Below, piece by piece: positions 1 through 64,000 of a DNA stretch of 64,000 nucleotides. The DNA comes from a virus. Position 1 is the stretch's first letter, and each line of letters opens with the position of its first letter. Below the pieces are notes generated by a model, which was not told the origin of the DNA, did not search any database, and was given only the letters and a program-made list of their open reading frames with translations. The translations under genes were made by a program, and so were the position numbers. The stretch covers positions 248,001 through 312,000 of the IMG/VR virus record IMGVR_UViG_3300023174_000040. The stretch is one strand, 5' to 3'.

Positions 1-912
1 TATGTGGACGGAGTTTCCTGGAATAAGGTGGACTATTTTACAGATAGCCAACCTAGAAGAGAATACAGAGTAGAGTTTGACTCCAATTACTCAGCTTTCG
101 TTATATTTGGCAACAACAGAGCAGGTTTGGTGCCCTCTGGCGGCTCTGTGATTGAGGTAGTTTACAGAACAGGTGGCGGAACCATCGGAAATATAGTTGC
201 AGGATCTGTTGAGACTCAAACTATTATTAATCCAACCGGTTATGAGCTTAGCGTTCCGGTTACATTTAATAATTACACAAAAGGAGAATACGGATATAAC
301 GGAGATACAATAGAAGATATAAGAAGAAAACTCCCTCAATACTTAAGAACACAAAACAGAGCCGTAACTGGCACCGATTACAAGACAATTGCTGAACAAT
401 TCGCTAGTCCATATCAAGGCCAGATTGGAAAGGCTACGGCGGTCTTAAGAAATTATGGGTGCTCTGCAAACATAGTAGATTTATATATACTGGCTAGGCA
501 GGATGAGAGTAATTTGGAGCTAGCTAGCGACCAACTAAAATCTGAACTCAGGGGTCACATAGATCAAATAAAGATGATAACAGATTATGTATGCGTAAGA
601 GATGGAACTGTATTGAACGCCGCTGTTAGTATAGATATCTTTATGGACAGATTGTATAGAAAATTTGAAGACGAGGTAAGAGAAAAAGTAAACAGAAGAA
701 TGAATAGCTTTTTCCTTATTTCAAATTGGGATTATGGTAAAATATTAAGAGATATAGATATAATAAAACAACTATCTGATATCAAAGACCCAAGTAGATA
801 CGAAGTATCTTTCACCACAGACGATGGGAATAGCAGTATAATTACACCAAAATTCAATGAAATTATACGCCCAGAATCAATACAAATCAATTTTACATAT
901 GAGAACAATTAG
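1..912 (+). CDS. Baseplate wedge protein, gp6/baseplate-J-like (5' partial)
   Basis: The frame is open from the first base, so the N terminus lies outside the window. The visible 303 residues contain a stretch typical of baseplate J / T4 gp6 proteins: a VIEVVYRTGGG segment followed by GNIVAGSV, then a region of the type RRKLPQYLRTQNRAVTGTDY, which is the conserved core of the baseplate_J family. In T4, gp6 dimers form the inner ring of the baseplate wedge that triggers sheath contraction. The next gene starts 2 bp downstream and is also a baseplate-type protein, which supports the call. Family assignment is confident; equivalence to T4 gp6 specifically is inferred. Confidence 0.8.
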   Translation, partial: YVDGVSWNKVDYFTDSQPRREYRVEFDSNYSAFVIFGNNRAGLVPSGGSVIEVVYRTGGGTIGNIVAGSVETQTIINPTGYELSVPVTFNNYTKGEYGYNGDTIEDIRRKLPQYLRTQNRAVTGTDYKTIAEQFASPYQGQIGKATAVLRNYGCSANIVDLYILARQDESNLELASDQLKSELRGHIDQIKMITDYVCVRDGTVLNAAVSIDIFMDRLYRKFEDEVREKVNRRMNSFFLISNWDYGKILRDIDIIKQLSDIKDPSRYEVSFTTDDGNSSIITPKFNEIIRPESIQINFTYENN

Positions 913-914
913 TT

Positions 915-3900
915 ATGATATTAACAATAGATCAAAATCCCTCTGTGACGGACGAAATATTATTTACATTTAACACAAAAGATGTCAATAATAAAACAAT
1001 AGATCCTTATAAAGTAGATGCACTAAAAATATATTTTATTGAAAGAGATTTTGCCAGCACAGATAATAAAGAATACTCTGCCGAGAGCTATTATAACCAT
1101 GATTATATTCAAGGAGAAATTCACAAAGCAATAACATCTGGTGGTGGGTCGGGCGAAAAAGTCATTAAGTTTATGACAGAGCACTCCCCGATTATAAACG
1201 GAACTCTAAGTGGAACTATTTTCAAAGATCTAAATATAGTAAACACCTTTACTCTAGACAAGAAAAACAGATTTATATTAACAGATATAAGAACGGGCGG
1301 AATTTCTCCTGAATTTAAAGTTAATTGCGGAAGCGTTAACTTAGAAACAGGAGAAATTAGTTTAACTTGGAATAAGGATCCAGGCTCATATAAGATAATA
1401 ATTAACTATGAATACAAAATGCCTAACGGTAACGACTTTTTTTATTACAAAGAAGCAACTCCAGTCGAGATAGTTGGAAGTGAAATTTTTCCTGCTTGGT
1501 TGTCAACAGATCAAGAAAAATCTTTAATTGTAAAAGATAATTGCTCAGAGGGACTTTTTAATTATACATGGAACCCTTCTGGAAGAAGGGAAGGTGACTA
1601 TTTCATATGTTATACTTGGACCCCTTATGCTGGAGCATCTTCCTTATCTAGTCATGAAAGATTTTACTTAAACGGATCAACGATATTAAACACAAGCATA
1701 CCTAGCCATCAAACAGTTCCAGGGAAGTATGAGGAATTACTAGATAGATACCTACCCGAAATGTTTAAAGCACTAATAGCGGACGAAGATAGAACACCAG
1801 ACGTTTTAGATAATTTTAATAAATCAGTGGCCAAGGGTTTTACGTTTCTCGAGGACTTGACCAATCAGATAGTAGATTTATTTGATGCAAATGTAATAAG
1901 TGAATCACTCTTGAGTTATCTCGGAAACACCCTAGACCTTAAACTAAAGAGTTCGGATCCAACTTTGTGGAGAAGGCAAATAAAGGAAGCGGTACCCCTT
2001 TTTAAGAAAAAAGGATCCATACAAGCTATGAGAGAATCATTCTCTCAAGCCGGGATGAAACTATTAAGATTAGTAAATTTTTGGCAGATAAAATCGCCTT
2101 ATTTCCATATAGACTCTTTTTTTTACACACCAGAGATGAAAGAATCGTTTGTTCTTTCAAAAAAAATTCTATTAAATCCAGTGGGTCAAAACTATTTGCC
2201 CGATTTATTTTTAATTAAATCAACATCTAAAGTTGAAATATCTTTAAATTTTAATGAAAGTGTAGAAATATCTACCGATAATCCATTGCAATTAAATTGG
2301 ATATCAACTCAACACAAACTAGAAGTAGATGACATAATAAGGTTTGAATATTATCATAAAGAGCCAATAAATGAAAAAGAGAGAAATTTAGAAAGATATA
2401 TAAAATCGCTTCCTCTTGCAGACGATAGGGAAGAATATAATATACTAAAAGATTCACAAGTCTTCAGGCAATATCCGCTTAAAAATTGGAATGTTCGTTT
2501 AATAAGAGAAGATGACCCATTAATAGATTCTATATTAATTGAACGACATCCATTTCATGAAGATTTAGTTTTTGGAAAAGTAAGAACAGAATTCCCGTAT
2601 TCTGAAAATGTTTATAACATGGAAGAGTACAACGGAAGCATAAGGGACTCTTCAAATCCCTGTGACATAGATAAAGACTTCATTGACCCGTGCTCTTATT
2701 GTAGGTCGGGTAAATTCGATGTTGATCTAGAAATAGAGAACCTATCCTCAGACAGATTATTAGAAGTAAAGGATATAGTCACAGAAAATGCACCTTTCCA
2801 TTCGGTTCTTAAAACAATAAATATATTTGGAAACAATAGTGAATTTGTTACACCTCCCTTAGAAGAATACGAGATATTAATAACACACAATTACCTGGAG
2901 TCTTCAGTTGCAGGAGGGGCAACTTTATTTAATAGAAATAAATTTTTAGAGAATGTTGTAGGAAGAAGCGATCTAACAACTAAAAGTTTTGTAAAAACAG
3001 AATTAATTAATTTTTATAATAAAGATAAGGTTTTGTTTTGTCCTGATGTTAATTTTAGCTCTCTGTCAGTGGGAGAAGATTGTTACATTGAAGTCTTCTC
3101 TTCTATAAACTCTGGGGTGTATGGGGTTGTTGACGGAAATAAAAATCAAATCAACGTAGATGATCGAAGAGACTTATTAATGGAACCAATAAATAATTCT
3201 CCATTTATTTTCGATATCTATAATGAGATATTTAGCTCTAACGCTTCTTTGGAGCGGAGCGATGTGATTGAACTCGAAGATACATCGGTTAATTTTAATA
3301 ACTTAGAAGATATACATAAAATAAAATTAACTATAAATAATCAAGATTATTATTTTGACTTAATCAAAATAATGAATCAAAATAAATTATTATTAAATAA
3401 TAATAATTTAATAATTAACGGCAATCTCTCATCTAATTATCGAATAGTAAATTCATTAAATCAAGAGATAATAATAAAGGGAACATCAAAAATCTCAAGA
3501 TGCAACATAAAATATACCAATAATTCAAAGGTTGTTTTCGATGAAAATATACCAAATAAAACAATATTAAAGAATTACAATAACTTCTTAAGTTTTAATA
3601 GTGGATCAACAGAGAATTTATGTAAAGTTACGTCTATAGAAGAAAATTATGTTTATATTACTGGGTTTTATGGGGCTAATTTGGGTGGCATACAAGTAAA
3701 ATTCCGTCAAAATTTAGCAGAAAAGAAATCGGGCTATTTTGGTTACAATGGAATAGTTGCAAAAATTAGCGGAGATTTAAAGGGAGAGTTGAACATAAAG
3801 AATGAAGACGAAGAAGCAACATCCGAAGATTCTTTTAAAGAAGATTATGCCCTATACTTAAATTCCAATGGAAACTACTACTTTATATCTGAAATAAACT

Positions 3901-4226
3901 ATTATGAAGGTATAGACACAACAGTAATGAGTCTATCTGGCGTCTTTGATAATTTTGGAACTCAGGACACAAGCGGAATACAGAATAATGTTAGTATATA
4001 CAAGTACACAAAAAACAGCTCCACAATAGTAGATGACTATACCATGAAAGAAGTAGAACTAAAAATAAATAGAACAAGCAATGAGATAATAGAAAAGTTT
4101 GATAAGCAGAACTTAAGTGCCCAAGCTAATTCAAAAAATGGCCCAGCAGATTTCTCGGAACAAAGTGAAGACATTCAAATAATTATAACAAATCTAGACG
4201 GAACAAAAGAAAGAAAAGAATTATGA
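915..4226 (+). CDS. Large baseplate protein with tail-protein-I-like domain
   Basis: This 1103-residue protein has a central segment (about residues 275-375) resembling phage tail protein I of the P2 type: LLDRYLPEMFKAL, then FLEDLTNQIVDLFDA, LSYLGNTLDLKL, LWRRQIKEAVPLFKKKGS. This is the usual pattern for the protein that joins baseplate wedge and fibres. The flanking regions are long beta-rich, Asn-rich segments without a family I recognise. Its position directly after the gp6-like gene suggests the role of T4 gp7 or a fibre connector. It overlaps the next gene by 4 bp (ATGA), indicating translational coupling. The exact role is inferred. Confidence 0.7.
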   Translation: MILTIDQNPSVTDEILFTFNTKDVNNKTIDPYKVDALKIYFIERDFASTDNKEYSAESYYNHDYIQGEIHKAITSGGGSGEKVIKFMTEHSPIINGTLSGTIFKDLNIVNTFTLDKKNRFILTDIRTGGISPEFKVNCGSVNLETGEISLTWNKDPGSYKIIINYEYKMPNGNDFFYYKEATPVEIVGSEIFPAWLSTDQEKSLIVKDNCSEGLFNYTWNPSGRREGDYFICYTWTPYAGASSLSSHERFYLNGSTILNTSIPSHQTVPGKYEELLDRYLPEMFKALIADEDRTPDVLDNFNKSVAKGFTFLEDLTNQIVDLFDANVISESLLSYLGNTLDLKLKSSDPTLWRRQIKEAVPLFKKKGSIQAMRESFSQAGMKLLRLVNFWQIKSPYFHIDSFFYTPEMKESFVLSKKILLNPVGQNYLPDLFLIKSTSKVEISLNFNESVEISTDNPLQLNWISTQHKLEVDDIIRFEYYHKEPINEKERNLERYIKSLPLADDREEYNILKDSQVFRQYPLKNWNVRLIREDDPLIDSILIERHPFHEDLVFGKVRTEFPYSENVYNMEEYNGSIRDSSNPCDIDKDFIDPCSYCRSGKFDVDLEIENLSSDRLLEVKDIVTENAPFHSVLKTINIFGNNSEFVTPPLEEYEILITHNYLESSVAGGATLFNRNKFLENVVGRSDLTTKSFVKTELINFYNKDKVLFCPDVNFSSLSVGEDCYIEVFSSINSGVYGVVDGNKNQINVDDRRDLLMEPINNSPFIFDIYNEIFSSNASLERSDVIELEDTSVNFNNLEDIHKIKLTINNQDYYFDLIKIMNQNKLLLNNNNLIINGNLSSNYRIVNSLNQEIIIKGTSKISRCNIKYTNNSKVVFDENIPNKTILKNYNNFLSFNSGSTENLCKVTSIEENYVYITGFYGANLGGIQVKFRQNLAEKKSGYFGYNGIVAKISGDLKGELNIKNEDEEATSEDSFKEDYALYLNSNGNYYFISEINYYEGIDTTVMSLSGVFDNFGTQDTSGIQNNVSIYKYTKNSSTIVDDYTMKEVELKINRTSNEIIEKFDKQNLSAQANSKNGPADFSEQSEDIQIIITNLDGTKERKEL

Positions 4227-4699
4227 TTAACAATGAACAAAAAGTAAAAGGCTTTATAGATGTTTCTATAGAAGATAGGAAGAAAAATAAAGTCTTATAC
4301 AGAATAAACAATACAATATTAAGGTCTGGGAAATCTGCCCTTGCTATGAGTTTAGCAAACGAGATTAGTGGACAATATTATCCTTTTTATATAAATAAAA
4401 TAATATTTGGCAATGGCGGTATGATTGAAGGTAAATTAAGAACTGTTAATGCAGAACGATCGTCGTTGTTTGGATCCGAGGTAATATCAAAGCCAATAAT
4501 ATCCAGTATCGATCCAAATATACCGACACAAGCAACCTTCACATCTGTACTGACTTTTGATGATGCAATAGGACAAACCATAAATGAAATGGCACTAGAA
4601 ATGGCCAATGAGAGTTTATACAGCATGGTGGCATTTCCAGATTTAATGAAAACAAAAGACATTCAAATAACATGGAATTGGCGCATTAATTTCATCTAA
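4223..4699 (+). CDS. Hypothetical baseplate or tail-associated protein
   Basis: This 158-residue protein starts at an ATGA overlap with the preceding baseplate gene, so the two are probably translated together. It is mostly predicted beta strand, with an FGNGG motif near residues 57-61 and a WNWRINF ending that looks like the last strand of a beta sandwich. The layout (short N-terminal strand, IINTIL-like helix, FGNGG turn, long strands) resembles small virion proteins and is loosely like the product at 25679-26215 on the other strand. There are no signal peptide or membrane segments. Function is not recognised; the virion role is inferred from context. Confidence 0.6.
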   Translation: MINNEQKVKGFIDVSIEDRKKNKVLYRINNTILRSGKSALAMSLANEISGQYYPFYINKIIFGNGGMIEGKLRTVNAERSSLFGSEVISKPIISSIDPNIPTQATFTSVLTFDDAIGQTINEMALEMANESLYSMVAFPDLMKTKDIQITWNWRINFI

Positions 4700-4717
4700 C
4701 TAATTCTATATAATTTT

Positions 4718-6997
4718 ATGCCAACTACAACAATAGCACCAATAGCAAGACCACCTGTGCCTCCTTCTTTGGAAGCCTATGGAGTTCCATTATATCAACC
4801 GAATGATCCATATCATTACGACTTTGACAACAAGCCAATTAAAACTCTAGTGATGAGGGACCAGATAATGTCTGGTCAGATCAACCAGAATTCACAAATA
4901 CTAAGAGAAGGTGCCGGTGATTCAGGTAGTCTCCCTTTGAGACTAGATCGATCTTTGGAAAAGGACGGAAACTTAAAACCAGGAGCAATAGATCAAGCCA
5001 ATCACAGTATAGCGCACCACTCAAATGGAAGTAAGCAAATAACACAAGAAGAAATGGATGAATATAATTCTTTAGGTTATACTTTAAATTCATCACCAGA
5101 TTTCGTGGTTATGTTAAGAGCAGAGAGAGATAAGCTTTCGCAAATAACTGCCGATGCCAATAATATAACATTCCAATTTCCAGGTATGAGCACCCCGGTG
5201 GATGGGGGAACGATAGAATTCCAAGACTCGTATGGAATTTATTGGGAAATTAGCAATCCCTCCGATGAAAACATAGTAATTAAACCCATACTCAATAATG
5301 CCACTGATCACAAACATTTTTATGAAGTTACTCCTGTTTTTGCAAACGGAGAATATCAAATATCTGGTATTCAAGAATTCAAAAAAGATACCTTGAGGGT
5401 ATATGTTAACGGAGTCAGAATACCATCGTGCTCACAGAATTGTTCAGCTTCAGACGGAATATATTATCCTGCATTTAGCTCCACGGTAACAACTCAGCCA
5501 CCACAATTAAAAGCTCCAAATACGCAATGGAATAACTTGTATTTCACAGAGATGAATGATGAAGCAAAATTCACGCTTTCCTCAACCTTATCAAGTTATG
5601 ATAAAATTTTTGTAGACTATGAAATAGAAATAATGCAGTCGGCAACAACCACAACAGCTCGGCCTGTGACCACCACAACTTTGACGCCGACCACAACAAC
5701 TTTATCGCCATTTAATTTAAATTCAATATCTGTCTCGGATGTTACCGGCAATTATCCGAGCATAACAGATATAATAACAGCGGGAAATAGGATACAAATA
5801 ATTAGTGATGGGGATCCTTATCCAGCATTGGCCGGGAATCCATTATTCAATGATGGTTTAATTTCTAGAACCTTCTCGAATTCAAACAGCATAGCTGATC
5901 AAACACACAATTTCTTGTTTACTTATAGGGGAGGTTTGAATAACTCGGAAAATCCCCAAGATACAAGCTTGGGCGCAATAGGAGTCACAGTAAACGGAGT
6001 TGTTTTATTAAATCCATCTGCAGGGTATGGATCACTGCCCGGGGGGACCGACCTACCAGGAACGGGATACCAATTTAATGCTGTTCTCAACAGCTCTTTA
6101 TTTGGTGTTGATGAATGTGGTGGTAGTCCAAATGAAGAAGGAATGTATAGTTATCGTGATGGATCATTCTTGAAAAATTGTTGGAGTGTCAATAAGTTTT
6201 ACGGAAAAAATACCTATTATAGTGGAAGCACCTACCAGGGAGATCATTTTAGACACGGAAACGGACATTCAAAAATAGTAGGATTCTGCTTTGATGGATA
6301 TCCTATTTATGGTCCATACGGCTATTCTAATTCAATGTCCGCCTCCAGCAATGTAGTGCAAATGTTATCCTCCTATAGAACATCTACGACCGAGAAATCT
6401 GGACGTGGTTACTCTTACGACGAATATCCTGCGGGCTCTTTTATAGAAGATTATAATTATATCCAAGCAGACTACATGCCAAATCCATACCTAGATGAGT
6501 ATAATGGAAGATACTGTGTGACGCCAGAATATCCAAATGGCACATATGCTTACTTCTTAACATTTGTAAGCGAAGACTTAAATACACCCGCATATCCCTA
6601 CATATTTGGCCCAAAAACAAGACAGATAAGAGAAACAGGCGGGGATCCACAAAATCAAGGACCAGGACCACACGCATTCTATGTAAACATTACCTCCATC
6701 CCCGGCACAGCTTATGTGCTAAATGGTAAAGATAATAATGGGGTATTATCTGGGAATAATTTATCAATAAATGTCTTGGTTGGTGATGCAATAATACTAA
6801 ATATTTCAACTTCTGGACACCCAGTATGGTTGAAAAAGTATGATGTTACTGGTTCTGGTTCGGATTTAATGGGCATCAATAATAACGGAACAGATGATGG
6901 AACCATAACCTGGGTGCCATCCGAACCAGGGACTTATTACTATATATCAGAAAATAGTTTTGATATGCACGGCAGCATAATAGTAACTTCTTCTTGA
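4718..6997 (+). CDS. YHYH-domain tail protein with C-terminal cupredoxin-like fold
   Basis: This 759-residue protein has three parts. An N-terminal virion-type region contains an HSIAHHSNG segment near residue 95. A Thr-rich linker (TTTTARPVTTTTLTPTTTT) lies near residues 310-330. A YHYH-like domain follows, recognised by GHSKIVGFCFDGYPIYGPYGY (about residues 520-540) and the EYNGRYCVTPEYPNGTYAYF stretch. The C terminus (about residues 665-759) has GHPVWLK, a WVPSEPGTYYYISENSFDMHGSIIV ending and an overall pattern like a cupredoxin, with candidate metal ligands His and Met in the DMHG segment. Such proteins occur in environmental bacteria and their phages. Here it is probably a fibre or baseplate decoration that binds host surface material; this role is inferred. 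Confidence 0.7.
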   Translation: MPTTTIAPIARPPVPPSLEAYGVPLYQPNDPYHYDFDNKPIKTLVMRDQIMSGQINQNSQILREGAGDSGSLPLRLDRSLEKDGNLKPGAIDQANHSIAHHSNGSKQITQEEMDEYNSLGYTLNSSPDFVVMLRAERDKLSQITADANNITFQFPGMSTPVDGGTIEFQDSYGIYWEISNPSDENIVIKPILNNATDHKHFYEVTPVFANGEYQISGIQEFKKDTLRVYVNGVRIPSCSQNCSASDGIYYPAFSSTVTTQPPQLKAPNTQWNNLYFTEMNDEAKFTLSSTLSSYDKIFVDYEIEIMQSATTTTARPVTTTTLTPTTTTLSPFNLNSISVSDVTGNYPSITDIITAGNRIQIISDGDPYPALAGNPLFNDGLISRTFSNSNSIADQTHNFLFTYRGGLNNSENPQDTSLGAIGVTVNGVVLLNPSAGYGSLPGGTDLPGTGYQFNAVLNSSLFGVDECGGSPNEEGMYSYRDGSFLKNCWSVNKFYGKNTYYSGSTYQGDHFRHGNGHSKIVGFCFDGYPIYGPYGYSNSMSASSNVVQMLSSYRTSTTEKSGRGYSYDEYPAGSFIEDYNYIQADYMPNPYLDEYNGRYCVTPEYPNGTYAYFLTFVSEDLNTPAYPYIFGPKTRQIRETGGDPQNQGPGPHAFYVNITSIPGTAYVLNGKDNNGVLSGNNLSINVLVGDAIILNISTSGHPVWLKKYDVTGSGSDLMGINNNGTDDGTITWVPSEPGTYYYISENSFDMHGSIIVTSS

Positions 6998-7053
6998 AAT
7001 GCAATGTTCTAGCATTTTTACTATAATAGAATACCTATTAGGAGTAAATAAAA
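6998..7053 (+). promoter_or_regulatory. Intergenic spacer with TATAAT box and Shine-Dalgarno
   Basis: A small 5-bp inverted repeat (AATGC...GCATT) followed by TTT ends the upstream gene. It is followed by ACTATAAT (TATAAT at 7022-7027) and then AGGAG 8-9 bases before the ATG of the next gene. A convincing -35 element is not obvious. This probably marks a promoter that separates the baseplate genes from the following operon. Confidence 0.35.
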
Positions 7054-7722
7054 ATGCCAGAAATAAAAGAAAAAGTATCTGAACTCTTGAAAAATGATGT
7101 AGTCTCTCGGCACAGTTATTTTCAATTGAAATATTTTCTAATTGGAAAAGAGCCCACAAATCAAGCTAAAATGTGGCAGTGTCTGCGGGAATTAAAGGCT
7201 AGACAAGAGATTTTAAATAGCGTAGATCTCCAGTTGGAGGAGGAAAAAGATAATCTGGAGATATACAATATTAGTTTATTAAGAATAGATAGTAAAGAAA
7301 AAGAAATAAAAGATGAACTTGATTTACGAGAATTAGAAATCAAGAAAAGACAAATCAAGAGAAATATATCAAATGTTTCAAATAATGTACAATCACTATT
7401 GAGCAAGAAAAAGGATACCGAGGAGGAGTGTGAGTTCTTTATTCAAACGTTTGAGAATATAGAAAAAACAGAACCTTTAAAATACTTTGACGACTTAGAT
7501 TCACAAAAAGAATATTGGGGTACTAAACTTTTAGAAAAAATTAATTTGAAAATATTGCTTCAAAATAATGTAGATATAGATCTTGTTGAAACAGCACTAT
7601 CTCTACCGGATGATGTCCCAATTAAACAACAAGTTTTAAACAAACTTAACTATCTACAGAGTAACATGTTAAAAATAAAAGAAGGGTTTCAAGAAAAGAT
7701 AGGTAATAATGGCGAGAATTGA
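7054..7722 (+). CDS. Coiled-coil protein of unknown function
   Basis: This 222-residue, highly charged protein is predicted to be mostly alpha helix, with long coiled-coil stretches between about residues 45 and 160 (repeated E/K/L/I heptads such as LDLRELEIKKRQIKRNISN). It has a good AGGAG ribosome binding site. It overlaps the next gene by 14 bp, so it belongs to the same operon as the PKD/HHN-module proteins downstream. A chaperone for fibre trimerisation or a structural linker would fit, but nothing in the sequence proves it. Confidence 0.6.
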   Translation: MPEIKEKVSELLKNDVVSRHSYFQLKYFLIGKEPTNQAKMWQCLRELKARQEILNSVDLQLEEEKDNLEIYNISLLRIDSKEKEIKDELDLRELEIKKRQIKRNISNVSNNVQSLLSKKKDTEEECEFFIQTFENIEKTEPLKYFDDLDSQKEYWGTKLLEKINLKILLQNNVDIDLVETALSLPDDVPIKQQVLNKLNYLQSNMLKIKEGFQEKIGNNGEN

Positions 7723-9142
7723 TAGCTTAAGAGACGGTTACCAGACAGGAGATCTATCACTATATCCAGAAGCACTGGATGGCAGGGAGAGTCTGTACGA
7801 GGTTAGGAATAACGCCGAGACAAAGTTAACTCAAAGTCTAAGTTATTCCGGCACTCGAGTAATTGTTGGTGATACATCCAGCTTTCCGAGCAAGGGAATA
7901 ATTAAAATAAGCGGAGACAGTGATAAACAAGGTGAATTAATTTATTATGGATCAAAAACTGTAAACACCTTTAAAGACTTAGTTCGTGGTTTTGCAGGAT
8001 CAAGACAGAATCAGTGGGACATAAACGCCAAAGTTGGAAATACTGTTAGTGCTGAGCATCATAACGCAGTAAAAGATGCAATAATGAAGATAGAGACAAA
8101 TTTGGGATTAATAGAAAGTCCAGATCCAATATCTCTTAATGGAATACTAAAAACTCAAGAAAATAGATTTTTAACACCAAAACCATTATTCAGAGCATAT
8201 CCAACAAGTGGCGCTCCTCCATTATCTGTGACATTCCAAAATTTTAGCACGGGGCCACTAGTTAGATATTTTTGGGATTTTGGAGATGGCACAACATCTA
8301 CAGAGAAAAACCCAATACATCATTATGTAACAGAGGGTTCTTATAGTGTAGAATTGACTGTTGTGAGTGTGTTGGGTGGCCAAGCGATAATGACCAAGAG
8401 CAACTATGTTTTGGTTTCAAATGAAGAGAAACAACCATTTTTCTACATATCTTTAATAAACAATCCTAGACCAGACAACCTATCAGGCGGTATAATAGCA
8501 AATTATTTAAACACCAACACTGGGTATGGTCCTACAATTTTTGAGTTCATAGATCAAACAGACGGAGACATACAAGAGAGATATTGGAACTTTAACTCAC
8601 CTGGTAGGCTAATCAAAAGAATGCATAAATGTTCTGGTTCTTTATCTTCTGGGGGTAATTATAAAATCGTCGTAAACGGAAAAAATGTTAAAAATAATTT
8701 TGAAGGTAAGAAGTTGGCATTAGTTGTTAATAATAGCGACCCTGCGAAGCCGACCAATTGTTACACAATGAATATTAATAGTATTAAGTATGGCATACTT
8801 TACACAGATACAGCTACAAATACTGAGCAGGTTGATGAAAAAATTTCAACACATTGTGATCTAAACGGAGCCACTCCAATATACAGAACAGAAATTATAG
8901 CTACTATAGCCGGAGGCTCCAGTGCAAATCTATCAGGCTTCAATGTTAGTAATGCAAAAATAGGTGCGATTGAAAATGATTCCGTTCTTAATTACAGAGA
9001 AATTGATCCAAACATACATGTTGCATACTTTATTTACGAAAAACAATACTCTCAACCACAACCCAGCGTTTTCGTTTTGTATAAAAATCAAGTAATTAAA
9101 AAGGCCTTTCTCAAAAAAGAAAATACAATAGAAATAATATAA
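7709..9142 (+). CDS. HHN-module virion protein with PKD domain
   Basis: This 477-residue protein is the first of three neighbouring genes that share an N-terminal module of about 130-200 residues ending in a motif of the form (S/A)(A/E)(E/Q)HHN..(V/K)DAI..IE...G (here near residues 114-130). It is followed by a PKD domain (about residues 160-240) with the diagnostic WDFGDGTTS and YSVELTV strands. The C-terminal 230 residues are beta-rich and unassigned. PKD domains are Ig-like folds common in surface and fibre proteins. The start ATG lies inside the preceding gene. Probable role: tail fibre or adhesin attached to the baseplate through the shared module (inferred). Confidence 0.7.
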   Translation: MARIDSLRDGYQTGDLSLYPEALDGRESLYEVRNNAETKLTQSLSYSGTRVIVGDTSSFPSKGIIKISGDSDKQGELIYYGSKTVNTFKDLVRGFAGSRQNQWDINAKVGNTVSAEHHNAVKDAIMKIETNLGLIESPDPISLNGILKTQENRFLTPKPLFRAYPTSGAPPLSVTFQNFSTGPLVRYFWDFGDGTTSTEKNPIHHYVTEGSYSVELTVVSVLGGQAIMTKSNYVLVSNEEKQPFFYISLINNPRPDNLSGGIIANYLNTNTGYGPTIFEFIDQTDGDIQERYWNFNSPGRLIKRMHKCSGSLSSGGNYKIVVNGKNVKNNFEGKKLALVVNNSDPAKPTNCYTMNINSIKYGILYTDTATNTEQVDEKISTHCDLNGATPIYRTEIIATIAGGSSANLSGFNVSNAKIGAIENDSVLNYREIDPNIHVAYFIYEKQYSQPQPSVFVLYKNQVIKKAFLKKENTIEII

Positions 9143-11491
9143 ATGACTCTAAGCAATTACCCATATGATTTTGACAACAATCAAAACCTTTATGTTGTCC
9201 ACGACTATTTGAGGTTAAAACTCGCTGAGGACTATAACCCAGGAGATACAACTATCACTGTGTATGAGAACGCCAGCGTAATGTCTAAATTCCCTGGGTC
9301 TGCAGAAGGCGGTGGCACAATAACATTAACAGATCAATGCTCTAATCCAGAAGAAAGAGCAATATCTTTTACATACACGTCTAAAACCACAACCACATTC
9401 GAAGGAATAAAAATAATCCCAGGATTCAAGAGTGTAGCAAAATACAAAGATTTAACTAATGTAACACAAAATGTGATGGCACAGCACCACAATACGTTAA
9501 AAGATTCTATTATAGCAATAGAAAAATTTGCTGGGTTGCGGGGATCCAAGGCGGAAATGCCGTTAACAGGCACTATAGAGGAAAGAATTAATTATCTAAG
9601 AAGCATAGTTTTAATTCCAAAAGCATGGTTTAGCGTAGATAAAAGACTCGGAGTTTTATCCCCAATTTCAAGTGATAAATGTCAGAACAAAAAAGGCTTG
9701 ATTGTAAATTTTACCGATCTTAGTTTCAGACTAGGGACGGACGGATCTAGCGAGAGACTAAAGCACACTTGGTATTTTAATTTAAAACCCACAGTGAATG
9801 ACTACGGAGCTCCAATAAACAAAGCAAGTGATGACAAAGATGTAACATTAAATAATATGGATTTTTATTATGATTCAGAAGAAACCTTATCCTACGAAAC
9901 CATAATCGATGGACTTGCGGTCGCTGATAATCAAGTAAAACAATACATTTATTGCAATCCTGGAATTTACACAGTCGCTCTTAAAGTTGAAAATGATTTT
10001 GGTGAGGACACAGTAGTTTTTGATAAATTAATCAATGTAAAAGAAGCTTGTCCAGATGAAGCCGAAATTATCTTTGTTCCAAAATTAACACAATTTATTT
10101 TTAACAATAACCTTAGAACCCCTGTCAACGTTCCAATTGATGTCCAAGTCACAAACGCTGGGGCCAAGGCAAATGATGAGATAACAAATTATACTTGGTC
10201 AATAGCAGATGATCTCAACCACTTCAATTCAAATGTTACAAGAGCAGTATTTAGTGTGGGCGGATTGTATGACGTAATATTAAGAGTAGACACAAAGTTC
10301 GGAAACTACAGAATAACAACTCTTGAGAATCAAGTAGATGTTGTAGAAAAATTAAATATGTGGTTATGGACTATAAATAATGGATCAAACTCAATAACAC
10401 CTCATGAATTTGGATTAATTAGCGAAACTTTTAAAACTTTATCGACTAAGAGTATAGAAAAAATAGATGATAGTTTTATAAGAAATAATAATTATATAAC
10501 CTGCACCGATCCCGATTACTATCGATCAGAGAAATGTAGAAAGATAAGAGAATTTAATAGAAATAATGGTTTTTCAAAATCTGATGCGGTGTTGTCGGGC
10601 GATGGATCATCTGGCATAGTTTATTGGTCTACAGGCCGAGGTGCAGCAGAACCAATTAGCAAAGAAAAAATTAAACTTCAAAATTATTCAGGTTTTACAG
10701 ATTGTTATTCATCTTTATCTGTTTTGGGGTCTGCTAATTCGGAGATAAACAGACAATGGAATTGGGTTGGTTTATCTTCAAAAACTTCTTTGTATTTCCT
10801 GTTTGGTTTGTCTGATCCTAAATCGGTTCAAACAAACACGACTGTTCAAAAGTTGTCTTTAGCAAACAAATCACTGAGCAGTTACACGGATTTAACATAT
10901 TCAAATGGAGCCGAGGAACTTAAGGCCAACTCAATATTTGATTTGTGGAATACTGGGGCCACCACAACCACCTTAAATCCAGCATCAAAAGAATACTATA
11001 GTTGTTATAGGTCTGTTTGGAAGGATGGGGCTGGGTATATCTTAAGAAATCAAGATCAAGGAACATTTTTTAGATTCAGAGGATTTTATAAAACATCCGG
11101 CACGACGGTCAATGAAGTAACAGGAATCAAGAAAATAAATGACCTATCTGGCCCCACCAAGGCTGAGGGAGAATTATTAAATATGACTAACGGGATATTC
11201 CTTTTTAATAACTCCGGTAGTGTGGGAGTATTTAATTCCAACACAAATGTTTGGATAACAGGCGGCCCCGGAACTAATTCTAATCAATTTAGAAGTATGC
11301 AAGATGTGAATGTCTCTGGCTTTGATGACCAAAAACAAACCTTATTAGCTTCGAGCGATGAGGATCATAATGCATATATAAGTTATGACTATAGCGAAAA
11401 TTCATTCATTAAATTCAACGATATAGACTTAACTTTCAAATATATAGGTAATAGACCAAGTGGAAAACAATGGCTTTCTACCATATATTAA
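9143..11491 (+). CDS. HHN-module virion protein with PKD-like domains
   Basis: The 782-residue protein starts directly after the stop codon of its neighbour. The N terminus repeats the shared module (AQHHNTLKDSIIAIEKFAG near residues 113-131). Two PKD-like regions follow: one ends in GIYTVALKVENDFG (about residues 275-290) and the other in GGLYDVILRVDTKFG (about 373-387). The C-terminal 370 residues look like a beta-propeller or beta-sandwich receptor-binding region and hold one short Thr-rich stretch (GATTTTLNP). It is probably a second fibre or adhesin anchored by the same module. Confidence 0.65.
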   Translation: MTLSNYPYDFDNNQNLYVVHDYLRLKLAEDYNPGDTTITVYENASVMSKFPGSAEGGGTITLTDQCSNPEERAISFTYTSKTTTTFEGIKIIPGFKSVAKYKDLTNVTQNVMAQHHNTLKDSIIAIEKFAGLRGSKAEMPLTGTIEERINYLRSIVLIPKAWFSVDKRLGVLSPISSDKCQNKKGLIVNFTDLSFRLGTDGSSERLKHTWYFNLKPTVNDYGAPINKASDDKDVTLNNMDFYYDSEETLSYETIIDGLAVADNQVKQYIYCNPGIYTVALKVENDFGEDTVVFDKLINVKEACPDEAEIIFVPKLTQFIFNNNLRTPVNVPIDVQVTNAGAKANDEITNYTWSIADDLNHFNSNVTRAVFSVGGLYDVILRVDTKFGNYRITTLENQVDVVEKLNMWLWTINNGSNSITPHEFGLISETFKTLSTKSIEKIDDSFIRNNNYITCTDPDYYRSEKCRKIREFNRNNGFSKSDAVLSGDGSSGIVYWSTGRGAAEPISKEKIKLQNYSGFTDCYSSLSVLGSANSEINRQWNWVGLSSKTSLYFLFGLSDPKSVQTNTTVQKLSLANKSLSSYTDLTYSNGAEELKANSIFDLWNTGATTTTLNPASKEYYSCYRSVWKDGAGYILRNQDQGTFFRFRGFYKTSGTTVNEVTGIKKINDLSGPTKAEGELLNMTNGIFLFNNSGSVGVFNSNTNVWITGGPGTNSNQFRSMQDVNVSGFDDQKQTLLASSDEDHNAYISYDYSENSFIKFNDIDLTFKYIGNRPSGKQWLSTIY

Positions 11492-11509
11492 TTTATAGGA
11501 AAAAATAAA

Positions 11510-13849
11510 TTGAGTAAACCACCACCAAATATACTGTATCCTAGAAAATATGACTCAGATGAGACTCTTTTTTTAGTTTATAATACATCTGAATCTATAC
11601 TAATCAAGGACAATCCTCCTTGGTCAGAAACCATAGAAATAAAACCATCTCCTCAAGAGTTATGGGCTAACAATGGATTCGCAAACATAAACGGAGAATT
11701 GTTTTATTACAACTCAGTAGAATTAAATTTCAATCCAGAAGTAAATGTATCAAATATTTTACTGAATTCTTCTGGGGTGTTTGTTAAAGAAAATCACGGA
11801 TTGATAGATGGTTCTATAGTTAATTTTCAAACAGCAACTAGCTCGTTTTTAGTAGGCACAAATTATTATGTTGTAGAAGCGACTCAGAATAATTTTAAAC
11901 TTTCGATCAAAAAGAATGGGTCCGCACTGTCTCCCATAGGCTCATTAAACACCAGCGGAATCGTTCTGGTCGTGGGTAGAGTTTGCAAGTTTAAGGAATG
12001 TGTCAGGAACATGGGAGGAAAGCAAACTAAATTAAATTATGCAGGAGCAAAGGTCAGAGGATTTGTAGTGGCAGAACACCACAATCAAATTGTAGATGCA
12101 ATAATAAGTTTAGAAAACTTTATAGGTTATAATTTTACAGATAATCAATCCACTTTAGATTGGAAAATAAGAAATTTAAACTCATTGCCCACAATATTTG
12201 ATGATCATTCTTGCCCAAGCGTCAACTTTACGTTCGATATTATAGATAACAATTTAACCACAGGAATAACAGCTCAATATTCTATAACAATAGATAACAG
12301 TACGGCAAGTACCAATTTCAGATTAGACTTCGGAGATGGACAATACACCACAACGGAATATCAGGGAACACACACTTATTCAATCGGATCTAATTACGAT
12401 CCCACACTGAGTGTATTTAATAATAATTGCTCACTTACATTGACTCCTACTGAGAGATTAACTCCTCTAGAGCCGGTGAAGCAGACAATAACAGATGGCT
12501 TGGATATACCAGTGCCTCCTCCTCCGCAAATTCCTCCTATACTTATCACTCCATTTCAAGTTGTTCCAAACAAATATAACATACCTCCAATTGTTTTCCC
12601 GTGTTTAGATATAGCTCAGAATACCCCCGGCACCAGTATCCCCAGCAAAATAGAGATAGTACCTCCGCTGAAGGTTCCATCTTTAATAACCATAACACCA
12701 ATCAACATACCAGGAAAAATATCAATAACACCAATTAATATACCTGGAAAGGTAGAGATTGTTGTTCCTACTCCATTTAATATACCAAGTAAAATTGAAA
12801 TTAGCCCAATTAATATACCGGGAAGAATAAGCATAGATCCAGTTCAAGTGGACATAACATCGAGTGGAATACCAATACCAAGCACGATAACAATATCTCC
12901 TATTAATATACCAAGTCATATAACTGTAGATCCTATATCAATTGATATAAATACAGCCGGAGCGGCTATACCTAGTGTGATAAATATAAATCCAATAACT
13001 GTAAATGTAGATGTTCAGGACAGCATACCTTCAGTGATAACGGTAAATTCTCCGCTAATATATTTGCCTGATGTGGTTAACATTAATTACAACGGACCAA
13101 CTATACCAAGTTCTATAAATATTAATGGAACTTCTTTGCCACCCATAGAAATAGATCCAACTGGTTTGAACGGAGTCTATATTCCAGTGAGTTGGGGACC
13201 GGTGCCAGAACTAAACTGCACCGTTACTGTTCAATGTCCCACAAGTGGCGGCGGATATGGAATGGTAAAGCCAAATGGCCTAGACGGCATGGATGATAAC
13301 ACAATGGAAATTCAAGTCAGTGACATAGGGATACCGAGTGTCATTAATGTGGTTGCCCCTAAATTCCCAGACATAAAAATAGACGCATCAGAAATTCCAA
13401 GTTCAATAAAAGTTGAAAGAATAGAAGGAATATCGGAAATTAAGATTATTCCTCCTATAATGCCCATACCTTCTGAGATAAAGATAATAAGTGAGGCCAA
13501 GATCCCATCTAGCATCCTTTTGGATGCGTCGGAATTACCTAAATCAATTCCAATTGTCAATATGGATATTCCAGAAAGTATAGGATTAAAATTAATTGGG
13601 GACTTCCCGTCCGAAATTAAATTGAATGCGGAAGGAATACCTGATACCATTCAGGTCGTAGGAATACCTCCGGTAATAGAATTAAAGGGAACAATACCTG
13701 ATACTATTCAACTTGTAATGCCTGAGAAACCAGAAATAGAAATGGTTTATAAGGGTGCACCAATTGATGTTAAAATACAACTTGATATCAGCAAGGTAAC
13801 TGGCGAAGGTGATAAATTAAATTGCGTCAGCATAGTCCCCTGCAAGTGA
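11510..13849 (+). CDS. HHN-module fibre protein with long I-P repeat shaft
   Basis: Start is TTG at 11510 with ATAGGA upstream; no ATG fits as well. The N terminus has the shared module (AEHHNQIVDAIISLENFIG near residues 189-207), then a PKD-like piece (LDFGDGQYTTTEY, about 275-290). From about residue 370 to 770 the protein is built of short repeats around an IPS/IPG core with alternating hydrophobics, for example INIPGKISITP and INIPSHITVDP. They resemble a beta-spiral or beta-helical shaft more than a globular domain. It is probably a tail fibre in which the N-terminal module attaches to the baseplate and the I-P repeats form the shaft (inferred). Confidence 0.65.
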   Translation: MSKPPPNILYPRKYDSDETLFLVYNTSESILIKDNPPWSETIEIKPSPQELWANNGFANINGELFYYNSVELNFNPEVNVSNILLNSSGVFVKENHGLIDGSIVNFQTATSSFLVGTNYYVVEATQNNFKLSIKKNGSALSPIGSLNTSGIVLVVGRVCKFKECVRNMGGKQTKLNYAGAKVRGFVVAEHHNQIVDAIISLENFIGYNFTDNQSTLDWKIRNLNSLPTIFDDHSCPSVNFTFDIIDNNLTTGITAQYSITIDNSTASTNFRLDFGDGQYTTTEYQGTHTYSIGSNYDPTLSVFNNNCSLTLTPTERLTPLEPVKQTITDGLDIPVPPPPQIPPILITPFQVVPNKYNIPPIVFPCLDIAQNTPGTSIPSKIEIVPPLKVPSLITITPINIPGKISITPINIPGKVEIVVPTPFNIPSKIEISPINIPGRISIDPVQVDITSSGIPIPSTITISPINIPSHITVDPISIDINTAGAAIPSVININPITVNVDVQDSIPSVITVNSPLIYLPDVVNINYNGPTIPSSININGTSLPPIEIDPTGLNGVYIPVSWGPVPELNCTVTVQCPTSGGGYGMVKPNGLDGMDDNTMEIQVSDIGIPSVINVVAPKFPDIKIDASEIPSSIKVERIEGISEIKIIPPIMPIPSEIKIISEAKIPSSILLDASELPKSIPIVNMDIPESIGLKLIGDFPSEIKLNAEGIPDTIQVVGIPPVIELKGTIPDTIQLVMPEKPEIEMVYKGAPIDVKIQLDISKVTGEGDKLNCVSIVPCK

Positions 13850-13852
13850 AAT

Positions 13853-14695
13853 ATGCAAACTAGAACTAAAAAAATAAAAAACAACGAGTTTATAAAGACT
13901 CCAAGTTATAACTTTTGGGTTAGAAACTTTTGTAATTATTCTTGTCCTTACGTTGATATAAATTCCACGACATCTGAAAAAGAATACTTTCTTTTTCTTG
14001 AGAACGAATTCTACAATAATAAAAACAGATATTCATGGATAGATTCAGAAAATATCTATCACCCAACAGTAGCAATAGTATCGGACGGTTATGATTTTGA
14101 AAACTCTCATAAAGTCTTAGAAGATCAAAACGTATGCGTGCTTGCAGTAAATGGAACTCTAAAGAAATGGAAAAACAATAAATCTCCAAATTATTATGTT
14201 GTTAACAATCCATATGATGAATGTTTAAATTATTTGCCAAGAACAAATAGAACTCTCCCCAGATGCATAGCTTCAAGCAAGACTAATCATACTTTTTTAG
14301 AAAGATACAATGGAATAAAATATAAATACTATGCAGTAAATGAAGAGAGGGTAAACTATAGTGGATCAAAAGAAAATATGTATCAAATAGATGATTATAG
14401 AAATGTAATATGCGCTGCCATTAATCTTGCATATAGATTTCAGTGCAAGAAATTACTGTTGTTATCTTGTGATGATTCCTTTATTGAAAATAAGCCGGGT
14501 AGCGTTAAATTAGAAAGCGGCCTATATTCTTATCCTCAACAAAATTTAATATCAGAAATAATAGATTGCTGTCTTCACTGGTTAAAGGGTAAAATGGATA
14601 TAAAATATTATGGGCATTCTAAAAAATTAGATAATGCTGGATACATACAACTTAGTGACGTGAAAGAATTTATAACTGATGAAAACACCATTTGA
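13853..14695 (+). CDS. Unknown protein, possible MptE/DUF115-like glycan enzyme
   Basis: This 280-residue protein has predicted alternating strands and helices. Segments such as VAIVSDGYDFENSHKVL, NYYVVNNPYDECLNYL and CKKLLLLSCDDSF are compatible with a Rossmann-like nucleotide-sugar fold of the DUF115/MptE kind used in sialic or pseudaminic acid transfer. This is a weak resemblance. It directly follows the third fibre gene (3 bp gap) and overlaps the next by 17 bp, so a role in modifying fibres or host surface sugars is possible but unproven. Confidence 0.5.
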   Translation: MQTRTKKIKNNEFIKTPSYNFWVRNFCNYSCPYVDINSTTSEKEYFLFLENEFYNNKNRYSWIDSENIYHPTVAIVSDGYDFENSHKVLEDQNVCVLAVNGTLKKWKNNKSPNYYVVNNPYDECLNYLPRTNRTLPRCIASSKTNHTFLERYNGIKYKYYAVNEERVNYSGSKENMYQIDDYRNVICAAINLAYRFQCKKLLLLSCDDSFIENKPGSVKLESGLYSYPQQNLISEIIDCCLHWLKGKMDIKYYGHSKKLDNAGYIQLSDVKEFITDENTI

Positions 14696-14957
14696 CGACA
14701 ACTTTTCATTTTTGAATGAATTTAATAAGTGGATAAAACAGGACAAAGTTCCCTCTATGCCAAAGCTCCAAGAAAGAGTCTATCCAAAAAATACAAAAAA
14801 TCTTGGCACTAAAATAACAATAGACGAGGGAAATCACAAAGAAATAAAAAAAGATTTCATAAGAAGTGGCGGGACAGTCATAGGTAGTGAGGAAGATCTC
14901 CTGAGACTAGAGGTTAACGCAGGAACTTTTTACATAAACAAAAAATACGTTTATTGA
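14679..14957 (+). CDS. Small hypothetical protein
   Basis: A 92-residue protein that overlaps the end of the upstream gene by 17 bp. The first 25 residues form an amphipathic helix (FSFLNEFNKWIKQ) and the rest looks like a small alpha/beta domain ending in strands. It has no recognised family. Its stop codon overlaps the convergent gene on the other strand by 7 bp. Confidence 0.5.
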   Translation: MKTPFDDNFSFLNEFNKWIKQDKVPSMPKLQERVYPKNTKNLGTKITIDEGNHKEIKKDFIRSGGTVIGSEEDLLRLEVNAGTFYINKKYVY

Positions 14958-15325
14958 ATCGTCCCCTTCTGGACCATGTTTTTTTGTTTTGGGAAATTGT
15001 TTATATTAACAACAACCTGAGGGGTTATAAGTATCATAGGGTTACCATTGACTGGGATATTGGAGTATCCTCTGGCTTTTAGATTTAGTTTTATTTCATC
15101 AAAAGTTTCGGCAGTCTGGACCCATGGTTCCCAATATATTTTGTTTTGTTCGATGGTATCGGCTATCTTGCCTTCCCAGCTTGGAGGAAGCCCAAGTATT
15201 TTAATACTAGACAAAGCAATTGGATTAATTTCTCTACATAATAATTTGGCTAGTATCTGTACACCTTTTTTATCTCTCTTTGCCAAATAAAGCCATAAAA
15301 TTTTAAGATCTTTTTGTTTGTTCAT
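14951..15325 (-). CDS. Hypothetical protein
   Basis: The start is placed at the ATG at 15325 (MNKQKDLKIL, 124 residues), not the longer in-frame extension, because that extension would run into the divergent gene at 15360. The protein is alpha/beta with a NKIYWEPWVQTAETFDEIK stretch followed by LNLKARGYSNIPV, the pattern of a small phage protein of unknown fold. It lies alone on the minus strand between plus-strand virion genes, convergent with one neighbour and divergent from the other. Confidence 0.55.
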   Translation of the reverse strand: MNKQKDLKILWLYLAKRDKKGVQILAKLLCREINPIALSSIKILGLPPSWEGKIADTIEQNKIYWEPWVQTAETFDEIKLNLKARGYSNIPVNGNPMILITPQVVVNINNFPKQKNMVQKGTIQ

Positions 15326-15359
15326 ATAATTTTTTATTTTATTAATATATATAACATAT
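15326..15359. promoter_or_regulatory. AT-only divergent start region
   Basis: Only 34 bp separate the minus-strand ATG (15325) from the plus-strand ATG (15360). The spacer is almost pure A/T (TTATTAATATATATAACAT) and has no Shine-Dalgarno sequence for the plus gene. A TATA-like element this close to the start suggests a T4-late-like promoter giving a very short or absent 5' leader. Confidence 0.4.
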
Positions 15360-15902
15360 ATGAGTAAATTCAAGGTAAAACTAAAGAACGCAGTCCAAGG
15401 ATTGCTAGATATATATAACGAAGACATAAGCATTCAAAGAAGTATTTATGTTACAGGCCCTCTTGGAAAGCACAGAGAATTAAAGGATGGTCAAATATTC
15501 ACAGATTCCAATTACTGGAAAAGATATGCTTATCCACAAGCCAAATTAGAAGATGCGTTCATAGAGGTGCTAGAGGATGACGGGTCTGTTTATGTTGATA
15601 AAACAAATAATAACGCCCCCAGAGTTTACATATTATCAGTAGAGGGAGATTTTGAAAACAATGTAGTAGACTTGGGTGTTAGTGAATTTGCCGAGTTCGT
15701 ACAAATATCAAACAGAGGGTCAGATACTGTCAGCGTTAGAATAAATTCATCGAATGATGCAATTTTTGGACTTTTAGGAAGTGAAACACAAGTCTTTAAT
15801 ACAGGTGATCTAAACATCCAAAAAATAGAATTTTCAAACGATAACCAAGAAACAGTCCCCGTTCAAGTAATAGCATCGGTGAATGTAGTATCAGGGAGTT
15901 AA
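15360..15902 (+). CDS. Hypothetical virion protein
   Basis: This 180-residue protein has an N-terminal helix (MSKFKVKLKNAVQGLLDIYN) followed by beta-rich sequence with SRG and Asn/Ser-rich turns, typical of small tail or head-decoration proteins. It starts next to an AT-rich promoter-like element with no Shine-Dalgarno sequence and ends 2 bp before the next gene, so the two are probably co-expressed. No family recognised. Confidence 0.55.
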   Translation: MSKFKVKLKNAVQGLLDIYNEDISIQRSIYVTGPLGKHRELKDGQIFTDSNYWKRYAYPQAKLEDAFIEVLEDDGSVYVDKTNNNAPRVYILSVEGDFENNVVDLGVSEFAEFVQISNRGSDTVSVRINSSNDAIFGLLGSETQVFNTGDLNIQKIEFSNDNQETVPVQVIASVNVVSGS

Positions 15903-15904
15903 TA

Positions 15905-16135
15905 ATGCCTCAACTCATTAAACCAGGTGATGTAAAAATAATAACAAAGGATGGAGAGGTTAAAATATCTATCTCTTTGGATTTGAATATAAATATGGGA
16001 GAAATCTCTAGTGGGGTTGGAATATTAAAGAGTAATATTGAAGAAAAAATAAACAAAAAAGAAGAAGACAAAGTCCAGTGGGCAATCCCGGATTTTGCAC
16101 CAACAGAAAAAATTAACTTTGGAAAGGGTGGCTGA
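15905..16135 (+). CDS. Small hypothetical virion-associated protein
   Basis: A 76-residue protein with an N-terminal beta hairpin (DVKIITKDGEVKISISLDL), a charged helix rich in Lys/Glu and a C terminus VQWAIPDFAPTEKINFGKGG. It follows the previous gene by 2 bp. Its 3' end overlaps the first possible start of the GIY-YIG gene that follows. Function unknown. Confidence 0.5.
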   Translation: MPQLIKPGDVKIITKDGEVKISISLDLNINMGEISSGVGILKSNIEEKINKKEEDKVQWAIPDFAPTEKINFGKGG

Positions 16136-16139
16136 TTCA

Positions 16140-16826
16140 GTGGTTGGGATATATGGAATTAAAAATAAAATAAACGGAAATATTTATATCGGACAAAGTA
16201 TAAAAATTGAAAGAAGATGGTCTAAACATAAAACGGAACTAAAGAAAAATAAACATCCAAACCAATACCTACTTAATTCATATAACAAATACGGAAAAGA
16301 TAATTTTGAGTTTTTAATATTAGAAGAATGCGAAAAAGAAAAATTAAATTCCATGGAAGAAAAATGGATCAATGTCTTCTCTAGGGAGAAAATATATAAT
16401 ATTAACTTAAATGTAATTGATCTTAATGGAGAGAAAAACCCATTTTTTGGTAAAAAACACAGTATAAAAACAAAGAAAAAAATGTCAATTTTGAAAAAAA
16501 ATAATTATAAAGGAGATCTTAATCCAAATTTTGGAAAAAAACAATCAAAAGAATCAAGATTGAAAATGACTCTAGGGAGAGCTAAAAGCGGTCTAACAAT
16601 AGAAAACGTTTTAGAAATAAAACAACTACTGCTATATGGTATAGAACATAAAGTAATAGCAGAAAAATTTAAAGTTGGACGAACAGTAATAACTAGAATA
16701 TCCAACGGTACTAGGTGGACGAATGTTACCGGTGGTCCAGTTGTACCTGTAGTTTATGACACTGATGGAAGAAGAAGAATTTCTGAGAACCATCGTAAAA
16801 ACAAAAAAAGAAAAAAGGAGAAATAA
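16140..16826 (+). CDS. GIY-YIG homing endonuclease
   Basis: The N terminus carries the GIY-YIG nuclease signature: VVGIYGIKNKINGNIYIGQS, then the catalytic-helix Arg in IERRWSKHK, NKYGKDNFEFLILEEC and a Glu-bearing SMEEKWIN segment. Two NUMOD3-type DNA-binding motifs follow (NPFFGKKHS and NPNFGKKQS), then a helix-turn-helix-like KVIAEKFKVGRTVITRISNG. I favour the GTG at 16140 with GGAAAGGG upstream as start. GTG 16128 and ATG 16095 are alternatives in the same frame and would overlap the upstream gene. It is a free-standing selfish nuclease gene inserted between structural genes, as in T4 seg genes. Confidence 0.8.
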   Translation: MVGIYGIKNKINGNIYIGQSIKIERRWSKHKTELKKNKHPNQYLLNSYNKYGKDNFEFLILEECEKEKLNSMEEKWINVFSREKIYNINLNVIDLNGEKNPFFGKKHSIKTKKKMSILKKNNYKGDLNPNFGKKQSKESRLKMTLGRAKSGLTIENVLEIKQLLLYGIEHKVIAEKFKVGRTVITRISNGTRWTNVTGGPVVPVVYDTDGRRRISENHRKNKKRKKEK

Positions 16827-16827
16827 A

Positions 16828-17832
16828 ATGGGTATTGGCGCAGATGTTGGAACTTATAATTTAATCAATTGCAAAAGGGATGATGCAGGTAATTTTTCTT
16901 ACAAAAAAGAAGTGAATGCATTCATAGAACTCCCACTAGAGAACCGATTTGTTTTCAATATGATGAAACAAGCTGGTGTTCCGTTGATAGAGAGAGCCAA
17001 TGTAGCCTATGCACTTGGTGAGGCAGCGGTCAACATGGCCTATACCATGAACAGCCTCGAATTAAAAAGACCGATGGTGGCGGGGTGTGTTAATCCAAAG
17101 GAAAAAGATGCTTTTCAAATAATGAGTATTATGATTCATAGTCTAATAGGAGAGGTTTCACAAGATAAAGAATTACTTTATTACAGTGTTCCTGCGAACG
17201 CAATCAATGAAGAGACTGACGCCGATTATCACGGCAAAATCTTAGAAGCCATATTCAAGTCATATAGATCAGAGAAGGGCTTCTCAGTCGATCCTAGGCC
17301 CATTAATGAGGCATTGGCTATAATATATGCTGAACTGGCTCATAAATCATATACGGGCATAGCAGCATCTTTTGGCGGTGGTATGGTAAATGTTTGTTAT
17401 GCAATGTTTGGCAATCCAATATTTAGCTTCTCGATAGTGAATAGTGGTGACTGGATTGATAAGATGGCCGGGAAAGCCGTTGGTGAAAGTCCAACTTTTA
17501 TTAATAAAGAAAAAACAAAAATAGACTTAACAAAACCAGCCACTACTCTTGTTGAGAGAGCAATACAAACCCAGTACAGATTAATGATAGAACACACTGT
17601 AACTGAGATCAAAAAAGGTTTCGCTAATGTTCAGAAAAACGTAAGAACAGAAGACGAAGTAGACTTTGTCGTTGCCGGTGGAACTGCCACTCCAAACGGA
17701 TTCAAAGAAATGCTTGGAGAGTGCTTGAAACAAGCAGAAATACCAGTTAAAATAGGACAGATCATTAAACCAGAAGATAATTTATATTCTGTTGCGAAGG
17801 GTTGCTTGTTAGCGGCAGAAAACGCAAAATGA
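16828..17832 (+). CDS. Actin-like ATPase (ParM/Hsp70-actin superfamily)
   Basis: The start is ATG 16828, behind AAAGGAGAAATAA, giving 334 residues. The actin-superfamily nucleotide motifs are visible: phosphate-1 GADVGTYNL at residues 4-12, phosphate-2 AASFGGGMVNVCYAMFG in the middle, and the adenosine motif VVAGGTATPNGFKEML near residue 285. It lacks the long inserts of Hsp70. Related proteins form filaments that segregate plasmids or position phage DNA and compartments. In phages, actin-like proteins are much rarer than PhuZ tubulins. The start codon lies 1 bp beyond the GIY-YIG stop, so the two are transcribed together. Fold is confident; filament formation is inferred. Confidence 0.75.
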   Translation: MGIGADVGTYNLINCKRDDAGNFSYKKEVNAFIELPLENRFVFNMMKQAGVPLIERANVAYALGEAAVNMAYTMNSLELKRPMVAGCVNPKEKDAFQIMSIMIHSLIGEVSQDKELLYYSVPANAINEETDADYHGKILEAIFKSYRSEKGFSVDPRPINEALAIIYAELAHKSYTGIAASFGGGMVNVCYAMFGNPIFSFSIVNSGDWIDKMAGKAVGESPTFINKEKTKIDLTKPATTLVERAIQTQYRLMIEHTVTEIKKGFANVQKNVRTEDEVDFVVAGGTATPNGFKEMLGECLKQAEIPVKIGQIIKPEDNLYSVAKGCLLAAENAK

Positions 17833-17915
17833 TTCATCCGCCATGTGTGGAAGGAAATCTTTCATCGTCCGCAAGGGCGATGATTGCATTTTTAGGCATA
17901 AAAAGCACAAAATAA
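17829..17915 (+). CDS. Possible 28-residue peptide coupled to the actin-like gene
   Basis: An ATG overlaps the stop of the actin-like gene (ATGA) and opens a 28-codon frame ending IKSTK. Partners of ParM-type filaments are often encoded directly downstream, but this peptide is very short and has no DNA-binding motif. Part of the same sequence forms a good hairpin (17863-17882), so it may simply be a 3' untranslated region. Confidence 0.2.
   Translation: MIHPPCVEGNLSSSARAMIAFLGIKSTK
17863..17882 (+). terminator. Hairpin with GNRA loop after the actin-like gene
   Basis: CATCGTCC - GCAA - GGGCGATG forms an 8-bp stem (one G-U pair) closed by a GCAA tetraloop. It is followed by ATTGCATTTTTA, a modest U-rich tract, so it is a plausible weak rho-independent terminator or mRNA-stabilising hairpin. 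Confidence 0.45.
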
Positions 17916-17939
17916 ATTTCTTTATAACTATATTATTAC

Positions 17940-18389
17940 ATGGAAAAAAATAAAAGTGTTAGCGACCTAGGCTCAGCAGCCTATATATTAATGCACAACT
18001 ATCGTGTTGTTGGGCGCAAAGGCAAAGAAATAATCTTCGAAGTAGAGAATGAAGAGAAATTCGACGAGCTTTGTTTGGATTATCTTTCTAGCGAATTCCA
18101 TAGATTTGATAGCTGCATAATGTCGCTCAAAAAGATAAAAGAATATAATTTTGATTCTAGAAATACCAGATTTGCAACAGATCTGGGTGTTGCTGCTTAT
18201 ATTCTAATGCACAAGTATAAAGTTCTTGGAAAACGTGGAAAATCAATATACTTTGAAGTAGAAAATGAAGAAGTCAATAGTAAATTTCAAGGTTTGGCCC
18301 TAGAGTATCTTTCTAGCGATTTCCACCGATTTGATAGTTGCCTCATGTCTTTAAAGAAAATCGGGGAATATATTTCCGAGTCTAATTAA
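17940..18389 (+). CDS. Tandem DUF5659-like domain protein
   Basis: The 149 residues are two copies of one domain of about 65-70 residues. Each begins DLG.AAYILMH.Y.V.G..GK, contains FEVENEE, and ends LSS(E/D)FHRFDSC.MSLKKI.EY. This matches the small DUF5659 domain found in phages and plasmids, usually as a single copy. The two copies differ mostly in the middle. It starts beside an AT-rich element without a clear Shine-Dalgarno sequence. Function of the family is unknown. Confidence 0.7.
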   Translation: MEKNKSVSDLGSAAYILMHNYRVVGRKGKEIIFEVENEEKFDELCLDYLSSEFHRFDSCIMSLKKIKEYNFDSRNTRFATDLGVAAYILMHKYKVLGKRGKSIYFEVENEEVNSKFQGLALEYLSSDFHRFDSCLMSLKKIGEYISESN

Positions 18390-18402
18390 TATATAAGTTA
18401 TT

Positions 18403-19146
18403 ATGATAACTGATATTGAAAAGAAAAAATTAGAATTATCCCTTAAAATAGATGAACTAATAAAAGAACTCAAAAATAAATTCTTGACATCGGCATCGCC
18501 TGTAGCATCAGGCCCCGATGGAAAGATGGGTGTATGGGACCACGTTAAGAATTGGTGGAATAAATTTAGATATGGTAAATTTGGCAACCTAGCCCAGGTT
18601 GAACAGGACCCAGAGGCAAAAAAAGACACAGCAAAGGCTGGGGATGAGCCAAAATCAGAGTGTTATCAATTTTCTTTTCAAGAATATAGAGCTATTAAAG
18701 ATAGTTGTGATATCTTAGAGACAATTATAGAAAAAAATCAAGATAGTCTAAATGAGGAAGAGTCGGAAAATCTCAAGAATCTAAGATTATTCAGAATAAT
18801 AGATGATTGGGGAAAGAAATTTAAACAAGTAATATTAGATTTGGTTTATTCTGCTGAGTCGACTCCGGTAGCTCCGGTTGAGGGAGAAGGTGTTAGAAAA
18901 TCTGAGCCTACGGTGGGCCCATCGGATCCAAAAGAAAAAGAAAAGTCAACAGCATTGGCCCCAGAAGTTAAGCCCAAGGAGAAAAAGCAAAGAAAACCAA
19001 GAGTAAAGAAGTCTAAGGTAAAAGAAAAAGCAGACACTGCGGACTCAACCACAGAAGAAAAAGTTGACTCTCCCGAGGCAGTTAAAAAAGCACTAGCTAA
19101 ATTAAAATCAGAAAATCCAGATCTTGATTTTGATTGGCGTTCGTAG
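18403..19146 (+). CDS. Hypothetical protein with Lys-rich C-terminal tail
   Basis: This 247-residue protein has a helical N terminus (EKKKLELSLKIDELIKELKNKF), a Gly/Trp-containing segment GVWDHVKNWWNKFRYGKFGNL, a helical middle and a disordered C-terminal 90 residues rich in Lys, Glu, Pro and Ala (KPKEKKQRKPRVKKSKVKEK). The basic tail suggests nucleic-acid or head association. It is the last plus-strand gene before a convergent minus-strand pair. No family recognised. Confidence 0.55.
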   Translation: MITDIEKKKLELSLKIDELIKELKNKFLTSASPVASGPDGKMGVWDHVKNWWNKFRYGKFGNLAQVEQDPEAKKDTAKAGDEPKSECYQFSFQEYRAIKDSCDILETIIEKNQDSLNEEESENLKNLRLFRIIDDWGKKFKQVILDLVYSAESTPVAPVEGEGVRKSEPTVGPSDPKEKEKSTALAPEVKPKEKKQRKPRVKKSKVKEKADTADSTTEEKVDSPEAVKKALAKLKSENPDLDFDWRS

Positions 19147-19155
19147 CCGGTCTAA

Positions 19156-19527
19156 TTACCCCTGTGGCTTTAAAAGCATATTTAAATTATTAATATCTAT
19201 ATTATCTCCGTTGTTGAAGACTATGTTTTTATCAACTGGCTTTTCAGATTTATTATTATTGAATTCACTTATTATTTCCTGATGCTCAGGATTATCTGGG
19301 TCTAGTTGCTGCTCTTCGCAGATCCCAACAATATTACTAAAAAAGAAAAAGTTTTTACAACCTGTTATTGGGTGCAAGGTTTCTATTCCATCAATATGAA
19401 CCGATTGACATATGCCAGTAAAATAATCATTGAATTGATTTTCTGTAAACTTCCTTCCTATATGAACAGTGAATACAGTTATTGGCTTACCTATAAAATA
19501 CCTAAATTTTTCCAAGTCCATAATCAA
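19156..19527 (-). CDS. Hypothetical protein
   Basis: A 123-residue alpha/beta protein starting MDLEKFRYFIGKPITVFTVH (an alternative ATG two codons downstream of the longest start). It contains a beta-rich middle (HPITGCKNFFFFSNIVGICEE) reminiscent of an Sm-like or SH3-like barrel, followed by an acidic tail. It is directly downstream of the primase-like gene (5 bp gap) in the same direction, so it may take part in DNA metabolism. Unknown function. Confidence 0.5.
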   Translation of the reverse strand: MIMDLEKFRYFIGKPITVFTVHIGRKFTENQFNDYFTGICQSVHIDGIETLHPITGCKNFFFFSNIVGICEEQQLDPDNPEHQEIISEFNNNKSEKPVDKNIVFNNGDNIDINNLNMLLKPQG

Positions 19528-19532
19528 TTCCT

Positions 19533-20591
19533 TTATATTGTTTTGATCTTAAAATAGTCTCCGCCCGTCCCGAATGGTGCCTGGAAATCTAAATTTTTCC
19601 TAGAGGCCAAAATATAATTTTTAAGTATCCTTGGCCCCTCTTTAACATACATTTCATTCCAGTCTTTATACAGCTTATGCGGGCTGACAAACATCAGTCT
19701 TTGGTCGGATCCATTTGTTTGCATATTCTGGCTAGCCATCATACTCATTGATGTACTGCCCTGGAGACCCGCTTTATCATTATCTAAGCAGATTACAATT
19801 TTATAGTCTTTTATCAAAGACATTTGTTTTTCGCTAAGGTTTTTTCCACCACATGCAATTGAGTTTAACCCAGAGTGGAAAATACTCAAAGCATCAAACT
19901 CTCCCTCACACACATAGACGAAATTATCTTTATCGGGCCAACTTCCACCGGCCATAAATAAAACATCACCTTTACCAATACCTATACTCTTATCTGGCCC
20001 CAGGTATCTGAGGCTAGACTTACCAATATGTCTAGCATTAAAATAGAATAAGTCTCCATCTCTATCATAGTAAGGAATAACTATTCTAGCTTTATATGGT
20101 GCGGTTCTGCAGATGTATAGGCCATCAGGGGGTATCTTTCTTTTCTCTAGATACTCAACGGCTAAATTTCTCCAAAAATTATTTTTTGGCAAACTATTTA
20201 TTAAGCTACTTCCCTCTGGGAGGGATATTGTCTTTTTTTCTTGAACTTTACTAGGAGATTCCTTGTCATCATCCAAATTATCAAAGAAGTCGTAAAGTTT
20301 ATCCTCCAGCTCTCTTATACTGCTTCTGCCATTTAATGTGAGATAAGCATCTTCATAAGAACACTTATCTACTATCTTTATTAATTTTACCAGGCTCCCC
20401 TTCTTATCGGTTTTGAAACAATGGAATACCCCATTCTTTCTTTTAGTTTTACCGCCAGAGGGAGAGCACCACAAATGGTGCTTTGAATCTTCTGCGAAAA
20501 CAGAATTAACTCTGATCTCAGATCCGTGAACAACTATATCGCCCAGTGCTTTTTCAGCCCACTTCTTAAAGTTATCAAAAATATCACTCAT
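19533..20591 (-). CDS. DnaG-type primase with zinc-binding and Toprim domains
   Basis: The 352-residue product has an N-terminal CHC2-like zinc motif (HHLWCSPSGG ... GVFHCFKTDKKG, residues about 37-66) and a Toprim domain near residues 225-290 (VYVCEGEFDALSIF, then CGGKNLSEKQ, then KIVICLDNDKAG). The conserved Glu of the first motif and DND of the second are present, so the metal-binding centre looks intact. It would make RNA primers for lagging-strand synthesis, like T4 gp61. It is divergent from the nuclease gene; their candidate start codons overlap or lie 26 bp apart. Confidence 0.75.
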   Translation of the reverse strand: MSDIFDNFKKWAEKALGDIVVHGSEIRVNSVFAEDSKHHLWCSPSGGKTKRKNGVFHCFKTDKKGSLVKLIKIVDKCSYEDAYLTLNGRSSIRELEDKLYDFFDNLDDDKESPSKVQEKKTISLPEGSSLINSLPKNNFWRNLAVEYLEKRKIPPDGLYICRTAPYKARIVIPYYDRDGDLFYFNARHIGKSSLRYLGPDKSIGIGKGDVLFMAGGSWPDKDNFVYVCEGEFDALSIFHSGLNSIACGGKNLSEKQMSLIKDYKIVICLDNDKAGLQGSTSMSMMASQNMQTNGSDQRLMFVSPHKLYKDWNEMYVKEGPRILKNYILASRKNLDFQAPFGTGGDYFKIKTI

Positions 20592-20616
20592 GTTTAGACT
20601 ATACTATAATATATTT
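20592..20616. promoter_or_regulatory. Divergent promoter-like AT element
   Basis: The sequence between the primase start (20591, minus) and the preferred nuclease start (20617, plus) is 25 bp and contains ACTATACTATAATATAT, with overlapping TATACT and TATAAT boxes close to both starts. No Shine-Dalgarno sequence fits either gene well. Confidence 0.4.
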
Positions 20617-21372
20617 ATGAAAATACAACACATATCAGTTAGCAGAAAACAACTTTGGGATCAATGCGAACAAGCATACAAATATAAATACCACCTTGAA
20701 ATCAAGTCACCCGAACCAGAACCAGAGTACTTTTTATACGGAAAACTTGTCCATAAGATAGCAGAAGAATACGTGAAAAACAAGGGAGAAGTGGAGATAG
20801 AGAGTTTTTTACACCCATATTTAAAGGGAGAATTGCTCCTTGAAAATAAGAAAGTAGAACTAACAAAAGATTATAAAAATAAATTAAAAGAACATCTAGC
20901 AAATATTAAAAAATTAAATGACAGAATTGGATTCGATGGAGAAACAGAATACTTTTTTAAGTATGATCTCGAGCCACCAAAAGAAAAATTTGTCACAGGT
21001 GTCATAGACCGAATCTTAATAAAAGATGAAAAATGTTTTATTATAGATTATAAAACAACAAAAAAAGGATTTTGGAGAAAGAATTCAGACACCATAAGAA
21101 AAGACATCCAGCTTCTTTGTTACGCTAGGGTGGTTCAAAAGAATTTTGGAATAAAACCAGAAAATATAAGGGCGGCCCTTTATTATTTGGATGGAGGAGA
21201 TATAGTTCCAACTAAATTCAATGAAAACATGCTAATAAATGCAGAAAGTTTATTGTTGGATACTTACAACAATATAGTGGAGAAAGACCCAGAATTAGTA
21301 AGAGGAAGAGTTGGAAATCATTGCAATAGATGCGACTTTAGAAAAATGTGCACTTGGTATAGATCAAGCTAA
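20617..21372 (+). CDS. PD-(D/E)XK nuclease, RecB/Cas4-like with Fe-S cysteines
   Basis: I use ATG 20617 (MKIQHISVSRKQLWDQC); ATG 20590 would overlap the divergent gene's start. The RecB nuclease motifs are clear: YGKLVHKIAEEYV with the first His, GVIDRILI with the metal-binding Asp, and FIIDYKTTKKG with the D-x-K pair. One Cys near the N terminus (WDQCEQAY) and three at the C terminus in a C-x2-C-x5-C array (CNRCDFRKMC) match the Fe-S cluster arrangement of Cas4, AddB and related exonucleases. Likely job: 5'-3' exonuclease in phage recombination, repair or host DNA degradation. No Cas genes are near. Confidence 0.8.
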   Translation: MKIQHISVSRKQLWDQCEQAYKYKYHLEIKSPEPEPEYFLYGKLVHKIAEEYVKNKGEVEIESFLHPYLKGELLLENKKVELTKDYKNKLKEHLANIKKLNDRIGFDGETEYFFKYDLEPPKEKFVTGVIDRILIKDEKCFIIDYKTTKKGFWRKNSDTIRKDIQLLCYARVVQKNFGIKPENIRAALYYLDGGDIVPTKFNENMLINAESLLLDTYNNIVEKDPELVRGRVGNHCNRCDFRKMCTWYRSS

Positions 21373-22244
21373 AACGCCAACTTTGGCACTAATACCAAAT
21401 CTTCATTAATTGTTTTTCTATTAAATCCATCTACTATTTTAATCTTCTTTGCATCAGCTCCTACAAGCAACCAAGAGTACCCATTTTTAGACCAAAAGTC
21501 ATGTATTACAGATAATGGGGTAAAAAATCCTTGTCCACTTCCATCTATGTCTGTTGTTCCCCAACAAGTTCCAATGTAATAATCATTATTGTCCATTAAT
21601 CCACCGCCACTTCTGCCTGGTCTTGGTGAATTCCTAATTGTTACCAAATCTTGGTCTTCAAGCCTTACTATTTCAACATTATAGTGAGCAACTTCTTTTG
21701 CAGCATCGCAACCAAGAGAGTGAACCATATCGCCCTCTTTATAAACATAATCTTTTGGAGCTATTGGAAAATATTCAGGCTCCCAATCAGGATGAAAGCT
21801 AATAAGCGAAGTATCGCAACCATTCACAAAACTATAAAAGAGTAATTCTGATTCATAGCTTCTTGGAGATTCTAATTTAGTATCATTGTGATACCAGGTA
21901 ATAACTTTGCAAGTTATTTTTTTTTCTTTGGCTTTATCAGAGCTTAAAACACCGGGTTGCCACAAATGACCACAACTTGCAACATATGCTGTATTATTAT
22001 TTTTGTCATAAAATATAATGGTACCCGAACCAGCACCATCATTTACACTTATCTTTAAAGAAGCGGATAAATATTTCCTATACTCTATTCCTCTTTGTTC
22101 TACTGGCGCACCATAGAGTTCTATGGTCCTATTCAAAGGAATAGGCTTGACCAATTGCATGTTGTCAATATTGCCTAATTCACGAGCGGCAGCAATATTA
22201 AATATATTTAAAATTAAAAATAAGGTTAAAAAGTATTTTTCCAT
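21369..22244 (-). CDS. Secreted trypsin-like serine protease
   Basis: The protein begins with a typical signal peptide (about 20 residues: MEKYF, a hydrophobic LTLFLILNIFNIAAA core, Ala-rich cleavage site). The trypsin-fold catalytic triad can be placed at His93 (VASCGHLW), Asp144 (CDTSLISF) and Ser212 (GRSGGGLMD), with the usual oxyanion glycines before the Ser. Length (291) is normal for a stand-alone S1/S1C-type domain. Phage-encoded exported proteases are uncommon; it may act in the periplasm or during lysis. It converges with the nuclease gene with a 4-bp overlap and diverges from the next gene by only 15 bp. Confidence 0.75.
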   Translation of the reverse strand: MEKYFLTLFLILNIFNIAAARELGNIDNMQLVKPIPLNRTIELYGAPVEQRGIEYRKYLSASLKISVNDGAGSGTIIFYDKNNNTAYVASCGHLWQPGVLSSDKAKEKKITCKVITWYHNDTKLESPRSYESELLFYSFVNGCDTSLISFHPDWEPEYFPIAPKDYVYKEGDMVHSLGCDAAKEVAHYNVEIVRLEDQDLVTIRNSPRPGRSGGGLMDNNDYYIGTCWGTTDIDGSGQGFFTPLSVIHDFWSKNGYSWLLVGADAKKIKIVDGFNRKTINEDLVLVPKLAF

Positions 22245-22259
22245 AATATATTATATATT
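22245..22259. promoter_or_regulatory. 15-bp A/T spacer between divergent start codons
   Basis: The two ATGs at 22244 (minus) and 22260 (plus) are separated only by AATATATTATATATT. It has TATA-box character in both directions and leaves no room for a ribosome binding site, so leaderless or near-leaderless transcripts are likely if these starts are right. Confidence 0.45.
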
Positions 22260-22706
22260 ATGTCACAAATACTTTCTATTAGCCACAATATATTTCTAGA
22301 CCGAAATCAAAGATATGACCTTAATAATAAAAAGGCAATAGAAGTAATTGGAAGTAATTTTCCAATTTGGTTTTCAGGGGAAAAGACGTCGGAACCTGGT
22401 AGAGAGATATTTTGCCGGTATCGTATACATCCATATAAAAGTGTTTTTAGAAATATAAAAGTAAATGGAGATGGTTACGATATCTTTTTATTACAGGAAA
22501 AAGAAGATGTTGGGACAATGCCGGCAAAAATTAAAAAGTTTTTTAATAAAACAAGTAATCCCCCAAGTGTAATATCACTTTTAGACATAAAAGATGGAGG
22601 AGCAGAATGGCTATATTTTAGATCATATGATCGAAAATACATAAACCTAATCCATAGTGTAGAAATACAAAAAATTGAAAATTTGATGGAATCTTTAATA
22701 ACATAA
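22260..22706 (+). CDS. Hypothetical protein
   Basis: A 148-residue alpha/beta protein with no recognised family. Segments ISHNIFLDRNQRYDLNNKKA and GDGYDIFLLQEKEDVG suggest a compact globular domain. It is divergent from the serine protease gene across a 15-bp A/T spacer and precedes the tandem virion paralogues. Confidence 0.45.
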   Translation: MSQILSISHNIFLDRNQRYDLNNKKAIEVIGSNFPIWFSGEKTSEPGREIFCRYRIHPYKSVFRNIKVNGDGYDIFLLQEKEDVGTMPAKIKKFFNKTSNPPSVISLLDIKDGGAEWLYFRSYDRKYINLIHSVEIQKIENLMESLIT

Positions 22707-22726
22707 AAGTCTATATATGTTATATT

Positions 22727-23476
22727 ATGCGTGCAATAATACCAACAAAAAGCGTTACTCTAAAAGAGCTGTTGTCTTCGGGAGAATATAAAGCCAAACT
22801 TTTCACAAACGATCTCGGAGATTGTGAGGACCTGCCTTTGGATTTTGAATTCCAGGAACCAGTTTTTAATGGATATTCTTCTAAATTATTAAATTCAAAT
22901 TTATGGAAATTGAATATTGCAGCTAATAATTATTCACAATGCGATTACCAAGAATCTTTAATTTGGGGAAACACAAATATTGCCCAAAGCGAAGTCATTA
23001 ATGGATATTTTGTAACCAATGGTAAAAACGAAGTGCTTTGGTTTGGAAAATTTGATAACTCAATAGAACTACAACAAAATCAAAAAGTCCTGGTGGATAT
23101 CAGGGTTTATTTAAATAATTATGATTATCCGAAAAATACAATAACAATAGTGGTCAAAGGAGATATAGATAAACCACAAAATACTAATATATTTATAGAT
23201 AATATTAAATGGGGAAGTGTAAGTTATCCTTATGCTTTAATGGATTTGATGGAAAGTGATTGGACCCCCAATCAAAATATCTTGTGCATAGGTGTTGATA
23301 ATACAATAAATATTTGCCACGGAGATCCATTGAGTTTTGATATAACTGTGACAGCCATCGGTTATAGCGAATATAAAGAAAACATAATAATAGAAGAAGT
23401 TGGAAATAAATTTATAGAAATTAATCTAACAACCACAACAGAGGAACCAACCACAACAACTCAAGAACCTGGCTAA
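22727..23476 (+). CDS. Virion protein, short paralogue of a tandem pair
   Basis: The 249-residue product shares its whole length with the N-terminal 235 residues of the next gene: matching segments include LKELL, KLF.NDL.DCED, FEF.E..F.GYS.K.LN..LW, and NYD(Y/F)PK.TIT.VV. It ends in a Thr/Glu/Pro linker (TTTTEEPTTTTQEPG) with nothing after it, as if a C-terminal domain had been lost or never acquired. It is probably a fibre or appendage protein. Upstream lies CTATATATGTTATATT without a Shine-Dalgarno sequence. Confidence 0.6.
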   Translation: MRAIIPTKSVTLKELLSSGEYKAKLFTNDLGDCEDLPLDFEFQEPVFNGYSSKLLNSNLWKLNIAANNYSQCDYQESLIWGNTNIAQSEVINGYFVTNGKNEVLWFGKFDNSIELQQNQKVLVDIRVYLNNYDYPKNTITIVVKGDIDKPQNTNIFIDNIKWGSVSYPYALMDLMESDWTPNQNILCIGVDNTINICHGDPLSFDITVTAIGYSEYKENIIIEEVGNKFIEINLTTTTEEPTTTTQEPG

Positions 23477-23478
23477 AA

Positions 23479-25635
23479 ATGAGCACAATACCATTAAATT
23501 CAAAATTATTAAAAGAATTATTAAATTCAACCAACTTAACCGCAAAATTATTCATAAATGATCTTTTGGATTGTGAGGATATTCCATCTTCTATTGAATT
23601 TGAAGAAGCATCGTTCATTGGTTATTCTCCAAAATTTTTAAATCCACTATTATGGGAACCAACGAATCAAACCCCAGCAAATTATATAAAATATAAATAT
23701 AAAAATAGAATAATATGGAAAAATTTAGGACAAACAGTTAATATCAAAGGATATTATGTAACAAATAAAGAAAATCAAGTATTATGGTTTGAAAAATTTG
23801 ATAATGAAATTATATTAGATCAAAACCAAGGTACACTAATAAACATAGAAGTAGAAATGAATAATTATGATTTCCCAAAAACAACCATAACACTAGTGGT
23901 CAGGAATGACAATAATATCATACCAGAAAATATTTCCGTAGATATACAAAATATAAAATGGGGAGGAGTAGATTATCCTGATTCATTTTTAGATTTATTA
24001 AATAATAATTTTATTCCTCATAACAACATGGTATGCATAGGAGTAAGAGATAGTATAAAACCATGTTTAGAAGAACCTCTTCAATTTGATTTAATAATAT
24101 CTGCCGATGGGTTTGAAACATATCAAGAAAACATATCGGTAACCAATCCTGGAAACAATATATTAGAAATTTATTTAGATCAAGTTATAGTAACAACAAC
24201 AGTTGGACCACCAATTGTCATAGACACATTCAGAGGATTATTGAGTATCAAGATTCTTGATGATATTTATGATATAAACACTTCTTCAACATCAGACAAA
24301 ATATCAATAAAAGTTTACAAGCCAGCATCAGATCAACTACAGAATCTTATGATAAATGATATTAGTTTTAATTTAACTGGTGACGCAGACTTGCTTACTA
24401 ATGATTTCCTGCCGAGTCAATTAAAAAATTCAGAAAATTTCACAAAAATGAACGGGAGTTTCTCTTTCTTTGGAGGAAGCTCGGGTTCATTCACAACAAC
24501 AAGCATCATAACAATTCCATCCCAAAATGGAAACACAACCTTTTTCAGCGGAACCATGAATGAAGATTCAATATTAGGAAGATGGGCTGCTGGAGACGTG
24601 TTTTCTGCAGATCTTACTTTTAGTAATTCAGATTTATTAGGTGATATTAATGAAATAATAACTCAAGCAGATAATTCATTAAATGCTTTAGGCCCATCAG
24701 GAGTCACACACTATTTGCTTTTAAATAGTTTTAATTTTATTGTTTCTGGTATCACCTATAGCAGCGATAATCAAAATCTCCCTCTTCCGCCGTGCCCAGA
24801 CGGAGGCCCCAGAAGACCATTGAATATACCGCCAGAATGGGCCGAACCTGGTCAAGAAGGAGAGTGTTGTCCTCCAGCAGGTGGTTGGGGAGATTGGCAA
24901 CCGGGCGATCCATGGCCAGACCCTAGTGAAGGTAAAATTCCTGGATATGGGGATTTTCGGCCGGGCGAGGTAAGTGTTAAAGGTTTCGGATATTCTGAGT
25001 GTATGGGCAGGTGTGTCTATTGCAATTATGTCAATGAACTTGGTTCTGCTGTATGGGATGAGTCTGAGTGTAAGTGTAAGTGTGTATCAAATCCGGATTC
25101 TCCAGATTGCAAAAAAATTCTAAATAAAAACTATAAAAAAGATGATTATTGTATGTGCGTGTGTCCCAAAGATGAAATTAAAGAAAAATGTGAATCTAAA
25201 GGATTTAAGTTTGACATAGGAAACTGCGCTTGTGATTGTGATAGCACGGTTTATGCTCCCGGGGCATCCAATGCGGTAAGAAAAGAAGACTGTCCGAATG
25301 TGGGAGGAAAACCTTTATGGGACGACCTTGATTGTTATTGTCCTTGCGATGAAGCAAAAGACGCATCTGGGAAGCCCAGATTCCCACCTTGTAAAGAAAA
25401 TGAAAAACGAGGCAAAGATTGTAAATGTGAAGCCCTCCCACCAGAGTGTCCAGATATGTGCGAATGGATATGGAGAATACCTTATATTGGATTCGCACAT
25501 TGGGAAAGTACTGCTGGCAGTTTGGGTACCGACCGAATGACTTGCTTCTTGGCAGGGTGCGATTGCGAACCCCCTAGTTATAGTGGAACAGCAAATCTTG
25601 AGGTGGGGTTATCTAATTGTTATCAAAGAAGATAA
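23479..25635 (+). CDS. Virion protein, long paralogue with Cys-rich C terminus
   Basis: The 718-residue product repeats the N-terminal module of its upstream neighbour (2 bp gap), continues after a VTTTVGPP linker with a second beta-rich domain (about residues 250-430), then a Pro/Gly-rich stretch (PEWAEPGQEGECCPPAGGWG). It ends with about 210 residues carrying more than 30 cysteines in EGF- or knottin-like spacing (CDCDSTVYAPG, CYCPCDEAK). Disulfide-rich domains are unusual for proteins made in the bacterial cytosol; they may bind metal or oxidise after assembly. Probable appendage with receptor-binding role (inferred). Confidence 0.6.
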   Translation: MSTIPLNSKLLKELLNSTNLTAKLFINDLLDCEDIPSSIEFEEASFIGYSPKFLNPLLWEPTNQTPANYIKYKYKNRIIWKNLGQTVNIKGYYVTNKENQVLWFEKFDNEIILDQNQGTLINIEVEMNNYDFPKTTITLVVRNDNNIIPENISVDIQNIKWGGVDYPDSFLDLLNNNFIPHNNMVCIGVRDSIKPCLEEPLQFDLIISADGFETYQENISVTNPGNNILEIYLDQVIVTTTVGPPIVIDTFRGLLSIKILDDIYDINTSSTSDKISIKVYKPASDQLQNLMINDISFNLTGDADLLTNDFLPSQLKNSENFTKMNGSFSFFGGSSGSFTTTSIITIPSQNGNTTFFSGTMNEDSILGRWAAGDVFSADLTFSNSDLLGDINEIITQADNSLNALGPSGVTHYLLLNSFNFIVSGITYSSDNQNLPLPPCPDGGPRRPLNIPPEWAEPGQEGECCPPAGGWGDWQPGDPWPDPSEGKIPGYGDFRPGEVSVKGFGYSECMGRCVYCNYVNELGSAVWDESECKCKCVSNPDSPDCKKILNKNYKKDDYCMCVCPKDEIKEKCESKGFKFDIGNCACDCDSTVYAPGASNAVRKEDCPNVGGKPLWDDLDCYCPCDEAKDASGKPRFPPCKENEKRGKDCKCEALPPECPDMCEWIWRIPYIGFAHWESTAGSLGTDRMTCFLAGCDCEPPSYSGTANLEVGLSNCYQRR

Positions 25636-25678
25636 TAATCAATTTTTCGGCCTCAATCGATTTAAACATTGAGTTGGC

Positions 25679-26215
25679 CTAGTAATCATACAGACTAATG
25701 CTCATCTCCATAACAACGCTCTCACCAATAGCAACAGAAACTGTTGTTCCCAAAGTAGCAGATGAAATCAACTTGCCTCCGCTACCAATAGTTGTTGCTA
25801 GAAATATGTTAGTTACAGAGTTCCATCCAGAATTTAGAGATGAAAAAATAACGGGGCCACTTTTTGCATAATAAGGAGTAAGAGTCGGTGACGCAGTGGT
25901 GGTTGCAGAAGTATTAGGGTTGATTATTTGCCAATTCAAAAAAGAAACGTTCTGTCGCTGATAGTTGTTTCCTTGAACCAGTGGTTCGCCAATTATATTG
26001 CTGAGAGTATCTGTTCTATTTAAGGTGGGTCTGGCGTCCAACCCAATATAATAACCGTTAGTAACCAGATTCTCTGAACCCTTGAATAAAGCATTGAGGA
26101 TGTATTCTTCCCCTTGTTGGTGAAAAGTGTTTTTGATATCTCTTTGCTGATATCTAACTTTATTATTTTTGTCTAAAATTAAAAAATTATCTATCTTCAT
26201 TAAGTGGAAACTCAT
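25679..26215 (-). CDS. Hypothetical tail or fibre-associated protein
   Basis: This 178-residue, beta-rich protein has short Thr/Ser/Pro tracts (NTSATTTASPTLTP) and a C terminus of strands (VSVAIGESVVMEMSISLYDY) typical of small virion proteins. Its plan is similar to the 4223-4699 product. It is read with the next two genes on the minus strand (4-bp overlap with the upstream gene). Function unknown; virion role inferred. Confidence 0.5.
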   Translation of the reverse strand: MSFHLMKIDNFLILDKNNKVRYQQRDIKNTFHQQGEEYILNALFKGSENLVTNGYYIGLDARPTLNRTDTLSNIIGEPLVQGNNYQRQNVSFLNWQIINPNTSATTTASPTLTPYYAKSGPVIFSSLNSGWNSVTNIFLATTIGSGGKLISSATLGTTVSVAIGESVVMEMSISLYDY

Positions 26216-26481
26216 AAATTTTCTCTCTTTTCTTTTTCTATCATTTCATCTATTACTTGAATAGATTCTACAGGATATTTATATTTATTACCAGGCTTAT
26301 TTACTTCCTGTTGTTGTTTTTTTATCTTATTTTTGTTTTTAATATCCAGTTGATTAACATTAGATATTAATAATTTAATAGAATGTTTAATATCTTCTGC
26401 TTTAAATGAATCTCCGCAATTAGCATAAGCTAAATTTAAATAATAAATAATTTTTTCATAATTAGGAGTCATATTTACCAT
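26212..26481 (-). CDS. Small protein downstream of the large terminase
   Basis: An 89-residue, helical, charged protein overlapping the terminase stop by 7 bp and the next gene by 4 bp. Small terminase subunits are helical and often neighbour the large subunit, but usually upstream, and no DNA-binding motif can be seen. I therefore leave it unassigned; small terminase is one possibility. Confidence 0.45.
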   Translation of the reverse strand: MVNMTPNYEKIIYYLNLAYANCGDSFKAEDIKHSIKLLISNVNQLDIKNKNKIKKQQQEVNKPGNKYKYPVESIQVIDEMIEKEKRENL

Positions 26482-28247
26482 CCAAATTCATCAAGTAGTT
26501 TTGAATTTTTTCTATAAATATTAATAAGAGTTTCTTCGTCAGCCGAACTTAGACTGTCGTTTGAGGTGAAACTTATTTCTTCTTCTACAAAATCTTCATA
26601 AGAACTATTGAATAGCTCTCTTTTAATTTCTTGATACACATCATCCTGTATTTTATTAAGCATTTCCTTAGGTGCATCAGCACCAATTGGCACATCGTTT
26701 ATTAGTTTGTCTCTTACATAAATAGCAGCACAAAGAGCAGTTATGGCATCATCGTGCTTCCCTTTTTGGGCCTCGGCCTTCTTGGTCACTGGATTGTATT
26801 GAAATGTTTGTAATTCTGCAGTGAATCTCGAACTATTTATTTTAATGGCTTTGTTTAAGATTCTGTTCTGCATAGCCTCAAGCAATAATGGCCTATTAAC
26901 TCTGTTTACTTTTAAACCAGGAGTTTGAGTGCCACTTTTTTTAGTTTCATAAAATATATTCTCGTAATATAAAGTGTTTTCAAGCGAACTTAATACCGCT
27001 CCCCCAGGAGACATTGCTTCGACAATAACAAGTGCGGTATTATAATACACACCCACCTCTTTTAATATTTGTGCGAATATGTGAGGGGGGACTAAATTAC
27101 TATAAAACTCAGCAACTTGTTCCAAAGTATCCATCTCAAGAACATGGAAGCAACTACTATCTGCGTTTTCTCCCATTCCCTCAGCACAGTCTGCTCCTAT
27201 GATATATTCTTTTCCATCAATAGGCTCTTTCCACACCCAGAGCGCTCCTTTATTATTATCTGCTCCATCTAGCTGTGCGGCTCTTCCTGTTTTATTGACC
27301 CATTTTGGAAATAACTTTTTAATAGGATTATTGTGAATTGTAAACTCAGACATTTCTCTGATTAGAGCAGAAGGGATATATGTTTCTCCGGATCCTAAAA
27401 ATTCTCTAAGAACTTCTTGTAGAAAACCTTTTTCGCCCAATTGAGCTTTTTGCTCTTCAACCCACTTAGGATCATTATACTCAGGGTGCTCCCAGTAATC
27501 CAAATCTATTACATGGAACATATTTCGGCCTTCTCGAGCGTCGTTGTAGGTTTGTTCATACCAATTTCCAACGCCATTAACAGTAGAAACCAGAGTGCAA
27601 CTACCACCCGTACTTAATACAGGCCACATAGCCTTCCAATGCTTTTCCATCTCAGGAATAAACGCCGCTTCGTCTATAATTAAAAATGTTACGCTTTTAC
27701 CACGAGCAGCTTCCGGAGAATAGAACTTTAAAGCTCCGCCTGTGTCAACAAACATTTTTAAATGATCATTCCATTTACTTGTTTTTTTAGGGATCAACCA
27801 AACCGGAAGATTTTCTACTGCTCTATCTACTATCATGCCAGTTTCTGTGGCTTCACGATCAGTTTTAGAAAGAAGCATAACCTGCTGATCGAGTTTAAAC
27901 ATACATCTCCACAAGCCCCACAAGAGAGTGACAGTGGTCAATCCTCCCTGTCTGAACTTAGAGATTATATTAAATCTATTATTCTCGTAATCTTTAATTA
28001 CTTTTCTTTGGTAATTAAACAAAACAAAAGGAACAAGTCCTTTTGTTGGATGTAATATTCTAATATATTTGTGACAAAAATATTCAAAACTATCGACACA
28101 TTTTAAGAGTTCTTTTTTTTGTGTCTCAAGATCATAAAGATTTGTTTCTTCGATTGTCTCTTCAGGATTAATTGCTAATTCATAAGGATGAAGAGTGTAA
28201 TATCTTTTATCGTAAAGCTTATAATAGTATTCGCTATAATCGGCCAT
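26475..28247 (-). CDS. terL: Large terminase subunit (T4 gp17-like)
   Basis: This 590-residue protein is the DNA-packaging motor. The ATPase domain has a Walker-A-like SKFRQGGLTT at residues 96-105, Walker B FLIIDE at 188-193 followed by AAF, and a coupling motif near LVSTVNGVGNWYEQ. The nuclease domain shows the acidic residues of the RNase-H-like fold: Asp353 in IIGADCAEG, Glu410 in ALVIVE and the Asp pair in GKHDDAITAL (499-500). Length is close to T4 gp17 (610). It lies on the minus strand, away from the capsid cluster, unlike the T4 order. Confidence 0.92.
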   Translation of the reverse strand: MADYSEYYYKLYDKRYYTLHPYELAINPEETIEETNLYDLETQKKELLKCVDSFEYFCHKYIRILHPTKGLVPFVLFNYQRKVIKDYENNRFNIISKFRQGGLTTVTLLWGLWRCMFKLDQQVMLLSKTDREATETGMIVDRAVENLPVWLIPKKTSKWNDHLKMFVDTGGALKFYSPEAARGKSVTFLIIDEAAFIPEMEKHWKAMWPVLSTGGSCTLVSTVNGVGNWYEQTYNDAREGRNMFHVIDLDYWEHPEYNDPKWVEEQKAQLGEKGFLQEVLREFLGSGETYIPSALIREMSEFTIHNNPIKKLFPKWVNKTGRAAQLDGADNNKGALWVWKEPIDGKEYIIGADCAEGMGENADSSCFHVLEMDTLEQVAEFYSNLVPPHIFAQILKEVGVYYNTALVIVEAMSPGGAVLSSLENTLYYENIFYETKKSGTQTPGLKVNRVNRPLLLEAMQNRILNKAIKINSSRFTAELQTFQYNPVTKKAEAQKGKHDDAITALCAAIYVRDKLINDVPIGADAPKEMLNKIQDDVYQEIKRELFNSSYEDFVEEEISFTSNDSLSSADEETLINIYRKNSKLLDEFGW

Positions 28248-28259
28248 AGAATTATCTAT

Positions 28260-28680
28260 TCATTTAGTATTCATAATCATCGTCTTCATCTTCATAGTCT
28301 TCATCTTCATAGTCCTCTTCGTCTTCATCGTCTTCATCGTCTTCATCGTCTTCATCGTCTTCATCGTCTTCATCGTCTTCATCGTCTTCATCGTCTTCAT
28401 CGTCTTTGTACCATTCTTCATCTTCATCTTCATCTTCATCTTCATCTTCATCTAAATATTCGTATTCATGATCATCGTCCTCATCCTCATCTTCATCATC
28501 CTCTCCTTTATACCACTCGTAATCATATTCCTTATCATCTTCATCATTATCATAATTATCGTCTTCATCTTCTTTATACCATTCATCATTATCATCGTAA
28601 TCATCGTAATCGTCAGAGGCTTCCAAGAAATAACAAAAATTCACAATTTCCATTGTTTCAAAGTCGATAACTCTTGCCAT
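28260..28680 (-). CDS. Extremely acidic Asp/Glu repeat protein
   Basis: The 138-residue product (CDS 28264-28680) has a short normal N terminus (MARVIDFETMEIVNFCYFLEA) and then about 115 residues that are almost only Asp, Glu and Tyr, with WYK interruptions at intervals. The C-terminal part is built of a 9-bp tandem repeat coding for Glu-Asp-Asp. Estimated net charge is strongly negative. Such proteins can mimic DNA, titrate basic proteins or act as scaffold filler. It lies between the terminase and the metallopeptidase on the same strand. I cannot assign a family. Confidence 0.6.
28316..28405. repeat. 9-bp tandem repeat (GTCTTCATC)n
   Basis: About ten head-to-tail copies of GTCTTCATC on the plus strand, with related CTTCAT-rich repeats on both sides (28270-28320 and 28420-28460). 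On the minus strand they encode the acidic repeats of the gene above. Copy number is likely to vary through slippage. Confidence 0.85.
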
Positions 28681-28856
28681 TTCTGCCTTTCTCTTTAATG
28701 ATTATTAAATTAAAATTAAGTACGATGTCATTTTAACAACTTATTTCTAAAATTCAATATCAAAACACTAAGATTAAACTATGTGAATAACTATAAACCC
28801 ATAGGAATAAAGTAGTTTTGACACAAAATTATATATAGTATGTTTATTTTAAAAAA

Positions 28857-30224
28857 TTAATTTATGAATTTCTGGCGGATTAGCTTATTATTTTCAATAA
28901 CAAACAAGTTATCTATTAGATTTCCCGCACTTAGAGTGTTGAGGCACATAATTGCAATATTGGCATTCTCTTGAAAATCGTTCCTAACACACAGGGAAAC
29001 AATGCCATCCTTATTAAATTCTACCCTATTTTCAGAGGGAATCTCGATTTCTAAATCATATAGTTTTTGATTTAATACCATAGATCTTTCAAAATAATCT
29101 GAAATTCTTATTTTCTTTATAGGGTCGGTGGAACTCTGGGCTGATATGTCGCTTAGGGACAAAGATTTAACATTATTGGATAATATATTTCTTTTTGTAA
29201 AAACTCGGGTTAAAATTGATGATAACTTTGATCCGTTATCGGCATCTATAGCTATCATTTTTTGTGCCAAAGCATCAAACAATCTGTTTGTGATGGGGGT
29301 TTGGGATACCGCAGTTACGAAATAATGAAAAGTTATGTTCCTTGCAAATATTAAAGCTTGAATAGGAGAGGATCCATTTTTGACACTATCGTTATAAATC
29401 TCAACTAAACATTCATACCAGGCGCCCGTCCAAACTCTACTAAAACTATGACACTCTCTGCTGAGAATGTTATCCGGGGTCTCATTCCTTAAATTTTCAG
29501 GGGCAACATAATAAAATTCATTAGCAGCGTCTCTCAATGAATGAGGATTATATCCGCCTTTCCCTTTTGTTAAATTAAATAAAATCTTTGCAAATTGCTC
29601 GGCAAGCTTTGACACTGAGTTGCTTTTAGATAAGTCTCCTTTAGTTTCCTTTATTATATATTTAATAACATCTTCATTTTCTAATATGCTTGTTATAGCA
29701 ACTATATCTCCAAAACTTTCATGTAAAGCCCATATTTCATAAGATTGAACGTTCCAAAAATCTGGGCGGATAGAGTCTAGTAGAGCGTGACCCAATTCAT
29801 GAGAAACTATGTCAGCAGAGTCTGCGGAATAGATGTTCTTCTTTGCAACCGGATCAAATTCATAAAAAAACTTTAAACTTCTTCTATCGTAGAATGCATT
29901 TAATTCCTTGCCGGCCACAGGGTAGACAGTTAATTGTTTTGTTGCGGCCCACTTTTGTGGAAATTTTTTAATCTTTGGAATAATATTGTCCATGGTATTG
30001 ACTAAAATTCCATAACAACTGGCGGCTCTCCACTCGGGGGTGCCTACTTTATGACCCGAACCCTTATACCCATCGACCTTCATGGGCAAAGAAGGAGTTG
30101 AATTAGCCGGTATTTCTTTTACTAGCTCAGGTAAAGTTGGATCATTTACCCAAAATTGAATGGGAGCGGAAGGATTATCAGAGATTAATTTCTTACCAAA
30201 TACTTTTTTAAATAAGCCCCACAT
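28857..30224 (-). CDS. Thermolysin-like zinc metallopeptidase
   Basis: The 455-residue protein has HELGH at residues 142-146 (context ADIVSHELGHALLD) and a downstream Glu in ALHESFGDI (Glu169, Asp173), which matches the M4/gluzincin arrangement HEXXH plus ExxxD. No signal peptide or pro-domain is visible; the N terminus MWGLFKKVFGKKL is amphipathic. A strong AAGGAG ribosome binding site lies upstream. An intracellular or virion-associated protease is likely; a capsid-injected enzyme is possible. The C-terminal 200 residues have no recognised family. Confidence 0.7.
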   Translation of the reverse strand: MWGLFKKVFGKKLISDNPSAPIQFWVNDPTLPELVKEIPANSTPSLPMKVDGYKGSGHKVGTPEWRAASCYGILVNTMDNIIPKIKKFPQKWAATKQLTVYPVAGKELNAFYDRRSLKFFYEFDPVAKKNIYSADSADIVSHELGHALLDSIRPDFWNVQSYEIWALHESFGDIVAITSILENEDVIKYIIKETKGDLSKSNSVSKLAEQFAKILFNLTKGKGGYNPHSLRDAANEFYYVAPENLRNETPDNILSRECHSFSRVWTGAWYECLVEIYNDSVKNGSSPIQALIFARNITFHYFVTAVSQTPITNRLFDALAQKMIAIDADNGSKLSSILTRVFTKRNILSNNVKSLSLSDISAQSSTDPIKKIRISDYFERSMVLNQKLYDLEIEIPSENRVEFNKDGIVSLCVRNDFQENANIAIMCLNTLSAGNLIDNLFVIENNKLIRQKFIN

Positions 30225-30258
30225 AGAAAACTCCTTTTTCTAAAGTTGTATATACTTC

Positions 30259-30283
30259 TATAAATATATAGTTCATATAAATA
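30259..30283 (+). promoter_or_regulatory. Two TATAAATA late-promoter-like boxes
   Basis: TATAAATA occurs at 30259-30266 and again at 30276-30283, 13-30 bases before the next start codon (30296). TATAAATA is the T4 late promoter consensus (recognised by gp55 with gp33/gp45), and the position just before a gene without a good Shine-Dalgarno sequence supports that use. Confidence 0.5.
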
Positions 30284-30295
30284 GAAAAAATTAAA

Positions 30296-30811
30296 ATGAA
30301 ATTCAATGAACAGGTAATAAAAGAAAAAAGAACAATAGAAGCTGTGAAAAAACAGTTTATGGGAGTCAATGGAAAGCTATATTTGATAGCCAAAAATGTA
30401 GGTGAACCAATTATAAGACATAATGAAGAAAGCAATTATATAATTTATGACAATTTCTGGAACACCAATGAAAACGATATAAGAACAATGGACGAAAACG
30501 AATACTCAGAATGTATTGGCCACGCTTTTGATGGACTCAGAAATGGATATAATTTAGAAATATTGGCTTTTAGTGATGATAAATTGATAAAGGTCTTTTA
30601 TAATTCAAGAAAAGTTTATGAAGAAATCGCAGGTGAACTGGAGAGCTACTACCCAGATGAGGAATGGGAATCAAAAGTAGAAAAATTATATCTAATAGCA
30701 GAGAAGAGAGAAAAAGAATACGAAAAACAGAAAAAAGATATTAGAAAAGAAAAATTTGAAGAAAAGAAATCAAGTTTAATTAATTATTTGAAAGAAAAAT
30801 GGAACCTGTGA
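30296..30811 (+). CDS. Hypothetical charged protein
   Basis: This 171-residue protein has an alpha/beta N-terminal part (LYLIAKNVGEPIIRHNEESNYIIYD) and a long Lys/Glu-rich C-terminal helix. It is preceded by two TATAAATA boxes. Its end overlaps the longest reading frame of the next gene, though the preferred start of that gene is 44 bp further on. No family recognised. Confidence 0.5.
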   Translation: MKFNEQVIKEKRTIEAVKKQFMGVNGKLYLIAKNVGEPIIRHNEESNYIIYDNFWNTNENDIRTMDENEYSECIGHAFDGLRNGYNLEILAFSDDKLIKVFYNSRKVYEEIAGELESYYPDEEWESKVEKLYLIAEKREKEYEKQKKDIRKEKFEEKKSSLINYLKEKWNL

Positions 30812-30855
30812 TTTTTGATAATTATTACTCTATATATTATAAGAAAAGGAAACAC

Positions 30856-31086
30856 ATGAACGAAAAAAACAAACCACAAAGAAATTCAAAACCAAAAAAG
30901 AACACCGTAGTAAAAGCCCAATCTCTAGAACCAGCAACCAAAAAAGTAGATATGATCAAAAAATTAGAAGCAAAGGTTGCAGACAAGAAGAAAAGTAAAG
31001 ATTCATACCCATCGGTAACAGATAAGGTTTTACTTGGCGTGATAGCAGCCCAGATATTGGTCTTAATCTACATGCTTATTAAATGA
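30856..31086 (+). CDS. Small C-terminally membrane-anchored protein
   Basis: I choose ATG 30856 (MNEKNKPQRN), with AAAAGGAAA upstream, giving 76 residues. The N-terminal 50 residues are very basic and disordered (Lys/Arg/Pro-rich); the C terminus is one transmembrane helix (VLLGVIAAQILVLIYMLIK). A tail-anchored basic protein could tether DNA or phage particles to the host membrane; this is speculative. Confidence 0.5.
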   Translation: MNEKNKPQRNSKPKKNTVVKAQSLEPATKKVDMIKKLEAKVADKKKSKDSYPSVTDKVLLGVIAAQILVLIYMLIK

Positions 31087-31115
31087 ATTTAATATAGACG
31101 CTGCATATATACTGC

Positions 31116-31772
31116 ATGAAACTTTTCTCAGAGTGGATAGTAGATAACCACCCAGAGTTTTATGAAAACTTTGAGTTCATGCCCCTGGATAGTGGTTTAT
31201 CCAGGGAAAAAACTAGTCTGTCGAGGAGATCGTCAGCATATCAAAGAACGGATATATCAGACGAAGATGCAAAAAGAATGGCCATCTCAATAGGTGATAT
31301 AGTAGATTTAGGTCCGGAAGTATCGAAGAATCAAATCGCAAAAATAGTAGAAGTAAGAAATTCTACTGTTAAGGTTCTAAATCTATATAATCAAAGATTA
31401 ACAATTATATCCATAGATGAACTATACCTAAAAAAAGATCTAATGGGCAGGGAGCTAATACCAAGAGATCAACAGCAACTGGATGCAATGGGCGCCAAAA
31501 ACCTTTGGATTAAATTATCTGAAAGACAATATAAAAAATTTGCAAGTCAATATAAAGAAAAAGAGATAGAGGATGTGATTTCAAAACAAAAAGAGATAGA
31601 TCAAAAACAAATAGATAAATTAAGATCTTGGTTTGCTGCCGCAAGTAAAGAAAAATTAGATACTCGGGCAGAAGAAGAAGATAGTAGATTAAAAGATATA
31701 TTTAAATCAGAACAACCAAGTTCAAGTCCGGCACCATTATCGAGATATGTTAAAAAGAAAGAACTACCTTGA
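31116..31772 (+). CDS. Protein with capsid-targeting-like N terminus
   Basis: The 218-residue product begins MKLFSEWIVDNHPEF, related to the MKxFxEWL peptide shared by several small proteins in this window and resembling the T4 capsid-targeting sequence. A compact beta-rich segment follows (GDIVDLGPEVSKNQIAKIVEVRNSTVKVLNLYNQ, residues about 65-100; KOW/SH3-like pattern), then a charged helix and a disordered tail. It ends in a TTGA overlap with the patatin gene. Possible injected head protein (inferred). Confidence 0.5.
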   Translation: MKLFSEWIVDNHPEFYENFEFMPLDSGLSREKTSLSRRSSAYQRTDISDEDAKRMAISIGDIVDLGPEVSKNQIAKIVEVRNSTVKVLNLYNQRLTIISIDELYLKKDLMGRELIPRDQQQLDAMGAKNLWIKLSERQYKKFASQYKEKEIEDVISKQKEIDQKQIDKLRSWFAAASKEKLDTRAEEEDSRLKDIFKSEQPSSSPAPLSRYVKKKELP

Positions 31773-32581
31773 AAAGAACTGCTTTTTGTTTTACGGGAGA
31801 AGGAGCTAGAGGAAGTATACAAGCGGGAATAGCTTTATCTCTATATGAGAGTAATATAAAACCAGAATTAACAATAGGGATCAGTTCTGGGAGTATATGC
31901 GCAGCTAGTTATGCTTATTTGGGGCCACAAGGTGTTGCAGATATGTGGTCTAATATAAAAAACATATTTGATGTTTTTGGGATTAATTACTTTCCCTGGA
32001 GAAAAACAGGGATGTTAAATCAAAAACCAATGGAAAAAATAGTTTCCAACGCATTAAAGAATACCCCAGTATGTGAAAGTATAGTTTCTAAGTTAAATAT
32101 TCATTCTGGGGAGATGATGTATGTTTCCAATAAAGGAATAACAGCAGATGAGTTTAAGGAAAATGTGCTTTCAAGCGTTGCAATTACAGGACTAGTAGAA
32201 GATAGAAACGGCTGGGTTGATGCCGGCAGTCGCCAATTAGCGCCATTAAAACAATGCATAGATTTAGGATATAACGAAATATATGTGATAATGGGCAGAC
32301 CTTTAACTCTTTCTTATTGGGAAGGCGCAAAGGGAATTTTAAAGCCATTAGAAATGGCCTTTAGAGCACTCGATATTAGTTTGTATGAGATAATGATAAG
32401 AGATATAAATCAACATTTAAATAATAATGATATAGAAATTTATTTAGTAGAACCAGATAAACTATTCTTTGATTCAGTATATTTTAATCAGTGCAAAAAT
32501 GGTGTACAGTATGGAAGAAAAGAATACACGATACATGACAAAAAATCTTTAAGAAATATTTTGCCCAAGATAGTCAATTAA
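31769..32581 (+). CDS. Patatin-like phospholipase
   Basis: The start is TTG at 31769, overlapping the previous stop (TTGA). The patatin fold is recognised by the oxyanion-hole motif TGEGARGS (residues 9-16), the nucleophile motif GISSG (Ser39) and the Asp of the dyad in GWVDAGS (Asp151; the usual motif is DG(G/A), here DA, a small deviation). The 270-residue length suits a single patatin domain. It would hydrolyse membrane lipids, perhaps assisting lysis or remodelling host membranes. The gene is coupled to the upstream capsid-targeted protein. Confidence 0.8.
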   Translation: MKRTAFCFTGEGARGSIQAGIALSLYESNIKPELTIGISSGSICAASYAYLGPQGVADMWSNIKNIFDVFGINYFPWRKTGMLNQKPMEKIVSNALKNTPVCESIVSKLNIHSGEMMYVSNKGITADEFKENVLSSVAITGLVEDRNGWVDAGSRQLAPLKQCIDLGYNEIYVIMGRPLTLSYWEGAKGILKPLEMAFRALDISLYEIMIRDINQHLNNNDIEIYLVEPDKLFFDSVYFNQCKNGVQYGRKEYTIHDKKSLRNILPKIVN

Positions 32582-33301
32582 ATCTTTAGAATCTGACAGA
32601 CCTTTATATTTTTTTTGCTCTTCTGTCATATTATTTATTGTTTTAATCAAGCTTTCTTTGTCTATATCCTCTTCATCAATCAGGTACTGTCTTAAAATAA
32701 AAAGACAAAAACCCTTATCTGGGAATCCTACGGTGACTTGTCTTTCTATTTTTATAAAAACCTTAGGTTCATTCTTGTCAAAATTTATGAATGGAAACCT
32801 TGGATGATAGTTATATTTCCTCTCATGAACCACACTCCAAAGATATCTTTCAAATATCCCAGAGTTTATTATTGCGTTAACTATTTTAGTGCTATTTTTT
32901 AAACTCATTGGAACTGGAGAATGCAACTCATCAAAAGACATGCCTATTTTTTCAGCCGGATTCCAACTACTGGGGAAGCAGACATGTCCACTAGCCATCC
33001 AATCTTTATTATTTTTTATCCTATGAATTATTAGATCTTCATCTATTTCTCTGGCTATATCGATATATTTTCTACTCTGTAGACTTATGGGGTAATTATC
33101 CAGTATGAACCTTTCGCAGGACTCATATATATCTTCAGATATGTGGTTTTCAAAAAAGAATTCTTGCTGAGATAGAGCAATTCTTTTTTCTTTTTGTATA
33201 AATTCAGAATCTTTTCTGTCTTTTTCAAAGACCTGTTCTGGGTTTATCTTCTTTAAATCAGGTAAAGTGCTAAACCCCTTAATATAAGCATGATTTACCA
33301 T
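32549..33301 (-). CDS. DUF3445/HDOD-like (heme-dependent oxidative N-demethylase alpha) protein
   Basis: The 250-residue protein contains the two segments typical of DUF3445: SGHVCFPSSWNPAEKIGMSF followed by DELHSPVP (about residues 105-132), and a later IERQVTVGFPDKGFCLFILRQYL (about 185-207). DUF3445 proteins include the heme-containing alpha subunit of an oxidative N-demethylase acting on methylated amines. No other subunit is encoded nearby, so whether the phage protein is an enzyme or a relic fold used otherwise is open. It overlaps the patatin gene convergently by 33 bp and the upstream zinc-ribbon gene by 7 bp. Confidence 0.65.
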   Translation of the reverse strand: MVNHAYIKGFSTLPDLKKINPEQVFEKDRKDSEFIQKEKRIALSQQEFFFENHISEDIYESCERFILDNYPISLQSRKYIDIAREIDEDLIIHRIKNNKDWMASGHVCFPSSWNPAEKIGMSFDELHSPVPMSLKNSTKIVNAIINSGIFERYLWSVVHERKYNYHPRFPFINFDKNEPKVFIKIERQVTVGFPDKGFCLFILRQYLIDEEDIDKESLIKTINNMTEEQKKYKGLSDSKDLIDYLGQNIS

Positions 33302-33774
33302 GCAACTTTGGTTATCCTGTGAGGCCTCTTTAATAATTTACCATCAATTAATTTTTCTTCAGCCATCCAAATATGACAATAGCCAGAATTCTTTTCTATT
33401 CCATAGGCGACTATTCCGTTTTGATCTAATCTAAAAACTTTGAACTTTCCACGATAACCCATTAAAATTTTGTCACGTGTTTTATTTTTTAGGTTCGAAG
33501 AACCATCTTCATCTTCGTTGTCATCATCGTCTTCATCATCATATTCCTCCACCTCTGTTTTAGAAGAAGGGCTGTCAGATGTTTTCCATATTGGGCCACC
33601 ACCCAAAACTTTTATAATGTCTCCGCTTTGGAGCTCCTTCCAGTCTATTCTAGTTGCCTTGGGCTTATCTTTTTTTATTTTAAATGCAAAGCCGGCATCA
33701 CAAAATTTACATCTTCTGGCTCTTACACCATTTTCTTTTTTGCATTTATCACAAATCTTTTTTGGCATTTTCAA
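33295..33774 (-). CDS. Zinc-ribbon protein
   Basis: The 159-residue product starts with a treble-clef/zinc-ribbon (KICDKCKKENGVRARRCKFCDAGF, two C-x2-C pairs), followed by a linker and an SH3-like stretch (GDIIKVLGGGPIWKT). An acidic tract (EVEEYDDEDDDDNEDEDG) leads to a C-terminal beta domain (MGYRGKFKVFRLDQNGIVAYGIE). It is in a minus-strand operon with the Sm-like gene upstream and the DUF3445 gene downstream, joined by 4- and 7-bp overlaps. It probably binds nucleic acid or a polymerase component. Confidence 0.6.
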   Translation of the reverse strand: MKMPKKICDKCKKENGVRARRCKFCDAGFAFKIKKDKPKATRIDWKELQSGDIIKVLGGGPIWKTSDSPSSKTEVEEYDDEDDDDNEDEDGSSNLKNKTRDKILMGYRGKFKVFRLDQNGIVAYGIEKNSGYCHIWMAEEKLIDGKLLKRPHRITKVAW

Positions 33775-34052
33775 CCCTTTATTATACTATTTTTTGCGAT
33801 TACAACGCCTGTACCGTGCTCTGAGTTATAGACGTTTTTGATATCATCATCTGGCTCGCATGTCAATATCACATGGCTCTTGTGAATCAAATACTTTTCA
33901 TCTTTCGAGTATGGAATCAAGGGCATACTTGCGATTCCATTCTGGGTCATAAGGAACTTTTGGGGCTTGATGGCTACATAGAAATCATCTTTTGCCTCCA
34001 ATGCACATATGAATTCTTCTCCACTCACGAGCTTCAAAACTTTGATCTCCAT
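33771..34052 (-). CDS. Sm-like small protein conserved in T4-like aquatic phages
   Basis: A 93-residue beta-barrel-like protein. KLVSGEEFICALEAKDDFYVAI, then PQKFLMTQNGIASMPLIPYS and HVILTCEPDDDIKNVYNS follow the plan of a small protein widespread in marine T4-like phages and predicted to have an LSm/Hfq-like fold. It is the first gene of a three-gene minus-strand operon. RNA binding is inferred from the fold. Confidence 0.6.
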   Translation of the reverse strand: MEIKVLKLVSGEEFICALEAKDDFYVAIKPQKFLMTQNGIASMPLIPYSKDEKYLIHKSHVILTCEPDDDIKNVYNSEHGTGVVIAKNSIIKG

Positions 34053-34135
34053 TTAATTTCTTTCTATTTAAAGTATAAATTATTCAATTCACAAATTAGA
34101 ATACACCACAATTCAATGCTTTTCAATAGCAATTG

Positions 34136-34180
34136 TTTTTTGTCGTAAGTCCTTATTTTAAAAGCACTTACGACAAAAAA
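34136..34180. terminator. Symmetric hairpin with T and A runs (bidirectional terminator-like)
   Basis: TTTTTTGTCGTAAGT and ACTTACGACAAAAAA are perfect complements separated by a 15-base AT-rich loop that can pair a little further. It would work as a terminator in either direction, but it sits between divergent genes (34052 minus, 34277 plus), where no transcript should normally end. It may insulate the two operons or act as an operator. Confidence 0.55.
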
Positions 34181-34240
34181 ATTATTTAATTATATTTAAA
34201 CATTAAAGTTAATCCCAATAAATCTAAATACAATAGTGTT

Positions 34241-34276
34241 TTATTCCAGGCTCGATTAAGATATAATAGGGAGATC
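34241..34276 (+). promoter_or_regulatory. Promoter-like TATAAT and Shine-Dalgarno before the SprT-like gene
   Basis: TATAAT at 34262-34267 is followed directly by AGGGAG and the ATG at 34277. The short distance means a transcript starting from this box would have almost no leader, so the -10 role is uncertain. The region upstream to 34181 is AT-rich with no gene. Confidence 0.35.
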
Positions 34277-34711
34277 ATGAAAATGAAAAATAAATTTACA
34301 GATTACAAAGATGTAGTTAAAATTCTTAAAAAGCATTGCCCTTTAGCGTATGAAATCAGCGTTAGAAGAGTGGCAATGGGAAGATGTCTTGATGGAGATT
34401 GTGTAAAATATAAAAAGAAATTCTTTATAAGAATTAACAGAGATCTGCCAGAAGATTCTGCTATAGACACTCTTTTACATGAATGGGCACATGCCCGTGC
34501 TTGGAATCATCTACTAGATAACTTGGATAGTCAAGACAAATTCGATGATTTTTCCCACGATGCATCATGGGGAGTTGCATATAGCGAAGTCTATAGACTA
34601 TATCAGAGATACTTTCTATTAAGCACAGATGGAATGAGTAACGTAGATGAATCAACCATGTGCAGTAAAAAAAGATATTGTAGCAGAGGAACAGATCAAG
34701 AAATAATATGA
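34277..34711 (+). CDS. SprT-like zinc metalloprotease
   Basis: The 144-residue protein has the HEXXH zinc motif as HEWAH (residues 68-72) in the context IDTLLHEWAHARAW, typical of SprT-like proteins of cyanophages and other T4-like phages. The upstream segment (CVKYKKKFFIRINRDLPEDSAID) matches the strand before the metal site. SprT-like proteins such as Spartan resolve DNA-protein crosslinks, but the role in phage is not established. It overlaps the next gene by 4 bp (ATGA). Confidence 0.7.
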   Translation: MKMKNKFTDYKDVVKILKKHCPLAYEISVRRVAMGRCLDGDCVKYKKKFFIRINRDLPEDSAIDTLLHEWAHARAWNHLLDNLDSQDKFDDFSHDASWGVAYSEVYRLYQRYFLLSTDGMSNVDESTMCSKKRYCSRGTDQEII

Positions 34712-35511
34712 ATTATTTTGTCTCGGTAGAAGATTCTTACTACCATAATTGGCAACTCGAATTATTGATAGAAAGCTTCAAGGTATTGGGTCTAGAGGAC
34801 AATCTATATATATCGGTGGCTCAGGCAGACAAAGAGTATCTTAAAAATAATAAAAATCTTTCAACACATGCCAATAAATATATTCATAAAAATATAGGCA
34901 GAGAAACAGGTATACTCAAATTAAATAAATGGGGTTCTCTTTACACTCTTATGGAGAACAACATACTAAGTTTACCCGTGACCGTACTAGATCCCGATAC
35001 AGTCATACAAAAAGATATAAAAATACAAGATAAACAATTTATATTTTCTATTGATCCTGACTTTGTTTATAATAAAAGATATGCCAAATTAATTAGACTA
35101 TCAAAAAATGAAATGGATAAATGGCTTAATCTGGGTGAAGTGTTTGTTTTTAATGAATTATCATTAAATTTCTTTAAGGATATGGCAATATTATGTCAAA
35201 TGGTGGGATTGGATCCAAACAAATATCAAGTTGATAAAGCGGCATTATTTGCAACTTTGTGCAAACATAAAGTCAGTAAAATATTAGCCAGTAATGATAT
35301 CGAAGGAAATCTAATAGAGAGTCAATTAAAAGATATAATAAGCTATAGGCATGGAGTTAATCCCATGTTTAATAAAAAACTATATAAAAGTAATGATATG
35401 AATTTCTCCATGGCATCCGATAATCCAATAAATCTTTTATCTAAAATGGACCACACCCCTTCTTTAGAGTATGTGTCCAAGATTGCAAAGAGAATTATAA
35501 ACCGAATATAA
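34708..35511 (+). CDS. Putative GT-A-type glycosyltransferase
   Basis: The 267-residue protein has an N-terminal YFVSVEDSYYHNWQLELLIESFKVLG segment like a nucleotide-sugar Rossmann half. LPVTVLDPDTVIQK near residue 90 contains a D-x-D motif (DPD) at the expected place for metal binding. Further segments (LNLGEVFVFNELS) fit a GT-A fold. It is translated together with the SprT-like gene. Substrate unknown; it may modify phage DNA, virion or host glycans. Moderate confidence. Confidence 0.5.
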   Translation: MNYFVSVEDSYYHNWQLELLIESFKVLGLEDNLYISVAQADKEYLKNNKNLSTHANKYIHKNIGRETGILKLNKWGSLYTLMENNILSLPVTVLDPDTVIQKDIKIQDKQFIFSIDPDFVYNKRYAKLIRLSKNEMDKWLNLGEVFVFNELSLNFFKDMAILCQMVGLDPNKYQVDKAALFATLCKHKVSKILASNDIEGNLIESQLKDIISYRHGVNPMFNKKLYKSNDMNFSMASDNPINLLSKMDHTPSLEYVSKIAKRIINRI

Positions 35512-35785
35512 TTGTTTCTGGCTTGTCGTCTATCCAGACATCAATATTCACACCAAGTTTATCGACAACATCTTTTTTAGGAAGATGATTGCAGAATATC
35601 ACATCTTCTATTAATTCCAAAGAAGACCCAAAGCTACCCTGCACTTCATCTATATTTTTTTGTTCTTCTGTCCGGGCAGTTACACAAAAAACTCGGTGGC
35701 CTCTAGAGGTTGCCTTAAGAATAAACCACTTCCAAAATATTGGATCTTCTGTGAAAGTGTTGTCAAAATCTAAAGAAAAAACCAT
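35495..35785 (-). CDS. Small HAD-superfamily phosphatase-like protein
   Basis: The 96-residue protein starts with a HAD motif I (FSLDFDNTFTEDP, nucleophile Asp), then RGHRVFCVTARTEEQ (motif II Thr) and ends with DVWIDDKPETI (motif IV acidic pair). It is a minimal HAD domain without a cap, as in phage polynucleotide 3'-phosphatase-like proteins. It overlaps the ferritin-like gene upstream by 1 bp and converges with the glycosyltransferase gene with a 17-bp overlap. Confidence 0.7.
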   Translation of the reverse strand: MVFSLDFDNTFTEDPIFWKWFILKATSRGHRVFCVTARTEEQKNIDEVQGSFGSSLELIEDVIFCNHLPKKDVVDKLGVNIDVWIDDKPETIIFGL

Positions 35786-36210
35786 TATATTCCTTTTAGC
35801 ATCTGTCTTATCTCATCCAAATCTTTCCTGCTATCTTCCATCTGTTTTTCCAAAAATATAACTACCCAATAACTATTAAGATCGTTTATTTTTTCAGCAT
35901 CAGCTATTCTCTGATAATAGTTATTTATAACCTCTTCTTCCATTTTTGCTGCGTATTCTAGAATTTCTCTTGGATCGCTCAAGGATGGAAAATCATTCGG
36001 CACCTTTGCAGGAGAGCCCCCAAGCCCAGTAATAAGATCAGAGAATTGCACGATGTGTTGCATTTCACTGGCCGCCTGTTCCAGCAGCCATTCTTTGTAT
36101 TCTTTTGCGTGCAAACCAACTATGTTGCTTGCATTATGAAGATAAAAACAATGATGTTTCCACTCATTTTTAAGGTCTTGATTTATTCTTTCAACCAAAG
36201 CATTAATCAT
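35785..36210 (-). CDS. Ferritin-like diiron protein
   Basis: This 141-residue four-helix protein resembles bacterioferritin/Dps-type domains. Helix A has NEWKHHCFYLHNAS (Glu16), helix B has SEMQHI (Glu49 and His52, the ExxH ligand pair), helix C has KMEEEVINNYYQRI (Glu92/93), and helix D has FLEKQMEDSRKDLDEI with acidic residues, but the second ExxH His is missing. Iron binding is therefore plausible but the site is not canonical. Ferritin-like genes are known from aquatic phages. Roles in iron or oxidative stress control are inferred. Confidence 0.65.
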   Translation of the reverse strand: MINALVERINQDLKNEWKHHCFYLHNASNIVGLHAKEYKEWLLEQAASEMQHIVQFSDLITGLGGSPAKVPNDFPSLSDPREILEYAAKMEEEVINNYYQRIADAEKINDLNSYWVVIFLEKQMEDSRKDLDEIRQMLKGI

Positions 36211-36294
36211 AAAATTTTGTTTCTTTCAAAAAATGGATAAAAATTTAGACTAGAGTAGTATATAATCTATAATCTTTTAATCAAGAGGAATACT

Positions 36295-36813
36295 ATGAAA
36301 ACATTTAATGAGTTTATTGAACAAAAAAATATCAACACACTAGTTGAGAGTATTGCGGGTCTTATGGTTGAGATGGACATCAATCCCGCTGAATATATTT
36401 TAGAAAATGCTCCTGAGACGGAACTTGATGAAGGTTTCATGGATAGTCTGAAGGCATTTGGTAAAAACGCCTGGAGTGCGGCCAAACAATTTGGCAAAAA
36501 TGTTTGGGACGGTGGCGGTATCAGAGGTGGTGCTGCTCAAGCAGCCGATACATTAGCCGGCCCTGCTTCGAAGTTTGATTCTGCTGCAAGAGTTTTAACT
36601 GATCTTGTGAATCAACTTCAAAAAAATCCACAAACTGCAAGTATGCCATCTTCGACCAATCCAAGACAAACAGTCGCTTCTTATCTTGGCGGAATTCTAA
36701 AGGGACTAATGAAGGAGAAAGAGAACATTCCAAAAATGCAGGATGCCCAAGTTTCTATGCCAATGGCTCCAAGAGGTCCAGGTGCTCCCGCTCCTGCCCC
36801 TGCAACTCCTTGA
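36295..36813 (+). CDS. Head-internal protein candidate with capsid-targeting sequence
   Basis: The 172-residue product begins MKTFNEFIEQKNINTLVES, very close to the T4 capsid-targeting sequence (MKTYQEFI...). An L-x-E site (LVE, residues 16-18) fits the gp21 cleavage consensus. The remainder is an amphipathic helical segment (FGKNAWSAAKQFGKNVWDGG), a helical domain and a Pro/Ala tail (APRGPGAPAPAPATP). It has an AGAGG ribosome binding site. Its 3' end overlaps the convergent sulfotransferase-like gene by 59 bp. Packaging in the head is inferred. Confidence 0.6.
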   Translation: MKTFNEFIEQKNINTLVESIAGLMVEMDINPAEYILENAPETELDEGFMDSLKAFGKNAWSAAKQFGKNVWDGGGIRGGAAQAADTLAGPASKFDSAARVLTDLVNQLQKNPQTASMPSSTNPRQTVASYLGGILKGLMKEKENIPKMQDAQVSMPMAPRGPGAPAPAPATP

Positions 36814-37375
36814 TTTTAAACCTATATTTTTCATAACACTCATTTGCTTTTTCAAGAATAGTGTTGCTGATGTTGAAGTCAGCAACACTATTTTCTTTTC
36901 TGATATTGAATTCTTCTTTTAAACCCAAGAACTCTTGAATTTTCTTGTAAGTTTCAGGCAGGGTAAACTCCTCGTCAAAATAGACTTTAAAGTTTTGCTT
37001 GGGAGTTTTTCTTATCATTTCATAGATCTTGCGAAGCCTAAAACAATAATAGTTTAAACACGACTCTGAGCTGTACATTTTATTCCCGATTAGATTTGGC
37101 ATCACTAATCTTGGCTTATTTACAAGATAAATAAATTTACAAAAATTTAATAAAGGAGCAAAACAGAATTGATGATTATAATAAAGAGGATCCATATAGA
37201 TATGAGGATTTTTTCTATATCCGCTTCTAATAGATCCTAGAGAAAAAAGATTATTTATATCTTTGTATAACTGCAAGTCTATTTTTTGTATTCTCTTATT
37301 AGTGTTCAACGTATCAACTAAAACATTATTTTCTCTATAGTGCGTAATCACCAATAATAGTTCTTTTTTCTGCAT
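36755..37375 (-). CDS. Putative sulfotransferase-like protein
   Basis: I choose the ATG at 37375 (MQKKELLLVITHYREN) because a longer start would run into the divergent gene at 37407. The 206-residue protein has the plan of small phage sulfotransferase-like enzymes: an N-terminal LLVITHYRENN strand-loop, a central FIYLVNKPRLVMPNL, a YCFRLRKIYEMIRKTP helix and a C-terminal TLPETYKKIQEFLGL. The canonical PAPS-binding loop is not obvious. Its C-terminal 19 residues are encoded antisense to the head-internal protein gene. Confidence 0.4.
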   Translation of the reverse strand: MQKKELLLVITHYRENNVLVDTLNTNKRIQKIDLQLYKDINNLFSLGSIRSGYRKNPHIYMDPLYYNHQFCFAPLLNFCKFIYLVNKPRLVMPNLIGNKMYSSESCLNYYCFRLRKIYEMIRKTPKQNFKVYFDEEFTLPETYKKIQEFLGLKEEFNIRKENSVADFNISNTILEKANECYEKYRFKIKELQGQEREHLDLLEPLA

Positions 37376-37406
37376 AAAATAATAGAGAGAAAACAATAGA
37401 TAAAAT

Positions 37407-37967
37407 ATGCTTAACTTCAAAACATTCTTAGAAAATCTTGAACATTCAAAAAATGATATTCACAAGATCGTTCAATACAGCGAAAAATTATTAGGTATGG
37501 TCAAACCCAAAGAGGAACTCGAAGATTGGGTTAAAGCAAAACTAACTCATACCGAGGATTATCTCAATACAGTTCTTGATTATTTAAAATACTACAAACA
37601 ACAAAATGAAGACAATAACAGAATGGCCATGGGAGATCTAAGAAGCATTCATGAAAAAGCAAAAGAAATAGAAAAAATACTTAGCAAAGAAAAAGAACTA
37701 AAAGACTGGATTAAATCAAAACTAAATTTAGCGGGTGAGTATATGGATGATGTGTTTCATCACCTGGATTATAATAAAAAAGAAGGATTCGTAAACCAGA
37801 GTATGCCAGATCCAGAAAATGAGCGTGCTCCAAAAGCAAGTGAGTATTCTGCCGATCCCTACATGAGCATAGATGACCTACCGCCCACACCATTTTCCCG
37901 ACATCGGGAAAATCTAAAATACAAGAATAAAATGAAGAAAAAAGCCGATCAACTAAAAAATAATTGA
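37407..37967 (+). CDS. Duplicated-helix protein with targeting-like N terminus
   Basis: The 186-residue product starts MLNFKTFLENLEHSK, a weaker version of the shared MKxFxEFL peptide. Two copies of a helical motif follow (residues about 18-70 and 75-125), each with E.L.DW(V/I)K.KL......EY......LDY, a module common in T4-like aquatic phages. The C-terminal 60 residues are disordered. The last codons contain the hairpin of a minus-strand terminator. Probably a small virion protein. Confidence 0.55.
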   Translation: MLNFKTFLENLEHSKNDIHKIVQYSEKLLGMVKPKEELEDWVKAKLTHTEDYLNTVLDYLKYYKQQNEDNNRMAMGDLRSIHEKAKEIEKILSKEKELKDWIKSKLNLAGEYMDDVFHHLDYNKKEGFVNQSMPDPENERAPKASEYSADPYMSIDDLPPTPFSRHRENLKYKNKMKKKADQLKNN

Positions 37968-37972
37968 TCGGC
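37935..37972 (-). terminator. Rho-independent terminator for the C39-like protease gene
   Basis: On the minus strand GCCGATCAA and TTGATCGGC form a perfect 9-bp stem (plus-strand 37944-37952 and 37964-37972) followed by TTTTTTCTTC. It directly follows the minus-strand gene 37981-38655. It lies inside the 3' end of the convergent plus-strand gene, whose last residues AD-QLKNN are coded by the stem. Confidence 0.7.
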
Positions 37973-37980
37973 CCTGTTCG

Positions 37981-38655
37981 TTATCTTGGCATTAAAATAT
38001 AGTCTTTGCTATATTCTCTTTGCGACACATTCCTGTCGATTATTGGCAATTCTAATACCCTGTATTTATTAGGTATTATGTCTTCTTTTGCATAGATGAT
38101 AGCTGCCCAGCCATCCCACCTTTTGTTGAACTCGTTCATATTCCAAGTTCTAATCTTAAGTTGTGGATCGCTATTATTGATATATTTCACTACTCCGGCC
38201 TTTTCATCATAATGAACCATTGTCATCATGTGGCCAGGAACAGCAAAAACAGCGCCTCTACGTTCAATTTGGCAGCCTTTTATCAATAAATTCCTATCAC
38301 CCTTCGTTGTCATTTCATACTTAACGCTAAATCTTTCAAGCATGGCTCTAGCAGCACTAGGGCCTGCATAGCTTTGGTATTCTTTCATTCTTGTTAAATC
38401 ATACAACCGTGTTTCCTTCGCATACCTTGCAATTGTTTCGAAGCTGCACCAAACGCACTGGATACCAGTTCTGTTTGGCACACGATCTTCGAATGGTATA
38501 GGGACCTGAACATTCGAAAGATCTTCATCTTCCTCCCCTTCATAACTAGCAACAGGGTTAATGTTGCTAGCAAAAAGGGGATTTGGATAAAGACAGTCAA
38601 ACTGCCCGAGAGACCCTAAAAACAGAATTAATAAAACCCATGAAATCCTTTTCAT
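37981..38655 (-). CDS. Secreted papain-fold (C39-like) cysteine protease
   Basis: The protein has a signal peptide (MKRISWVLLILFLGSLG...) and no lipobox. A papain/C39-like fold is suggested by the Cys before a helix (GIQCVWCSFETIARY, nucleophile probably Cys70), then GHMMTMVHYDEK (His148) and KYINNSDPQ (Asn161 or Asp163) in the order expected for C39-like enzymes. It has a very good AAGGAGG ribosome binding site and its own terminator, so it is a single-gene unit. It may process or degrade host periplasmic proteins or act in lysis. Confidence 0.65.
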   Translation of the reverse strand: MKRISWVLLILFLGSLGQFDCLYPNPLFASNINPVASYEGEEDEDLSNVQVPIPFEDRVPNRTGIQCVWCSFETIARYAKETRLYDLTRMKEYQSYAGPSAARAMLERFSVKYEMTTKGDRNLLIKGCQIERRGAVFAVPGHMMTMVHYDEKAGVVKYINNSDPQLKIRTWNMNEFNKRWDGWAAIIYAKEDIIPNKYRVLELPIIDRNVSQREYSKDYILMPR

Positions 38656-38714
38656 AGATCCTCCTTGATCTATAATTATTTAGGGTTCTGGGCTTCAAAA
38701 AATAATTTTAAGCC

Positions 38715-38996
38715 TTATTTTCCTTGATTTCCTTGATTGGATAGCTTTTTAAAAGCATTTAAGGATCTGGCCGGGTTCTTGATGAGTTCATCAATAGCCT
38801 CATCACCCTTCTTTGTGTTAAGTTTATTCCAGGCGGCCCGCCTTGTTATTAAGCTATATTTCTTAAAAACACTCTGGAGCTTCTCTGCTAACTCCATTAT
38901 GGCAGAGTTTTGACTCGTATCATCTTTATCTTTAGACCTCTTGTCAGAATCTTTCTTGGAGCTTTCTGACAAGAGGTATTCCTTATAACTTTTCAA
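38715..38996 (-). CDS. Small basic protein with capsid-targeting sequence
   Basis: The 93-residue product begins MKSYKEYLLSESSKKD, matching the T4-type targeting peptide and containing an L-S-E cleavage candidate (residues 9-11). The rest is a charged linker followed by a short helical domain (SAIMELAEKLQSVFKKYSLITRRAAWNKLN). It follows its neighbour on the minus strand without a gap. A head-internal, injected protein is inferred. Confidence 0.55.
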   Translation of the reverse strand: MKSYKEYLLSESSKKDSDKRSKDKDDTSQNSAIMELAEKLQSVFKKYSLITRRAAWNKLNTKKGDEAIDELIKNPARSLNAFKKLSNQGNQGK

Positions 38997-39350
38997 TTAC
39001 ATGCCTTTTGGTAGATATTTTGACTCTTCTTCACCATGCATGGAATCATTCTTGTTCTCTGATTCGCTGTCTTCGACATGCTTCTTAGCAGCCATCTTGA
39101 GTTTTGGAAGATTAATATTTGAGATCAATAGTTCCATTTCTGGGTTGTTTGAAGCAATGCCTCTTAGAGCATTCATAAATCTCTGTGGGTTCTCAGCGAT
39201 TGCCATATCAACAACCTTCATCATGTGAGTGAGCTGCTCTGCTTCGCTGTTGCTGAAACTAGCGGTGCCATAGGCTGTTTTTCCAACATTCATACCTGTG
39301 ACTTCAGAAACACTATTATTATCTTTTAAATATTCTTGAAAACTTTTCAT
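38997..39350 (-). CDS. Small protein with capsid-targeting sequence
   Basis: The 117-residue product begins MKSFQEYLKDNNSVSEVTG, again the shared targeting peptide, followed by a helical domain (AEQLTHMMKVVDMAIAENPQRFMNALRGIA) and an acidic C terminus. It is immediately upstream of another protein of the same kind, forming a two-gene minus-strand unit opposite the head-core gene. No other homology recognised. Confidence 0.55.
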   Translation of the reverse strand: MKSFQEYLKDNNSVSEVTGMNVGKTAYGTASFSNSEAEQLTHMMKVVDMAIAENPQRFMNALRGIASNNPEMELLISNINLPKLKMAAKKHVEDSESENKNDSMHGEEESKYLPKGM

Positions 39351-39386
39351 ATTTTTCCTTTAATTTTGTTTGTTTAACTAACACTA

Positions 39387-39441
39387 AAATGTATATATGT
39401 TTTTTTGAAAAATTTTTAAAGGCAAAAGTGTATATACATTT
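39387..39441. promoter_or_regulatory. 11-bp inverted repeat between divergent head genes
   Basis: AAATGTATATA (39387-39397) and TATATACATTT (39431-39441) are exact inverted copies 33 bp apart in the spacer between the minus-strand targeting-sequence genes and the plus-strand head-core gene. They could be two divergent promoter boxes or an operator. Confidence 0.4.
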
Positions 39442-39516
39442 AAGGTTTTATTCAACAATATACTAAACTAGTATCGAACCTTTTTGCAAAAACAAAATTA
39501 TCTTAGGGAGAAACTA

Positions 39517-41304
39517 ATGAAGCGTAAATTAATCAATTATGATGAATTCAAGAAAATGGAGAATGAGTCAGTATCCAGAGTTGAGAAGGAGCTAATCGAA
39601 GCTGAGGAGCTTCTTGCAACAATTCTTGAAACAGAAAAACTTGAACTCATGTTCTTTAATGAGTCAGAAGTTGTTTACAAGACAGTAAACGAAGATATCG
39701 TTCGTGCCAACTATAAACTAACCAACGATAATCTTGCTCTAGAAAACATCGAAGAACTAGTAATCGATGAAGAGACAGAAAAGAATGAGTCAAAGAAACT
39801 CATCTCTGACATGATTGATAATCTTCTTGAGAATAAAGAAGAAGTCGCTTCAGAAGTTCTTAGCGAGTATCTCAATATGCCATCAGTAAGAAGAAACCTA
39901 ATTTCAGAAGGTTTCAAAGTTAAGTTAAGCAAGCCAACAGGTGCAAGAAGCAAGCTATTCCACAAGAAGCAGCCAAGAAGCCTTGTTGCCAAACGTATTC
40001 GCTCAATGATGAAAACAAAGAGAAAGCGTGCTAGCCTCAAGAACTATCTCAAGATGAAGACAGCCAGTGCCAAGCGTCGTCTCAAGAACATCACCAATCC
40101 AAGAGCCAGAATTTATGTTGTTAAGACTATGAAGGAATGGACAAGCCTAACAGAGAACGTTCTTGGTTATGTAAATCACAAAGAAATGGGCCATGTTTAC
40201 AAAGAATGCATCGTTGAACAAAACGATAAAGGTGATATCGTTGGAATCAAAGTTCCAACAGTAAGCAAAGTAAATGAAGGCAAAGTATTAAGTTTCGATT
40301 GGAAGACTCTCGACACCGAAGTCAAGGTTCTCAGAAGCAAAGGCAAATGCCTTGTAAAGAATGAAAACTTCGTCAAGAGTGTTGCTCAAATCAAGAAGTA
40401 CAACAATATTTCTGATAACAACATGCTTGAGACAAGTTTAGAGAATGCTGTTAAGAATTTTCCAGAATTAGTTTATGTCACTCAAGAAGAACTATCTTCA
40501 ATGGTTAAAGAAGCTCTTGAGACAGTTGGAGCCAGAAATTTTGATGATAATACCTGCAATTTCATTGCTGAGGGTCTACTAAGAACCGCTCACAATGCTT
40601 ATTCAGATCGTGTTAACAAAATCACAAATTTAGCTGGTGCCACAGTTTGTGAAGAGTGCGAAGACAAGTATCCAGGATTCAAAGAAGTTGCCGACAAGTT
40701 CTACAAGTATCTTGATGAATCAGCCAGTGCTGATCTCAAGGTTTTCGAAGATCTAGTTGAGGCTCTAGAGAACCTCAAAGTATTAGCCGAAAAACTTGGC
40801 GACAAAGAAGTTGTTGCTGAAGCTTCGGAACTACTCGATGAGTGCATCCTAGTTGTCAACCAAGAAGAAGAACCAGATGTTCAACTTGCTGAGTTTGTTG
40901 CCAACTACCTCAAGGATATCTATGAGAGTAATCTCGGATGCGAAGATTGGGCTGACAGTATGCCAACAATGAGTGTTAATGGGGATCACCCATCGCTTAG
41001 TGAAAAGGCAAGAAAAAGTTACAGCCCAGCTGCTGATCTTGAGGACAAGAGTGTAGTCGATAGCCCAGCTCCAGTTAGCGATGGCAAGACTATTGTAAAC
41101 GATTTAGATGATGAGATGAAAGATAATGGTTGGGGCAACGTTGGTGGTGACCACGTCTATCCATCATTAACTAATCCTTATATTCCAAATGCAATGGAAT
41201 TCACGATGAAGGGCGAAAAAGGAGTTGATAAGGATGGTGAAGATCTCGGAACAAACCAAGGTAAAGATACTTGGCCAGGTCTTCAGAATCCTTTTGCCAA
41301 ATAA
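39517..41304 (+). CDS. Large head-core or internal protein candidate
   Basis: ATG 39517 has AGGGAG upstream and is preferred over ATG 39484; it gives 595 residues. The first 130 residues are acidic and helical. A highly basic block follows (residues about 140-200: FHKKQPRSLVAKRIRSMMKTKRKRASLKN region), just after an ISEG sequence that fits the gp21 I-x-E consensus. The middle is alpha/beta and the C terminus is disordered. It occupies the position of the prohead core genes 67/68 in T4, directly upstream of the protease gene. Codon use is less AT-rich than in flanking genes, as in gp23, suggesting high expression. Confidence 0.5.
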   Translation: MKRKLINYDEFKKMENESVSRVEKELIEAEELLATILETEKLELMFFNESEVVYKTVNEDIVRANYKLTNDNLALENIEELVIDEETEKNESKKLISDMIDNLLENKEEVASEVLSEYLNMPSVRRNLISEGFKVKLSKPTGARSKLFHKKQPRSLVAKRIRSMMKTKRKRASLKNYLKMKTASAKRRLKNITNPRARIYVVKTMKEWTSLTENVLGYVNHKEMGHVYKECIVEQNDKGDIVGIKVPTVSKVNEGKVLSFDWKTLDTEVKVLRSKGKCLVKNENFVKSVAQIKKYNNISDNNMLETSLENAVKNFPELVYVTQEELSSMVKEALETVGARNFDDNTCNFIAEGLLRTAHNAYSDRVNKITNLAGATVCEECEDKYPGFKEVADKFYKYLDESASADLKVFEDLVEALENLKVLAEKLGDKEVVAEASELLDECILVVNQEEEPDVQLAEFVANYLKDIYESNLGCEDWADSMPTMSVNGDHPSLSEKARKSYSPAADLEDKSVVDSPAPVSDGKTIVNDLDDEMKDNGWGNVGGDHVYPSLTNPYIPNAMEFTMKGEKGVDKDGEDLGTNQGKDTWPGLQNPFAK

Positions 41305-41322
41305 ATATAAAGGAGAAAAACA

Positions 41323-42012
41323 ATGTCAAAAGATCAAATGCTATTCGTAGATAGCTGCATGGGTGGTGGGTTCAACATGGACCTAAACGAAAGTGTCACA
41401 GATAAAGGGTTAACCAGATTCCGTGGCAAGTTCCAAGAAGCTGAAGCTATTAATAAAAACAAAAGAATATATCCTTTTGAAGTTCTCAGTGAGAACGTCA
41501 AAAAACTTAACGAATGTGTAAAGCACAGAGGTTTAATTGGTGAGTTAGATCACCCAACCGACAGCATTATACATTTTGAAAAGGCTAGCCATGTCATCAC
41601 CAAGCTTTGGTGGGACGGCAATGTCCTCATGGGCGAAGGCGAAATACTCAACACACCTCACGGAAAAATACTGAGAAGTCTTTTGAACGACGGTGTTAGA
41701 GTTGGCATTAGCAGCAGAGGCGTTGGTAATGGAAAAGTAAATGAAAATGGAGTATTAGTTATCGGTGAAAGTTATAAACTTATAACATTCGACGCAGTAG
41801 CTGATCCTAGCACTTTCGCAGCTTTTCAAGAGAAGGTTACTGATAAGAAGGATAAGAAAGAAAGTGTAGAAATTTCTTCTGCGGTGGAAGAAATTCCTGC
41901 AAAAAATGAAAGCAGCAGCATATATACTGTTAATAAAGAAGCGTTAATTGCTTGTTTAGGAACAATAATCGAAAATTCAACCAATTCATTAAAGCGAGGT
42001 TTAGGCTCATGA
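41323..42012 (+). CDS. Prohead core protein and maturation protease (T4 gp21-like)
   Basis: The 229-residue protein has the T4 gp21 / S73-like herpes-type protease pattern: RGKFQEAEAINKNKRIYP, then LIGELDHPTD with catalytic His77, LWWDGNVLMGEGEIL, and GVRVGISSRGVG with the catalytic Ser at 130 or 131, then ITFDAVADPSTF. The protease cleaves scaffold and gp23 in the prohead after L/I-x-E. AAGGAG precedes the ATG and the stop overlaps the scaffold start (ATGA). The C-terminal 60 residues are a variable tail. Confidence 0.88.
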   Translation: MSKDQMLFVDSCMGGGFNMDLNESVTDKGLTRFRGKFQEAEAINKNKRIYPFEVLSENVKKLNECVKHRGLIGELDHPTDSIIHFEKASHVITKLWWDGNVLMGEGEILNTPHGKILRSLLNDGVRVGISSRGVGNGKVNENGVLVIGESYKLITFDAVADPSTFAAFQEKVTDKKDKKESVEISSAVEEIPAKNESSSIYTVNKEALIACLGTIIENSTNSLKRGLGS

Positions 42013-42905
42013 ACAAAATTAAAGAAGCACTAGAAAAACTCTTACCTGCTGATCAGATTCAAGAGGTAAGCTCAGCAGTCGAAGAAATGTTAAAGGATGC
42101 AAAGTCAGAACTAGAGACTGAATTTAATTCCAAATTGGAGGAGGCCTACGCCGAAGTTTCCAATGAACTAAAGTCAGCTGAAAAGACAGCAGAAGAAGGT
42201 TATACCGAAGCTTATGCTATCATCTCTGAACTCAGAAATCGTCTTGAAGTTCAAGGTGAAGAGTATGAAGCAGCTCTCGAAGAGGGCTACGAAGAAGCTT
42301 ATGAAATGCTCAAAGAGGAGAGAAGCAAGAATGGTAGTCTTGAAGTTTCCCTCTATGAAGAATACGACAAGAAGCTTGCCGAGATGAAAGAGTACATCGT
42401 TGACAAAGTAGATCAATTTCTACAGTTCAAGGGTGCCGAAATCTATGAACAAGCCAAGAAGGATGTCCTTGCTGATCCAAGAACTGTCGAGCACAGGAAT
42501 GCTTTCGACAAGATTGTTGATATCACAAGTGAATATCTAAGTGACGAAGATTATGCAAGTGTCAGTTCTGCTAAGGTTGATGAAGCCAAGAAGCAGATTG
42601 ATGATCTCAAGGGCCAAATCAAGCTATTAGAGGCCAGAAGCATAAGACTATCGACAGAGAACACAAAACTAACCGAGGCTGTTCGCCACGCACAAACAGT
42701 TGTGACCGAACAAGTCAAGGCTGTAGAGAATGAAAAACAGGTAAAAACTGTTAATGAAATGAAAGAAAGAGCTGAAAAGAGCAAGAATGTAATGGGGAGA
42801 GGACAAGTAGTCGCTGGTGAAGCTGTTATTGCGGAAAATAACGGTACTCAACACGACTTTAACGATTTGCACATTTTAGCTGGTATTAAAAAGATCGAAG
42901 ACTGA
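42009..42905 (+). CDS. Prohead scaffold protein (gp22-like by position)
   Basis: Start is ATG 42009 in an ATGA overlap with the protease gene (298 residues). The protein is acidic, Glu/Lys-rich and almost entirely helical, with long coiled coil (residues about 20-130 and 195-260), as expected for the scaffold core. It lies between protease and capsid genes exactly as gene 22 does in T4. Sequence similarity to T4 gp22 cannot be claimed by eye; the call rests on composition and order. Confidence 0.75.
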   Translation: MNKIKEALEKLLPADQIQEVSSAVEEMLKDAKSELETEFNSKLEEAYAEVSNELKSAEKTAEEGYTEAYAIISELRNRLEVQGEEYEAALEEGYEEAYEMLKEERSKNGSLEVSLYEEYDKKLAEMKEYIVDKVDQFLQFKGAEIYEQAKKDVLADPRTVEHRNAFDKIVDITSEYLSDEDYASVSSAKVDEAKKQIDDLKGQIKLLEARSIRLSTENTKLTEAVRHAQTVVTEQVKAVENEKQVKTVNEMKERAEKSKNVMGRGQVVAGEAVIAENNGTQHDFNDLHILAGIKKIED

Positions 42906-42949
42906 ACGGATTCTACTGGCTAATCAATTTTTAAAAGAAAGTAAGAAAA

Positions 42950-44374
42950 ATGAATATTAATGCTAAATTTCTCAACGAAGCGAAGGAGTTAGAAGGTCGT
43001 TGGAAGAAAACCGGCTTGTTGGAGGGCATCGAAGATCGTTACGTCCGATCCACCACAGCTGTTCTTCTCGAGAACCAGAGACTCATCAATGAAGTTTCAA
43101 CCGACACAGGTGATGTTGCTCAATTCAAAAGAATCAGCATCCCACTTGTTCGCAGAGTTTACCCACAGTTGATTGCAAACAAGATCGTCTCGGTCCAGCC
43201 ATTGCTCGGACCAACCGGTCTAGTTTACTATCTCCGTTTTAGATATGGCAGCAACAAGGGTGCTGTCCGTGGAGCCGCTAAGGGCGGATTCCCAGGTGAT
43301 GACGTTAACTCACTACAGCAGTTAGCCGATGGTACAGCCAATCTCGACGTTTTCTACTCTCATCAGTTCGTTCAGAACGAGAGCCATGCTGACGCCGGTG
43401 GCACAACCACAAGTTTCACTGTTGAGCACATTCCAGTTATCGCTGGCACAATGACCGGTACAGTTTATGACGGCAACACAGTTGTCAATACTTTCGTTGT
43501 TTCAGCTGGCGGCACAATGAGTGTCACCGACGTTGGATCACCAAATCCAAAGGTAACAAGTGGTACACTTGATCCTTCAACTGGTGTCGTTAGTCTAACC
43601 TGGAACAGTGATCCAAGTGCCAACACCGTAGTTGTATCATATGAGTACAACATGGAAGGCAACAAGGATATGCCCGAGATCAATCTAGCCATCGAGAGCG
43701 AAGAGATTGCAGCCAAGACTCGTAAACTGAAGGCAGTTTGGAGCTATGAGGCTCAGCAAGATCTACGTTCACAGCACAACCTCGACGCCGAGGCTGAGCT
43801 AACTGCCGTTCTTGCTCAGGAAATCAATCTAGAAATCGACCGTGAAGTTCTAGGTGACCTCCGCAATAACGCCGGTACCGTCAGTGCTTGGGACTATAGC
43901 ACCGCCCTCGGTGATACAGTCAAGGAACGCTACGAGAGTCTATACGTTAAGGTTGTTGAAGTCAGCAACGTAATTCATCGTAAGACACTACGTGGTGGTG
44001 CCAATTGGTTAGTAACAAGTCCAGAAGTTGCTTCAGTATTCGAAACAGCCACAGCCGGTTTCGCTCCAGCTCCTTCAGAGACTTTCACTAGCTCACTCGG
44101 CATCCAGTATGTCGGAACTGTGAACAATCGTTGGAGACTCTACAAGGACCCACTGTTCCCAACAGGTCAAATCCTAATGGGATATAAGGGCGACAGCTAC
44201 ATGGACAGCGGATACTTCTACTGCCCATACGTGCCACTCACCCAGACTCCAGTAGTCCTTGATCCAGATTCCTTCACACCACGTAAGGGTCTGTTAACAA
44301 GGTATGGGAAGAAGTTGCTTAGAGAGGGAGCAAAGTTTTATGCCCGCCTCAACATAGCCAATTTTATCGTGTAA
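42950..44374 (+). CDS. Major capsid protein (T4 gp23-like)
   Basis: The 474-residue protein shows gp23 features: an N-terminal delta-like region, then SIPLVRRVYPQLIANKIVSVQPLLGPTGLVYYLRFRYG, the hallmark of the HK97-fold T4-type capsid protein. An I-N-E site at residues 46-48 (RLINEVSTD) is a likely gp21 cleavage point, analogous to L-T-E at Glu65 in T4. An inserted beta domain with VEHIPVIAGTMTGTVYDG (about residues 160-235) resembles a segment of the baseplate protein at 915-4226 and is probably an Ig-like surface insertion. Codon use is markedly more GC-rich than in most neighbours, as expected for the most abundant protein. Confidence 0.92.
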   Translation: MNINAKFLNEAKELEGRWKKTGLLEGIEDRYVRSTTAVLLENQRLINEVSTDTGDVAQFKRISIPLVRRVYPQLIANKIVSVQPLLGPTGLVYYLRFRYGSNKGAVRGAAKGGFPGDDVNSLQQLADGTANLDVFYSHQFVQNESHADAGGTTTSFTVEHIPVIAGTMTGTVYDGNTVVNTFVVSAGGTMSVTDVGSPNPKVTSGTLDPSTGVVSLTWNSDPSANTVVVSYEYNMEGNKDMPEINLAIESEEIAAKTRKLKAVWSYEAQQDLRSQHNLDAEAELTAVLAQEINLEIDREVLGDLRNNAGTVSAWDYSTALGDTVKERYESLYVKVVEVSNVIHRKTLRGGANWLVTSPEVASVFETATAGFAPAPSETFTSSLGIQYVGTVNNRWRLYKDPLFPTGQILMGYKGDSYMDSGYFYCPYVPLTQTPVVLDPDSFTPRKGLLTRYGKKLLREGAKFYARLNIANFIV

Positions 44375-44400
44375 TTTTACACCATAATTTGCAAAACAAG

Positions 44401-44438
44401 AACCCTGTGGTCGAAAGATCACAGGGTTTTTTTATTTT
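44401..44438 (+). terminator. Strong rho-independent terminator after the capsid gene
   Basis: AACCCTGTGGTC - GAAA - GATCACAGGGTT is a 12-bp stem (one G-U) with a GAAA tetraloop, followed by TTTTTATTTTT. It is a textbook intrinsic terminator 26 bp after the capsid stop codon and separates head genes from the homing-nuclease block. Confidence 0.9.
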
Positions 44439-44460
44439 TAGAGACTAGAGCAAAATTCTA

Positions 44461-44508
44461 TTGCGTGTAATTTTATTTAATGATACTATACTGATATAGG
44501 AGAACAGC
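44461..44508 (+). promoter_or_regulatory. Possible promoter before the zinc-finger gene
   Basis: TTGCGT (44461-44466) lies 17 bp before TACTAT (44484-44489), overlapping TATACT. ATAGGAG follows 7 bp before the ATG. Because a strong terminator lies just upstream, a promoter is needed here and this is the best candidate. Confidence 0.4.
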
Positions 44509-44874
44509 ATGTATCAAATTAAATGTCCTGACTGTGGCGAGGAAAGAACTGTGAAGGCTAAAAAGAAATGGATGAAGAATGAGCCTCCATTTTTAAAGAT
44601 ATGTAAAAGTTGTTGCCAGATAGGTAAAGAAAAAACTCCAGAGTGTCGTGCAAAACTTTCTGAGGCTGTAAAAGCCATTCAAACAGAAGATGTCATTAAT
44701 AAAAAGAGTCAATTTATGAGAGATCATCCTGAAATCTGGGAGAATAATCTTATTTTTGGATACTCAGCAGGATGGAATAAAGGCCTAAAGATGCCGAAAT
44801 CATCAGAAGACAAAAAACAAAAAATATCAGAGTCGATGAAAAACACACTCGAAGAGAAAAAGAAAAACAAATGA
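44509..44874 (+). CDS. Zinc-finger, NUMOD-like protein associated with homing nuclease
   Basis: The 121-residue protein begins with a zinc ribbon (IKCPDCGEERTVKAKKKW...LKICKSCC, four Cys). It carries a NUMOD3-like motif (GWNKGLKMPKSSEDKKQKISESMK), a DNA-binding element of phage homing endonucleases. No catalytic domain is present, so it is either a nuclease specificity fragment or a remnant of a split HNH gene. It overlaps the next, nuclease-like gene by 4 bp, suggesting they work together. Confidence 0.6.
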   Translation: MYQIKCPDCGEERTVKAKKKWMKNEPPFLKICKSCCQIGKEKTPECRAKLSEAVKAIQTEDVINKKSQFMRDHPEIWENNLIFGYSAGWNKGLKMPKSSEDKKQKISESMKNTLEEKKKNK

Positions 44875-46004
44875 ATATCGAAGAATTTGAAATTAAATAC
44901 GGAGAATATGGCTTTAGAGACAAAATCTCTATATTTTGCAGCACTGAAGGCTGTGAAAATCATATGTTAACAAATAAAGACTCGGCTGTCAGAAATATAA
45001 AAAAGCATGGAACATTCAAGTGCAGAACTTGTTGTTACACAGAGGACGGAAAAAAAAGAATATCAGAGTCTACATCTTATAAACGTTCGCCAGAAACATG
45101 CAGAAAAATGGCAGAAGCAAAAATAGCTTTTTATCTTACCGAGGAAGGAAAGAAACTTAAGAAGAAACTCTCTGTGCTGACGGCGGAAAACCATTCAGTA
45201 CATAAATATGATAAGTCCAAAAGAAGAGGAGTGTTTGAATCTAAAAAAACGGGCAGGAAACTTTCCTATGATTCTTCATATGAGCTCAGGCTTTGCTGGC
45301 TCTTGGACTCCGATGAGACAGTATTAGATTTTGAAACTCAACTAGGATTTCAAATAAACGGAAGAGGTAGATGTTTAGATTGTCTCGTGACTTACAAAAG
45401 TGGTAGGAAAAAAGTAATTGAAATGAAGCCTAAACAAAGAATAGATGAGTTTAAAAATCAAATAGAAGATACCAAAGAATATGCTAATCAAAATAATTGG
45501 GACTTTCAATTAATGACAGAAGACGATTTAGGAATGAACTATAAGCAGATTAGATTATGGGCAGATGATTATAGAACAGAGAATACCGGAATTGATTATC
45601 ATGAATATAGAAAAGAAAATAATAGAAAAAAAGCCAAAAAACACTATCACGAAAAAATAGCTTTAGATAAAGTTAATGTTTATTGTGAATATTGTAAAGA
45701 AAATCATTCTGTTTTAAAGAAAAGCCATGATAGTAATATAAAAAGAAACGGAAAATACATCTGCGAAAAAGAAGGTGGGCACATATCAGGAAGTAAGCCT
45801 AAACCACATTTGATTAAAGAAAATCCTTATGCAAAGGAAGGCAAAAAGCAATGTAAAAAGTGCAACGAAATTAAATTTTTTGAACTTTTTAATAAAGATA
45901 AGTCGAGAAGAGATGGATATAGAGAGTATTGCAAAGATTGCGAATCAATTAAACAAAAAGAAAAGTATAAGAAATCTAGGTCAGAGAAACCTACCGCTGA
46001 TTAA
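44871..46004 (+). CDS. Homing-endonuclease-like protein with PD-(D/E)XK (TnsA-like) core
   Basis: The 377-residue product has an N-terminal zinc finger (CSTEGCENHM ... FKCRTCC), a central PD-(D/E)XK core (about residues 135-215) and C-terminal zinc clusters (VYCEYCKENHS, CKKCNEIKFFELFNKDKSRRDGYREYCKDC). The core shows Glu in SYELRLCWLLDSDE, Asp in GRCLDCLVTYKSG and E-x-K in KVIEMKPKQ, the arrangement seen in TnsA-like and some phage homing nucleases. It sits right after the capsid gene, a classic insertion site, and is coupled to the preceding zinc-finger gene. Selfish gene mobility is inferred. Confidence 0.7.
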   Translation: MNIEEFEIKYGEYGFRDKISIFCSTEGCENHMLTNKDSAVRNIKKHGTFKCRTCCYTEDGKKRISESTSYKRSPETCRKMAEAKIAFYLTEEGKKLKKKLSVLTAENHSVHKYDKSKRRGVFESKKTGRKLSYDSSYELRLCWLLDSDETVLDFETQLGFQINGRGRCLDCLVTYKSGRKKVIEMKPKQRIDEFKNQIEDTKEYANQNNWDFQLMTEDDLGMNYKQIRLWADDYRTENTGIDYHEYRKENNRKKAKKHYHEKIALDKVNVYCEYCKENHSVLKKSHDSNIKRNGKYICEKEGGHISGSKPKPHLIKENPYAKEGKKQCKKCNEIKFFELFNKDKSRRDGYREYCKDCESIKQKEKYKKSRSEKPTAD

Positions 46005-46103
46005 AAATCAAAAAACGGAATCGAAACCATCAAGTACATCGGACAAAATTGGTAGAAAAATAGTTTTCAAGCATATATAAATTATCTTATTTTAGGAGTT
46101 ATT

Positions 46104-46571
46104 ATGAAGAGTTTTAATGAATGGCTAAACGAGAACTATCCACAACAACAAGGTTTTGTAGCCACCAAACAACCAGCTCAAGGTGGATCCAATACTGATC
46201 CCCGATTAAAAGATGCATTTGTAAAGGCTATAGGCGAAAGCAGACAAAGATTAAAAGAACTGGAAAGAGTTGTAGGTTCAAGTCAAAATCAAGCTAAACC
46301 AGATGTTCTTTTAGATCATATAAAAAGAAACTTTAAAATGGTAGCAGAAGATTTAATGCCTTTTGATAGAAAGATTACTTTTGCAAATAACGTTGAATTT
46401 AGAATAATGAACTCTGCTCTTGGTACTATAGTTGGTGATTTAAGAAGCAATGTTGCACCACAGTGGGTAGTTAATGACGTTAAACAAGGCGCCTACAATA
46501 AAATTGTAGAATACATCACTGGCCTAGAGAGCGAATTAGCAAATTATTATAAATTATCTCAACAATCTTAA
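46104..46571 (+). CDS. Protein with capsid-targeting sequence
   Basis: The 155-residue product begins MKSFNEWLNENYPQQQG, with L-N-E at residues 8-10 as a gp21 cleavage candidate, followed by a helical domain (RLKELERVVGSSQNQAKPDVLLDHIKRNF). A good AGGAG site and a TATAAAT-like box (TATATAAATTATC) lie upstream. It probably is an internal head protein. No other family recognised. Confidence 0.55.
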   Translation: MKSFNEWLNENYPQQQGFVATKQPAQGGSNTDPRLKDAFVKAIGESRQRLKELERVVGSSQNQAKPDVLLDHIKRNFKMVAEDLMPFDRKITFANNVEFRIMNSALGTIVGDLRSNVAPQWVVNDVKQGAYNKIVEYITGLESELANYYKLSQQS

Positions 46572-46578
46572 GTTTATT

Positions 46579-46680
46579 GAAGGCATCCGGCGTAGCAAAA
46601 AATAGGGGATGGTGTCGAGATTGCCTTCTTCATCTGCGTTGGTGAAGAGTGGCGGCGATAGATCCACAGTGTAAATTATA
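46579..46680 (+). ncRNA. Possible structured intergenic RNA
   Basis: The gene-free stretch is noticeably GC-richer (about half G+C) than its AT-rich surroundings. GAAGGCA (46579-46585) pairs with TGCCTTC (46622-46628); CTTCA (46628-46632) pairs with TGAAG (46643-46647); GTGG (46649-46652) pairs with CCAC (46664-46667). No tRNA T-loop or known riboswitch motif is visible. Strand is uncertain. Low confidence. Confidence 0.3.
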
Positions 46681-46685
46681 ATATT

Positions 46686-47087
46686 ATGAGCAAACAACCA
46701 ATGAATCTTGAGAATCTGCCTGGGTACCTGGACTCTCTTAGAAAAAGTGGAGGGACAGACGAAGATCTTGTTGTTGACATGGGAAGAATAGTGGACTCAC
46801 CAAAGTCTTCAGTAAATTGGTTTAATCCTCTCTTATTTGCACTCACTTTTTGTTTATTTTTAATTGTTGGCGTTTCATATAATAGTTCTTCAGAGAGTGT
46901 TATGGTTGTTTTAGACAACCCAGATAGTATCTCAGAAATGGTATCGGCCAGTGGAGGAACTGTTGTTAGTGTTAAACAAAACCCTGCTGGAGGCTATGAA
47001 GTTAAGATAGAAAAACTAAAGAATGTTAAGTCTTTTATTGAGAGTTTACGCAAAAACAAAGACGTTAAAAAGGTAGAGAAAATTTAA
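46686..47087 (+). CDS. Single-pass membrane protein of unknown function
   Basis: The 133-residue protein has a soluble N terminus, one transmembrane helix (about residues 48-66, FNPLLFALTFCLFLIVGVSY) and a C-terminal alpha/beta domain (VMVVLDNPDSISEMVSASGG...NKDVKKVEKI) with a ferredoxin-like pattern. The gene ends 21 bp before the tRNA on the same strand. It may be an inner-membrane effector or superinfection-exclusion protein; this is only a guess. Confidence 0.5.
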   Translation: MSKQPMNLENLPGYLDSLRKSGGTDEDLVVDMGRIVDSPKSSVNWFNPLLFALTFCLFLIVGVSYNSSSESVMVVLDNPDSISEMVSASGGTVVSVKQNPAGGYEVKIEKLKNVKSFIESLRKNKDVKKVEKI

Positions 47088-47099
47088 TTATCTACTAAT

Positions 47100-47342
47100 T
47101 TAGTTCGTGCGGGATTGACATAACGGCCGTGTGCAAGCCTTCCAAGCTTGAAAAACGAGTTCGACTCTCGTATCCCGCTTTTCACTTTTAGGAATTTCCA
47201 TATAAATCAAAGCAGCAAGGAATGCGGTGGCTTTCATGACCTTATAAGCCTTATACAAAACAGCGACTATAGATAAAATCTTTATTTTAGCACCTTTGTT
47301 TCTGGCACGCTCTTCGTTTAAAAAATCTAAAAAATCTCTCAT
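47100..47342 (-). CDS. Small protein with targeting-like N terminus, antisense to tRNA
   Basis: The 80-residue frame starts MRDFLDFLNEERARNKG, matching the shared targeting peptide with an L-N-E site (residues 8-10), then a hydrophobic segment (IKILSIVAVLYKAYKVMKATAFLAALIYM). The final 25 residues (RDTRVELVFQAWKACTR...) are only the antisense translation of the tRNA-Gly, so the tRNA may have been inserted into, and replaced, the original C terminus. The gene's reality is moderately uncertain. Confidence 0.4.
   Translation of the reverse strand: MRDFLDFLNEERARNKGAKIKILSIVAVLYKAYKVMKATAFLAALIYMEIPKSEKRDTRVELVFQAWKACTRPLCQSRTN
47109..47179 (+). tRNA. tRNA-Gly (anticodon UCC)
   Basis: A complete 71-nt cloverleaf can be drawn. 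The acceptor is GCGGGAT/ATCCCGC, the D arm ACAT/GTGT with AACGGCC loop, the anticodon arm CAAGC/GCTTG with loop CTTCCAA (anticodon TCC, 47141-47143), the variable loop AAAA, and the T arm ACGAG/CTCGT with loop TTCGACT. Discriminator T; CCA is not encoded. It reads GGA/GGG codons, frequent in AT-rich phage genes. Confidence 0.95.
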
Positions 47343-47373
47343 ATTTGCTTTGTTAAATTACACTTCTAGCCAT

Positions 47374-47838
47374 TTACGCATGAGTTGGAGTTGGTGTTGG
47401 AGTACTACGAGTTGGAGTTGGAGTAACTGTGCGAGTTGGAGTTGGAGTAACTGTGCGAGTTGGTGTTGGTGTTGGTGTTGGTGCCATGCAAACCCCGCTT
47501 ACGCAGGTATATCCTGCTGGACAAGCGTTTCCACAACTTCCGCAATTACTTTCATCGTTTGTTAAATTAACGCAAACACTATCACAGAGGGTTTCCGAGT
47601 TAGAACAATCTCCTCTTGCTTCAACAAATTCACTTGGAATAATTTGGGCTAAGTATTCTCCTCCATCAGATACCGTTATTACTTCTCCATCTTTTTTGGA
47701 AACAATCTTTTTTCCATCATAATCAACCATATTTAAAGTTCTCTGAATACTGTTTCCGTTTAATATAGCTGTATCTAATCCGCCTTCCGAGGCTAGGTTT
47801 TTGAGTAATGGGCTGAGTTCTAAATTTGAGTCTGACAT
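47374..47838 (-). CDS. Hypothetical protein with Cys-rich repeat and PTPT tail
   Basis: The 154-residue protein has an N-terminal alpha/beta part with DGEYLAQIIPSEFVEA-like strands. A Cys-rich segment follows (SNSETLCDSVCVNLTNDESN, CGSCGNACPAGYTC) of the kind seen in secreted proteins of myxobacteria and planctomycetes. A Thr/Pro repeat tail (PTPTRTVTPTPTRTV...) ends the protein. The tail resembles linkers in other fibre genes here. It has an AAAGGAA site and is probably a small appendage protein. Confidence 0.5.
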   Translation of the reverse strand: MSDSNLELSPLLKNLASEGGLDTAILNGNSIQRTLNMVDYDGKKIVSKKDGEVITVSDGGEYLAQIIPSEFVEARGDCSNSETLCDSVCVNLTNDESNCGSCGNACPAGYTCVSGVCMAPTPTPTPTRTVTPTPTRTVTPTPTRSTPTPTPTHA

Positions 47839-47899
47839 GTTTGTTATTCCTTTATGTTTGTTGGTATGACTTATATAGTATTGTTTATAAAATAATTGA

Positions 47900-50233
47900 T
47901 CAGGGAGCCACTGTTGTGGTTGTGGGAGCCACTGTTGTTGTTGGGGCCGTCGTGGTGGTTGTCACCGGTGCAGCAGACACAACCTTTGAAGGATACGAAT
48001 AAAGCATCTGTGAACAGACCGTTGATGCAGGAATCCATGCTCCCTTCTTTGATGATCCGCTTAGTACTCCTGCTTTTAACTTAGTACCTGGATCAATGAA
48101 CTTCCAAGTCGAACATCCACAAGAATTTAAAGTGGATCCTATTTTTAAATCTTTATTATGCTTCAAACATCTTATATTAGTGTTACAAATAGTGCTACCA
48201 CAAGATTTAGGTTCTTCCGCTACAATAATAAAAGGCTCAGTTATGGTATCTAAGAATTTTTGTGCTACATCCCCCATTTCAGATGTCATCATCTGACTTC
48301 CGTCGAGTTTAGACATTATTATAGAATATATTTCTTTTCTGTCGCCTATTCCATCAATTGCATGATCGTCATAATTTGTTGATTCGTCATAAAGATGAGT
48401 AATTCCATCGCTGTTGCCTGGAACGATTATTAAATGAGTGGGCGCTACTTCCTCTTGTGCTGCTTCTACGGTCTTAGCAAACACAGTGTAATCATTCGAT
48501 CCAGATATTATTGATAAAACAGCCACTGAATAACTAGTTCCTCCGTCTGCGCCAATATCTCCAGTTATACTAAATTGAGTAATGTCTATATTTGTAGCCA
48601 CTAAAACAAACATACCAGGATACATGGAAGTGAAATATTGACTTCCTTCTCCGAAATAATCTGTTCCGTCTTCTATTGTGCTGTCGAAATATATTGGTGA
48701 ATAAATATTCTTTGAAGCACCTCCTGCTGCCCATTGAGGACCAAAAGAAACTTCATTGGGCATCTGGGTGTGGGTGGAAGGAATGGAAAGATCATAATCT
48801 ACTTCATCTTCTTTAATATCATCATAGATTTGAGTTAGATTGGTATTAAAGAAATTACCGCCATCATACATATCAAATCCGCCATCATCAATACCGGTTA
48901 CTAATGGCATATATTCGGATCCAAAGGATCCTGGGGCTCCTGATGAATTTAATTTAACATAGTATCTTTTTGGTTTAATAAAATATCCACCAATCCATAT
49001 ATCGCCAGAAGATACTTGATATATATCATTTACTGATGGGTAGTATGAATTATTATCTATTTGATTACTAGATCGATTATTTCCATAGAAATCATTTGCT
49101 CCACCAAAAGAACTGTCTAGTGATCCATCTGAATTAATTTTACAGATGTTATTTCTAACTGATGGTGTGTCTCCGGGATATCCGAAAGCATTGAAATTAC
49201 CACCAACAATCATTTTTCCATCATCTAAAAGTTCAATCTTTGTTATATAGGGAGGATAGAAATTTTCCTCACCATAATATCCAGCTGGGATGTAGTAAGC
49301 AATTCCAGGATTTTGTGCTCCTTGTGCGTCTAAACCAAAAGATGTATCTATATAGCCATTTTCATTTATTCTACATATGCTATATAGTGTTGTGGTTATT
49401 CCAGTATCTGAGATTACACTAAAATTTCCGCCCACTATTATCTTATTATCATCTTGAACCGCAACTGTTTTCAAGAAACTCTCGTTATTGAAAGCGGGGG
49501 GAATAAACGTATCATCTTCAATCCATGTTGAAGTTCCACTATCATATACATATCTGATAATATGTTTATCTTCTAAATTATATCCTACTGCAATTAATCT
49601 TTCCTCAGAGTCTATTGCAACATCATATACTGCGTCAAAGTTAGAGTTTGCTTCTATCGGGACTTGAGTTCCATCATCATTTAGGATCATAATTCTAGAA
49701 GTGAACCGGCCAGCCACTACCGAAGTATTGTCACTTAAGGCTAGAATTTTATTCACAACTCCATCTATTGCGCCATTTAATGTAGAATCAAAACTGGCGT
49801 CAAAGACACCATTTGAATCAAATTTGGCAATATAGTGTGAAGTTTGTGTTGTAATAGATCCGTCTACAGAATGATTGTAGAACCAACCACCTAATAATAT
49901 TTTTCCATTAGGTTGGACGGCAACAGTGTAGATAGAATCACTAAATCTTATGGCGGGAAATGTTTCATCTCGGACACCGTTTTGGCTTATTTTCAATACC
50001 TCTGAGTAGCAACATTCCCAGTTAGCATCTGGTATTCCGTCTACAAACCCTTCTCCGGCCAAAAGCATATCTCCATCATCATGCTGGGTAATGCTATTCA
50101 CTCTACTAGTGTTACATTGACAACTTATGTAGTTTTCAACTTCATCTGTGAAATAATTCAGATCCGGTGCCATTGCAGTTATTTCTGCGTGATCAGAATT
50201 TAGCCTATCTAGTGCGTTCTGTATGTTCAACAT
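47900..50233 (-). CDS. Delta-60-repeat beta-propeller appendage protein
   Basis: The 777-residue protein begins with a helical N terminus (MLNIQNALDRLNSDHAEI) and then carries about seven to eight delta-60 repeats (approximately residues 55-430) of the form VAVQ.(N/D)GKIL(L/V)GG.F and I.KFDSNG..D.SF, which fold into a beta-propeller. The C-terminal half is beta-rich with a CNTNIRCLKHNKD cysteine cluster and ends in TTTTTAPTTTVAPTTTT. It has an AAGGAG site. It is probably a receptor-binding or decoration protein. Confidence 0.7.
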   Translation of the reverse strand: MLNIQNALDRLNSDHAEITAMAPDLNYFTDEVENYISCQCNTSRVNSITQHDDGDMLLAGEGFVDGIPDANWECCYSEVLKISQNGVRDETFPAIRFSDSIYTVAVQPNGKILLGGWFYNHSVDGSITTQTSHYIAKFDSNGVFDASFDSTLNGAIDGVVNKILALSDNTSVVAGRFTSRIMILNDDGTQVPIEANSNFDAVYDVAIDSEERLIAVGYNLEDKHIIRYVYDSGTSTWIEDDTFIPPAFNNESFLKTVAVQDDNKIIVGGNFSVISDTGITTTLYSICRINENGYIDTSFGLDAQGAQNPGIAYYIPAGYYGEENFYPPYITKIELLDDGKMIVGGNFNAFGYPGDTPSVRNNICKINSDGSLDSSFGGANDFYGNNRSSNQIDNNSYYPSVNDIYQVSSGDIWIGGYFIKPKRYYVKLNSSGAPGSFGSEYMPLVTGIDDGGFDMYDGGNFFNTNLTQIYDDIKEDEVDYDLSIPSTHTQMPNEVSFGPQWAAGGASKNIYSPIYFDSTIEDGTDYFGEGSQYFTSMYPGMFVLVATNIDITQFSITGDIGADGGTSYSVAVLSIISGSNDYTVFAKTVEAAQEEVAPTHLIIVPGNSDGITHLYDESTNYDDHAIDGIGDRKEIYSIIMSKLDGSQMMTSEMGDVAQKFLDTITEPFIIVAEEPKSCGSTICNTNIRCLKHNKDLKIGSTLNSCGCSTWKFIDPGTKLKAGVLSGSSKKGAWIPASTVCSQMLYSYPSKVVSAAPVTTTTTAPTTTVAPTTTTVAP

Positions 50234-50287
50234 ATTGCTCCTTTGTGTATAAATTTATATATTATACAATATGTTGAATTTTAAGTT

Positions 50288-50500
50288 TTATTCATCTTTT
50301 TTAAGGGTAAGACTTCCCGAAGAAAAGAACATCTCATATATTCTTGAACAACACCTTTGTGGTGTCCATTTTAAACTATAGCAATTTTTTATTAATGATT
50401 TTATATCTTTATTGATATCTAATACATCGCCCATTGGAGTATATGGATATTCCAAGTTCCAATATTTTAAAACACTTCTTATGTAAAAATACTCTTCCAC
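50288..50500 (-). CDS. Small hypothetical protein (GTG start)
   Basis: A 70-residue frame beginning with GTG (MEEYFYIRSVLKYW) and ending in a Lys/Asp tail. Its composition (SLIKNCYSLKWTPQRCCSRIYEMF) looks like a real small globular or metal-binding protein (two adjacent Cys), but there is no recognised family. It lies between the ncRNA terminator and the propeller gene, same strand. Confidence 0.4.
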   Translation of the reverse strand: MEEYFYIRSVLKYWNLEYPYTPMGDVLDINKDIKSLIKNCYSLKWTPQRCCSRIYEMFFSSGSLTLKKDE

Positions 50501-50514
50501 AAACTAAAATAGTA

Positions 50515-50565
50515 AAATTAAATAAAAAAAGCCGGTTGAAACCATTTCTAGTTTCAACCGGCTTT
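50515..50565 (-). terminator. Strong terminator of the large minus-strand RNA
   Basis: AAAGCCGGTTGAAAC and GTTTCAACCGGCTTT form a perfect 15-bp stem with an 8-base loop (50528-50565). On the minus strand it is followed by TTTTATTTAATTTT, so termination is of minus-strand transcripts. The plus-strand side has no U-run (AGTAG). There is no protein gene directly upstream on that strand, which points to an RNA gene. Confidence 0.9.
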
Positions 50566-51383
50566 AGTAGATAGAAGAAGTTTACGATCCACTCATATAC
50601 AGAGGAATGAATCGTATAAAATAGTCCGTCACTTTAACAGCAGTTCCTATAGGTCTCCTCTACCATTGGATGTTTTTCATCCACCGTTTTACCTATATGT
50701 GACAGTCGTAGTCCGTTCGCCACTCATATTTCTTTTAAAGCTAAACTACCCACAAAATATCACCTGTTACCAGTGACCCCTTTGGTGGTTGATCTAACAA
50801 TATCTGGATTTACTCGTACCGAACATTCACCACAACACTCTCATTTGTTTAACGTGTTTGAGCCAACACGTCGTTTCTAGGGTTGTTTTTGCTTTTCAGC
50901 ACCCAGACTCAATATCACTATTCACCGTCGCCACGGTTGCTCCATAATAAAATAGAGGGGTTGTTAAAGACACTGCCAGTCTCCTTAACTTATCCCGTGA
51001 TACTAAGAGGACCGCTACATTTGATTTCAGTGGGATAGTCTTTCTCAAGACTAATGCGTTCCCAAATTCCTCAACGTCGTTAGTTCTGACTTCTTGTCTT
51101 TAAAAATTATTTCTAATTTTTAAATTTATACAAGTCAAACATCCTCTTACCGAAGCCCACCACAAAGTTCCGACAAAAAATCCCCCTTGATTTTTTAGTT
51201 CAAGGTTTCTTCTTTATCGTATACTACCTCTTTTTGCCTCTCAGCAAACTAGTAATATCCCAACCCTTCTTTTCACGGATTAGGCTTTTGAGATCGTGGA
51301 AGCATTTCTGTTTCCATCGATTGTCCTTGTGGCTTAATTTTTTCGCCAACACATTTCAGTGCTAGCAAGGACTTTGTTTCAAA

Positions 51384-51396
51384 TTGTCAAAGAGCA
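51384..51396 (-). promoter_or_regulatory. boxA antitermination element, rRNA-like
   Basis: On the minus strand the sequence TGCTCTTTGACAATTT matches the rRNA leader boxA of enteric bacteria (TGCTCTTTAACAATTT) in 15 of 16 positions. It lies about 40-50 nt after the predicted transcription start, the usual place. boxA recruits NusB/NusE to keep RNA polymerase from terminating on long untranslated RNAs, which suits a structured ncRNA of 0.9 kb. Confidence 0.75.
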
Positions 51397-51440
51397 AGTT
51401 TTTTCTTCAACTCATCATTTCCGACGTCGTTGATGGGCTC

Positions 51441-51468
51441 AGTATAGCGACTCCTTGAACCCTCGCAA
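51441..51468 (-). promoter_or_regulatory. Sigma-70-type promoter of the large ncRNA
   Basis: Minus-strand TTGCGA (51468-51463), 16-bp spacer, TATACT (51446-51441), followed by a GC-rich discriminator GAGCCC typical of rRNA promoters. Predicted start near 51434. The combination with a boxA just downstream is the main support. Confidence 0.6.
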
Positions 51469-51479
51469 GCCCCTATCCA

Positions 51480-51742
51480 AAAATTTTTTTGAGCCTATTT
51501 TTACGGGTAATTTTGCACTTTTCTTTTTTTTATTTAAAGTTTTTAAAATTTTTTCTTTGGCAAAAGAAGATAATTTTTTTTTTAAAAAAAATCAGCGGTT
51601 CTAGGGCAAATCACAGTCTTCACCGTAGTTGTTAACGTTGAAGCTGGGTCTCCATCGCCGTGGGTTCTAATTTTAGATTACTGAACATATTTTTCCTTAA
51701 TTATGTATAGATATATATGTTATTTAATAAAAAGGAATTAAA
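51480..51742 (+). other. Gene-free AT-rich spacer before the fibre cassette
   Basis: This 260-bp stretch holds long T and A runs (51483-51600) upstream of the ncRNA promoter, then a GC-richer 90-bp part (51593-51663) and an AT-rich end with TATAGATATATATGTTATT and AAAAGGAATT before the ATG at 51743. The minus strand has an 18-codon frame (51632-51688) with an AAGGA site, too short to call. No other gene is seen. Confidence 0.5.
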
Positions 51743-52198
51743 ATGGCAGATATAAAAATATCAGAATTACCATTGGGCTCAGCAAATAAAGATGCAGTTG
51801 TACCAGCAACAAATGCCGCAGGAACACTAACAGAAAAAATAAAATTAGGAGATATTGCATCTCTCTATAAGCCTACAGTGGTAGACCTAGGCGCCGACAC
51901 ATCCATATCAATAAACGCCAGTTCCGGTGACATATTCGACGTAGATGTGGACAACAACGTGACAATAAGCAACCCGACCTGGACGGGCAGTGCCGTCGAC
52001 GGAAAAACCATCAAGATAAGAATGAATTGGATAGATGCGGGATATACACTAATATTAGGCAATAAATTCGCACTACCAGACGGAGCAACAGATCCTCTTC
52101 CGGTTAGCGAAGTCACAGGAAAGACCGATCTGTTTGCGGCCACTTATCATGCCGGCAGAGACAAGTGGGACGTTGTGGCCTTTATCCCGGGATACTAA
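51743..52198 (+). CDS. Tail-fibre-associated protein (MADIKISELP type)
   Basis: The 151-residue product starts MADIKISELPLGSANKDAVVP, the leader of many small phage tail-fibre or structural proteins, followed by a beta-rich domain (ISINASSGDIFDVDVDNNVTISNPTW ... GYTLILGNKFALPDG). AAAAGGA precedes the ATG. It heads a fibre gene cassette and is followed 7 bp later by a large LamG fibre. Probably a fibre base or connector. Confidence 0.6.
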   Translation: MADIKISELPLGSANKDAVVPATNAAGTLTEKIKLGDIASLYKPTVVDLGADTSISINASSGDIFDVDVDNNVTISNPTWTGSAVDGKTIKIRMNWIDAGYTLILGNKFALPDGATDPLPVSEVTGKTDLFAATYHAGRDKWDVVAFIPGY

Positions 52199-52205
52199 TT
52201 ATTTT

Positions 52206-54983
52206 ATGGCAACTCTTTATTATAACAACGCCGTTGGAAACGAAGACTGGTCGACGCTGGGAAACTGGTGGCTTGATGATTCTTTCTCTACCCCCGCAAC
52301 CCAGCTTCCAACAAGCAGTGATGATGTGGAGATATACGAATCGCTGACAAGTAATTCAGGAAGCGTGCCCACTGTCAACAATCTGACAAACAACTCGGAA
52401 AACTATAAAGGTCTTCAAACGTCGGTGATTGTTCTTGGAACTGCGACCTTCAATGGTCATAGCTTTGGTGGGTATGTCGCTGGCCTTCTCCCCACCATAA
52501 CCGGGAATGCAGTCTTCAACGATTATTCTATGGCAAGCGATTTTCGTATTCATGGAAAAGTCACATTCAATGACTATTCAGTCGCAGAAGCAAACTTAAA
52601 TGATGGAGACGACTGGGATCTAGAGGTCGTATTCAATGATTATAGCAGAAAAACGGCGGCTATCCACTCGTCGGGCGTTGTCACATTCAATGATTATAGT
52701 CGTAATATTAATGGAACTATTAATGGTGGTTTGATTATATTCAATGATAACTCAACCAATGCACAAGATTTAACAGCAGAACAATCAACAGTAAATGCGA
52801 TTTTCAACGACTATTCGTATAACACGGGAACAATATCAGAAAACACAGTTTTCAATGATTATTCAAAAAATTATGATGGAGTGATATACGTAGACTCAAA
52901 TAGTGGAGATAATAATAACGACATATCCACACCACAAAGTCCATATAACACAATTCAAAAAGGATTTGTGACTGCGTATCACTTGGTTCCAAAATTAACA
53001 ACCGTAGACGGGGTAAAATGTGCTAGTTTCAATGGATCAACAGATTACTTAAATGTTCTTCCTGTGCAAGGAGCAAACATACAGGAAACTTTTACTGTGG
53101 AATTTTGGTTCTATATGAAAAGCGAAACAAGTGGAATCTACACCCTTCTGAGCAACTTGTTTAATCAAGGATCTAATTCACAAACTCATCCATTATGGAA
53201 GGTAAATATCTGCACAAGGACTTATTTGGGCTTTGCAGACGCTCCCGGCGGCAATGTAATTTCTGTTTCTGGGAAGGTCGTCGCTTCGGATCCCTCAGTT
53301 GTAGGAAATACCTTCTCCAACATAGAGTTAAATGAATGGACTCATTTTGCAATGGTTGCAGATGGAGGAGTGTTTAAGATATACTTAAATGGAAATTTAG
53401 AATCAACACATAATTTTACTGGGGGCTATTCTTTTGGAATTGATGAGGGTGATGATCTTAGAAGCGGATTAGATATAGGCTACGATTATGATAATGGCGA
53501 TTTTTTTGACGGATACATAAGCGGAATAAGAATATTCAACGACGCCGCAGTCTACACAAGTACGTTCACGCCCAGTTCCCCGGATGATTTTGGATCCACG
53601 GTAGGATTACACACAGCCAGCTTTCTGTGGAATTTTGACACTCCCAAGAATTATCTGATAGATGTTAAGGCCTTGGATCCCCAAGACGATGTCTGGAGCG
53701 CAGACGCTGGACCAGGCAGAAATCACGGGGAAGCCACAGAGTGGCCAAACAATATAGCGTTAAGAGGCAATAATACCAACGCAGATGGATCACCATGGAA
53801 AGAAGTAATAATATCAGAAGAAGATCTTCAATATGCCACCGAAGCGGCAGGCGCAAATTTGCTCTCGGATGGATTCACAACAGATGGAACTTCGAATGGA
53901 AAAATTAATTTTATTGGAGCAACCAATCTAGAAAATAAATTTTTACTTAACAATTCGAATACATTCTCAAATAATAGTTTGCAAGGAGTTTACATTGTAG
54001 AGTGGGCCGAAGGGAGCACATCCAAAAAAAGTCGGGCGTATTTGAGTTTTACATCGGGGCCAAATAATATAAGCGTGCGTCCTACAAATGACCAATACGG
54101 CATCATTAACTTGGCAGGGACATGGAAACTGCCGGCCAAATTTAAACCGGCTTCATCCATGGGCAATATAAATTTCAGTGGACGGGACGCAGTGTGGGAT
54201 TACGCCGAAGATGTGGCAATAACAACATCAACCAATGGAAGAAAAATAGACATACTAACGTACGGAGAAGTTATCATAGGCGATATTTCTTCCAACGGGG
54301 GCGGGAGGGACGGAGGCGCAGGCCCGGGGAGTGGCGGAGAAGTAAGGATCAACAACGTGATGGCGGACAACATCAACGTCAACGGAGGGGACGGAGCTAA
54401 CTTCGACCCATTCTTTTTGACACAAGGAGGCGGGGGAAATTTCACAGGAATAAATTCAAACGTCAAGGACATACATTTGAATCCCGGAACAGGGGGCTAT
54501 GCACAAGATGGAGGAGACATAATCCTCATAGGATCCAAGGCCAAAAACATCTATTCGCACGGAGGACTGAGCGCCGACTGCGGCGGCGGCGGAAGTGGCG
54601 GCGACCTTTTCATGCTGAACAGCACGGTGGGTGAGGTAGCATGCTACGGCTACCCAGGCGACGGGTGCGGGTCGGGTGGAAGTAATGGAGGATACGCAAC
54701 AATAATAAACAGCACGGTGGATTGGCTAAGACTAAACGGAGCGAGCGACGGCACTTCTTACGGGCAAGGCGGAAATGCGGTGGTCATAGACAGCAGCATC
54801 ATGCTTGCGGACGTAACCAACTTCGGGCTTCCAAGTGAAATGTGTAATGACATATATGGCCACCCATGTGAATCTGAGCAAATTCCGGGCTATGTCGTGG
54901 CTCCCAACCATGATTACGACGGCTCAATAAAGACACACACGACAAAGAAGCAGGCAATAAACGGACCAGGATTCCTCGGATAA
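52206..54983 (+). CDS. Tail fibre with FNDYS repeats, LamG domain and Gly-rich C terminus
   Basis: Start ATG 52206 gives 925 residues. The N-terminal module contains NWWLDDSF and LPTSSDDVEIYE. It is followed by about eight short repeats with FNDYS (residues about 90-220), typical of a right-handed beta-helix. A YVDSNSGDNN ... YNTIQKGF segment leads to a LamG/concanavalin-like domain (about 270-460). The C terminus contains ALRGNN and a Gly-rich region (about 690-870, GGGRDGGAGPGSGGE). It shares modules in a different order with the gene at 55279. Receptor binding is inferred. Confidence 0.7.
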   Translation: MATLYYNNAVGNEDWSTLGNWWLDDSFSTPATQLPTSSDDVEIYESLTSNSGSVPTVNNLTNNSENYKGLQTSVIVLGTATFNGHSFGGYVAGLLPTITGNAVFNDYSMASDFRIHGKVTFNDYSVAEANLNDGDDWDLEVVFNDYSRKTAAIHSSGVVTFNDYSRNINGTINGGLIIFNDNSTNAQDLTAEQSTVNAIFNDYSYNTGTISENTVFNDYSKNYDGVIYVDSNSGDNNNDISTPQSPYNTIQKGFVTAYHLVPKLTTVDGVKCASFNGSTDYLNVLPVQGANIQETFTVEFWFYMKSETSGIYTLLSNLFNQGSNSQTHPLWKVNICTRTYLGFADAPGGNVISVSGKVVASDPSVVGNTFSNIELNEWTHFAMVADGGVFKIYLNGNLESTHNFTGGYSFGIDEGDDLRSGLDIGYDYDNGDFFDGYISGIRIFNDAAVYTSTFTPSSPDDFGSTVGLHTASFLWNFDTPKNYLIDVKALDPQDDVWSADAGPGRNHGEATEWPNNIALRGNNTNADGSPWKEVIISEEDLQYATEAAGANLLSDGFTTDGTSNGKINFIGATNLENKFLLNNSNTFSNNSLQGVYIVEWAEGSTSKKSRAYLSFTSGPNNISVRPTNDQYGIINLAGTWKLPAKFKPASSMGNINFSGRDAVWDYAEDVAITTSTNGRKIDILTYGEVIIGDISSNGGGRDGGAGPGSGGEVRINNVMADNINVNGGDGANFDPFFLTQGGGGNFTGINSNVKDIHLNPGTGGYAQDGGDIILIGSKAKNIYSHGGLSADCGGGGSGGDLFMLNSTVGEVACYGYPGDGCGSGGSNGGYATIINSTVDWLRLNGASDGTSYGQGGNAVVIDSSIMLADVTNFGLPSEMCNDIYGHPCESEQIPGYVVAPNHDYDGSIKTHTTKKQAINGPGFLG

Positions 54984-54995
54984 AAAGGACAAAAC

Positions 54996-55268
54996 ATGAT
55001 CAAATTCGACCCGCCACTAGAAGTGCAAGTAAAAGGAAAGAAAATAAATGTGAGCGAGCTGCCCCTTGTGGTAATTGACATTCAAAAAACCAAAGTATGC
55101 AAGGCGCAATCCTCCCGTTTCTACAAGACATTGACCTTGTGGGAAGGGGCGTCTTACGACGCCATAGGAAACTACACACAGGAGCAAGCGGAGGCCAGAT
55201 ACCTAGAACTGCTCGGTAGCAAACCAGCAAAAGAACTCGCAAAACTATACGTAGAACCAACCAAATAA
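54996..55268 (+). CDS. Small fibre-cassette protein, paralogue of 59255-59545
   Basis: The 90-residue product shares its plan with the 96-residue product at 59255: beta strands, then LWE(G/N)(A/D)SY(D/T)..G(N/D)YTQ(E/A)Q(A/V)EAR.LE.LG..P near the C terminus. It lies between two large fibre genes (12 and 10 bp gaps). It may be a fibre-tip chaperone or assembly factor, as small proteins after fibre genes often are. Confidence 0.6.
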   Translation: MIKFDPPLEVQVKGKKINVSELPLVVIDIQKTKVCKAQSSRFYKTLTLWEGASYDAIGNYTQEQAEARYLELLGSKPAKELAKLYVEPTK

Positions 55269-55278
55269 AGTAAAAAAA

Positions 55279-58200
55279 ATGGCAAACCTAGAGCAATACA
55301 CACCGATATACATAAAATCAAGCGGCAACGACTCCACAGGGGATGGAAGTAGTGGCAATCCATACCTAACGGCCCAGAAGGCGTTTGAAGTCGCCTATGC
55401 GGGAACGGGACTCAAAGTCCTTGATTTCACGGAGGGAAATTTCGGAGGCGTTAATCTAAATGGATTCAGCGATTGGCCCTCAAGGATTGCTGTTCGTGGG
55501 GTAGACAGTCAATCAAGCGTTTTGGGAGGTATAATAGGGGCTTCAAAAAAAATAAGCATAATAAGCGACAAAACCGTTGAAATCGGAGAAATAAGTGGCG
55601 GATCGACCGTGCTAACGGACTGCAAGGCCGGCAAAGTAAATTCGGCATCAATAAGTTTGATAGACTCTGATGTGGTGGGATTAAACTCATCAAGAACCTC
55701 CTGCTCCGGAAAGGCCAAGGGGCTCGGCGGAGGAAACATACTTGGCCCGAGCAGGACGGAAAAGGTCTCCTTGCTCCTGCACATGGGTGGCAGCAGGGAA
55801 AACATTGCAACATTCACCGATTATTCCATTGACACCAAGAATATAAAAGTCAAGGGAAATACAAGGATCATAACTGGAGTTTATACATGTAACGGATCCA
55901 GCTGGCCACATTGCGGATATTTCCCGCCGCCGGCTCAGCAGTCCTGCTTCTTCGACGGGAATGGAAGCTACCTTGAGACGAAGGAAGAAAAGGACTTCGG
56001 ATTCGGAAGGGGAGACTTCACAATAGAGTCTAAAATATACATCCCATACGACAGCTGGGGCACCACGGGAACAATATTCAACCTGGGCGGGGGAATAAAA
56101 CTCAGGACCTATGGCGCAGAAAGCCTGGTGATAGACGGAGAAACATACAACTGGTATCCAGGGGATAACATTCCCATCGACCAGGAAGTCCATGTCGCAA
56201 TGACAAGGAAGGGCGGAGAATTCAACATATTCGTTAACGGAGAAAGGGTCTTCCAGCTCACCGGGGTCTCGGTGGACCTTGGAAGATCCAACATTCTGAG
56301 GATAGGGGCCGGGGAAGAGGACGGAATGGAAGCCTTTTATTTGTACGGATACCTCAGGGAGTTCAGGGTCGTAAAGGGAAGGGCGGTATACAGTGGTGAA
56401 TTCCTCCCGCCAACTGAAGCACTTTCCGTGATCGTTGAAGACCACCCATCCTTGGATTCAAGGACGCTCTACTTCAACAACATCGCCAACGACAACAGTT
56501 GGACCAACCTTAATAACTGGTGGTCGGACGAGGCTTGTACCGTGCACAGCAGTTCCTTGCCGGGGGAGCACGACAAGGTGGTGGTCAGGGGTGCGGCATT
56601 CGACGGCATAAACGTAACCGTTCGCAAATTGACCATGTTTGCTGACGGGAATATCCCATCGCACACATCATTCAAAAACTCAACCATAAACGCACGTAAC
56701 GGAATATTTGCAATCACGACAGGTGCGGGATATGTTGAGTCTGGGGGGTCGGGGTTTGCGAGCACATGCGCATTGAACGGGAACGTGTTCTTCTTTGAGA
56801 GTGATGCAACCCAAGGCACGATGAGCGCACAGGTCGACGGAAACCTTACGGTGGGAGGTTGCGATGTCGGGGTAAACGTATATGTAAGCGGAAGCGTGAT
56901 AGTCAAGGGCGACTGTACGAACTTTGGACATGTGGGAAAAAATCTTATAGTTGAACTGGGAGGGTTCGGAAACGGAAACGGTGCGGTACATCCCACAATT
57001 GAAGGCAACGCAATTTTCATTGGCGGCAGGGGACTCGTGGCCACGGCCGATGGGTCGCCCAGCCCTGGCAATTGGGGGGCGATCAATGGGAATGCCGAAT
57101 TTTATCTGGGGGCTGTGAACGCAGGAAACGTATATGGAAAAGCATATTTTCACGACAGTTCGAACGGAGGAACATTGCACAATGGTGCGACCTTCGTAAG
57201 CACCGTAGGTGGGGCTGCGATGAATTGGCTTCGTGATGAAAACGGCGAAGGAAGCGGCGCCTTTGGACTCATAAACGGAACCACAAAAATATACGGCGCC
57301 GGCTACGTTGGGGGCTCCGGAAGTTTCTTTGATGACGTCCACCTGTACGACGGCGTGATCCTAACAAATACATTCAAGCCTCCACTCATAGAAGGCAACA
57401 TATATTGCCACGACAATTCAACGCTGGGAAGCGTAGCATGCCCTAGCGATGTGTATTTCTACGACAACTCCCACGGCAACATGAGCTACAGCCCGGGGCT
57501 TAATTCAGACTGGCTGCTCGCCACTTACGGAACACCAGACTGGGAGGGATGGAGCGAAGGCCAGTATCGTCCGATCAACGGATATGATCCACCCAACCTG
57601 AGGTCGGACTTCTACGTTGGTAGCTGCGCCCTCTACGGGAATTCAACCCTTGGAGACTTCCTCGTCCTTAACGACCTGACGCTCAACGGCGAAAGCGGAA
57701 TGACCCAGTACAACGTGACTGCCACAACAGGCGGAGATCAAGGTCTACGCCACGGGGTTCTCGAAAGCGGAACGAGGGTCGAGGGAAGGATAATATGCAA
57801 CACCACCGGGGACTGCTACCCAGACATACTGAGCCTCACGGTGAACGCAGGCCATACGGGGTACAAGACGTTCATAGTGGGTGGATGCTCATATGTAAAT
57901 GTAAAAATTAATGGAAACATATCAACCATAGAAGGCAGCTCGGTAGATTTGAGCTACATAATAAATCAATTTGAACTGACGGGTTTTCTAAACATAACCA
58001 TTCAACCATGTAGTATGGATGGGAATCCTACTTGGGAACGAATAACATCGTTCATTACCTACCAAGCCCTGAACTTCATCACGGGAGTGGGAAGCCTTAG
58101 GGGCATGAACAGAATCGGCACATTAGATCTTATCAACATTCAAAACCCAGAACTGGATGTGTTGAGCCTGAAGTCGCTTCAAACACTGAATCTGTCGGGG

Positions 58201-58563
58201 CCAAACATAGCAAGCGTGAACGTAAGCGGACTAAGGAACCTGAGCTACATAGACATTTCAAACAATGGCGGGACCCCGTCCCTAGAGTCGGTTTTGGCCT
58301 ATGGCTTCGGAACATGGGCGGGATACAATGGAAAGGCAAATTTCCGCATAATATACGGTTATGACAACAATATGGATATGACTGCGTGGGTGGAATTCTT
58401 TGAGTCTCTGGGCGATGGCACCGCCGGCGGAAGTAAGAATTACATCAATGCGTTGACAAGCGGATGCACGGTACAAGATGCAATCAACTATATGATAAAC
58501 AACCACGTCTCCTGGGAGATGGGCGACGTGGGATGGTATATAGAAACGGGGAGCGACTGCTAA
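55279..58563 (+). CDS. Large tail fibre with LamG domain, HDNS repeats and LRR-like end
   Basis: The 1094-residue product starts with the YIKSSGNDSTG ... LTAQKAFE module, WPSRIAVRG, then a LamG-like domain (about residues 220-385, GNGSYLETKEEKDFGFGRGD). The NWWSDEAC module follows (about 395-440). Many short repeats come next (for example YFHDSSN, YCHDNST, YFYDNSH), and a C-terminal leucine-rich-like part (LSLKSLQTLNLSGPNIASVNV, LRNLSYIDISNN). The base composition is clearly more GC-rich than the genome average. It is probably a host-range fibre acquired or exchanged by recombination. Confidence 0.7.
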   Translation: MANLEQYTPIYIKSSGNDSTGDGSSGNPYLTAQKAFEVAYAGTGLKVLDFTEGNFGGVNLNGFSDWPSRIAVRGVDSQSSVLGGIIGASKKISIISDKTVEIGEISGGSTVLTDCKAGKVNSASISLIDSDVVGLNSSRTSCSGKAKGLGGGNILGPSRTEKVSLLLHMGGSRENIATFTDYSIDTKNIKVKGNTRIITGVYTCNGSSWPHCGYFPPPAQQSCFFDGNGSYLETKEEKDFGFGRGDFTIESKIYIPYDSWGTTGTIFNLGGGIKLRTYGAESLVIDGETYNWYPGDNIPIDQEVHVAMTRKGGEFNIFVNGERVFQLTGVSVDLGRSNILRIGAGEEDGMEAFYLYGYLREFRVVKGRAVYSGEFLPPTEALSVIVEDHPSLDSRTLYFNNIANDNSWTNLNNWWSDEACTVHSSSLPGEHDKVVVRGAAFDGINVTVRKLTMFADGNIPSHTSFKNSTINARNGIFAITTGAGYVESGGSGFASTCALNGNVFFFESDATQGTMSAQVDGNLTVGGCDVGVNVYVSGSVIVKGDCTNFGHVGKNLIVELGGFGNGNGAVHPTIEGNAIFIGGRGLVATADGSPSPGNWGAINGNAEFYLGAVNAGNVYGKAYFHDSSNGGTLHNGATFVSTVGGAAMNWLRDENGEGSGAFGLINGTTKIYGAGYVGGSGSFFDDVHLYDGVILTNTFKPPLIEGNIYCHDNSTLGSVACPSDVYFYDNSHGNMSYSPGLNSDWLLATYGTPDWEGWSEGQYRPINGYDPPNLRSDFYVGSCALYGNSTLGDFLVLNDLTLNGESGMTQYNVTATTGGDQGLRHGVLESGTRVEGRIICNTTGDCYPDILSLTVNAGHTGYKTFIVGGCSYVNVKINGNISTIEGSSVDLSYIINQFELTGFLNITIQPCSMDGNPTWERITSFITYQALNFITGVGSLRGMNRIGTLDLINIQNPELDVLSLKSLQTLNLSGPNIASVNVSGLRNLSYIDISNNGGTPSLESVLAYGFGTWAGYNGKANFRIIYGYDNNMDMTAWVEFFESLGDGTAGGSKNYINALTSGCTVQDAINYMINNHVSWEMGDVGWYIETGSDC

Positions 58564-59252
58564 TGAACTACTTCAAGACACCAAGCAACAAATACCTCGC
58601 CTTTATCCCTAGGTCGGGAAGCACAAGTTTCGCAAGGGCCATAGTAACCCAATTCTATCCGGAACTCCTTCCGAGGCTCGAGAAAAAACATCCTAACAAA
58701 ACGGATCCAAAGCCCCAGTTCATCTGCCCGTCCAGCAGCTTTCCTGACGGGGACGCCTATGCCCTCATAAGGGACCCGGTGGAAAGGTTCAGGAGCGGAT
58801 TTTCAAGGGCAAATTTCGGAAGGACCGTGGACGAGGTGATAGAAGACCTTTTCAAGGGCGAATGCATAATGAACGTTCACATCGAACCGCAGAGCAACAG
58901 GATAAAACACCAAAAGGACATAAAGTGCTTCAAGTTCCCAGAGGGAATAAACGCACTTTCGGAGGCACTTGGGATGACGCCACCCGAGCAGGAAAATGAA
59001 AGCGAGGACGGCGAGAAGCCGAATCTCACGCAGAAGCAAATAGACAATTTAAGAAAATACTATTTTAAGGACGTGGAACTGTATGAGAATGCGAGTGTAG
59101 AATACACACCAACCACAACAGAACCAACCACAACAGAACCAACCACAACAGAACCAACCACAACAGAACCAACCACAACAGAACCAACCACAACAGAACC
59201 AACAAACATTAATGATGAAGTGGATATGCCCAGATTATTTAAAGGAAAATAA
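58563..59252 (+). CDS. Sulfotransferase with TTTEP repeat tail
   Basis: ATG 58563 overlaps the fibre gene's stop (TAATG). The 229-residue protein has the PAPS-binding loop IPRSGSTSFAR (residues 15-25) and the 3'-phosphate motif LIRDPVERFRSGFS (68-81), both conserved in sulfotransferases. The C-terminal residues include six TTTEP repeats, a linker like those of virion proteins, followed by a short acidic end. Either the enzyme is attached to a virion appendage or the gene was fused to a fibre linker. It may sulfate fibre or host glycans. Confidence 0.7.
   Translation: MNYFKTPSNKYLAFIPRSGSTSFARAIVTQFYPELLPRLEKKHPNKTDPKPQFICPSSSFPDGDAYALIRDPVERFRSGFSRANFGRTVDEVIEDLFKGECIMNVHIEPQSNRIKHQKDIKCFKFPEGINALSEALGMTPPEQENESEDGEKPNLTQKQIDNLRKYYFKDVELYENASVEYTPTTTEPTTTEPTTTEPTTTEPTTTEPTTTEPTNINDEVDMPRLFKGK
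59109..59202. repeat. 15-bp tandem repeat coding TTTEP
   Basis: Six near-identical copies of CCAACCACAACAGAA inside the sulfotransferase gene encode the Thr-Thr-Thr-Glu-Pro linker. Copy number is likely to vary by slippage, changing linker length. Confidence 0.85.
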
Positions 59253-59254
59253 AA

Positions 59255-59545
59255 ATGAAACTACAAAATCCAATCACAATAAACATGCCCGACGTAGTGT
59301 TAAAAAATGGAAGAAAAAGAAGTATTCCTCCTTTAGTTTTAAAAGAATTAAATATTACAATAATTGATAATGAAAATCAAAAAATAGCTAAGGCATCAAT
59401 ACCTCCACTTAAAAAACAAATAGTGTTATGGGAAAATGATTCCTATACTACTGCTGGTGATTATACTCAAGCACAAGTTGAAGCAAGATTATTGGAAATA
59501 TTGGGCGATAACCCAACAGTAGTTTTAGAGAATTATTTTAAATAA
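59255..59545 (+). CDS. Small fibre-cassette protein, paralogue of 54996-55268
   Basis: The 96-residue product has the same C-terminal signature as the 54996 gene (LWENDSYTTAGDYTQAQVEARLLEILG) but a different, AT-rich codon usage. It ends the plus-strand fibre cassette. Role as above: assembly factor or small virion protein, uncertain. Confidence 0.6.
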   Translation: MKLQNPITINMPDVVLKNGRKRSIPPLVLKELNITIIDNENQKIAKASIPPLKKQIVLWENDSYTTAGDYTQAQVEARLLEILGDNPTVVLENYFK

Positions 59546-59547
59546 TA

Positions 59548-60222
59548 TTAAAAATAATTATAGAGATTTATAACACCATTTTTAACAGTCAAATAATTGC
59601 AAGGTAATTCCGTCCAACTTCCGCTATTATAATAACCTGTGTGGGGTTTAGAGTTTGCATAATGCACATGTCCGCAACAAACAACATTGCAGCCTATTTT
59701 CTTCATATGTTCAATAGACTTTTTTTCTATGATCTCAGCATTTCTCATAAAAGTTTTACTACTTTTTTTTGCAAGCTTTGCAAGATAAAAACTTTTATCT
59801 ATTTTTTGTATCAATTTATAAATTTTATCAGCAAAGTAAACTAACATTGGTTGATTGGATATCACGCTATCGAATCGGTCTCCATGGAGAACAAGTATCT
59901 TTTTATCTCCACTATAAAGAATATATTCTTCTAAAAATTCCACTCCTAATAAATGAGATATAACTTCTGCTGGCCCGTCATGATTTCCTGCTACCCAAAT
60001 TATATTAACTTTTTTTGAAAGTTTTCTTATGTAAGATAAAACCCTCCAGTGACTTTTCTTTAATTTTCTAAAGTCCCAACTATCGAATAAATCTCCATTT
60101 AAAATAATAGATTTTGTAGGATTCGTTCCATCCTCAATCGTAGCAAAAAAACTTATCAATTTTTTAGCTTGACAGACATCACTGCCTAAATGAATATCGC
60201 TTATTATAATCGCATCATTCAT
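59548..60222 (-). CDS. Metallophosphoesterase (calcineurin-like)
   Basis: The 224-residue protein has all motifs of the metallophosphoesterase fold: ISDIHLG (Asp9, His11), LNGDLFD, VAGNHDGP, VLHGDRFD and CGHVHYA. Length and motif order fit LpxH- or MPP-type phosphodiesterases. In phages such enzymes may cleave nucleotides, lipids or signalling molecules, or remove RNA 2'-3' phosphates. Substrate not deducible. It is a single minus-strand gene convergent with the fibre cassette. Confidence 0.85.
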   Translation of the reverse strand: MNDAIIISDIHLGSDVCQAKKLISFFATIEDGTNPTKSIILNGDLFDSWDFRKLKKSHWRVLSYIRKLSKKVNIIWVAGNHDGPAEVISHLLGVEFLEEYILYSGDKKILVLHGDRFDSVISNQPMLVYFADKIYKLIQKIDKSFYLAKLAKKSSKTFMRNAEIIEKKSIEHMKKIGCNVVCCGHVHYANSKPHTGYYNSGSWTELPCNYLTVKNGVINLYNYF

Positions 60223-60283
60223 ATAAGTAGATATTAATAATTTTGTTATTTTTTATGTTTGAATTTTTAATATATAAAGTACT

Positions 60284-60691
60284 ATGAAAAATTTTAAAGA
60301 ATGGCTAATAAACGAAGAAAAAGACGCTTGTTATTATAAGGTTAAAAGTAGATATTCAGTTTTTCCATCTGCATATTCGTCAGGCGCATTGGTCCAGTGT
60401 AGAAAAAAAGGAGCCAAAAATTGGGGCAACTCAAAAAATGAAAATCTTGAAGAATCAATTTTCAATAAAGAAAAAGAACAGGGACTTCATGGTTGGTTCA
60501 GCAGAAAAACAGGTGGATGGATAGATTGTAAGGCTAGTAAAAAAGGAAAATTAGTACCTTGTGGAAGAAAAAAAACAGGCAAAGGAACAGAAAGAGAATA
60601 TCCTGCGTGCCGACCTGTTTTATCAGCCTGTAATAAAAATAAAAATAAAAAAAAATCAAGTAAAAGAATTTCATGGAAAGGCGAGAAATAG
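60284..60691 (+). CDS. DUF5872-like basic protein with capsid-targeting N terminus
   Basis: The 135-residue product begins MKNFKEWLINEEKDACYYK, the shared targeting peptide with an I-N-E site at residues 9-11. The remainder matches the DUF5872-type pattern of marine viruses: YYKVKSRYSVFPSAYSSGAL, VQCRKKGAKNWG, GLHGWFSRKTGGWIDCK, CGRK and EYPACRP. It ends in a strongly basic tail. It probably binds DNA in the virion or after injection (inferred). A TATATAAAG box precedes it, with no good Shine-Dalgarno sequence. Confidence 0.7.
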   Translation: MKNFKEWLINEEKDACYYKVKSRYSVFPSAYSSGALVQCRKKGAKNWGNSKNENLEESIFNKEKEQGLHGWFSRKTGGWIDCKASKKGKLVPCGRKKTGKGTEREYPACRPVLSACNKNKNKKKSSKRISWKGEK

Positions 60692-60700
60692 GTTTTTTAA

Positions 60701-61921
60701 ATGGCGAACATTGTTTTTAGTGATCCTTTTAATTTAAGAGCGAGATACGGTGCACCCAATTCTTTATCCTGGGATCAGAGAAATTTAGATTACATAGCAA
60801 AAATTGAATCAGCGAGAAACTACAAAGTATCATCGGCATCTCAAACCGCACCAGGAACACAAAACAGATCAAACTACACCAGTTGCGTAGACAATTATCA
60901 TTGTTTCTGGAATGGGGTAGGATGGACAGTAATACCAGCATGCTCATCCAGTTGGATAGGAGGTATGACCTTAATGCAAGTCACTCCCACTCCCACAGTG
61001 ACAAAAACAAGTACTCCAACTTTAACTCCAACTAAAACGCCTACTCCTACTTTAACAAATACTCCTACACCAACCAATACTAAAACATTAACTCCAACTA
61101 AAACTTCCACCCCCACTTTAACACCAACCAGAACTTCCACTCCCACCCCAACATCAACCCCAACATTAACTCCTACCAAAACAAGCACACCCACATTAAC
61201 CAGCACTCCTACTCTAACAATAGCTCCTCCAGCAATAGTGGAAGCATCCTTGCCATTCTATGATGATTTCAACAGACAAAATAACCCTTACATATCAGGT
61301 TATTGGCGTGAACGCATAGGAAATTTTATAATATCTAATAATTCTGCGGTGGGCGTGGATCCATCCATCTCTTTAATGACACTTAATGGAATAAGAGAAA
61401 AAGATTCTTTTATTAGTTGTTATGTGGATTTAATAAATTCATCGATACCTACGGGAGCAGCAAGATCATATATGCCTGTGGGTTCAGGAGGAGGAATTAT
61501 AACTAGATATACAGCCGATCCATATGGAGTATTTGGTGATGGGTATATGTATTTGGGAATGATTGCAAAAAATGGAACTACATATTACGGTCAAATATGG
61601 TCCAACAATGGATCATGGTCATTACTAAGTTCATCACCAATAAATTCTACAAACACCGTAGGCGTACTAGCTTTTAAAACATTGGGAAGTTCTTTAACAC
61701 TGTATTTTAATAATACACAAATAGTTTCTGTCATTAATACAAGCATCCCAGGATATGGTGGTATAGGCATAAGGGCTTTGGGCGCCAATTGTATTTTCGA
61801 CAACATGCAGGTTAGTTCAATATCAAATTATAATAGATCTAGAGATATTGATCAAAATTATATTAATTGGGGATTATTAAGAATGATAAATCAAAATAAT
61901 ATTTCAGGATGGGGTGAATAA
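60701..61921 (+). CDS. Appendage protein with Thr/Pro stalk and lectin-like domain
   Basis: The 406-residue product has a globular N terminus (about 90 residues), a long Thr/Pro repeat (residues about 90-180, TPTLTPTKTPTPTLTNTPTP...) and a C-terminal concanavalin-A-like beta domain (PFYDDFNRQNNPYISGYW...GIGIRALGANCIFDNMQV, about 185-375). The design is globule-stalk-lectin, as in a flexible adhesin. It lies just upstream of the protease gene (1 bp gap). Host or particle binding is inferred. Confidence 0.65.
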   Translation: MANIVFSDPFNLRARYGAPNSLSWDQRNLDYIAKIESARNYKVSSASQTAPGTQNRSNYTSCVDNYHCFWNGVGWTVIPACSSSWIGGMTLMQVTPTPTVTKTSTPTLTPTKTPTPTLTNTPTPTNTKTLTPTKTSTPTLTPTRTSTPTPTSTPTLTPTKTSTPTLTSTPTLTIAPPAIVEASLPFYDDFNRQNNPYISGYWRERIGNFIISNNSAVGVDPSISLMTLNGIREKDSFISCYVDLINSSIPTGAARSYMPVGSGGGIITRYTADPYGVFGDGYMYLGMIAKNGTTYYGQIWSNNGSWSLLSSSPINSTNTVGVLAFKTLGSSLTLYFNNTQIVSVINTSIPGYGGIGIRALGANCIFDNMQVSSISNYNRSRDIDQNYINWGLLRMINQNNISGWGE

Positions 61922-61922
61922 C

Positions 61923-64000
61923 ATGAAAGAAAAAATATATAATTTAGTATTAAAAGACATAAAAGATAAGACTTCATTCTTAGATGACATGAAAAAAGAC
62001 TCGGGAGATGAATATATTCCGGAAAAAAAATGTTTAGCTTTAAATAACACAAATTTACAAAGAAGAGTTTTATCTTTTAGATTAACAGAAGAAGAAGCAG
62101 AAAAACTTGAAAAAGATCCAAGAGTGGAAGCAATTCAACAGAAAATCCCTTATAAAATAAAACCCCTGATTCTAGATCCTGGTCGTGATTATGGTGAAGA
62201 AAAAAATATAAGAATGCAAGCTGCGCCGTCAGATGCAGTAGCAGCAATCTACAGAATACCAACAGGAGAAGATGTAGATGTTGTTGTAGTAGATGGACAC
62301 ATAGACCCAAATAATCCAGAGTTTGCATTAAGAAAAGATGGAACAGGCGGAAGCAGAGTAAACCAAATAGATTGGTTCAATGTTTTATATCCATATGGGG
62401 TTCCGGATAATTTCCGGCCATATGAAAAATACAATTATGAACCATATGTAAATCCAGACAATTATCTAGAAACAGAAGATAACAATCACGGTGCTCATGT
62501 AGGAGGAACAATAGCTGGAAATACTCAGGGTTGGGCACCAAAAGCAAATATATATAACATATCACCATATCACGCAGAGATGGTCGACGGCCGAGATTGG
62601 AGGTCAGATGGTCCGCATGATCTATATTTACATGCTATTAAAGTCTGGCACGAAAATAAACCAGTAAATATTAAAAAAGGAACAAAAAATCCCACTATAA
62701 CAAATCATAGCTACGGGGTTGGCATTGGTGGAATTGATGTCAGAAATATTATAGACGTAACATACAGAGGCGTAAAATATACTTCTACAAGAAATTATTC
62801 TGGGGCCAAGGCAACAACAACTGTTAATTCTGGTAAAGTTATTTCTGGGACCATTACAAATCAGGGAACAAATTACACAAATGAACCAACAGTGTCATTT
62901 TATGGGGGAGGACAAGCCAGAGCAAAAGCACCAGTCGGAAATGGAACAATATATGAAATAACAATAACCGATCCTGGGGAGGGGTATCCTTGCGCTCGCT
63001 GCGAGCGATATCCAACTTCATGGGTTGAGTGGGTTCCGATAACATTCAGCCCTGCTCCTGCGGGAGGTCAAACGGCAATAGGTAGAGGATCGATTAGGAT
63101 GGTTGAGGGGTCGGGAATTTATTATATAGAGATGCAAAACAGGGGAAGTGGTTATACTACTCCTCCTACTATAACTTTCCCTCCTCCTCCAAATGGAGGA
63201 AGAACAGCAAAGGCAACATGTAAAATAAAGTCTGGGGTTTTGAATGAACCCATTGTCAATAACGGAGGATCGGGGTATTTAAATTTTCCAGAAGTTATAT
63301 TAAGCGGAGGAAATCCTTCCACCCCAGCTCAAATAAGCATACTAGCCTTTGAGGATAATCATAAAGATGGTGATTTGAGCACAATTAAAAACGGTGATGT
63401 TTTTATAGAATATTACGGTGAACCAACTTATAAAATAGTTCAAGATAATATAAATGGAACAATATATGAAAGATATGTTGTTGAAAGTATAAAATACACC
63501 TGGTCGTGCGGAGAAGGCTACACCTCCGATCCAATTGTTAGCTTTTATGGCGGAAATTCTGTGGTGGATGGAGTTAAAACCGGGAATAAGGTAGAGGCAA
63601 GAGCGATTCTGGGTACCGGGGCTAATCAAGGAAAAATTATAGGATTAAATATAACATATCAAGGTTCAGGCTATACCTCACCACCAAATGTGGTATTTAC
63701 AAATGGAGGAGGGTTTTCAAAAGAACAATTAAATAATTTTGGATTAATATCTTATGCTTACTCGGATCCATTGATGCAAGGTAAAAGATTCATAGACATA
63801 GGAATAAGAACTATTACTATGGAAGCAGATTTAACAGACCTGATGAATTCTGGAGTAGTTGTTGTAGGGGCGGCGGGCAATAATTCCACCAAAATAGATG
63901 TGCCAGGAGGACCGGATTATGACAATAAACTAAATGTGGTAGTCCCAGGATTTGGTTGGTATCTACCAGAAGGAGTGGACCCAATATATTTTACTGAATT
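61923..64000 (+). CDS. Subtilisin-like (S8) protease with inserted fibre-like repeats (3' partial)
   Basis: The frame is open to the window end (692 codons). The N-terminal part resembles a peptidase pro-region. Subtilase motifs follow: VVVVDGHID (Asp124), NNHGAHVGGTIAG (His189) and TNHSYG, then after a long insertion VVVGAAGNNSTKI carrying the oxyanion Asn. The Ser motif would lie beyond the window. The insertion (about residues 285-600) holds three repeats built around GxGYTxPPxVxF. They are like tail-fibre or decoration domains, not like protease inserts I know. Probable virion-associated or self-processing protease. Confidence 0.75.
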   Translation, partial: MKEKIYNLVLKDIKDKTSFLDDMKKDSGDEYIPEKKCLALNNTNLQRRVLSFRLTEEEAEKLEKDPRVEAIQQKIPYKIKPLILDPGRDYGEEKNIRMQAAPSDAVAAIYRIPTGEDVDVVVVDGHIDPNNPEFALRKDGTGGSRVNQIDWFNVLYPYGVPDNFRPYEKYNYEPYVNPDNYLETEDNNHGAHVGGTIAGNTQGWAPKANIYNISPYHAEMVDGRDWRSDGPHDLYLHAIKVWHENKPVNIKKGTKNPTITNHSYGVGIGGIDVRNIIDVTYRGVKYTSTRNYSGAKATTTVNSGKVISGTITNQGTNYTNEPTVSFYGGGQARAKAPVGNGTIYEITITDPGEGYPCARCERYPTSWVEWVPITFSPAPAGGQTAIGRGSIRMVEGSGIYYIEMQNRGSGYTTPPTITFPPPPNGGRTAKATCKIKSGVLNEPIVNNGGSGYLNFPEVILSGGNPSTPAQISILAFEDNHKDGDLSTIKNGDVFIEYYGEPTYKIVQDNINGTIYERYVVESIKYTWSCGEGYTSDPIVSFYGGNSVVDGVKTGNKVEARAILGTGANQGKIIGLNITYQGSGYTSPPNVVFTNGGGFSKEQLNNFGLISYAYSDPLMQGKRFIDIGIRTITMEADLTDLMNSGVVVVGAAGNNSTKIDVPGGPDYDNKLNVVVPGFGWYLPEGVDPIYFTE
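62993..63007. repeat. Perfect 7-bp palindrome in coding sequence
   Basis: CGCTCGC-T-GCGAGCG lies inside the subtilase gene in an AT-rich genome. It codes for part of PCARCERYP. It may be accidental or a hairpin in the mRNA. Confidence 0.4.

Follow-up and report, generated by a model that had tools for sequence, protein, structure and literature searches.

Does a phage carry a heme enzyme for methylated amines? The question is raised by an ORF in the window (the whole stretch of 64,000 nucleotides analysed here, running from 248001 to 312000 in a virus record of 323,267 bases), which the preliminary description presented as a phage gene with the signature of the alpha subunit of heme-dependent oxidative N-demethylase (HODM), and as a plausible auxiliary metabolic gene for methylamines. 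The same description held that a loss of the heme-binding residues would speak against it, and proposed as checks a profile search, a structure prediction for the heme pocket and a search for the gene in related phages. The name 'HDOD' in its title was wrong: HDOD is a separate domain, an HD-related output domain, and the family intended is HODM/DUF3445. Coordinates of the main features are given in Table 1.

Table 1. Features of the window that bear on the HODM-like gene (coordinates are those of the window).
Feature	Position	Strand	Remarks
Baseplate-type protein	4718-6997		
Large terminase	26475-28247		
Patatin-like phospholipase (PF01734)	31769-32581		Convergent with the HODM-like gene, 33-nt overlap
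HODM_asu-like (PF11927/DUF3445) protein, phage-specific subfamily	32549..33301	(-)	ATG start; 250 aa; stop counted
PF11927 profile match, residues 77-240, includes PAS core	32582..33073	(-)	Pfam search
Glu186 codon (HODM E266), proposed acid of substrate/oxygen site	32744..32746	(-)	Invariant; role inferred
Arg152 codon (HODM R224), proposed distal-pocket Arg, G-beta strand	32846..32848	(-)	Invariant; role inferred
His127 codon (HSPVPM His; HODM H194), proposed proximal heme ligand	32921..32923	(-)	Invariant in alignment; role inferred
Upstream overlapping gene, CxxC-x10-CxxC ribbon protein	33295..33774	(-)	159 aa; no Pfam family above cut-off
First gene of the run, phrog_527/431-like	33771..34052	(-)	93 aa; PHROGs search
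Conserved glycosyltransferase-looking ORF	34708-35511		1.4 kb from the HODM-like gene; no Pfam match

The signature was borne out by the profile search. Against PF11927.14 (HODM_asu-like, a family earlier named DUF3445), the window ORF scored 80.5 bits (E 1.8e-22; curated cut-off, 25 bits) over profile positions 91-270 of 273, a match far above chance. When phmmer was run with the window protein against all PDB chains, the sole match was HODM 5lte (E 1.8e-5); PHROGs and NCBIfam searches assigned no family to it. The annotated ATG start is supported, as conservation among nine diverged homologues (see below) begins at residue 6 and the ORF shares its first 7 nt with the end of the upstream gene.

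A poor AF2 model from a 10-sequence alignment (pLDDT 56) was superseded by one from a 23-row alignment (pLDDT 80.6, pTM 0.82). In a Foldseek search, the latter matched the HODM alpha subunit 5lth (E 1.2e-11, TM 0.74) and then LOV/PAS domains (E ~3e-3); these scores are to be read knowing that the alignment included HODM-type sequences and that 5LTE was possibly in the AF2 training set. The matched region spans the HODM PAS domain, which comprises residues 155-290 of 5LTE (PMC8694187). As modelled, the window protein has a PAS-type fold like that of 5LTE. The structural check proposed earlier yielded a predicted HODM alpha-like fold, in a model that has no heme coordinates. Altogether, it is near certain that the protein is a PF11927 family member with a PAS fold.

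Alignment with HODM alpha of Pseudomonas mendocina (5LTE/5LTH/5LTI) pairs H127, R152, W155, E186 and Q188 of the phage protein with H194, R224, W227, E266 and Q268, and a C-terminal YKG motif is also shared. H127, R152, E186 and Q188, as well as D89, are invariant across the 40 family members examined, and the former four are kept in all phage members. No loss of this kind was seen: every family-wide invariant residue is retained. In the AF2 model, H127 stands immediately before a long helix (residues 134-147) that precedes the G-beta strand harboring R152, and FixL-type sensors are known to use an F-alpha His as their heme ligand (PMC10765370). From this combination of invariance and position we infer that H127 may be the proximal ligand, and that R152, E186 and Q188 may line the distal site. 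The phage protein very likely binds heme.

Phage members are 52-77% identical to one another but only ~20-28% identical to bacterial members where measured (22-28% to HODM-type proteins in tblastn). Comparison of the phage profile with a HODM-type profile by hhalign gave a probability of 97.7% (E 2e-12). In a maximum-likelihood tree, the phage proteins group together in a deep clade of their own (100/99), separate from the HODM-type branch (100/98), and thus fall outside the HODM/dimethylamine monooxygenase alpha clade. The stem of the phage clade measures 3.7 changes per site; because the branches are long, the exact position of the root is unsure. The phage protein is also shorter than HODM alpha (250 vs 344 aa): the N-terminal ~45 residues, including an RFPFPF segment, are absent, and so are three internal segments, namely a ~30-residue block preceding the PAS core, 5 residues that follow HxPVP and another 8 from the G-H loop. 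Five residues (H93, H106, H166, C199 and E151) are invariant in phage members only. Given these phage-only invariants and the long stem, the chemistry may have shifted in the phage clade.

The phage setting is sound, since the large virus record encodes a terminase and a baseplate-type protein within the window, and on this point the preliminary description was right. A first scan of viral sequences yielded one near-copy of the gene (99%) on a 251-kb contig. Further scans, with profiles and with two degenerate DNA patterns, added nine diverged IMG/VR contigs (L003, L084, L113, L118, L120, L121, L122, L123 and L126), which answers the call for related phages and must be taken as a minimum count. 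Over almost the full length, their proteins share 52-77% identity with that of the window. PF11927 was matched by all ten distinct phage members (E <= 1e-3), and dN/dS was ~0.09 in the measurable pairs. The gene is under purifying selection and is not a lone oddity: it is retained across a group of large phages, in at least 10 diverged viral contigs. One more contig, L124, matched a DNA pattern, yet its relationship was ruled out.

The window terminase is present in three of the ten other contigs (100, 96 and 73%). Other contigs have GP88-like, caspase-like, patatin-like and further gene families in common, and L003 encodes a family A DNA polymerase; the viral nature of the shorter contigs rests on their IMG/VR listing and on these shared families. 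Caspase-like (Peptidase_C14) ORFs were seen at L127 5287-6327, L128 5868-6770, L129 5532-6482 and L135 10308-11255, and Pfam was run for two of them (L113/L127 and L128). No hit at E <= 1 was obtained in INPHARED by tblastn with the window protein and one diverged member as queries, nor any match at E <= 1e-3 in BFVD with the protein model. The named huge phage closest by terminase is LR756511 (595 kb, 52%), in which a phage-profile search, run without a positive control, detected no copy of the gene. In the literature searched, DUF3445 was not tied to phages except in one unrelated genome paper. The phage-specific branch is real and conserved. The description 'HODM-like heme-PAS protein in phages' is therefore well supported.

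The window gene is the last of a tight three-gene run, and is probably co-transcribed with the overlapping 159-aa ribbon gene. Among the contigs compared, both upstream genes of the run recur only in the 77% relative. A phrog_471 'methylamine utilization' label on the 93-aa gene (E 6e-4) was rejected because its better matches are unannotated families and because the gene occurs only in the nearest relative. The existence of a conserved partner operon was likewise discarded, as the neighbours vary. In L003, a sugar O-methyltransferase gene (TIGR04371) lies 4 nt upstream and glycosyltransferase-looking ORFs lie downstream; in L084, the neighbour is a TnpB-like ORF; in other contigs, caspase-like or GP88-like genes are found several kb away, and in L132 and L133 GDP-mannose dehydratase or epimerase genes are found 3-7 kb away. 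Neither a conserved partner nor a methylamine-related gene was seen in the contig neighbourhoods examined. The window also harbors a ferritin-like gene (PF00210, E 3.3e-19; 35785-36210, minus strand) 2.5 kb from the heme-PAS gene, and a weak SprT-like/metallopeptidase match (E 0.003, under the cut-off; 34277-34711, plus strand) that is conserved in L128 and L130. Homologues of the patatin-like gene occur in three other contigs (L130 8896-9708, L135 15012-15830 and L128 1435-2253).

Does the phage encode the subunits with which HODM works? A domain search of the virus record, which may be incomplete, detected no GCV_T, Fer2, FAD_binding_6, NAD_binding_1 or Rieske domain, so that no FMN/2Fe-2S reductase or GcvT-like subunit of a HODM-type system was detectable there. 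An alpha subunit on its own would depend on the host for partners: Paracoccus no longer grows on dimethylamine once any of its four dmm genes is deleted (PMC4543880), and Ruegeria dmmABC suffices for dimethylamine degradation in E. coli (PMC5520151). Orphan bacterial PF11927 proteins outside the HODM type (250-320 aa, e.g. L138) are similar to the phage proteins in length, in the invariant H/R/E/Q and in an 'LPxLxP..EWL..D' type N-terminus, although the phage clade is not nested among them. HODM partner genes, reductase included, were absent from the neighbourhoods of these bacterial genes that were examined, and for this reason a stand-alone phage member is not anomalous. Their neighbours are pabB/pabC, glutathione transferase or glutamine synthetase genes; the folate genes are pabB-like in L138 and L139 and pabC-like in L138 (L138 928-2762, L139 1869-3014), a vicinity that is a possible clue to the role of the orphan family.

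Our preferred reading, to which we assign a probability of about 0.5, is that a group of large phages retains a compact heme-PAS enzyme that consists of one domain and belongs to the DUF3445/HODM-alpha superfamily. It is based on the PF11927 score, the hhalign result, the AF2/Foldseek match, the invariance of H127, R152, E186 and Q188, and the low dN/dS; the lack of a partner or reductase in the record, the long stem, the phage-only invariants and the HODM-type content of the AF2 input count against it. The protein is best taken as a stand-alone oxidase/oxygenase-like enzyme that probably uses host electrons and would act on an amine-type substrate. H127 would be the proximal ligand of a heme b seated in the PAS pocket; a polar distal site made up of R152, E186 and Q188 would, as in HODM, accommodate O2 and a small substrate of the amine type. 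A host reductase or ferredoxin would supply the electrons, and a small host or phage metabolite, not necessarily dimethylamine, would be oxidised, possibly through N-demethylation. That the protein is an oxidative enzyme driven by host electrons has slightly better than even odds. HODM itself was reportedly described (Ortmayer 2016) as the first PAS domain turned enzyme. A branch in phages with the invariant core retained and the partner subunits lost would indicate either that a heme-PAS oxygenase can act alone or that phages have repurposed it. A bolder and rather doubtful version is that of a phage-specific heme-PAS oxygenase that has no dedicated redox partners and acts on a new substrate, such as a nucleotide sugar, an N-methylated or amino metabolite, or a molecule of host defence or signalling; it would be the first member from a virus in the only PAS family known to be enzymatic.

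The main alternative explanation is that the protein is a non-catalytic heme-PAS protein, either a gas or redox sensor or a scavenger of heme or NO, that would tune host physiology or guard the infection against NO, CO or peroxide. The PAS fold found by AF2 and Foldseek and the absence of an electron-transfer partner in the virus record are consistent with this idea; so may be a conserved His lying close to the putative F-alpha helix and followed by a G-beta Arg, an arrangement apparently shared with FixL, DosP and Aer2 (the F-alpha His is the heme ligand of FixL-type sensors, PMC10765370), and the phage-only H93, H106 or H166 could supply a second axial ligand. Such sensors, however, have an output domain, which is absent in all ten phage members, each a single 250-aa domain, and a PAS sensor made of that domain alone cannot do without a partner. 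Their sequence and fold scores are far below the HODM match, and the HODM-shared R152, E186 and Q188 are retained in every phage member. We consider a sensor or scavenger unlikely, though far from negligible.

The methylamine proposal would have the phage protein replace the alpha subunit and join the beta, gamma and delta subunits of a host HODM/dimethylamine monooxygenase during infection. The superfamily and the conserved core residues are indeed shared, and HODM operons exist in aquatic Neptuniibacter, Amphritea and Methylophaga, with the reductase adjoining alpha in L004. However, the position of the phage clade, the absence of partner domains and the lack of methylamine genes nearby leave this reading unsupported; the missing N-terminal and internal segments and the need of bacteria for all four dmm genes (PMC4543880) also argue against it. 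A host-HODM subunit is accordingly quite improbable, and the earlier claim of a methylated-amine catabolic gene was not supported. As the phage branch is missing from phage protein libraries, annotation pipelines would label the gene as a methylamine auxiliary metabolic gene, probably wrongly. Least probable is a role, alongside nearby sugar enzymes, in modifying a glycan or nucleotide sugar made by the phage, for instance by oxidatively removing an N-methyl or an amine group. The O-methyltransferase and glycosyltransferase-looking ORFs of L003, the GDP-mannose genes of L132 and L133, and the glycosyltransferase-looking ORF of the window point in this direction; nevertheless, neighbours are not conserved among contigs and large phages commonly have sugar genes, so we regard a role of this kind as very unlikely.

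Additional inspection of the contigs revealed a short N-terminal motif of the MKxFxEWL/EYL type on unrelated ORFs, at window positions 31116, 36295, 46104 and 60284 (plus strand) and 39350 (minus strand), and also at L003 13091 and 14899 and L084 6921, 14677 and 15827. The motif, which we take to resemble the capsid-targeting sequence of T4, may mark capsid-packaged proteins.
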